Assembly (NCBI GenBank): GCA_947447995.1
Contig: CANFLQ010000015.1
Span: forward strand, 1-34,831
Origin: Bacteroidota bacterium
GTDB lineage: Bacteria > Bacteroidota > Bacteroidia > 2-12-FULL-35-15
Length of the DNA stretch: 34,831 bases
Direction of reading: 5' to 3'
This document shows positions 1-34,831 of the stretch, piece after piece. A program made the translations under genes and the position numbers. The notes beneath the pieces were generated by a model. It was not told the origin of the DNA. It was given only the letters and a program-made list of their open reading frames with translations, and searched no databases. Each line of letters opens with the position of its first letter. Position 1 is the stretch's first letter.

Positions 1-48
1 AACAACAGATTTACAGTCTGTCCCATTTGGCCACTCTGGTATCTCCCC
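1..48 (-). tRNA. tRNA-Tyr (GTA), truncated at window edge
   Basis: Reverse complement GGGGAGATACCAGAGTGGCCAAATGGGACAGACTGTAAATCTGTTGTT has tRNA-Tyr acceptor/D-arm and anticodon loop CTGTAAA (anticodon GTA); the 3' half lies outside the window. Confidence 0.9.
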
Positions 49-70
49 GATAATATGGCGCTAAAAAAGA

Positions 71-143
71 GCCGATGGAGGGATTCGAACCCCCGACCAG
101 CTGATTACAAATCAGCTGCTCTGGCCAACTGAGCTACATCGGC
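71..143 (-). tRNA. tRNA-Thr (TGT)
   Basis: 73-nt cloverleaf on the reverse strand: GCCGATG...CATCGGC acceptor, GCTGA-TTTGTAA-TCAGC anticodon arm, GGTTCGAATCC T-arm. Confidence 0.95.
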
Positions 144-281
144 TAATACTACAACACTATATCTTAAAAGAACTTTAAACATTTTAAATACCCATTTTCT
201 ACACAACTAGGCGAAAAAGGATTGCAAAGCTACACTATTTTTATTGACTGGCAAAAAAAATATCATTTATTTCAAAAAAAA

Positions 282-308
282 TGCAGCCCCGTTATTTTTG
301 AGGCTGCA
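282..308 (-). terminator. rho-independent terminator downstream of hpf
   Basis: TGCAGCC/GGCTGCA stem followed on the minus strand by a run of T. Confidence 0.7.
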
Positions 309-337
309 AATTTATGCAAATGTTTGAATTAACAAGG

Positions 338-637
338 TTAAATTCCTTTAATTTTTTCTTTATGTTTTTTTACTTGAATTTTTAGCGCTTCAATACTAGT
401 ATCGACTGCCTCTTCAAAGCTTTTACATTGTTTTTTTACAAATAAATCACTTCCAGCTACATGAACCTTAATTTCTGCAACCTTATTTTCTGAATCGCTT
501 GATTTATCTACTCTAAGGGTTACATCACTGGTTATTATACCATCATAAAAGTGCGTTAACTTATCAATTCGTTCTTGAATGAATTCTACAAGTTTTTTGT
601 CTGCATCAAAGTGCACTGACTGAATTTTAACTGTCAT
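338..637 (-). CDS. hpf: ribosome hibernation-promoting factor, HPF/YfiA (RaiA) family
   Basis: 99 aa; typical HPF N-terminus (MTVKIQSVHFDADKKLVEFIQERIDKL) and lysine-rich C-terminus; next to tRNAs and xerC/rpsU. Confidence 0.88.
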   Translation of the reverse strand: MTVKIQSVHFDADKKLVEFIQERIDKLTHFYDGIITSDVTLRVDKSSDSENKVAEIKVHVAGSDLFVKKQCKSFEEAVDTSIEALKIQVKKHKEKIKGI

Positions 638-846
638 AATCTAGTCCTCCCAATTTAAATTAACATTTATTACGTTTATAATCTCGATATTTTGTTTCCT
701 TAATTTTATCACATCATCATCATCTCAAACATAGACAAAAAAACAACTATTTCCTACCCATTTTAATTAATAATTATTCGCCTACAAAAAATGAAAGGGA
801 TTACTTGTACGGTAAAAATACAATTAAAGTTTCCTTATAAATTTAT

Positions 847-1731
847 TTATGCTTTTGGGTGAGCTTGTTTGTGAATGTTTTTTAATTTTTCCACTGTATT
901 GTGTGTATATACTTGCGTTGCAGAAAGACTTGCATGTCCCAGTAATTCCTTTATGGAATTAAGATCCGCACCGTTGTTTAGCATGTGGGTGGCAAACGTA
1001 TGTCGCAAAACATGCGGACTTTTTTTATCAACCGTTGTGATTTGTGACAAATAAGTGTTTACAATACGATATACCAACTTATCGTACATTTTGATTCCTG
1101 CGCTTGTAACAAATAAAAACTCACCGTTCAATGTTGATTTTGCTTGCAGATAGGTTTTAATCTGCTCTTTTAAAACATCATTAAAAGGAATGATTCTCTC
1201 CTTATTTCTTTTTCCCAACACTTTTAGTTGGGAATTGTATATGTCCACATTCGATTGCTTAAGGTTAACAAGTTCCGTTAACCGCATACCGGTAGAATAA
1301 AATATCTCAATTATTAATTTATTACGTTGCCCTTCAAAATCATTGCCAAAATCAATGTTATCAAGCAATGTATCCATCCCTTCTTTTTCCACAAAAACAG
1401 GCAATCTTTTAGATGTTTTGGGCGACTGAATTTTCAACATGGGGTTTTCGGTAACGACACTTTGACGCAATAAAAATTTATAAAAGGTTTTAAGCGTGGT
1501 GATTTTACGATTAACGGAGCGAGGAACGATTTTTTGTTCCATCAGGAAAACTACCCATGAACGAATAACAGTGTGATTTACATCTGTTATTGTATTAATA
1601 TCATAAGTGTTGGTAAGGTATAAAATAAATTGAGTCAAATCGTTGGTATATGCTACCAAGGTATGATTTGAAAATCTTTTTTCGAATTGGATGTATTCAA
1701 TGAATGCATCACGATTTACTTCTAAATCCAT
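847..1731 (-). CDS. xerC: tyrosine recombinase XerC/XerD family
   Basis: R...HxLRH..H...Y catalytic pattern (GMRLTEL, SPHVLRHTFATHMLNNGADL, LGHASLSATQVYTH). The ORF track begins at 1794, but MDLEVNRDAFIEYI at 1731 is the better start. Confidence 0.92.
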   Translation of the reverse strand: MDLEVNRDAFIEYIQFEKRFSNHTLVAYTNDLTQFILYLTNTYDINTITDVNHTVIRSWVVFLMEQKIVPRSVNRKITTLKTFYKFLLRQSVVTENPMLKIQSPKTSKRLPVFVEKEGMDTLLDNIDFGNDFEGQRNKLIIEIFYSTGMRLTELVNLKQSNVDIYNSQLKVLGKRNKERIIPFNDVLKEQIKTYLQAKSTLNGEFLFVTSAGIKMYDKLVYRIVNTYLSQITTVDKKSPHVLRHTFATHMLNNGADLNSIKELLGHASLSATQVYTHNTVEKLKNIHKQAHPKA

Positions 1732-1836
1732 TAAAATAAGAAAGAGATAAAGTTTATTCTTTAACGAACATAACAAATAAATGTTATGCGACAAAAAATA
1801 AAATTTATCTCCCTAAAAAATTGTAAAACAAAAAGC

Positions 1837-2031
1837 CTATGCTTCTTCGTTCTCTTGCATTTTCAATTTATAGATTGCTTTTTTCTTTCCTTCGCGGTAA
1901 ACGATAGAAGGCTTAGTGAATTTTGAACGCTCACGTAATTCTTTAACAACACCTGTTTTTTCAAATTTTTTTTTGAATTTTTTTAGTGCTTTTTCAATTG
2001 CTTCGCCTTCTTTAATTGGAACTATTAACAT
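1837..2031 (-). CDS. rpsU: 30S ribosomal protein S21
   Basis: 64 aa, MLIVPIKEGEAIEKALKKFKKKFEKTGVVKELRERSKFTKPS, typical bS21. Confidence 0.95.
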   Translation of the reverse strand: MLIVPIKEGEAIEKALKKFKKKFEKTGVVKELRERSKFTKPSIVYREGKKKAIYKLKMQENEEA

Positions 2032-2153
2032 GTTTCAGATTTTATTAATTTTTAACTCTTTCGTTTTTTTATCTACTTAACAACTACCCATTTATATAAA
2101 CGGGACGCAAATATAAATATATATTTTGAATAAAAATAATTTATTTTACTTCT

Positions 2154-3317
2154 TTAATGCGGTTTTGAAAGTCGTTTTTGTCCTAGCACCTTACGGGCAA
2201 TTACAATTTTTTGAATTTCGGAGGTTCCCTCCCCTATTGTACAAAGCTTGGCATCGCGGTAAAATTTTTCAACGGGAAAATCCTTGGTATAACCATATCC
2301 ACCTAATATTTGTACTGCTTCATTTGCACATCGAACAGCTACTTCGGATGCGTAATACTTTGCAAATGCACCTTCTTTGGTCATTTTTAATCCTTCTTTT
2401 TTTCTTTCGGCAGCCATAAATGTTAATAGTTCCGCTGCTTCAATTTCTGTTGCCATATCGGCAAGTTTAAAAGCTATTCCTTGAAATTTAGCAATTGCTT
2501 GTCCGAATTGCTCACGCTCTTGAGAATATTTTAATGCTGCATCAAAAGCCCCTTTTGCAATTCCAATAGAAAGTGCGGCTATGGAGATACGACCGCTATC
2601 CAATACTTTCATGGCTTGCATAAATCCTTCGCCTTCATTACCCATCAACTGATCTTTGTGGATACGACAATTATCAAAGATAACTTCCCCCGTTTCGGAG
2701 GCTCTCATACCTAATTTATTTTCTTTTTTACCGGCTTTTAATCCAGGTGTAGCTCTATCTACAATAAATGCAGACATCCCGTGCGTATCCCCTTTTTCGC
2801 CTGTACGGGCAATTACTACAACAACATTACCTGTTAACGCGTGAGTAATGAAATTTTTAGCTCCATTCAACACATAATAATCCCCATCCTTTTTAGCTGT
2901 TGTAATCATGTTTGCAGCATCGGAACCGGTAACTGTTTCGGTTAAGCCCCAAGCACCTATCCACTGACCTGTAGCCAATTTAGGCAAATATTTCATTTTT
3001 TGTTCTTCGGTACCAAACGCTAAAATATGACCTGTACACAATGAATTATGAGCCGCCATTGAAAGACCAATAGAACTGCATATTTTGGATAATTCTACGA
3101 TTGCGGTAACATATTCGGTATATGAAAAACCTGATCCCCCATATTTGGTAGGAACCACCACACCCATTAATCCTAGTTCTCCCAACTTTTTAAAAACATC
3201 GATAGGAAAATACTGCGACTCGTCCCACTCCATCATTTTGGGAAGAATGTGCTCTTTCCCAAATTTTTTAATCATATCAGCTATTTGTCGCTGATTTTCG
3301 TTTAAGCTAAAATCCAT
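2154..3317 (-). CDS. acyl-CoA dehydrogenase family protein
   Basis: 387 aa with ACAD signatures (GAWGLTE..GSDA, EREQFGQAIAKFQGIAFKLADM, QILGGYGYTKDFPVEKFYRDAKL.TIGEGTSEIQ). Confidence 0.95.
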   Translation of the reverse strand: MDFSLNENQRQIADMIKKFGKEHILPKMMEWDESQYFPIDVFKKLGELGLMGVVVPTKYGGSGFSYTEYVTAIVELSKICSSIGLSMAAHNSLCTGHILAFGTEEQKMKYLPKLATGQWIGAWGLTETVTGSDAANMITTAKKDGDYYVLNGAKNFITHALTGNVVVVIARTGEKGDTHGMSAFIVDRATPGLKAGKKENKLGMRASETGEVIFDNCRIHKDQLMGNEGEGFMQAMKVLDSGRISIAALSIGIAKGAFDAALKYSQEREQFGQAIAKFQGIAFKLADMATEIEAAELLTFMAAERKKEGLKMTKEGAFAKYYASEVAVRCANEAVQILGGYGYTKDFPVEKFYRDAKLCTIGEGTSEIQKIVIARKVLGQKRLSKPH

Positions 3318-3396
3318 TATGCGTTTTTTTAAATATTAATGATATACAAATTTATTAATTAAATTCATTTAGAGGTAATCTAAATACGCTGTTTTA

Positions 3397-3924
3397 TCAA
3401 TAACCAACTAAGCTTAATATAGCGGAAGAATAAATCTCTAATTTTTTTCTCCCATTCAAAAACTCCAGTTCAACTAAAAATGCAAAACCGGCAATTTTAC
3501 CATTTTGCATCTGAATTAATTTGGCAGCGGCTTCTGCTGTTCCGCCTGTGGCAAGCAAATCATCATGTATCAATACATTCCACCCGGGTTGAATATCGTC
3601 AACCTGCATTTCTATTGTAGCGTTACCATATTCCAACTCATATTCGTATGAAATTGTTTTATATGGTAATTTACCTGCCTTACGAGCCAATATAAATGGT
3701 TTGTTCAATTTATTTGCCAACAAAAAACCGAATAAAAACCCTCTGCTTTCAATACCTACAACGGCATCAATGTTTTTATTTTTATAATGATCGGCAAGAG
3801 AATCAACAATTTCGGTGCATAATTGTTGATGATGCAAAATGGGGGTGATGTCTTTAAAAACAATTCCCTTCTTTGGGAAATCAGGCACATCACGAATTAC
3901 TTTTTTAATTTTTGGTTGTAACAT
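3397..3924 (-). CDS. apt: adenine phosphoribosyltransferase
   Basis: 175 aa; DVPDFPKKGIVFKDITPIL and PRPP motif VLIHDDLLATGGTA. Confidence 0.95.
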   Translation of the reverse strand: MLQPKIKKVIRDVPDFPKKGIVFKDITPILHHQQLCTEIVDSLADHYKNKNIDAVVGIESRGFLFGFLLANKLNKPFILARKAGKLPYKTISYEYELEYGNATIEMQVDDIQPGWNVLIHDDLLATGGTAEAAAKLIQMQNGKIAGFAFLVELEFLNGRKKLEIYSSAILSLVGY

Positions 3925-4842
3925 TTATTCTGCAATTAAATAATATGAGATTTTGCTAAACGTCATTTCATCGATTAGGTCAGTATTTTTTATTTGAGCA
4001 ACGGACTGAAATCGTCCATGTTTATTACGGTAATTAATTATTCCGTTTACCTGATTCCATTTTAAATAGGGATGTTTTAATTGTTTTCCATCACAGGTAT
4101 TGATATTTATTTTTTTAATTTCAGTAGTATCTATAGCAATTTTGTTTTCAATGTCCTTTAATTTATTTTCATCGAACTTCCATATTTCCAACAATTGTTT
4201 TATAGAATAAAACCCGCCTAATTGGGTTTTGTATTTGAGAATTGCGTGTGCATAAAATCCTCCTATCCCATTTAATGATATGAGTTGTAAAGAATCAGCG
4301 CTATTGAGTTCTACAATTAAAATTTTGGGTTTTGAAGATTCGAGTTTATTTTTTGTAAATGGTTGGAAATTATTTTCTGTTTCAGGAATAAAAATATATG
4401 ACTCTAACGACAGATATTGCTTTTCGGAGATACAATACATTTTTTTAAGATCATTTTTATTTAAAAACTTGCCTCCTTTGGCTTTATAGTTTTGTATTAC
4501 TTTTATTTGTTTATCGGTAAAACCTAAGCGTTTCCAATCTTCTACAGATAAGTGATTGGGGTCAAAACTAAAACGTTCAATGTTCGAATCATCCTGCTTT
4601 ACCTCATATTCGTTGACCTTAACCTCATCCTCTCTCCTTGAAAATAGAGGGGCGCGTTCTGAAGATGCATTAAATTGTTTTATATCCTTTTCAAATTTGG
4701 AAAAATCAACTGATTGAGAACCGCTGAAACTGGTGGAAATTCCCAAATAAATAAGCATTAAAGTAATGATGATAATTAATACAAACAAGCCATTCCGTTC
4801 CCGTTTATTGAAAGTTAAATATTCACGGATGAATTGTTTCAT
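3925..4842 (-). CDS. helix-hairpin-helix (ComEA-like) domain protein with N-terminal TM segment
   Basis: N-terminal TM helix (GLFVLIIIITLMLIYLG) and repeated HhH-like segments (ELNSADSLQLISLNGIGGFYAHAILKYKTQLGGFYSIKQLLEIW). Confidence 0.8.
   Translation of the reverse strand: MKQFIREYLTFNKRERNGLFVLIIIITLMLIYLGISTSFSGSQSVDFSKFEKDIKQFNASSERAPLFSRREDEVKVNEYEVKQDDSNIERFSFDPNHLSVEDWKRLGFTDKQIKVIQNYKAKGGKFLNKNDLKKMYCISEKQYLSLESYIFIPETENNFQPFTKNKLESSKPKILIVELNSADSLQLISLNGIGGFYAHAILKYKTQLGGFYSIKQLLEIWKFDENKLKDIENKIAIDTTEIKKININTCDGKQLKHPYLKWNQVNGIINYRNKHGRFQSVAQIKNTDLIDEMTFSKISYYLIAE
4621..4654. repeat. GC-rich imperfect palindromic repeat inside the HhH CDS
   Basis: AACCTCATCCTCTCTCCTTGAAAATAGAGGGGCG resembles the intergenic copy at 28562-28639 (shared AACCTCATCC and CCTCTC..GAGGG arms). 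Confidence 0.45.
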
Positions 4843-4888
4843 AATTTTTCAGGAGTACAAATCATTGTATTGGCAATGATTGCCGGCA

Positions 4889-6421
4889 TTATTTATTGTT
4901 GAACTTACTGTTTTTTATGCCGTAAATAAAATAAATAACAAAACCAATTGCAAGCCAAATCACTAAACGCAACCACGTATCACCTGGCAAAAAAACCATC
5001 ATACCCAAACAGGAAATAATTCCTAAAATAGGAACAAGGGGAACTAAAGGAGTTTTGAAAGCACGCGGCAAATCAGGTTGTGTTTTACGCAATACCATTA
5101 CACCAATACATACAAGCACAAAGGCTAAAAGGGTTCCTATACTTGTCATTTCACCAACCACATCCGACGGAACAAATGCTGAAATTAAACTCACAAATAC
5201 CATTAACAAAAGATTTGATTTTGCAAGGGTTCCAAATTTAGGATGAATATTTGAAAATACTTTTGGAAGTAAACCATCTTTACTCATTGAATAAAATACC
5301 CTTGACTGCCCCATTAACATTACCATTATAACAGATGAGTATCCTGCCAAAATTGCAAGGATAATTATTTTATTGAGCCAAGGGAAAGCTGGAGTTATCA
5401 ATCCATTAGCACCAACTTCGCCCATGTGGTCAATAGCTACGGCAACCGGAGCAATGCCATCGGCACCTTGAAAACTAGTATAGCTTGTAACTCCTGTCAT
5501 AACATGGGCAAACAATATGTATAAAATAGTACAAATAATTAAGGAAACTAAAATCCCAATCGGCATATCTCGTTTCGGATTTTTTGCTTCTTGGGCTGCC
5601 GTAGAAACTGCATCAAAACCTATGTAGGCAAAAAATATGATTGCAGCGGCTCTAATAATTCCACTCCATCCAAAATGACCAAATTCCGAAGAACCCAAAA
5701 ACTGAAAAAATGATTGAGCAGAAGTAACTTCAATACCCTTGTTTACAGGGATGTAAGGAGTAAAATTTGCATCGTCGATATAATTCCAACCCAGCATTAT
5801 AAAAGTCAATACCACTGCAACTTTTAAAGCTACAATTAATCCGTTTACAAAAGCTGATTCCTTTGTACCTTTCACTAATAACAAAGACATGAGAACTACT
5901 ATAAACACAGCAGGTATGTTTATCATACCATGAACAATAGTCCCATCCGTTAAAGTAGCTGTATCAAAAGGTGACAGGGTATATGCTGCCGGCAAATAAA
6001 TATCATAATATGCCAAAAATTTGACTAAATATCTTGACCAACTTATAGAAACCATTGCCGCTGCCACAGCATATTCAAGAACAAGATCCCAACCTATTAT
6101 CCAGGCAATAAATTCACCCATGGTAGCATACGAATATGTATACGCACTTCCTGCAACGGGTATCATAGAGGCGAACTCGGCATAACACAAACCTGCAAAT
6201 GTACATGCTAAAGCGGCAATAATAAAAGATATGGTAACTGCCGGACCTGCATTATTAGCAGCTGCGCCACCTGTAATAGAAAACAACCCTGCACCAATGA
6301 TAGCACCAATACCTAAAGCTATAAGCGACATTGGCCCAAGGGTGCGTTTCAACCCTCCTGTTTCTTCAGCTGATTCTTTTTGTAATTCAGTAATTGACTT
6401 TTTTGCCCAAAGATTTGCCAT
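4889..6421 (-). CDS. amino acid permease, APC superfamily (cationic amino acid transporter-like)
   Basis: 510 aa, 12+ TM helices, LGIGAIIGAGLFSITG.AA..AGPA motif. Confidence 0.9.
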   Translation of the reverse strand: MANLWAKKSITELQKESAEETGGLKRTLGPMSLIALGIGAIIGAGLFSITGGAAANNAGPAVTISFIIAALACTFAGLCYAEFASMIPVAGSAYTYSYATMGEFIAWIIGWDLVLEYAVAAAMVSISWSRYLVKFLAYYDIYLPAAYTLSPFDTATLTDGTIVHGMINIPAVFIVVLMSLLLVKGTKESAFVNGLIVALKVAVVLTFIMLGWNYIDDANFTPYIPVNKGIEVTSAQSFFQFLGSSEFGHFGWSGIIRAAAIIFFAYIGFDAVSTAAQEAKNPKRDMPIGILVSLIICTILYILFAHVMTGVTSYTSFQGADGIAPVAVAIDHMGEVGANGLITPAFPWLNKIIILAILAGYSSVIMVMLMGQSRVFYSMSKDGLLPKVFSNIHPKFGTLAKSNLLLMVFVSLISAFVPSDVVGEMTSIGTLLAFVLVCIGVMVLRKTQPDLPRAFKTPLVPLVPILGIISCLGMMVFLPGDTWLRLVIWLAIGFVIYFIYGIKNSKFNNK

Positions 6422-6562
6422 ATTTTTTTAATTAAAAGTTCAAAGTTTAAAAGTTCAACGTTTGTTGATCGACAGCAAATTTTAAAATAAACGTAAACAG
6501 TATTTTTGATTAAGTGTCAAATATAAATGTTTAAAACCTAGGAAGCGCTATTTTCTTTTATG

Positions 6563-6570
6563 TAATTTTG
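6563..6570 (+). promoter_or_regulatory. Bacteroidota -7 box (TAATTTTG) upstream of nhaD
   Basis: Matches TAnnTTTG, 27 bp upstream of the ATG. Confidence 0.5.
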
Positions 6571-6596
6571 TTGACTAGAAAACTGCAATAAATTAT

Positions 6597-7871
6597 ATGT
6601 CTACGATTCTTATTTTCATTTTTATACTCGGCTATGCTGCAATTGCTTTTGAGCATGTTATAAAAATAAATAAATCGGCAAGTGCAATATTAACAGGGGT
6701 ATTGTGCTGGACAGTTTATATTTTATTCGGAAATGATTCGCATACCATCTCCGAACAATTGACAATTCATTTATCTGAATTATCGGGAATCCTTTTTTTT
6801 CTGATGGGAGCTATGACCATTGTAGAATTAGTAGATGCGCATGATGGTTTTGAGGTTATTACGTCGAAAATAAAAACTACAAAAAAAATAAAATTATTAT
6901 GGATTATTTGTTTACTCTCATTTTTCCTTTCTGCAGTTTTAGATAATTTAACTACTACAATTGTAATGGTTTCGTTATTACGAAAATTAATAGACGATAG
7001 AGAGGAGCGATTACTTTTTGCCGGCATGATTGTAATAGCCGCTAATGCCGGGGGAGCGTGGAGCCCTATTGGAGATGTAACAACTACCATGCTTTGGGCT
7101 GGAGGACAAATAACCGCTCAAAATATTATGACAAAATTATTTATTCCAAGTCTGGTAAGTTTGGTTGTACCAATGTTGGTACTCTCTTTTAAATTGAAAG
7201 GAAATATACGACAACCAGAACTGAGTGAAACTTTTGCATTACACCCTACATCAGAAAGTGAACGAAACATTGTATTTTTTTTAGGAATTGGAGCATTGAT
7301 ATTTGTGCCCGTATTTAAAAGCATTACTCATTTACCTCCATTTATGGGGATTTTATTTGGATTGGGAATTCTTTGGATAATTACTGAAATTATGCATGCT
7401 CAAAAAAATGATGAGGATAAAGATCCATTAACAGTTGTACATGCTTTACGTAAAATTGATGTGCCAAGTATTTTATTTTTTTTAGGGATATTACTTGCTA
7501 TTGCTGTGTTTCAATCCACAGGTATTTTAAGTGAGTTGGCGCACTACATGAATGATAAAATTGGTGATTTGAATATTATAGTTCCTTTAATTGGTTTGCT
7601 ATCAGCTATCATAGACAATGTGCCACTAGTTGCTGCTTCGATGGGAATGTACGATATGAACACCTACCCTACCGATTCCTATATTTGGGAGTTTTTAGCT
7701 TATTGTGCTGGAACTGGAGGAAGCATTTTAATTATAGGATCGGCCGCTGGCGTTGCCGCAATGGGCATGGAAAAAATTAGCTTTATCTGGTACTTAAAAA
7801 AGATTGCCTGGCTGGCATTACTTGGATATTTTGCAGGTGCTTTGTGTTATATTAGCTTAGAGCATTTTTAG
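6597..7871 (+). CDS. nhaD: sodium:proton antiporter NhaD family
   Basis: 424 aa polytopic protein with the NhaD/ArsB pattern (VLDNLTTTIVMVSLLRKL, NAGGAWSPIGDVTTTMLW, DNVPLVAASMGMY). Confidence 0.9.
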   Translation: MSTILIFIFILGYAAIAFEHVIKINKSASAILTGVLCWTVYILFGNDSHTISEQLTIHLSELSGILFFLMGAMTIVELVDAHDGFEVITSKIKTTKKIKLLWIICLLSFFLSAVLDNLTTTIVMVSLLRKLIDDREERLLFAGMIVIAANAGGAWSPIGDVTTTMLWAGGQITAQNIMTKLFIPSLVSLVVPMLVLSFKLKGNIRQPELSETFALHPTSESERNIVFFLGIGALIFVPVFKSITHLPPFMGILFGLGILWIITEIMHAQKNDEDKDPLTVVHALRKIDVPSILFFLGILLAIAVFQSTGILSELAHYMNDKIGDLNIIVPLIGLLSAIIDNVPLVAASMGMYDMNTYPTDSYIWEFLAYCAGTGGSILIIGSAAGVAAMGMEKISFIWYLKKIAWLALLGYFAGALCYISLEHF

Positions 7872-8771
7872 CTGCGCATCCAAAATCGCCAACCCTTCAA
7901 CAAATGAGTGTGGATTATATCCTAATTCACGTTTTGCCTTTTCTATCACAAAACCTGTAAATGGCGGTCGTTTTGCAGTTTGATTAATGATATTGGATTT
8001 GGATGGAGTAATAAGTAACCTATCCAATTTCCAAAAATCTGCAATCTGATAAACCAAGTCTAAAATGCTATATGTTTTTGGTCCAGCAATGTGATAAATA
8101 CCCGTAGCGCCTTTGTCAGCAATTAAAATACAACCATTGGCTAAATCTTCGGCCAATGTAGGTGCGCGAAACTGATCATCAATAATATTTATTTTTTGCC
8201 CTTTTGATAATGCCTCCTTTGCCCATAAAACAATATTGGTGCGACTAATATTATCTGCAATTCCATACACAATCATGGTGCGCGCAATAGCCCATTTAAT
8301 TGTACTATTTTGCAATAATTTTTCGGACTCCAATTTTGTGGCAGCGTAATAACTTCCTGGATTTGGAATATCTGTTTCCTCATATTCACTACCTTTTTCA
8401 CCATCAAAAATAAAATCGGTAGAAAGGTGTATCAAGTGCGTTTTAGGAGAAATGGCAGCAATTTCATCTGCAATATTTTGAACTGCTCCAACATTCAAAG
8501 CCCAGCACTCATCGCGTTTACTCTCGCAAGCGTCTACATTGGTCATTGCTGCTGTATTGATGATTACATCAGGAAGGTGTTTTTTTATAATTTTTTCAAC
8601 TTCCGATTTAATAGTGATATTTAAGGGTTCATAAGAATATCCTTCTTTTTCAACTATTCTGTTATCGCCAACCGAAGTAGCAATAATCATAACATCACTT
8701 CTTTTTAAAAGTGTATGTACTAATTTTTGTCCCAACAATCCATTGCTCCCAGTAATTAAAATTTTTGTCAT
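7857..8771 (-). CDS. SDR family sugar-nucleotide reductase, dTDP-4-dehydrorhamnose reductase (RmlD)-like
   Basis: 304 aa; ITGSNGLLGQKLV, NTAAMTNVDACE, LIHLSTDFIFDGEKG, YYAATKLESEKLL. Confidence 0.88.
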   Translation of the reverse strand: MTKILITGSNGLLGQKLVHTLLKRSDVMIIATSVGDNRIVEKEGYSYEPLNITIKSEVEKIIKKHLPDVIINTAAMTNVDACESKRDECWALNVGAVQNIADEIAAISPKTHLIHLSTDFIFDGEKGSEYEETDIPNPGSYYAATKLESEKLLQNSTIKWAIARTMIVYGIADNISRTNIVLWAKEALSKGQKINIIDDQFRAPTLAEDLANGCILIADKGATGIYHIAGPKTYSILDLVYQIADFWKLDRLLITPSKSNIINQTAKRPPFTGFVIEKAKRELGYNPHSFVEGLAILDAQLKML

Positions 8772-8805
8772 TGATGTAATTTTGGAATTTGAAAAATTAA
8801 TTTAC

Positions 8806-9816
8806 CTATTCGAACAATTCTTTCAATTTTAAAATTTGTTCGGTAGTACCGAGTACAAACAATTTTGCATCGGGAATAATTTGGGTATCGGCACTTGGAT
8901 TAATAATATATTCGCCTTGTGCCGTTTTAAAACCAATGATATTGGCTCCTGATCTATTTCTAACCTCCAGTTCCTTTATAGTTTTATTTCGGTAAGTAGG
9001 CGAAAGATTATCAAATGTAATTTCTTCCAAACGAATGTTATCTCCGCCTTGTCCGGTGATATAATCAACAAACTCCATAACATCCGGTTTCATTACCAAG
9101 GACGCCATGTGGGCTCCACCTAATTTATCGGGCATAATTACATTATCAGCTCCGGCAATTTTTAATTTTTTATCAGAATTTTCTTCTGAAGCACGACTAA
9201 TAACGGTTAATTTAGGGTTAAGTGATTTAGCGGACAATACGATAAATAAGTTATCCGCATCTATAGGTAATGTTGTTATCAATGCTTTTGCTCTAAGTAT
9301 CCCAGCCTTTATAAGCACTTCATCCTGTGTGCTGTCACCCTCGAGCACCAAATCGGCATACTTGTGATTAACGGCCGCCACAAGGTCTTTGGATCTTTCT
9401 ATCACCACAAAGCGTTTATCATGTTTTTTTAAAACATGAGCAGCCTGCTTGCCATTACGCCCAAAACCACATATTATTACGTGATCGTTAAGTTTATCAA
9501 TTGATGTACTCAATTTATAGTTTTTAAAATGTTGGTTAAACTCGCCATCCATTACATATTTTGTAGCAGAAGTGAGCGCATAGGCAAATGTACCAAAACT
9601 TGTGATAATTAAAAATATGGTAAATAATCTACCCGCATCACTCATGGGATGCACCTCTTCAAAGCCAACCGTAGCCACAGTAATAATGGTCATGTAAAAA
9701 GCATCAAAAAAATTAAATTTTTCAATTATCATAAAACCCACAATTCCTGAGCAAACAATTAGCGTAAGGAGTAATATGGGAATATATATTTTTGAAAATT
9801 GTCGGAAAGAAAACAC
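8806..9816 (-). CDS. potassium channel with RCK (TrkA-N/TrkA-C) domain
   Basis: 336 aa; pore loop TVATVGFEEVHPMS, Rossmann CGFGRNGKQAA. Annotated start is GTG. Confidence 0.9.
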   Translation of the reverse strand: MFSFRQFSKIYIPILLLTLIVCSGIVGFMIIEKFNFFDAFYMTIITVATVGFEEVHPMSDAGRLFTIFLIITSFGTFAYALTSATKYVMDGEFNQHFKNYKLSTSIDKLNDHVIICGFGRNGKQAAHVLKKHDKRFVVIERSKDLVAAVNHKYADLVLEGDSTQDEVLIKAGILRAKALITTLPIDADNLFIVLSAKSLNPKLTVISRASEENSDKKLKIAGADNVIMPDKLGGAHMASLVMKPDVMEFVDYITGQGGDNIRLEEITFDNLSPTYRNKTIKELEVRNRSGANIIGFKTAQGEYIINPSADTQIIPDAKLFVLGTTEQILKLKELFE

Positions 9817-9823
9817 TATAAAA

Positions 9824-9849
9824 TTTAGTTATTAGTTATTAGTTATTAG
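9824..9849. repeat. heptanucleotide tandem repeat (TTAGTTA)x3.5
   Basis: TTAGTTA TTAGTTA TTAGTTA TTAGA, directly visible. Confidence 0.9.
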
Positions 9850-10076
9850 AGATCCCAAACACTGCGACGTTTGCTGCGCGATGGTTTAAAATATTTTTTA
9901 TTTTCCAATATAAATGCCATGATGAAATATATAATGATGGGTGATCCAACCGTAAAAAAAGAAAGGTAAATAAAATACATACGAATTTTTGTAGTACTAA
10001 TACCTAATTTATTTCCCCACCATTCGCAAACACCAAATGCTTGTTGCTCAAACCAAGATGTGATTTTTTTTATCAT
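9846..10076 (-). CDS. PspC domain-containing protein
   Basis: 76 aa; FGVCEWWGNKLGISTTKIRMYFIYLSFFTVGSPIIIYFIMAFIL is PspC-like. Confidence 0.85.
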   Translation of the reverse strand: MIKKITSWFEQQAFGVCEWWGNKLGISTTKIRMYFIYLSFFTVGSPIIIYFIMAFILENKKYFKPSRSKRRSVWDL

Positions 10077-10097
10077 TGCTCATGTTTTAAAATAAAT

Positions 10098-10236
10098 TTA
10101 ACCACATAGAAACATCGTTTATATTCTTAACTAAGTATTACATAGTTTACACGATAAATCGGGTAATCATACAAAATCTATGTTAAAAATTTATTTTTCT
10201 TTGTCTTACCTTATTCCTATGAATCTATGTGGTTAA
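10098..10236. repeat. ~139-bp intergenic element with inverted-repeat ends (MITE-like)
   Basis: TTAACCACATAGA (10098-10110) and TCTATGTGGTTAA (10224-10236) are perfect 13-bp inverted repeats; extending to 20 bp gives 17/20 matches. Confidence 0.65.
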
Positions 10237-10265
10237 TTTTACCACACTTTTATAGTTGAACTAAA

Positions 10266-11540
10266 TTAAGAGTTTTTTATCAGATACGTTCCAATATTAC
10301 AACTTAAACATTTTTTGACATTGCAATATTCATTTTTCAATTGTAATAATGCTTGTGTTGAATACGCATTTTTTACAGGCAGTTTCAATGATTCCCATTT
10401 ATTAATAATGGAATTATCCTCGCCCTCCGTTTGTTCTAAAAATGCCAATGCCCTATCAACGTATTTTTGATCATCTTTTTGTTTGCCATACACAAATAAA
10501 AATGGCACAATTGTATTGATGATGATGTTGTTTAACGAATCTTCTCCTAAATGTTTTGATTTGTTTTTTGAAGCTTTATCAAACACATAATGCGTTTGCC
10601 AATATTCAGATACATCCACATTCATCAATAATTTCAAGGCATCTAATGATTCTGTTTCAATAATTTTAGAAAACAAATGCGTTGAATTAAAAATCAAATT
10701 TGCAAACTGAGCAATGCGAACAGACGGAAAATTAACGGGACGCAAACGCAAGAATTTCCACAAATGTGTATCGATGGGATTTAATTGAAATTTCTGTTTC
10801 AAAAAAACATATTCGTTCTGTAATGACTGAGGATATTTATCTTCCAAATGTTCGTTTAACATTCCAGCTTGCCCAAACAACATCGCTTCAATTTGCAACA
10901 AACTACTTTTGTGTTTGGCCAAAATGAGCAAGGGAAGGGATTTAGCAAGTAATTCAAAAGGCATGGCATTGGTTTTAAAACCAAAATTGCGCGCCAAATG
11001 CTGATAAAATGTTTCTTCCCAATTGTTGTTATTCAATTTTAAACTATCCAGAATAGATTGAGCTTTACGCTCCAAACGCTCCAACAATAACTTATCCAGT
11101 GTGCTGTTGATTATTAATGAAGGGACTTCTGTTAGTTGTTTTTCACAGGGAATCCAATCGGAATTGGATTTAAAATTCAAATAATTTTGATATAACTTTT
11201 TGTCAATCCTTTCTTTTATTTCTATAGTCGGTATTGCTTCGCCGGAAGCTCTGTAAATGGGCTCATCGGCATTGTATACAATGTGCAATACAATATTATT
11301 ATAAGCTTTATCCTGTTGATGAAAATGTTTTTTCCAATCGCTGGCATTAATATGAATTTCAGCATTACCAGCCCAAAGGGTTTCACCTACTTTGAGTTGA
11401 GCATTAAAAAAATCGGGGCCAGCATCAAAGTTATGGACTCCAGCTTTAAGTATTTCCACTACTTCGCCGGTAGTAGTTCTTAAATCTTGCTGATCAAACA
11501 ATTTGAATTTCCAGATATGATGTAGGAATTCTTCAGTCAT
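10266..11540 (-). CDS. DUF2851 family protein
   Basis: 424 aa; MTEEFLHHIWKFKLFDQQDLRTTTGEVVEILKAGVHNFDAGPDFFNAQLKVG is characteristic of this Bacteroidota family. Confidence 0.88.
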   Translation of the reverse strand: MTEEFLHHIWKFKLFDQQDLRTTTGEVVEILKAGVHNFDAGPDFFNAQLKVGETLWAGNAEIHINASDWKKHFHQQDKAYNNIVLHIVYNADEPIYRASGEAIPTIEIKERIDKKLYQNYLNFKSNSDWIPCEKQLTEVPSLIINSTLDKLLLERLERKAQSILDSLKLNNNNWEETFYQHLARNFGFKTNAMPFELLAKSLPLLILAKHKSSLLQIEAMLFGQAGMLNEHLEDKYPQSLQNEYVFLKQKFQLNPIDTHLWKFLRLRPVNFPSVRIAQFANLIFNSTHLFSKIIETESLDALKLLMNVDVSEYWQTHYVFDKASKNKSKHLGEDSLNNIIINTIVPFLFVYGKQKDDQKYVDRALAFLEQTEGEDNSIINKWESLKLPVKNAYSTQALLQLKNEYCNVKKCLSCNIGTYLIKNS

Positions 11541-11645
11541 AAAATGATATTTTAAATTGTGAGTGAAATTAGAAATAAAAAAGGGATTTAAAAATAAAGA
11601 CTGTGTTGTGTTTAAATAAACAGATACATAATTAACAGAACACCT

Positions 11646-11706
11646 TAATATATTTATCCATGAAAATCAAAAGTTATACTTTTGATTTTCATGGATAAAT
11701 ATATTA
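11646..11706. repeat. Palindrome P1: perfect 29-bp inverted repeat, 3-nt centre (TAT), upstream of the AAA_14 ATPase
   Basis: TAATATATTTATCCATGAAAATCAAAAGT-TAT-ACTTTTGATTTTCATGGATAAATATATTA; arms checked base by base. Confidence 0.97.
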
Positions 11707-11712
11707 CCTTTG
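11681..11712 (+). promoter_or_regulatory. predicted Bacteroidota sigma-A promoter (TTTG - 20 nt - TACCTTTG) of the AAA_14 gene
   Basis: TTTG at 11681-11684 and TACCTTTG at 11705-11712; the -33 element lies inside the right arm of P1. Confidence 0.6.
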
Positions 11713-11716
11713 CATT

Positions 11717-12889
11717 ATGATACAACGTATAGAATTAACTGAATTAACCATATTATTAAAAACAAACCCTGTGGTTGCACTGCTGGGAGCAAGGCAAATA
11801 GGCAAAACTACTTTGGCAAAACTGTATGCCAAAAAGTCGAAAAAAGAAACCTTGTATTTGGATCTGGAACTGGAAAGTCATTTTAACCGTTTACAAAACG
11901 ATGCGGAAAGTTATTTGTTAAAAAACAAACACAAGCTCATTATTATTGATGAAGTGCAACGTATGCCCAAACTATTTGCACTGTTGCGTGCATTGGTTGA
12001 TATTGACCGTAAACCTGCCCGTTTTTTATTATTGGGCTCATCATCGCCACACTTAATAAAAGGTGTTTCCGAATCATTAGCGGGTCGCATCGCTTATTTA
12101 GATATGGGAGGTATAAACCTGCCCGAAGCTCAAAAAAGTAAAATAGCTCAGGATGCTTTGTGGCTAAAAGGCGGTTTTCCCGTTGCTTTAACTTTAAAAC
12201 AAAATACTGCGGTACATAATTGGTATAGCAACCTTATAAAATCATATACCGAAAAGGATATGAAAGAATTATTTGGTGTGGAATTTTCGTCGGTTACGAT
12301 TCGTAATTTTTGGAGCATGTTAGCGCATAACAATGGTAGCCTCTGGAATAAGGAAAGTTACGGGAAATCGTTAGGTGTAACAGCTCCAACTGTGGGCAGA
12401 TATTTGGAATACATGGAAGGTGCATTTTTAGTTACCCGTTTACAACCCTGGTTCAATAATTCAAAAAAACGATTGGTAAAAGCGCCCAAAATATACATAC
12501 GTGATACGGGTATTTTGCATACACTTATTAGAGCATTGGATATAGATGATCTGTTTGGGAATCCGCATGTAGGTGCATCGTGGGAAGGTTTTGTGATTGA
12601 GCAGATACGGCAATTAAAACCGCCTCATTTGGATATGTATTTTTACCGTACCCACCAAGGCGCCGAAGCCGATATTATTTTGGTAAAAGGTATAAAACCA
12701 ATAGCCTGTGTCGAAATAAAACTATCTACATCACCGCAAGTAAGCAAAGGTTTTTTGCAATCTATCGAAGATCTGAAAACGAAAAATAATTTTATTGTTA
12801 TTCCAACAGGAGATAGCTACCAAACAAAGAATGGAATAAACATTGCAAGTTTATCTGACTTTATAAATATTCGTTTGAAGCATTTGTAA
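11717..12889 (+). CDS. ATP-binding protein, AAA_14 + C-terminal DUF4143 (PD-(D/E)xK-like)
   Basis: 390 aa; Walker A LLGARQIGKTTLAK, Walker B KLIIIDEVQ, LLLGSSS sensor-like, WLKGGFPVAL, and C-terminal EADIILV..IACVEIKLS. Confidence 0.93.
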   Translation: MIQRIELTELTILLKTNPVVALLGARQIGKTTLAKLYAKKSKKETLYLDLELESHFNRLQNDAESYLLKNKHKLIIIDEVQRMPKLFALLRALVDIDRKPARFLLLGSSSPHLIKGVSESLAGRIAYLDMGGINLPEAQKSKIAQDALWLKGGFPVALTLKQNTAVHNWYSNLIKSYTEKDMKELFGVEFSSVTIRNFWSMLAHNNGSLWNKESYGKSLGVTAPTVGRYLEYMEGAFLVTRLQPWFNNSKKRLVKAPKIYIRDTGILHTLIRALDIDDLFGNPHVGASWEGFVIEQIRQLKPPHLDMYFYRTHQGAEADIILVKGIKPIACVEIKLSTSPQVSKGFLQSIEDLKTKNNFIVIPTGDSYQTKNGINIASLSDFINIRLKHL

Positions 12890-12936
12890 TCATCCATGAA
12901 AATCAAAAGTGTCACTTTTGATTTTCATGGATGATT
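12888..12936. repeat. Palindrome P2: perfect 24-bp inverted repeat, 1-nt centre, downstream of the AAA_14 ATPase
   Basis: AATCATCCATGAAAATCAAAAGTG-T-CACTTTTGATTTTCATGGATGATT; shares the 19-bp half-site ATCCATGAAAATCAAAAGT with P1; overlaps the ATPase TAA; a T-run follows. Confidence 0.97.
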
Positions 12937-12943
12937 TTTTGAT

Positions 12944-13777
12944 CTATAAATACTTATCTAACAATATCTGCATTTCTTTTTGCAGTTTCAGGGCTTCTTG
13001 TCTGGCTTTATCAGCAAAGTCTTCGCCGCTACTAGCATAAATAATTCCTCGAGAAGAATTAACCAACAAACCACATTGTTTGTTCATTCCAAATTGTGCA
13101 ACATCGTTAAGGCTTCCGCCTTGAGCACCAACACCCGGAACTAATAAAAAACTATCGGGAATAATTTTACGAATATCAGAAAGCATTTCCGCTTTAGTTG
13201 CGCCAACAACGTACATCATATTATCTGAGTTACCCCATTTTTTAGATGTTTCGAGTACTTCTTCATACAAAAATTTTGAATTTTGAACTTTGAACTTTGA
13301 ACTCAATTGAAAATCTAGTGCTCCTTTATTAGAAGTAAGCGCCAACAAAATCACCCATTTATTTTTAAATTCAAGAAAAGGTGTTACGCTATCTTCCCCC
13401 ATGTATGGGGCAACGGTCACAGAATCGAAGTTTAATTTTTCAAAAAAAGCTTTTGCGTACATTTTGGAAGTATTGCCAATGTCTCCACGTTTAGCATCTG
13501 CAATTGTAAAAACACCTTTACAAGTGCTATTCATGTAATTAATTGTTTTTTCAAGGCTATTCCACCCTTGCGTACCTAAAGTTTCGTAAAACGCAGTATT
13601 TGGCTTGTACGCCACACAAACATCTTTGGTGGCATCAACAATTTGTTTGTTAAAATCAAAAACAGGGTCATCCGATTTTAATAAATGTTTTGGAATTAAG
13701 GTAATATCGGTATCCAAGCCAACACAGAGAAAGCTTTTTTTAGTAATTATATTTTTAAATAATTCGTCTCTAGTCAT
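12944..13777 (-). CDS. pyrF: orotidine-5'-phosphate decarboxylase (type 2)
   Basis: 277 aa; [68 protein letters not shown]. Confidence 0.95.
13272..13304. repeat. heptamer repeat (TTTGAAC)n inside pyrF
   Basis: AATTTTGAATTTTGAACTTTGAACTTTGAACTC, period 7; translated on the minus strand as [11 protein letters not shown] (7-aa period). Confidence 0.8.
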
Positions 13778-13780
13778 TTG

Positions 13781-13881
13781 CCTCTTCTAGCCTCCTCTAA
13801 ATGGGAGGAATACGTATCAAATTAAATCATTTTATTTTAACATTACTCCTAAACTCCTCCCTTCAGGGAGGTTGGGAGGGC
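13781..13881. repeat. GC-rich palindromic intergenic repeat between pyrF and prfA
   Basis: CCTCCTCTAAATGGGAGG and CCTCCC-TTCA-GGGAGG-TTGGGAGGG hairpins in a low-GC background. Confidence 0.65.
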
Positions 13882-14958
13882 TTAAACTCCTACTCCACCT
13901 TCTTTCAAACGCTCTGTATTTTCAGCTAATTGAAGTGCGTCAATCATATTTTGAATTTTACCATCCATAAAATCGGTAAGATTATAAAGGGTCATATTAA
14001 TACGATGATCCGTAATTCTGTTTTGCGGATAATTGTAGGTTCTTATTTTTTCGGAACGATCACCAGTTGCAACAATTGTTTTTCTACGTTTTGAAATGGC
14101 ATCTAAATGTTTCGTCATTTCAATATCATAAAGCTTTGTTCTTAGCATTTGCATTGCTATTTCGCGGTTACCTAATTGCGAACGATCTTGCTGACAAACC
14201 ACGACAATACCTGTTGGCTTGTGTGTAAGTTGTACTTTAGTTTCAACCTTATTTACATTTTGTCCACCTGCACCGCCGGAGCGCGATGTTTGCATTTCAA
14301 TATCACCTGGATTAAGCACCACATCCACCTCATCAGCTTCGGGCATTACTAGCACTGTTGCAGCTGAAGTGTGCACTCGTCCCATAGTTTCGGTTAATGG
14401 CACACGTTGAACACGATGAACACCCGCTTCAAATTTTAATAATCCATAAGCACCATCTGCTGTAATGTTGATGATTACCTCTTTATAACCACCCATGGTT
14501 CCGTCGTTAGAATCCACCACTTCATACCGCAATCCTCTTTCTTCAAAATAACGGGTGTACATTCTAAATAAATCTCCCGCAAAAATACTTGCCTCATCGC
14601 CACCTGTACCAGCTCGAATCTCCATTACTGCATTACGAGCATCTTCGGGGTCTTTCGGTACCAACATTTGACGTATATCACTTTCCATTTTGTCTTTTTT
14701 AGGAAGCAATTCATCAATGTCGAGTTTTGCCATTTCGCGCATTTCAGCATCCTTTTCAGTATCTAAAATACTTTTATTGAACTCTAAATTTTCAACTATA
14801 TTTTTATATTCGTGGTAAGCGTTTACAACATCTGTAAGCTCTTTGTATTCCTTATTGAATTTTTTAAATTCCTTTAAATCGCCAATAACCTTAGGGTCAG
14901 AAAGTTTTTGCTCTACCTCTTCCCAACGACGTTTTATGGCTGCTAATTTATCTAACAC
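13882..14958 (-). CDS. prfA: peptide chain release factor 1
   Basis: 358 aa; GGQ motif ([27 protein letters not shown]) and RF1 C-terminal region ([14 protein letters not shown]). Confidence 0.97.
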
Positions 14959-15032
14959 GTTTGCTTATTATTAATTGAAAATTAAAATATCTTTTTATTA
15001 TTTAGGGACACAAAAGTACAAAAAAAAATGGC

Positions 15033-15076
15033 TTGGCTTTATACAATGATACTCCATTGTTTATTGCCAAAGCCAA
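15033..15076 (-). terminator. bulged hairpin downstream of purM, possible terminator
   Basis: TTGGCTTT/AAAGCCAA outer and ACAATG/CATTGT inner stems; A-run on + strand gives T-run on - strand. Confidence 0.5.
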
Positions 15077-15092
15077 CAATTTATTTTTAAAG

Positions 15093-16274
15093 CTAATATT
15101 CGAAAATTCCGAATTCGGATTTAATGGTTAGTTGCTTTTTATCACTTTTTTCTACTCTTCCCACAATTTTGGCATCTACGTTAAATGATTTTGAAATTGC
15201 AATAATATCTTCCGCAATGGTTTTAGGCACGTATAATTCCATACGATGCCCCATATTAAACACCTTATACATTTCTTTCCAGTAGGTGTTACTTTGTTCC
15301 TGAATTAGCTTAAACAAGGGAGGGAGAGCGAATAAATCATCCTTAATGATGTGTAAATTATCTACAAAGTGTAATACTTTTGTTTGTGCACCTCCACTGC
15401 AATGCACCATTCCATGTATTTGATCGCTTCCGCGGTATTTTTCAAGAATTTTTTTAATGATTGGCGCATACGTTCTGGTAGGCGAAAGCACTAATTTTCC
15501 AGCAGTAACTTGTTGTCCGCCAACATCAATTTTATCGGTCAGTTTTATTTTTCCTGAATAGACTAATTCCTCTGGAACCGCCTGATCAAAACTTTCAGAA
15601 TATTTTTTCGCCAGTGTTTTTTCAAACACATCGTGTCTGGCCGAAGTGAGGCCGTTACTGCCCATTCCGCCATTGTATTCAGTTTCGTAAGTAGCTTGTC
15701 CAAACGATTCCAAGCCCACAATTACATCACCTGCTTGAATATTTTTATTGTCAATTACATCGGAACGTTTCATTCGGCAAACAACGGTAGAATCAACAAT
15801 GATGGTACGCACCAAATCGCCCACATCCGCCGTTTCGCCTCCAGTAGAATATATTCCTATGCCATAGCTTCTTAATTTCTCTAGCAACTCTTCTGTTCCG
15901 TTAATAATAGCTGAAAGTACTTCGCCGGGAATATTGTTTTTATTACGTCCGATGGTGGATGACAATAAAATATTATCTGTGGCTCCTACGCATAAAAGAT
16001 CGTCGGTATTCATAATAACGGCATCCTGAGCAATGCCTTTCCATACGGATACGTCTCCAGTTTCTTTCCAATAAATATAAGCCAAGGACGATTTTGTTCC
16101 AGCACCGTCCGCGTGCATAATGACACAGTAATCTTTATTACTACTTAAATAATCGGGAACTATTTTACAAAATGCCTGAGGAAATAATCCTTTATCAATT
16201 TTTGAAATTGCGTTATGAACATCTTCCTTAGATGCCGAAACTCCACGTTGATTGTATCTATTATCGGTATTCAT
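15093..16274 (-). CDS. purM: phosphoribosylformylglycinamidine cyclo-ligase / AIR synthase-related protein
   Basis: 393 aa; VIMNTDDLLCVGA, IYSTGGETADVGDLV, GMVHCSGGAQTKVLHF; Bacteroidota-length PurM. Confidence 0.88.
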   Translation of the reverse strand: MNTDNRYNQRGVSASKEDVHNAISKIDKGLFPQAFCKIVPDYLSSNKDYCVIMHADGAGTKSSLAYIYWKETGDVSVWKGIAQDAVIMNTDDLLCVGATDNILLSSTIGRNKNNIPGEVLSAIINGTEELLEKLRSYGIGIYSTGGETADVGDLVRTIIVDSTVVCRMKRSDVIDNKNIQAGDVIVGLESFGQATYETEYNGGMGSNGLTSARHDVFEKTLAKKYSESFDQAVPEELVYSGKIKLTDKIDVGGQQVTAGKLVLSPTRTYAPIIKKILEKYRGSDQIHGMVHCSGGAQTKVLHFVDNLHIIKDDLFALPPLFKLIQEQSNTYWKEMYKVFNMGHRMELYVPKTIAEDIIAISKSFNVDAKIVGRVEKSDKKQLTIKSEFGIFEY

Positions 16275-16289
16275 CGTCGTATCTTAAAT

Positions 16290-16331
16290 AAACATCCCGA
16301 ACCCCTTTAAGTGTTGGGATTCGGGATGTTT
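16290..16331 (-). terminator. terminator downstream of the OmpA-family gene
   Basis: AAACATCCCGAA/TTCGGGATGTTT 12-bp stem between purM start and the OmpA gene stop. Confidence 0.65.
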
Positions 16332-16350
16332 AATATTAAAAAAAAATTAT

Positions 16351-18480
16351 TTATTTTCCAGTTGGCGTTGCTTCCGTTGCAGGAGCAGATGTATCTGTTG
16401 CTGGTTCACCAGTCGCCTCTGGCGTTACTTCATTCGTTTCAGTTTTGTTAGGTGCTTCTACTTTAGGAACTTCTTTAGGTGCATTAGGATCTACATAATC
16501 TTTACGCAATACAGAGAACACAGTACGTCTATTTTTTTGGTGTGCGACCTCTTTTTCTTGAATTGTTTTCATTGCATTAATCTGCTTATCTGTAATCAAC
16601 AATGCTTTCTCTCCATAACCCTTAGGTATAATTCTAGCGGCAGAAATCCCTTTTGCAACTAAAAAATCATAACATGCTTTAGCGCGAGCTTCCGATAATT
16701 TCATATTTTCAACATCGCTGCCGCGAGAGTCTGTATGAGCACTTAACTCAATAACAAATGTAGGATTGTCTAACAATGTTTGATATAGGAATAACAATGA
16801 ATCCTGAGCTTCTGCACGTAAGGTTGATTTGCCTAAATCATATAATACATCGGGAAATTCAATGAATTTCTCGATAGAAGTTAAACTAAAGTTATGTCCT
16901 TTAAATACTTTAGATTCTTTTTCTCCAACAGTCGTTTCTGTCCACTTTTCCGAACTATTCACAAAACCGTACTTAGAATTTTTAGTTATCACATCATTTC
17001 CAACTTGAGTTGAAACTACATAAGATGTGTTAGGATTTACATAACGTCCACCAGCAGGATTTTCGGCAAACTTATATACACCGTTAGCATCTGTCTTTAA
17101 TTCTACCGTTGTTCCGTCAGACCCTTGTAATTTAACAGTCACTCCTTCTATTGGTTCTTTATATTTAGAATCTAAGATGACTCCTTCAATTGAAAACAAC
17201 AAAGGTGGCAACACAAATGACCAAATATCATCCAAACCTTTTGTTCCTTCACGATTAGAAGTTAAGTAGCCTCTTTCCTTATTGCTTTCAAAAATAATCC
17301 CAAAATCATCGCTTGGAGAGTTTAATGGATAATTCATATTTATAAGATTGCCCCAAGAATTTTCAGCTACTGACTCTGCTTTAAAAATATCCAACCCTCC
17401 CATTCCTAAATGACCATCTGATGAAAAATACAATGTTTTATCATCATGAATGTATGGGAACACTTCGTTTCCTGCTGTATTTATTTCTGTTCCTAAATTA
17501 ATAGGCGTACCCCATTTTTTTTCTTTTTTATCAAACTTTACCATCCAAATATCATTTTCACCTTGACCGCCAGGCAAATCAGAAGAAAAGAACAATGTCA
17601 TTCCGTCATCAGATATTGCAGGTGCTGCAAATTTATTAGTATCGTTACAAAATGGCAATTTTTCAGGTTCTCCCCAAGCATTACCTTTTCTTACGGCTGA
17701 CCATAATTGATTATAAACAACTTTATTTGCAACGGGTACACAACGAGTAAAATACATCATATCCCCTTTTTTAGTTATTGATGTTAAACCTTCATTGTTT
17801 TTTGTATTTATAGGTTCTAACAATGCCACTGGAGTACTCCATACACCTTTTTTATCTACTGAAGTTTCAAAAATATCGCTATAAAATTCACCAATAGTAG
17901 CATCAAAATCGTTCCCTTTTACTCCAGGACGGGTTGATGTAAAATAGATTTTATTATATTTTCTATCCACAAAACAAGGACTAAATTCACGATCCTTTGT
18001 ATTAATTAAGGTAACATTATCTATGTTATAGAGTGAGGGTTTGTTAGTCCATTCTTTAGCTAATTCAGACGCTTTTACACCAGCCTCACCTCTAGGATCA
18101 GAGGGTACTTCTGCTTTATAATTATTATATTCTATAATAGCTTCATCGTATTTACCTTGCGCTCTTTTTGCATCTGCCAAGTATAATTTAGCTTTGGGAT
18201 TTGTATAATTTGCTTTAATCGCTTTAAAATACCATGCTTCTGACTGTTTAAAATCACCAATAGAACGATAGCACTCGCCAGTTCTGAAAATAATCAAGGC
18301 TTTAGTTTCAAACTTTCTTTCTTTAGTATACGCTTTTTTATACAATGCAATTGCATTGAAAAATTCTTTGTTCGTAAAAGCTGTTTCAGCATCTTTAAAA
18401 AAGTCTTGCTGAGCCATTATATCAGCAGAAAACAAAAAAATTAAAGCCCATCCAAAAGCTAATTTTGCAACTATTTTCAT
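16351..18480 (-). CDS. OmpA family outer-membrane protein with TPR, PD40/WD40-like and carboxypeptidase-regulatory-like domains
   Basis: 709 aa; signal peptide, TPR-like region, repeated FFSSDLPGGQGENDIW / YFSSDGHLGMGGLDIF motifs, C-terminal SAHTDSRGSDVENMKLSEARAKACYDFLVAKGI. Confidence 0.9.
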   Translation of the reverse strand: MKIVAKLAFGWALIFLFSADIMAQQDFFKDAETAFTNKEFFNAIALYKKAYTKERKFETKALIIFRTGECYRSIGDFKQSEAWYFKAIKANYTNPKAKLYLADAKRAQGKYDEAIIEYNNYKAEVPSDPRGEAGVKASELAKEWTNKPSLYNIDNVTLINTKDREFSPCFVDRKYNKIYFTSTRPGVKGNDFDATIGEFYSDIFETSVDKKGVWSTPVALLEPINTKNNEGLTSITKKGDMMYFTRCVPVANKVVYNQLWSAVRKGNAWGEPEKLPFCNDTNKFAAPAISDDGMTLFFSSDLPGGQGENDIWMVKFDKKEKKWGTPINLGTEINTAGNEVFPYIHDDKTLYFSSDGHLGMGGLDIFKAESVAENSWGNLINMNYPLNSPSDDFGIIFESNKERGYLTSNREGTKGLDDIWSFVLPPLLFSIEGVILDSKYKEPIEGVTVKLQGSDGTTVELKTDANGVYKFAENPAGGRYVNPNTSYVVSTQVGNDVITKNSKYGFVNSSEKWTETTVGEKESKVFKGHNFSLTSIEKFIEFPDVLYDLGKSTLRAEAQDSLLFLYQTLLDNPTFVIELSAHTDSRGSDVENMKLSEARAKACYDFLVAKGISAARIIPKGYGEKALLITDKQINAMKTIQEKEVAHQKNRRTVFSVLRKDYVDPNAPKEVPKVEAPNKTETNEVTPEATGEPATDTSAPATEATPTGK

Positions 18481-18584
18481 ATTAAATTTTAGTTTTTTTA
18501 AAATATGCCGCTAAAGTATGTAAATATTTAAAACAAAACAATTCTTTTTACCAATTTTAATATATACAATTTTAAAAAATAAAA

Positions 18585-18619
18585 AAACCCATGCTAAACA
18601 AGCTGCTTAGCATGGGTTT
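18585..18619 (-). terminator. terminator downstream of the type III glutamine synthetase gene
   Basis: AAACCCATGCTAA/TTAGCATGGGTTT 13-bp stem; T-run on minus strand. Confidence 0.75.
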
Positions 18620-18634
18620 CAACAAATTAACATT

Positions 18635-20824
18635 TTATTTTGTAAACAACAGTTCTCTGTATTTTGGCAACGGCCAATTTTCGTCATCAATAAGTAATTC
18701 TAATTTATCTACATGATAACGAATTATATCGAAATATGATTTTACTTTATCACAATAGTCAATTGCTTGTTTTTTAACATCTGAAATTGCATTTGCTTTT
18801 TTACGAGCTTCTGTCATTTCATAAACTTTTGTTTTAATGATGTTGATGTGATCCGAAATTTCTGAAATCATTGCTAATTGAATCTGACCCGATTTTTTAA
18901 AATCAGCCTCACTCATTATTTCTTTTAAGCCTCTAACATTTTCAATCAAAGAACTTTGGTATTTAATTGCAGTAGGAATTATGTGGCTCATTGCTAAATC
19001 AGCCATTATACGAGATTCTATTTGAATTTTTTTAGTATATGTTTCTAAATAGATGTCGTAACGTGCATGTTGCTCTCGCTCGCTCATAATATTATGACGT
19101 TCAAACAAACTCATAGTTTGTTTAGATACAAATGCTCCTAAAGCTTGAGGGGTAGTTTTAATGTTAGACAATCCGCGTTTTTCGGCTTCTTTCACCCATT
19201 CTTCGCCATAACCATTTCCTTCGAAACGGATTTTTTTAGACTCCACAATATATTTTCTTAAAACTTGAAATATGGCTTCGTCCTTTTCTACATCTTTTGC
19301 AATTAAGCTGTCAACATCTTTTTTAAACAATATCAATTGATCGGCAACTATGGCATTTAAAACAGTCATTGGTCCTGCGCAGTTTGCAGAAGAACCAACT
19401 GCTCGAAACTCAAATTTATTACCTGTAAATGCAAATGGTGATGTCCTGTTTCTATCCGTATTATCTAACAAAATATCAGGAATTTTACCAATGCCTAATT
19501 TAAGTGCCGTTTTTTCATCTGGACTCATTTTTCCTGATTTTACTTTTGCTTCTAAATCATCTAATACACTTGAAAGTTGAGAGCCTAAGAAAACTGACAT
19601 AATAGCAGGTGGTGCTTCATTAGCACCTAATCGGTGATCATTATTTGCTGAAGCTATAGATGCGCGCATCAAGTCAGCGTTATCATGAACTGCTTTAACT
19701 GTATTAACAAAAAACGTTAAGAATTTTAAATTGGTTTTAGGTGTTTTCCCTGGGCTTAATAAATTTTTACCTGTATCTGTACCTAAACTCCAATTGTTGT
19801 GTTTTCCACTACCATTAACACCTGCAAATGGTTTTTCATGCACTAAACAACGAAAGTTGTGACGTCTTGCAACTTTATCCATTACATCCATCAACAATTG
19901 ATTATGGTCAACTGCTAGGTTACACTCTTCAAAAACAGGAGCGCACTCAAATTGATTTGGAGCAACCTCGTTGTGACGAGTTTTGACAGGAATACCTAAT
20001 TTTAAGCATTCCACCTCATAATCGCGCATAAACGCTGCAGCACGTTCTGGTATAGATCCAAAATAATGGTCTTCTAATTGTTGTCCCTTTGCTGAAGAGT
20101 GTCCAAACAAAGTACGACCCGTCATTACTAAATCTGGGCGGGCATTGTACAATGCTTCATCAATTAAAAAATATTCTTGTTCCCATCCTAAAGTTGCGGT
20201 AACTTTAGTAACATTTTTATCAAAATACTGGCATACATCAACTGCCGCTTTATCCAGTGCTGATAATGCTTTTAACAATGGGGTTTTATAATCCAACGCT
20301 TCACCAGTATATGCAACAAAAATAGTTGGGATACACAATGTTGTACCAATTACAAATGCAGGAGATGTTGGATCCCATGCTGTATAACCTCTTGCTTCAA
20401 AAGTATTACGAATTCCTCCATTAGGGAAACTAGATGCGTCTGGCTCCTGCTGCACCAATTGAGCGCCTCCAAAACGTTCAATAGCGCGACCACCTTCGGT
20501 GGGTTCAAAAAACGCATCGTGTTTTTCGGCAGTAGTACCCGTTAATGGTTGAAACCAGTGTGTATAATGTGTAGCACCTTTAGTAGATGCCCAACTTTTC
20601 ATTGCAGAAGCAATTGGGTCTGCAACCTTACGATCGATACGTGTACCTTCTTGTATAGCAGAGAGAACGCTTTTAAAGGCATCTTCAGTTAAATATTCGC
20701 GCATTGCATCAATACCAAATACATTTGCTCCGAATATTTCGGACAATTTATTGCTAGGCATTATTACGTTTACAGGTGTTCTTGAAAGAACAGTTTCTAG
20801 TGCTTTAAATCTGTGAAAGGCCAT
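18635..20824 (-). CDS. glnN: glutamine synthetase type III
   Basis: 729 aa; GWEQEYFLID, ANNDHRLGANEAPPAIMSVFLG, NRTSPFAFTGNKFEFRAVGSSAN. Confidence 0.95.
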   Translation of the reverse strand: MAFHRFKALETVLSRTPVNVIMPSNKLSEIFGANVFGIDAMREYLTEDAFKSVLSAIQEGTRIDRKVADPIASAMKSWASTKGATHYTHWFQPLTGTTAEKHDAFFEPTEGGRAIERFGGAQLVQQEPDASSFPNGGIRNTFEARGYTAWDPTSPAFVIGTTLCIPTIFVAYTGEALDYKTPLLKALSALDKAAVDVCQYFDKNVTKVTATLGWEQEYFLIDEALYNARPDLVMTGRTLFGHSSAKGQQLEDHYFGSIPERAAAFMRDYEVECLKLGIPVKTRHNEVAPNQFECAPVFEECNLAVDHNQLLMDVMDKVARRHNFRCLVHEKPFAGVNGSGKHNNWSLGTDTGKNLLSPGKTPKTNLKFLTFFVNTVKAVHDNADLMRASIASANNDHRLGANEAPPAIMSVFLGSQLSSVLDDLEAKVKSGKMSPDEKTALKLGIGKIPDILLDNTDRNRTSPFAFTGNKFEFRAVGSSANCAGPMTVLNAIVADQLILFKKDVDSLIAKDVEKDEAIFQVLRKYIVESKKIRFEGNGYGEEWVKEAEKRGLSNIKTTPQALGAFVSKQTMSLFERHNIMSEREQHARYDIYLETYTKKIQIESRIMADLAMSHIIPTAIKYQSSLIENVRGLKEIMSEADFKKSGQIQLAMISEISDHINIIKTKVYEMTEARKKANAISDVKKQAIDYCDKVKSYFDIIRYHVDKLELLIDDENWPLPKYRELLFTK

Positions 20825-21052
20825 TTTATTTTTATTTTTTAAGTGAATACTAATTTACAAAAACGAATGTATTGGTTTTTTAAAGTTTTGCAAAAAAAAA
20901 CAATTCATTTTTATTAACACAATGTATAAAACTGAATATTTTCTATCTAAAATCATTTTTTTAAAAACCAAAGGCTATAATTCATAGATTAAATTAATGA
21001 ATATTTTAAAAATATTAGATATTTAATTCAAACACCCCGTTTTTTTTAATGC

Positions 21053-21084
21053 AATTATAAAAAAAACTGATGTTTTTTATAATT
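21053..21084. promoter_or_regulatory. 12-bp inverted repeat immediately upstream of the GSII -7 box, candidate operator
   Basis: AATTATAAAAAA-8 nt-TTTTTTATAATT, 16 bp upstream of TATTTTTG (21101-21108). Confidence 0.45.
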
Positions 21085-21160
21085 ACACGTAAAAATATTG
21101 TATTTTTGTTGGAAGAAACTCTTTTTCAAACAATAAATAACTAATTAAAAATTTAATGTC

Positions 21161-22180
21161 ATGAGCAAAGTAAAACTGGAGTACATTTGGTTGGATGGTT
21201 ATTATCCAACTCAAAACATGAGATCAAAAACCAAAGTAGAGGAACATGAAAATTTTAAGGGTACGTTAGCAGAACTAGGAAATTGGTCTTTTGACGGTTC
21301 TTCTACAAAGCAAGCGGAAGGGGGTTCTTCAGACTGTTCATTGGTACCTGTAGCTATCTATCCCGATCCTGCAAGAGAAAATGCGTGGTTGGTAATGTCT
21401 GAAGTTATGAATGCTGACGGAACAGCGCATTCATCAAATGGCAGAGCTACAATTGAAGATGAAGACGATGATTTTTGGTTTGGGTTTGAGCAAGAGTATT
21501 TTATTATGGATACCAAAACAAGATTACCAATAGGTTTCCCTGTTAATGGGTATCCAGCTCCACAGGGAATGTACTACTGTTCGGTAGGTGGTAGAAATAC
21601 GCATGGTAGAGAATTAGTAGAAAAACACGCTGACTTATGTATTGCGGCAGGTTTAAACTTTGAAGGAATAAATGAAGAGGTTGCTTGTGGACAATGGGAA
21701 TTCCAATTGTTTGCAAAAGGTGCAAAAAAAGCAGGAGATGAAATTTGGATTGCTCGCTACCTATTAGATAGACTTACAGAAAGCTATGGCTGGTACATTG
21801 AATACCATCCAAAACCGCTTGGTGATACTGACTGGAATGGGTCTGGTATGCACGCTAACTTCTCTAATACAACGTTGAGAACATGTGGTTCTAAAGAAAT
21901 TTATGAAAAAATATGCGAAGCTTTTAGACCTGTAGTAAAAGAACACATTGATGTTTATGGAGAATTTAATCACCTAAGATTGACTGGGAAACACGAAACA
22001 GCTTCTATTCATGATTTTTCTTATGGTGTATCTAATAGAGGGGCTTCGATTAGAATCCCTCTAATAACAGTGCAAAAAGGATGGAAAGGATGGTTAGAAG
22101 ATAGAAGACCTGCTTCAAACGGAGACCCATATAAAATTGCAGCGCGAATAATCAAAACTGTAAAAACTGCAAAAATTTAA
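21161..22180 (+). CDS. glutamine synthetase, type II (beta-grasp/eukaryotic-like)
   Basis: 339 aa; LGNWSFDGSSTKQAEGGSSDC, WFGFEQEYFIMD, DTDWNGSGMHANFS, DFSYGVSNRGASIRIP. Confidence 0.93.
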   Translation: MSKVKLEYIWLDGYYPTQNMRSKTKVEEHENFKGTLAELGNWSFDGSSTKQAEGGSSDCSLVPVAIYPDPARENAWLVMSEVMNADGTAHSSNGRATIEDEDDDFWFGFEQEYFIMDTKTRLPIGFPVNGYPAPQGMYYCSVGGRNTHGRELVEKHADLCIAAGLNFEGINEEVACGQWEFQLFAKGAKKAGDEIWIARYLLDRLTESYGWYIEYHPKPLGDTDWNGSGMHANFSNTTLRTCGSKEIYEKICEAFRPVVKEHIDVYGEFNHLRLTGKHETASIHDFSYGVSNRGASIRIPLITVQKGWKGWLEDRRPASNGDPYKIAARIIKTVKTAKI

Positions 22181-22193
22181 GACTCTATAAATT

Positions 22194-22244
22194 TCTATAA
22201 AAAATAAAGGCTGACGAATTTCGTCAGCCTTTATTTTTTATAGA
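22194..22244. terminator. 51-nt perfect palindrome (25-bp arms, 1-nt centre): bidirectional terminator between GSII and tatA
   Basis: TCTATAAAAAATAAAGGCTGACGAA-T-TTCGTCAGCCTTTATTTTTTATAGA; overlaps the tatA stop and last codons. Confidence 0.9.
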
Positions 22245-22628
22245 TTCTTCCGATACAATATCTGTATCAACTTCCTTCTCTACTATCGGTTTAATTACAT
22301 TACCCATCTGACGTTTTAAGCTAAGACCTGCCTTTTCTATTTCTGTTTCAACTTCGGTTGTGTATTTAACAAATTCTTCTTTTATACTTTCAGTACCTTT
22401 TAAAATTTCTGTCGTATGTTTTTCAAACTCTGCTCTAACACCAGTTGTACTTTTTTGAATCTCATTTTGAATTTGATTTTTAGCATCGTTAATTTCACGA
22501 ATACCCTTTCCTAAGCCCTTTACCAAATCAGGTAACTTATCGGAACCAAATAACATGATGATAACAAGTACAATTAAAAATAATTCACCTCCACCAAGAT
22601 TTAAAAACAAAATTATTAAGTTGGTCAT
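22224..22628 (-). CDS. tatA: Sec-independent (Tat) translocase protein TatA/TatB-like
   Basis: 134 aa; GGGELFLIVLVIIMLFGSDKLPDLVKGLGKGIREINDAKNQIQNEI. Confidence 0.88.
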   Translation of the reverse strand: MTNLIILFLNLGGGELFLIVLVIIMLFGSDKLPDLVKGLGKGIREINDAKNQIQNEIQKSTTGVRAEFEKHTTEILKGTESIKEEFVKYTTEVETEIEKAGLSLKRQMGNVIKPIVEKEVDTDIVSEESIKNKG

Positions 22629-22665
22629 GTTATAAATGTCAATACGGGTACAAAGCTACATAAAT

Positions 22666-22699
22666 AAAAAACCGATGCACGTTTGAACATCGGTTTTTT
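22666..22699 (-). terminator. terminator downstream of secDF
   Basis: AAAAAACCGATG/CATCGGTTTTTT 12-bp stem. Confidence 0.75.
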
Positions 22700-22718
22700 T
22701 TATCATCAAAATTTTTAA

Positions 22719-25700
22719 TTATATTGTTTCTCCTTTGTCTTTTTCAAAATCAATTACAATTGGGGTTGCAATACAAATGGATGAGTATGTACCAATAATA
22801 ATACCAATTAATAATGCGAAAGAGAAGCCTCGAATGGTTTCCCCTCCAAAAATAAAGATAGCCAACAATACAAAGAAAATAGTTAAGGACGTATTGATAG
22901 TACGACTTAAAGTACTGTTTAATGCGTAATTGATAACTTTCACTTTTTCATCTTTATCCAAATCCGATTTATTACGTTCCGTTAAATACTCTCTAATACG
23001 GTCAAATACAACAACAGTATCCGTCATCGAGTAACTCATTACTGTTAAAATAGCAGCAATAAAATCCTGAGTAATTTCTAAAGAGAATGGTAATATCCCA
23101 TCAAATATGATATATATTGATAATACAATCAATACATCATGGAACAATGCCACAACAGCACCTAAACCATACGTCCATTTTTTGAATCGGATAAAAATAA
23201 ATACAAACATGACTAAACATGACAATAACACTGCCCAAATAGCTTTTGTTTTAATATCTCTTGAAACGGTTTCTCCCACTTTTTGAGAACTCATTATTTG
23301 ATATTTTACACCTAATGTTTTTAACCCTTCATTCAATTTAGCTTCTACTTTTGCTTCCGTTTCGTCGGTTGCTTCATCAATCAAATAAGTAGTTGTAATA
23401 CGTTGTTGGTTACTTTCACCATACGTTTTAACTTCGGGAGCTTCGCCAAACGATTTTGTTAAGGCTACACGTACATCTTCAGTAGGTTTTGGATCATCAA
23501 AACGAACAACATAAGAGCGACCACCTTTAAAATCAACACCTAAACTAAATCCACCTTTTTGTATGTACGCAAAAATACCTGCTGCGATAATCAATCCGGA
23601 AAACACATAATATAATTTACGTTTTCCAACAAAATCGATATTGATTTTTTTGAACGCATTTTCAGTCATTTTATTTGAAAACGAAATTTCTTTTCCGCCA
23701 GCTAACCAACGATCAAACACCAAACGAGTAATAAAAATAGCACAGAATAAAGATGATATAATACCTATAATTAAGGTAGTTGCAAACCCTTGTAAAGGAC
23801 CTGTACCAAAAATGTAAAGGATAATACCCAACAACAATGTGGTTACGTGAGAGTCGATTACTGAAGACATTGCATTGTGGTAACCTTCTTTTATTGCTGC
23901 AGCAGTAGATTTACCAATAGCTAACTCTTCACGAACACGTTCAAAAATTAAGATATTAGCATCAACTGACATAGCTATTGTTAATACTATACCTGCAATA
24001 CCTGGCAAGGTTAAAACAGCACCAAATGAAGCGAGAATACCAATTACAAAGAAATTATTTACCAACATGGCAAAATCGGCAACCCAACCTGCTTTGTTGT
24101 AATAAAAGCCCATAAAAAAGAACACCAATACCAGTGCAATAAGTGTTGATATAAAACCTTTAGAAACCGCTTCGGCACCAAGTGTTGGACCAACAACGCT
24201 TTCTTCAACAATATGCGCAGGAGCAGGAAGTTTACCAGCTTTTAAAATGTTCACCAAATCGTCTGCCTCTTCAATGGTAAAGTTACCTGTAATTGAAGAA
24301 GTTCCTCCAGCTATTTCGCCTTGTACAGTAGGATATGAATAAACACTGTTATCTAAAACGATAGCTATGGATTTACCAATATTATCTTTCGTTAAATGTT
24401 TCCATGCAATTGCTGCATCTGCAGTCATACTCATAGAAATTTGAGGCGATCCTCCGCCACCCAAATCAAATACTTTGCGTGCTTCAGTAATAATATCACC
24501 TGCTAAAGCAGCTGTTCCTCTGTTACTCGCTCCATCAATTGCAACCAATTGCAACGTTGTTTCTTCTTTATCAATTGCTTTAAACGACCAGAAAAATTTG
24601 GTGTAAGGTCTAAAAATCGACTTAATTTTAGGATTACTTAAATAGGTATTTAATTTAGCGGTATCGCTAATAGCTGCAAAACCTATAACAGGACCATCCG
24701 TTAAAATAGACTGTCCTTTTTCGTTTTGACGAATTGCTGCACGCATTAAAGCAAACAATGGATTGTCTCTTCTTAATTTAGCAATGGTATCAGCTCTTGC
24801 ACCTTCAGCAGTTTTAACCGTATCTTTACCAGTACCTAATTGAGCAGATAAAGACGATGATTCTTTTTTTAATGTGTCTTTTGCAATTTCAGTTCCTGAT
24901 TTATCTTTAGCAACAACAATAGTAGAATCCTTTGCAGTTGTATCGGCAGTTGGAGTTAAAATTTCTTTCAAGCGAGTATTTGCTTGCTCCAATAAAGGAT
25001 AAATATCTTTGTTATCATACGTTTCCCAAAATTCTAAGTTAGCTGTTCCTTGCAATAATTTACGTACACGCTTTTTATCCGTAACACCAGGCAACTCAAT
25101 TAAAATGCGTCCAGACGAAGGCAACATTTGGATGTTTGGTTGAGTTACACCAAACTTATCGATACGGGAACGCAACGTGTTTTCAGAAGTTTCGATAGCA
25201 TCCTTTACTCTTTCGTGTAAAAATTTTAATACATCTTCATCAGAAGTATTAAAATCAACTTTCCCTTTTAATTCAATGGTTTGAAAGTTAATTGCCAATT
25301 TAGCATTGGGATTAATCTTTTTAAATTCTTCACCAAAAAGGGTAACAAAATCTTTAGGGTCTTTTTTCTGCCTAACAACCGCTTGAGCAATGGCTTGATT
25401 AAATGTAGGATCGTTACTGTTATTTGATAATGAACGAATGATATCCGCAACAGAAACTTCTAAAGTAACATTCATACCTCCCTTTAAATCTAAACCTAGA
25501 TTTAACTGACGTTTTTTAACATCTTCATACGTATATTGAGTGATAATCATATCATATACTGGAAGATTTTTTATAGAATCCAAATAATAATTTGTTCTTG
25601 TAGTACGTACAGAATCTAGAAATGAATTTTGATCCGAAAGATTTTGGGAAGAAGCTTTTGAAGCATTTACAATATCTGGAGAAGTAGTATAATTTTTGGC

Positions 25701-25814
25701 ATACGCTTTAGCATCTTCTTGAATACCATACGCCACCCATGTAAACATCAAATAATAAGCACAGGCTAAAGCCAGTAAAATCGCAAAAAGCCTAATGGCA
25801 CCTTTGTTTTGCAT
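22719..25814 (-). CDS. secDF: protein translocase subunit SecDF (fused)
   Basis: 1031 aa; LGLDLKGGMNVTLEVS (SecD) and GGFSLGVDFKGGRSYVVRF (SecF); duplicated RND TM bundles. Confidence 0.96.
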   Translation of the reverse strand: MQNKGAIRLFAILLALACAYYLMFTWVAYGIQEDAKAYAKNYTTSPDIVNASKASSQNLSDQNSFLDSVRTTRTNYYLDSIKNLPVYDMIITQYTYEDVKKRQLNLGLDLKGGMNVTLEVSVADIIRSLSNNSNDPTFNQAIAQAVVRQKKDPKDFVTLFGEEFKKINPNAKLAINFQTIELKGKVDFNTSDEDVLKFLHERVKDAIETSENTLRSRIDKFGVTQPNIQMLPSSGRILIELPGVTDKKRVRKLLQGTANLEFWETYDNKDIYPLLEQANTRLKEILTPTADTTAKDSTIVVAKDKSGTEIAKDTLKKESSSLSAQLGTGKDTVKTAEGARADTIAKLRRDNPLFALMRAAIRQNEKGQSILTDGPVIGFAAISDTAKLNTYLSNPKIKSIFRPYTKFFWSFKAIDKEETTLQLVAIDGASNRGTAALAGDIITEARKVFDLGGGGSPQISMSMTADAAIAWKHLTKDNIGKSIAIVLDNSVYSYPTVQGEIAGGTSSITGNFTIEEADDLVNILKAGKLPAPAHIVEESVVGPTLGAEAVSKGFISTLIALVLVFFFMGFYYNKAGWVADFAMLVNNFFVIGILASFGAVLTLPGIAGIVLTIAMSVDANILIFERVREELAIGKSTAAAIKEGYHNAMSSVIDSHVTTLLLGIILYIFGTGPLQGFATTLIIGIISSLFCAIFITRLVFDRWLAGGKEISFSNKMTENAFKKINIDFVGKRKLYYVFSGLIIAAGIFAYIQKGGFSLGVDFKGGRSYVVRFDDPKPTEDVRVALTKSFGEAPEVKTYGESNQQRITTTYLIDEATDETEAKVEAKLNEGLKTLGVKYQIMSSQKVGETVSRDIKTKAIWAVLLSCLVMFVFIFIRFKKWTYGLGAVVALFHDVLIVLSIYIIFDGILPFSLEITQDFIAAILTVMSYSMTDTVVVFDRIREYLTERNKSDLDKDEKVKVINYALNSTLSRTINTSLTIFFVLLAIFIFGGETIRGFSFALLIGIIIGTYSSICIATPIVIDFEKDKGETI

Positions 25815-26082
25815 AATTGTTTTAATTTAGTGATTTAGTCATTTGGAGCGACAGTGAATTGTATTTTAAAAAATCTATAATTCACTATTTCTCCATTTTA
25901 TTAATTTGGAGTGCAAATATAGAATAACAATTTTATTATTTGCCAATTTTATTATTAATATGCGTGTACTTAACTTTAATTTGATATACATTTAATTAAT
26001 ATGGAATCAAAAATCGCTAAAAAACAAGTTGCATTTAAGGGTACTGGCTTTATTGCCTCACTAAGAATTATATTTCATAGTT

Positions 26083-26454
26083 TTAAGCTTCTAGAATAAC
26101 CATAGCCAGCGCCATTTGTTTTGTATGTGACAAAGAGAGGTGAATTGTATTAATTTTTTTATCTACAAAAAACTGAGCTGATTTTCCAATTAATTGGATA
26201 GACGGCTTACCCAATTGGTTGTTAAAAACTTCAATTTGATTTAAAGCAATATCCCCTCTTAAGCCGGTTCCTAGGGCTTTCAAAAAAGCTTCTTTAGCTG
26301 CAAATCGGGCAGCATAACTTTCTGCTTTATTTACCTTTGTTTCGCAATATGCAATTTCATTTTTTGAAAATACTTTTATTTTAAAAGCCTCGTTTTCAAT
26401 ACTTTTTGAAATACGAAGTACTTCAACGATGTCCGTTCCAATGCCTATAATCAT
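26083..26454 (-). CDS. acpS: holo-[acyl-carrier-protein] synthase
   Basis: IGIGTDIVEVLRI, AARFAAKEAFLKALGTG, HLSLSHTKQMALAMVI. The track start (26550) is too far upstream; MIIGIGTD at 26454 fits. Confidence 0.93.
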   Translation of the reverse strand: MIIGIGTDIVEVLRISKSIENEAFKIKVFSKNEIAYCETKVNKAESYAARFAAKEAFLKALGTGLRGDIALNQIEVFNNQLGKPSIQLIGKSAQFFVDKKINTIHLSLSHTKQMALAMVILEA

Positions 26455-26764
26455 ACTTATATAAATATTACCAAATAAAGAGATGAAATTAAAATCGACC
26501 GAGAGGTGATTAACGCCAAAAATACAATTAATAAAAAGTTTAATCAACAAACATTATAAGTGTATGATGTAAAGTTGACAGACCGAAAAATTTTAAAAAA
26601 AACAAGCAGCTGATTATCAGTTATTTAACAAAATAAAGCAGCGTTTTGTATCACAAAATTATCTTTCATGATACAAAAAAAGGCATTCATCTACTTATTA
26701 AAGCGTATTGTAGGTATTTGATATTATATTATCTAAATGTTTCATTATTAATGATTTATTTACA

Positions 26765-26772
26765 TACCTTTG
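26765..26772 (+). promoter_or_regulatory. Bacteroidota -7 box (TACCTTTG) upstream of the 150-aa hypothetical gene
   Basis: Exact TAnnTTTG match 25 bp before ATG 26798. Confidence 0.5.
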
Positions 26773-26797
26773 ACTTCCCACTAATATATAAATAATC

Positions 26798-27250
26798 ATG
26801 TTTGAGATTTTAAAAAGTTTTGAGACTAAGTATGGTTACCTTAAAAAAAAGGGCTTAACCATTGAAGGGTTAGCTATTGTAGATGTTAAAAAGAAAAAAC
26901 ATGTTATTAAGATCAGCCGACCGTTGATTTTTGATAATCGTTTGATTCCAAAACGTTTTGAAGGCTTAGATGTTAAAACAAGCATTAAACTGAGCGTGGA
27001 TATGCCAACTGAGTTTACTGTTGATCGTAGTCAGCCCGATTGGCATAAAAAACAATATATTTGGGCACCTGAACGTTTTCAAAAATATGTTGATCGTTGT
27101 GAGAGTGAGATCAAAGATCAATTAAACAATCAACAAATAACAAAACTGGAGATTTTGGATGCTTTATGCTTCGGTAATTTTGAAGAACACAAACAAAAAA
27201 GCATTCAATTAATTAAAGAAGGCAAATTGCCAGCTTATTGCGAGAACTAA
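26798..27250 (+). CDS. hypothetical protein (150 aa), no recognised domain
   Basis: Complete ORF with upstream TACCTTTG and downstream terminator; no motif recognised. Confidence 0.7.
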   Translation: MFEILKSFETKYGYLKKKGLTIEGLAIVDVKKKKHVIKISRPLIFDNRLIPKRFEGLDVKTSIKLSVDMPTEFTVDRSQPDWHKKQYIWAPERFQKYVDRCESEIKDQLNNQQITKLEILDALCFGNFEEHKQKSIQLIKEGKLPAYCEN

Positions 27251-27291
27251 TTTTTGTTTTATATAAGGGTTAAACTATTAATTAGTTTACT

Positions 27292-27322
27292 AAAGCACTC
27301 TGAGTAATCGGGGTGCTTTTTT
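27292..27322 (+). terminator. rho-independent terminator after the 150-aa hypothetical gene
   Basis: AAAGCACtC...GgGTGCTTTTTT. Confidence 0.7.
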
Positions 27323-27447
27323 ATTTTAAAATTTAGTTTAAAAAGTTTGTAGATTCTATTGCAATAAAGAAATAAGACATCTAAAGATGAAATTGAATTC
27401 TAAAAATGACTATTCTAAAAACTTTGATCTTTGATTTAATATCTTTC

Positions 27448-27480
27448 TAACTTTGAACTTTGTAACTTTAAACATTGAAC
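27448..27480. repeat. degenerate heptamer repeat (AACTTTG-type) upstream of the enoyl-CoA hydratase gene
   Basis: TAACTTTGAACTTTGTAACTTTAAACATTGAAC. Confidence 0.6.
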
Positions 27481-27488
27481 TAATTATT

Positions 27489-28247
27489 ATGGAAGGATAC
27501 GTAAAATCAGAAATAAAAAATGGTATAGCCACCATCACCTTTTTTCATCCACAAAGCAATTCCCTGCCAAGTGTTTTGTTGAAACAATTAACGGAAGCAA
27601 TACATACCAATGGTATAAATGCCGAAGTAAAAGTTATTGTTTTACAAAGTGTAGGAGATGCTATATTTTGTTCGGGCGGTTCATTTGATGAAATGCTTGC
27701 TATTAAAGACACCGAAACTGGCGAACAGTTTTTTTCGGGGTTTGCAAATGTGATTAACGCTATACGTAAAATACCAAAATTTGTGATAGCACGTGTGCAA
27801 GGAAAAGTTGTTGGAGGTGGTGTAGGCATTGCCTGTGCAGCGGATTATGCAGTTGGGTTAGAATCCTCTTCCATTAAACTTAGTGAATTAGCAATTGGCA
27901 TTGGACCATTTGTTATAGGGCCTGTAGTGCGAAGAAAAATGGGGCTTTCCGCATTTTCATCCTTGACGATAAACGCAACAGAATGGAAAAGTGCCAACTG
28001 GGCTAGGGAAAAAGGAATGTATGCTGATGTATATAAAACTACAGAAGAATTAGATGCAGCTATTGCAACACTTACCGATAAACTTTCCAGATCAAATCTG
28101 GAAGCAATGAAAATGCTGAAAAAAGATTTTTGGGTAGGTACAGAAAATTGGGATACACTTTTAAGTGAACAAGCAAGTACCGTTAGTTATCTGGCTCTTT
28201 CCGATTTTTTTGTAAATGCGCTTACTAAGTTCAAGAATAAATCTTAA
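27489..28247 (+). CDS. enoyl-CoA hydratase/isomerase family protein
   Basis: FCSGGSFDEM, GKVVGGGVGIACAADYAVG. Start moved to MEGYVKSEIKNG at 27489 from 27453. Confidence 0.92.
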   Translation: MEGYVKSEIKNGIATITFFHPQSNSLPSVLLKQLTEAIHTNGINAEVKVIVLQSVGDAIFCSGGSFDEMLAIKDTETGEQFFSGFANVINAIRKIPKFVIARVQGKVVGGGVGIACAADYAVGLESSSIKLSELAIGIGPFVIGPVVRRKMGLSAFSSLTINATEWKSANWAREKGMYADVYKTTEELDAAIATLTDKLSRSNLEAMKMLKKDFWVGTENWDTLLSEQASTVSYLALSDFFVNALTKFKNKS

Positions 28248-28258
28248 AATAAACTTCA

Positions 28259-28561
28259 ATGTCTGATAATTCTTTAAAAACATCTCTAGGAAGATTTCTA
28301 AAAATTGGCTTTGCAGAAGGCTCATCCTTTTTAATCCTTTTATTTATTGCTATGCCTTTAAAATACATGGCCGACATGCCTACACCTGTGCGTATTGTAG
28401 GTATGCTTCACGGTATTTTATTTGTGTTATATGCTTTGGCATTAGCGCAAGCTACTATTGTTTATAAATGGAAAATAAAAACAGTAATCATCGCTTTTCT
28501 ATTGTCTTTTTTGCCTTTCGGGACATTTTTTTTGGAAAGAATATTGAAGAAAGAGAAATAA
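28259..28561 (+). CDS. DUF3817 family small integral membrane protein
   Basis: 100 aa; GFAEGSSFLILLFIAMPLKYMADMPTPVRIVGMLHGILFVLY. Confidence 0.85.
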   Translation: MSDNSLKTSLGRFLKIGFAEGSSFLILLFIAMPLKYMADMPTPVRIVGMLHGILFVLYALALAQATIVYKWKIKTVIIAFLLSFLPFGTFFLERILKKEK

Positions 28562-28639
28562 CCTCAGCCCACCCCCTCTCAACCTCATCCGCCTTCGGTT
28601 GGAAAAGGGAAGCGGAAATACTTTCATGGAGAGGGCGAT
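28562..28639. repeat. GC-rich palindromic intergenic repeat
   Basis: CCCTCTC (28574-28580) ... GAGAGGG (28629-28635) with inner CCGCCTTCGG; shares AACCTCATCC with 4621-4630. Confidence 0.55.
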
Positions 28640-31600
28640 TTAACACACCACTACTTTTTCATCTTCAATATATACCAACAATTTTTTAGTAACGGTATAC
28701 CCCATTTGAATTAACAAATCGGCATATTGAAGGATTTGTTTTTTATGTGCCGGTTTTTCTTCCCCTGTTTTATAATCAATTATTACTGCACTTTTTTGAG
28801 ATAATACTACCCTATCCGGACGAAACATTTCGCCCATTTGAGTAATAATTTCTGCTTCATTTTTTATAGTTAATCCTTTTGCAAAATGTGGCTTTAATTG
28901 AGGCAATTCAATTATTTTAGTGATTGTATTTAACAGTGTAGTTTTTTCATCACCACTAATTAAACCTTCTGTAAACATTGAATTTAAAGACATTTCAACA
29001 TCGTCCGAAGTTTTAATTTTTGCCATGGCAGTGTGTACCATTACTCCATAATCTTTTTTGCTTTCTGTTAATTCCAAATTCCAAATACTTGGTGCTGCTG
29101 CTCGCATTTTAATAGTATCTCTCCATTGGTTAGAGTTGAAAGTTGAAAGTTGAAAGTTTGAAGTTGAAATACGATGTAAAGTTGTATCATGTATTTTCTG
29201 CTCACCAAAGGTATATAGTGATTTAGCATCCTCCCACTCACCTGTTGTTTGATAATAATAGGCGAACATATCACTAAGAGTACTTAAATTATCAGGAGTT
29301 TTGGATGGTTTGGAAGTGAGTATATACAAACGTTCTTCGGGGCGGGTAAGCGCAACGTACAATACATTTAACGAATCTAATAAGGATTTATTTATTTCCT
29401 CTTCATATACATCGGCATATATTGTTTCTTTTAATTCGGCTTTTACAGAAACCAATGCAGATGTAAGTTTTGGGATTTTATTATTGTCAATATCTACCCA
29501 CAAATGCTTTTTACCCATATTGGTTTTGCCTGATGAAAACGGTAATATCACCACAGGGAATTCTAATCCTTTAGCGCGATGTATCGTCATTATTGTAACT
29601 GCATTCATTCCCTGTGGAACGATTAACGATGTCTTCTCTTTTTTATCTTCCCAATATTCAATAAAACCTTTCAGGTTATTATTTTGTCGGATAGAATAAT
29701 TTAATACTTCATCCAAATAAAATTGGATGTAAGCATCAGGATGTTTATTGAGTGCGAATAAACGCACTAACTCTTCGTTAAGCTCATACAGCGCCATTTT
29801 TGAAAGAACAGAAATATTAAATTCTTTACAAACTTGTTTAAGAATTTTTATGAATTCTTTTTCATTCAGACTATTGTTCTCAATCAACAATTGGTTTATA
29901 TCTGTATTTTCAATACGTTTGGAAGCAATGAGGTATTCCAACAATTCGGTTTTAATAATTTGATCACTGGTATTATTCAAATACCTAAGCAATGAATAAA
30001 TAAAATTAACTTCCGCCGAATTGCTTAGTAACAAAGAATCAGAAGAAATTACTTCTATTCCTTTTTTAGACAGATAATTCGCAATTTCGCTTCCATCCGA
30101 ATTTTTTCTGACCAATATGGCAACATCTTTTAGTTGAAAATTTTGTTGCAACAATTCTAAAATTATTACGTGTGTGCGTTCCAGATTTAATTCTCTCACT
30201 TCATCCGATTCCCCTTGAAGGAATTCTACCTGTACGTACCCTCCTTTATTTTCAGGATTAAAACCTTGTTCTAATGTGTCGTAAATGCTTTTAAATTTAT
30301 CGTTTAGTTTATTAGAAAGCGTTCTAAAAATAGCATTATTAAATTCGATTATCTCACGCTTACTGCGATAATTTTTTGCTAATACTTGTGGATTGTGATT
30401 CCGTATCAATGCTTCCTGCCGCTCCAATACTAATGGATTATCATTATGTGCAAATACTTCGGGTAACATTGCAAACTGTTCCACTTCGCCACCACGCCAA
30501 CGATAAATTGCTTGTTTGCCATCACCCACCAACATAGTAAAATGCCCGGCAGCCAATGAATTATCAATTAAAGGCAACAAATTTTGAAATTGTAAAACGG
30601 AGGTATCCTGAAATTCATCAATCAAATAATTATTATACTTATTACCTAAACGCTCATAAATAAAAGGGATTGGTTCGTTCAACACAATTTTGGCAATCAT
30701 TTTATTGAATTCCGAAATGTGCAAAATATTATTTTGAGCTTTGTATTGGTTGAGCAATTTTTCAATTTCATTTAATACCGCCAACGAATAAATAGTAGAA
30801 TTTATCAATCTAAAAACAATCATTTCCTGATTGTTTGCTTCAATAAAACTTAAAGCTTTATGATAAATTTCTAATAATTTATTTTTGATGCCATCAATAA
30901 CATCTTTATCGGAGGTAGTAGTTTTAGCAGCATACCAATTATCGGCATCTACATTTTTTTGAACAGTATTGGAAGGAGTTAATTTATCAAACCTCACATC
31001 GGATAAATAGGAAAAATATTTAGCAATGCCATTAGCACCTCCTGCAAACTTATCGTGCTGAATACCTTCATCCGCAATTATCTTTAAAGCATCTTCACCG
31101 CATTTACTTATGAAGGTTTCAAACTTTTTTAATTCGACCTGAATGGTATCTTTTATTTTAAAAAAATCATCTACACTTAAATCCCTTAGCTTCTCAATAT
31201 ATATAGCACCCTCTTCATTCAATAAATTTTTAGCAAAATATTTTAGATCATTTTCTATGTGCCAGCTTTTTTCGTCATCTGTTTTACTTTCGGTAAATTC
31301 CACCAAAGCTTTTGTTAATCTTTCGTCGGAACCTATTTGAGCAATCAATAAATCAACAGCTTGGGTTAATAATTTATCATCATCCATTTCCAATTCAAAG
31401 CTCATTGGAATTTTTAAATCAAATGCAAATGTTCTTACAATATTATGTACAAAACTATCGATGGTACCAATTGCAAAATCGGAATAATTATGTAATACCG
31501 CACTGAGCACATTTGAAGCCCGTTTACGAATAATAGTATCCGTTAATTGCTGACGCAGATTTAATGTTTGATGCTTTTTTAATTCTTCCAACAATGTTTT

Positions 31601-31837
31601 TGTTCCGCCGGAAAGCTTTGTATAATCATCAAAAGAGAGTTCTTTTAAGGCCTTAATAATACGCTCCTTCATTTCTGAAGCTGCCTTATTGGTGAACGTA
31701 ATTGCTAAAATATGTCGGTAAGCCTTTGGAGGGTCCGATTCATCGTTCAAGGCCAAAGCGAGATACTCCTTTACAAGCGTAAACGTTTTTCCGGAACCGG
31801 CAGAAGATTTATAAATAGTAAAGTTTTTACCTGACAT
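28640..31837 (-). CDS. UvrD/REP-family helicase with C-terminal PD-(D/E)xK nuclease (AddA/RecB-like)
   Basis: SSAGSGKTFTLVKEY, NYLIDEFQDTSVLQ, VGDGKQAIYRWRGG, TIHRAKGLEFPVVILPF, C-terminal AVIIDYKTGEEKP. MSGKNFTIYKSSAGSGKT at 31837 preferred over 31927. Confidence 0.92.
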   Translation of the reverse strand: MSGKNFTIYKSSAGSGKTFTLVKEYLALALNDESDPPKAYRHILAITFTNKAASEMKERIIKALKELSFDDYTKLSGGTKTLLEELKKHQTLNLRQQLTDTIIRKRASNVLSAVLHNYSDFAIGTIDSFVHNIVRTFAFDLKIPMSFELEMDDDKLLTQAVDLLIAQIGSDERLTKALVEFTESKTDDEKSWHIENDLKYFAKNLLNEEGAIYIEKLRDLSVDDFFKIKDTIQVELKKFETFISKCGEDALKIIADEGIQHDKFAGGANGIAKYFSYLSDVRFDKLTPSNTVQKNVDADNWYAAKTTTSDKDVIDGIKNKLLEIYHKALSFIEANNQEMIVFRLINSTIYSLAVLNEIEKLLNQYKAQNNILHISEFNKMIAKIVLNEPIPFIYERLGNKYNNYLIDEFQDTSVLQFQNLLPLIDNSLAAGHFTMLVGDGKQAIYRWRGGEVEQFAMLPEVFAHNDNPLVLERQEALIRNHNPQVLAKNYRSKREIIEFNNAIFRTLSNKLNDKFKSIYDTLEQGFNPENKGGYVQVEFLQGESDEVRELNLERTHVIILELLQQNFQLKDVAILVRKNSDGSEIANYLSKKGIEVISSDSLLLSNSAEVNFIYSLLRYLNNTSDQIIKTELLEYLIASKRIENTDINQLLIENNSLNEKEFIKILKQVCKEFNISVLSKMALYELNEELVRLFALNKHPDAYIQFYLDEVLNYSIRQNNNLKGFIEYWEDKKEKTSLIVPQGMNAVTIMTIHRAKGLEFPVVILPFSSGKTNMGKKHLWVDIDNNKIPKLTSALVSVKAELKETIYADVYEEEINKSLLDSLNVLYVALTRPEERLYILTSKPSKTPDNLSTLSDMFAYYYQTTGEWEDAKSLYTFGEQKIHDTTLHRISTSNFQLSTFNSNQWRDTIKMRAAAPSIWNLELTESKKDYGVMVHTAMAKIKTSDDVEMSLNSMFTEGLISGDEKTTLLNTITKIIELPQLKPHFAKGLTIKNEAEIITQMGEMFRPDRVVLSQKSAVIIDYKTGEEKPAHKKQILQYADLLIQMGYTVTKKLLVYIEDEKVVVC
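29134..29170. repeat. heptamer repeat (GTTGAAA)n inside the helicase-nuclease CDS
   Basis: AGTTGAAAGTTGAAAGTTGAAAGTTTGAAGTTGAAAT, period 7; encodes TSNFQLSTFNSN on the minus strand. Confidence 0.8.
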
Positions 31838-31909
31838 TTTTGTTGAAATAAATTGAACCGATTGGCAATTTACGCAAAATTCAGTATCATTGTTGGTAGC
31901 AATGATGCC

Positions 31910-33592
31910 ATGAAAAAAATTTCGCACTATTTCGTTTTTATATTAACGTTTACTACTCATTCTCTTTTTTCGCAGGAAACCAATATTATTCCGGGGAATA
32001 TCATTGTAATGTTAAACTCCGCCGCTGATACTGCTAAACTTTCAAATGAACTCAATTATTTTTCCGAAGCAAAAATAAATTTAAAAGTTGCACGTATTTT
32101 ATCCCAACAGATGCTCCTTTATTTATTTGAATTTGATGCAACCGCAGTAAATGCAACTATGCTACTCAATGTGGTAAAAATGTTTCCGTTTGTAAAAACA
32201 GCTCAATTTAACCATATTGCCGAGAAACGTAATACTCCCAACGATGTGGAGTTTGCACAACAATGGAACATGAACAACACAGGGCAAAATAGCGGCACTG
32301 CTGGTGCCGACATCAGCGCCGTAAAAGCCTGGAACATTGCAACAGGAGGATTAACCGCCAGCGGTGACACAATAGTAGTTGCCGTTATTGATGAGGGTTT
32401 TGACATCACGCACGAGGATATTACTTTTTGGAAAAATTATCACGAACTACCTAACAATAAAATTGATGATGATAACAATGGCTATGTGGACGACTTTAAT
32501 GGTTGGAATACCGCTAACCACAGTGATATTTTGGCAATACAAACACATGGGACAAACCTTTGCGGAATTATTGGCGCTAAAGGCAATAATGGTATAGGGG
32601 TAAGTGGAATTAATTGGAATGTAAAAATGATGCCTATTAGTATAAATGCATATCTTGAATCTGAAATACTTGCAGGCTATTCTTATATTTTAGAGCAACG
32701 CAGGTTATATAATCAAACCAATGGTGCAAAAGGAGCTTTTGTTGTTTCCAGCAATTCGTCGTTTGGCTTCAATCTTGGTCAGCCAGCAGCACATCCAATA
32801 TGGTGCGCTATGTACGACAGTTTAGGCTCGGTTGGTATTTTAAATGCAGGAGCAACTTCAAACTCAAATATCAATGTAGATACTCAAGGCGATATGCCAT
32901 CCGCATGTGCTAGTAATTGGTTGATTACAGTCACTAACACAACTAACACAGATGCCAAAGCAGTTTCCGGTTTTGGTGCTACAACAATTGATTTAGGCGC
33001 ACCTGGAACAGGAATAACATCCACAGGATTATCAAACGGATACACTACACTTTCTGGGACATCTGCGGCAACACCGCATGTAGCTGGCACAGTTGCTTTG
33101 ATGTATGCTGTTGCCTGTTCACAATTAATGATTGATTGCAAAAACAATCCGGCAGCATTTGCATTGATGATAAAGGATTCCATATTAGGTGCTGTTGACC
33201 CAATAGCTGCGCTTAATGGCAAAACTGTAACGGGAGGGAGATTAAATTTATACAAATCGCTTAGATCAATTAAAAATCGTTATTTTAATGATACGTGTAC
33301 CTTTGTTTCTATTGCGAAATCTCAAGAACTAAATAAACTTTTTGAGATAAAAAATGTGTATCCAAATCCAACCGATAAAGATTTAAACATTATTTATACA
33401 AGCAATGGAAATATGGAAATACGCATTACAAATTTAGTAGGACAAGAAGTGAAACGCCTATCAGCATATACTAATTCAAACACCACCCAAGAAAAAACAA
33501 TTGATGTAAGTAACCTTACTAAAGGAATTTATTTTTTGAGTATGTACGCTGATACTACAAAATTGAATGTAGTGAAACTGGTTGTTTATTGA
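31910..33592 (+). CDS. S8 family (subtilisin-like) serine peptidase with T9SS type A sorting domain
   Basis: Catalytic D (AVIDEGFD), H (THGTNLCGIIGA), S (LSGTSAATPHVAGTVALM); C-terminus YPNPTDKDLNI...GIYFLSMYADTTKLNVVKLVVY. MKKISHYFVF signal peptide start at 31910 preferred over 31853. Confidence 0.93.
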   Translation: MKKISHYFVFILTFTTHSLFSQETNIIPGNIIVMLNSAADTAKLSNELNYFSEAKINLKVARILSQQMLLYLFEFDATAVNATMLLNVVKMFPFVKTAQFNHIAEKRNTPNDVEFAQQWNMNNTGQNSGTAGADISAVKAWNIATGGLTASGDTIVVAVIDEGFDITHEDITFWKNYHELPNNKIDDDNNGYVDDFNGWNTANHSDILAIQTHGTNLCGIIGAKGNNGIGVSGINWNVKMMPISINAYLESEILAGYSYILEQRRLYNQTNGAKGAFVVSSNSSFGFNLGQPAAHPIWCAMYDSLGSVGILNAGATSNSNINVDTQGDMPSACASNWLITVTNTTNTDAKAVSGFGATTIDLGAPGTGITSTGLSNGYTTLSGTSAATPHVAGTVALMYAVACSQLMIDCKNNPAAFALMIKDSILGAVDPIAALNGKTVTGGRLNLYKSLRSIKNRYFNDTCTFVSIAKSQELNKLFEIKNVYPNPTDKDLNIIYTSNGNMEIRITNLVGQEVKRLSAYTNSNTTQEKTIDVSNLTKGIYFLSMYADTTKLNVVKLVVY

Positions 33593-33603
33593 TTACACTT
33601 TAG

Positions 33604-33642
33604 TTCGCTTGAAATAACTTGGAAACAAGCATTTCAAGCGAA
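33604..33642. terminator. bidirectional terminator between convergent S8 peptidase and SDR genes
   Basis: TTCGCTTGAAAT/ATTTCAAGCGAA 12-bp stem with nested CTTG-GAAA-CAAG. Confidence 0.75.
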
Positions 33643-33659
33643 ATTTAGCGTTTAATTTA

Positions 33660-34466
33660 TTACATTTTTTTATATCCTGTTGACACAATATTTTTAGCAA
33701 TAAATCGCATTCTGTTTGAAAAATAATGGAAGAAATGTGCATCGATACCCACCAATATTCTTGACTTTTTTTTATTCATTCCATCAATAATAATTTGAGC
33801 TGCTTTTTGAGAAGTGGTCATAAACATTTTCTCGAAATTTTCGATTGATTTTGGATCATCCTCTGCACCCCTTGCAGCTTTTGCAATGTTTGTTTTAATA
33901 CCACCAGGATGAACACAAGAAACTGCCACCCCTGTTTTATGAATTTTTTCTTCTAATTCCAACGATTCGGTAAAACCCCTTACCGCAAATTTAGCAGTAG
34001 CATAAGGTGTTTGACCAGGAATTCCATGCAATCCAAAAATACTTGAAAAGTTAACCAATGCGGATTCTTTTTGTTTTCTCAAATAAGGTAAAAACGCTAA
34101 AGAGCCATACATTACACCCCACATGTTAATGCCTAGTATCCATTCATAATCTTCGATAGGCACCTGATCGGTAGTATGTTTTGCTATTGCAACACCTGCA
34201 TTGTTTATCATCGCATCTACTCTGCCAAATTTTTTATTTACATCATCGGCAAACTTAAACATGTCCTCTTTTTTAGAAACATCAAATACCGATGTAAATA
34301 CTTCGGTTGAAGAAGGCAACAGCGTTACTGTTTCATTTAACCCTTTTTCATTAAAATCGTTTAGGGCTAATTTTGCGCCTTGTTTTGCAAAATTAATTGC
34401 CAATGCTCTACCCATACCCGATCCTGCACCGGTTATTGCAATTACCTTATTTTTAAAGTCTTTCAT
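33660..34466 (-). CDS. SDR family NAD(P)-dependent oxidoreductase
   Basis: VIAITGAGSGMGRALA, NNAGVA, SSIFGLHG..YATAKFAV. Start at MKDFKNKVIAITG (34466). Confidence 0.93.
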   Translation of the reverse strand: MKDFKNKVIAITGAGSGMGRALAINFAKQGAKLALNDFNEKGLNETVTLLPSSTEVFTSVFDVSKKEDMFKFADDVNKKFGRVDAMINNAGVAIAKHTTDQVPIEDYEWILGINMWGVMYGSLAFLPYLRKQKESALVNFSSIFGLHGIPGQTPYATAKFAVRGFTESLELEEKIHKTGVAVSCVHPGGIKTNIAKAARGAEDDPKSIENFEKMFMTTSQKAAQIIIDGMNKKKSRILVGIDAHFFHYFSNRMRFIAKNIVSTGYKKM

Positions 34467-34516
34467 GTAATTTATTTTAGGATTAATGTTGTTCAATATT
34501 CCGAAAAAAAAATCAC

Positions 34517-34544
34517 AAATAAAGTAACTTAGGTTACTTTATTT
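34517..34544 (-). terminator. terminator downstream of the CHU_C gene
   Basis: AAATAAAGTAAC-TTAG-GTTACTTTATTT followed by T-run on minus strand. Confidence 0.7.
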
Positions 34545-34569
34545 TTTAGCCCTTCTTTTGCCCTTACCT

Positions 34570-34830
34570 TTACCTCATCAAAACTATTTTACCAAACTTT
34601 TCTAAAACAATAGTATTAATAGGATTGGTATATACAATCCTAAATATATAAACGCCTTGAGGACATTCTTTGTTTTTATATTTACCATCCCAGGAACACG
34701 TATTTTTATCGTCATACAAAACATCGCCCAAACGATCCAATATCTTAAAATCCTGAACCGTTATATTAAAATACTTAGGTTCAAAAAAATCGTTTAAACC
34801 ATCATTGTTAGGCGTAAAACAGTCGGGAGC
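34570..34830 (-). CDS. T9SS type B sorting domain (gliding motility-associated C-terminal, CHU_C) protein, 5' part outside window
   Basis: Not in the ORF track; reverse-strand translation APDCFTPNNDGLNDFFEPKYFNITVQDFKILDRLGDVLYDDKNTCSWDGKYKNKECPQGVYIFRIVYTNPINTIVLEKFGKIVLMR*. Confidence 0.92.
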   Translation of the reverse strand, partial: APDCFTPNNDGLNDFFEPKYFNITVQDFKILDRLGDVLYDDKNTCSWDGKYKNKECPQGVYIFRIVYTNPINTIVLEKFGKIVLMR

Positions 34831-34831
34831 A

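What the first reader, a model, noticed from the sequence alone, without database searches (positions are those of the whole stretch)
11646..12936. AAA_14/DUF4143 ATPase bracketed by two homologous near-perfect palindromes: candidate autonomous selfish element
Seen directly: a 61-nt palindrome (29-bp arms) lies 10 bp upstream of the ATPase ATG, and a 49-nt palindrome (24-bp arms) begins within its stop codon. Both contain the same 19-bp half-site ATCCATGAAAATCAAAAGT, but their centres (TAT vs GTC) and outer flanks differ, and each outer flank is itself palindromic. The unit (~1.29 kb) carries one ORF, runs opposite to the flanking DUF2851 and pyrF genes, and ends 7 bp from the pyrF stop codon. 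Established: AAA_14+DUF4143 proteins are widespread, highly paralogous, functionally obscure ATPases in bacteria and archaea. Inference: a single protein gene flanked by palindromes mirrors the REPtron (RAYT transposase plus REP) and IS200/IS605 layout, but with a P-loop ATPase/PD-(D/E)xK-like protein instead of a Y1 transposase. The palindromes could be ends, binding sites or cleavage sites for the encoded protein.
Basis: partly seen in the sequence, partly recalled or inferred. Interest (0 to 1): 0.88.

Follow-up and report, generated by a model that had tools for sequence, protein, structure and literature searches.

The report
Mobile ATPase-nuclease gene with palindrome box
A very common but untested bacterial gene (an ATPase fused to a DNA-cutting domain, listed as a possible anti-virus defence) carries its own 37-letter mirror-image DNA tag beside its start, and here also after its end, and the tag and gene move between genome positions as one small unit, which makes its function directly testable.

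Summary

Each palindrome contains a 37-bp dyad, CCnTGnAAAT-N17-ATTTnCAnGG. It lies just 5' of 75 of 97 relatives from several bacterial phyla, against 1 of 1959 control windows. Searching for the box first in 396 Bacteroidota genomes led to this gene type in 16 of 23 loci read; 5 were solo boxes, one with a faint gene remnant. The box overlaps or abuts the promoter and diverges together with the protein, so it is best read as the protein's own operator.

Box plus gene behaves as a mobile unit. The window site is empty in six congeners. Relatives sit elsewhere, and homology between copies stops near the palindrome's outer edge and near the stop codon or right box. Only about 17% have a right-hand box.

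Not shown: target-site duplication, recent multi-copy spread, cleavage, or self-driven transposition. It is not a REPtron or IS200/IS605 element. The protein is PDC-S01, a very common, untested defence candidate. I found no paper linking it to a palindrome.

The parts
11646..11706 (.). Left palindrome P1 (61 nt, 29-bp perfect arms, centre TAT)
   Evidence: longest arm in 40 Markov windows is 12
11658..11694 (.). 37-bp box CCATGAAAATCAAAAGT-TAT-ACTTTTGATTTTCATGG inside P1
   Evidence: conserved geometry: 75/97 relatives vs 1/1959 control windows; box-first search
11705..11712 (+). TACCTTTG, match to the Bacteroidota -7 promoter consensus TAnnTTTG, 4 bp before the ATG (predicted leaderless transcript)
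   Evidence: motif within 45 bp of the ATG in 39/56 related genes vs 10/123 control genes; the consensus itself is from general knowledge
11717..12889 (+). AAA_14/DUF4143 protein, 390 aa: AAA+ ATPase (about 1-190), winged HTH (about 192-261), PD-(D/E)xK nuclease (about 264-390); PDC-S01 family
   Evidence: Pfam; PADLOC PDC-S01 6.5e-82; AF2 pLDDT 92.2; invariant GxRQxGKxT (Walker A), D78/E79, E290, E317, D319, E333, K335
12888..12936 (.). Right palindrome P2 (49 nt, 24-bp perfect arms), starts in the stop codon
12894..12930 (.). 37-bp box CCATGAAAATCAAAAGT-GTC-ACTTTTGATTTTCATGG inside P2
   Evidence: a right-hand box is present in 16/96 relatives vs 1/1959 controls

Best explanation
The window holds a compact single-gene mobile unit: left palindrome box, ATPase-wHTH-nuclease gene (PDC-S01 family), right palindrome box. 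The 37-bp dyad is most likely the DNA-binding site of the encoded protein, contacted by its winged helix as a dimer or higher oligomer. The upstream copy overlaps or abuts the core promoter, which lies next to the start codon, so bound protein should repress its own transcription. Box and gene are inherited and relocated together, which keeps each protein paired with its own box. In about one element in six, as here, a second copy of the box (sometimes with the adjoining promoter segment) lies right after the stop codon, as a second end or a duplicated leader. Shown by computation: box conservation, promoter overlap, co-divergence with the protein, and unit-like relocation with empty sites. 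Inferred: binding, repression, and the biological role (defence or selfish maintenance).
For: Box upstream in 75/97 clade members vs 1/1959 controls, found in Bacteroidota, Alpha-, Beta- and Gammaproteobacteria and Planctomycetota. Box-first pattern search of 396 Bacteroidota genomes: 29 sites, none for the reversed control pattern; 16 of 23 loci read adjoin an AAA_14/DUF4143 gene, 13 of 20 in genomes outside the class used to derive the motif. Box-to-ATG gap clusters near 0, 12, 21, 31-35 and 51 bp; a -7 motif lies within 45 bp of the ATG in 39/56 vs 10/123 controls. Box similarity tracks protein identity (Mantel r=0.26, p=0.002; half-site similarity 0.55 at 30-40% identity rising to 0.90 above 80%). 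Unit mobility: six congeners have pyrF next to DUF2851, 9-82 bp apart, with nothing between; copies at 81-86% identity sit near atpG or maf instead; pairwise DNA homology starts near the left palindrome edge and ends near the stop codon or right box in most pairs with different flanks. Another copy sits next to Cas1, where a congener has Cas1 directly after the preceding ORF. Confident model with wHTH and nuclease folds; catalytic residues intact.
Against: No binding or expression data. Co-divergence is not stronger for the wHTH segment than for the ATPase or nuclease (regression weights 0.11 vs 0.15 and 0.16). 22 of 97 clade members have weak or no box at the threshold. A right-hand box at the stop codon is not needed for autorepression. 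Five box-like sites have no gene within 1.5 kb, one of them with a faint C-terminal fragment. The motif was derived from part of the same data, although the box-first search in other genomes supports it.
Confidence: 0.6

Rival explanations
1. Self-mobilising element of a new kind: the ATPase-nuclease binds the boxes as element ends (or as target) and cuts there, so that box-gene(-box) excises, copies or homes into new sites; box autoregulation is secondary, as for many transposases.
For: Palindromes at both ends here and in about 17% of relatives; sharp unit boundaries and empty sites; intact PD-(D/E)xK motif; solo boxes in genomes without a clade-1 gene; truncated box-plus-gene remnants beside intact copies.
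Against: No target-site duplication or common target could be defined; over 80% of copies lack a right-hand box; no recent within-genome duplicates (best pair 58% identity).
Confidence: 0.25
2. Passive cassette: an ordinary autoregulated gene moved only by host recombination. The upstream palindrome is an operator; the downstream palindrome is a bidirectional terminator or a leftover of a duplicated leader.
For: Most copies have only the promoter-side box; the right copies in L144, L097, L093, L123 and L190 include leader sequence next to the box in direct orientation, as a tandem duplication with gene loss would give; P2 lies between convergent genes and is followed by a T-run.
Against: P2 has the same 37-bp geometry and half-site as P1, not a generic terminator; right boxes tightly abut the stop codon in several elements (L013, L015, L077, L080, L091, L108, L123); copies with over 80% identical proteins occur at unrelated loci within one genus.
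Confidence: 0.35
3. Defence role with the box as self-recognition or self-control site: PDC-S01 degrades foreign DNA and its box keeps the nuclease off or marks self.
For: Protein is PDC-S01 by PADLOC, described as the fourth most common (putative) defence in prokaryotes with validation pending (PMC12988326).
Against: No anti-phage data; the defence assignment rests on genomic embedding, which is also expected for a mobile gene.
Confidence: 0.3
4. REPtron or IS200/IS605-like single-strand transposition with hairpin ends.
For: Layout only: one gene between palindromes.
Against: No Y1/HUH domain, only AAA_14 and DUF4143; catalytic motif is PD-(D/E)xK; palindromes are not dispersed (19-mer unique to the element; boxes rare).
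Confidence: 0.02

Closest known systems
PDC-S01 (PADLOC defence candidate; AAA_14/DUF4143 single-gene family)
   Same: The protein is a clear member; ATPase fused to PD-(D/E)xK as described in PMC12988326; wide horizontal spread.
   Different: No source found mentions a conserved palindromic box or a box-gene(-box) mobile unit.
Archaeal AAA+ ATPases SSO1545 (2FNA) and PABY2304 (2QEN)
   Same: Best structural matches of the predicted model over about 355 columns.
   Different: TM-scores only about 0.5, 15-16% identity; no known cis element from these entries.
REPtron (RAYT plus REP) and IS200/IS605
   Same: Single gene flanked by palindromes.
   Different: No Y1/HUH transposase, no dispersed palindromes, promoter-side box dominant.
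Autoregulated transposase/repressor operators (general knowledge)
   Same: Dyad site on the gene's own promoter.
   Different: 37-bp fixed geometry attached to an ATPase-nuclease across phyla; extra copy after the stop codon.

Membership tests
PDC-S01 / AAA_14-DUF4143 | Profile match over most of the protein | tested here: met
   PADLOC PDC-S01 E 6.5e-82, residues 2-348; Pfam AAA_14 and DUF4143 above cut-off
PDC-S01 / AAA_14-DUF4143 | Walker A/B and PD-(D/E)xK residues intact | tested here: met
   Invariant in a 25-sequence alignment including the window protein
PDC-S01 / AAA_14-DUF4143 | Anti-phage activity | not testable with these tools
   Literature says validation pending
REPtron / IS200-IS605 | Y1 HUH transposase | tested here: not met
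   Only AAA_14, AAA_22, DUF4143 hits
REPtron / IS200-IS605 | Dispersed non-autonomous palindromes in the genome | tested here: not met
   19-mer found only at the element apart from one 2-mismatch site; 29 boxes in 396 genomes
Classical insertion sequence | Defined ends at both sides | tested here: inconclusive
   Met in this copy; right end present in only 16/96 relatives
Classical insertion sequence | Target-site duplication / precise empty site | tested here: inconclusive
   Empty loci found but flanks too diverged or rearranged for base-exact junctions
Classical insertion sequence | Recent multiple copies within a genome | tested here: not met
   Best of 42 within-genome pairs 58% identical
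Autoregulatory operator | Conserved dyad overlapping or abutting the promoter of its own regulator gene | tested here: met
Autoregulatory operator | Binding and repression by the gene product | not testable with these tools
   needs EMSA/reporter

The most novel reading that the evidence does not exclude
A widespread class of minimal mobile elements in which one ATPase-wHTH-PD-(D/E)xK protein recognises a 37-bp palindromic end and moves or homes its own gene; a very abundant putative defence gene would then be, in origin, a selfish element.
Probability: 0.25. Interest if true: 0.92.

Novelty: new variant of a known kind. Interest (0 to 1): 0.72.

Why it matters
PDC-S01 is reported as the fourth most common defence system (putative) across prokaryotes, with 29,494 instances in Bacteria and 9,986 in Archaea, and its function is untested (PMC12988326). 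A conserved 37-bp cognate DNA site found beside the gene across bacterial phyla gives the first concrete substrate for biochemistry: binding, ATPase stimulation, cleavage and repression can all be assayed on a defined sequence. If the protein acts on the box to relocate its gene, a large 'defence' category would need reinterpretation as mobile elements.

Tried and rejected
REPtron/IS200: rejected, no Y1 domain and no dispersed palindromes. Known RNA family: Rfam gives only sub-threshold miRNA-precursor matches on the long hairpins, treated as noise. Palindromes as chance or generic terminators: rejected for this box, although short terminator-like palindromes do match the loose variable-gap pattern. 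Exact empty site / target duplication: attempted on Mesorhizobium and Agrobacterium plasmids (modular rearrangement, integrase loss and truncated copies blur the ends), Thermus thermophilus megaplasmids (an IS lies beside one end), a 40-genome Bacteroidia genus and Limnohabitans relatives: none gave a base-exact junction. Flanking direct repeats of 60-70 bp in L131 and L156 looked like long duplications, but the same repeats or gene fragments are rearranged nearby, so no claim is made. Agrobacterium L252/L147 shared boundaries were first taken as unit ends, then explained by loss of an adjacent integrase gene. wHTH-specific co-divergence was tested and not found to exceed other domains.

Full report
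Observation. Two palindromes bracket the ORF 11717-12889 exactly as described: P1 11646-11706 (29-bp arms) and P2 12888-12936 (24-bp arms) share the half-site ATCCATGAAAATCAAAAGT. The half-site occurs at no other place in the assembly with 0-1 mismatch. Simulated windows of the same dinucleotide make-up give at most 12-bp arms. The protein matches AAA_14 and DUF4143 and PADLOC's PDC-S01. AlphaFold gives a confident three-domain model (pLDDT 92.2): AAA+ domain, winged helix, PD-(D/E)xK-like C-terminus (domain reading mine from the secondary structure and motifs). Walker A (GxRQxGKxT), D78/E79, E290, E317, D319, E333 and K335 are invariant or nearly so in 25 relatives. The nearest solved folds are archaeal ATPases SSO1545 and PABY2304.

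The same kind of palindrome recurs in the family. The own genome has seven DUF4143 genes; four have a long near-perfect palindrome 7-30 bp before the start codon, each with a different sequence. Over 97 relatives the hairpin score upstream is far above that of other genes in the same loci (40% vs 3% at score 14 or more, Mann-Whitney p about 2e-32); downstream it is 16% vs 1%. Related copies are not independent, so the p value is a guide only.

A fixed 37-bp box. Clade members with at least 36% identity share CCnTGnAAAT-N17-ATTTnCAnGG with dyad symmetry. It scores 24 or more in 75 of 97 upstream regions, 16 of 96 downstream regions and 1 of 1959 control windows. It is present in Bacteroidota, Alpha-, Beta- and Gammaproteobacteria and Planctomycetota; a Thermus copy has a related but degenerate version. 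A search starting from the box alone, in 396 Bacteroidota genomes, found 29 sites and none for the reversed control pattern. Of 23 loci read, 16 adjoin an AAA_14/DUF4143 gene (13 of 20 in genomes outside the class used for the motif), five are dyads without a gene within 1.5 kb, and two look like chance matches in or near genes. One of the five (L313) has a weak C-terminal gene fragment next to the box. In four of the five genomes with such solo boxes no gene of the same clade was found. Other clades of the family have their own upstream palindromes, more weakly: 21 of 78 vs 5 of 267 controls.

Promoter overlap. In Bacteroidia the -7 motif TAnnTTTG lies within 45 bp of the start codon in 39 of 56 elements vs 10 of 123 control genes. 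It is typically 4-5 bp before the ATG or inside the right half of the box, and the box-to-ATG gap clusters near 0, 12, 21, 31-35 and 51 bp. This is what an autoregulatory operator would look like. Box similarity rises with protein identity (Mantel r=0.26, p=0.002), but not specifically with the wHTH segment.

Mobility. The genus (36 genomes) has four close copies (the window's and three at 81-86% identity to it) in a patchy distribution, near pyrF, atpG or maf (two at maf). Six congeners have pyrF and DUF2851 9-82 bp apart with nothing between them. DNA homology between close copies with different flanks begins near the left palindrome edge and ends near the stop codon or right palindrome in L013/L014, L013/L015, L097/L108, L114/L115, L122/L131 and, within about 25 bp on the left side, L035/L017; L156/L169 and L129/L131 show the sharp left edge only, and L126/L127 the right edge only (some ends are cut by contig ends). 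Another copy (L078) ends on the start codon of a Cas1 gene (Pfam E 2e-24), where a congener has Cas1 directly after (overlapping) the preceding ORF. Within genomes the copies are old and divergent (best pair 58%). Truncated box-plus-gene remnants and other DUF4143 genes often lie nearby.

Right-hand box. Where present it usually lies within a few bases of the stop codon, though in L134 and L118 it lies 30-65 bp away and L083 has three copies. In L144, L097, L093, L123 and L190 the repeat extends beyond the box in direct orientation. This fits either a second element end or a duplicated leader whose gene was lost.

Interpretation. The best-supported reading is an autoregulated ATPase-wHTH-nuclease gene whose cognate box travels with it as a compact unit. 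Whether the protein itself moves the unit is open: base-exact empty sites were sought in several data sets and not obtained. The family is a listed, untested defence candidate (PMC12988326). Searches of the open literature for DUF4143 with palindromes, PF13635 and PDC-S01 gave no report of the box, within the limits of that library.

Noticed in passing
L078 (same class), 551-2709 -: A box-plus-ATPase unit sits directly before Cas1: its stop codon overlaps the Cas1 start. The ORF two genes upstream looks like a Cas9 C-terminus to me, but Pfam gave no match.
   Followed up: partly
L243, about 1501-1538: A 44-bp near-perfect palindrome of similar outer sequence precedes a patatin-like gene instead of an AAA_14 gene.
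   Followed up: no
L136, L170-L172, L174, L180, L187, L198, L206, L213, L215: DUF4143 ATPase genes of different clades lie within 2.5 kb of each other more often than expected by rough estimate.
   Followed up: partly
L118, upstream and downstream boxes: The downstream box has the two arms swapped relative to the upstream box while the centre keeps its orientation.
   Followed up: no
L083, downstream of the gene: Three box copies in a row about 85-90 bp apart after the stop codon.
   Followed up: no
window 22194-22244: 25-bp-arm palindrome between convergent genes with the look of a bidirectional terminator; unrelated to the box.
   Followed up: no
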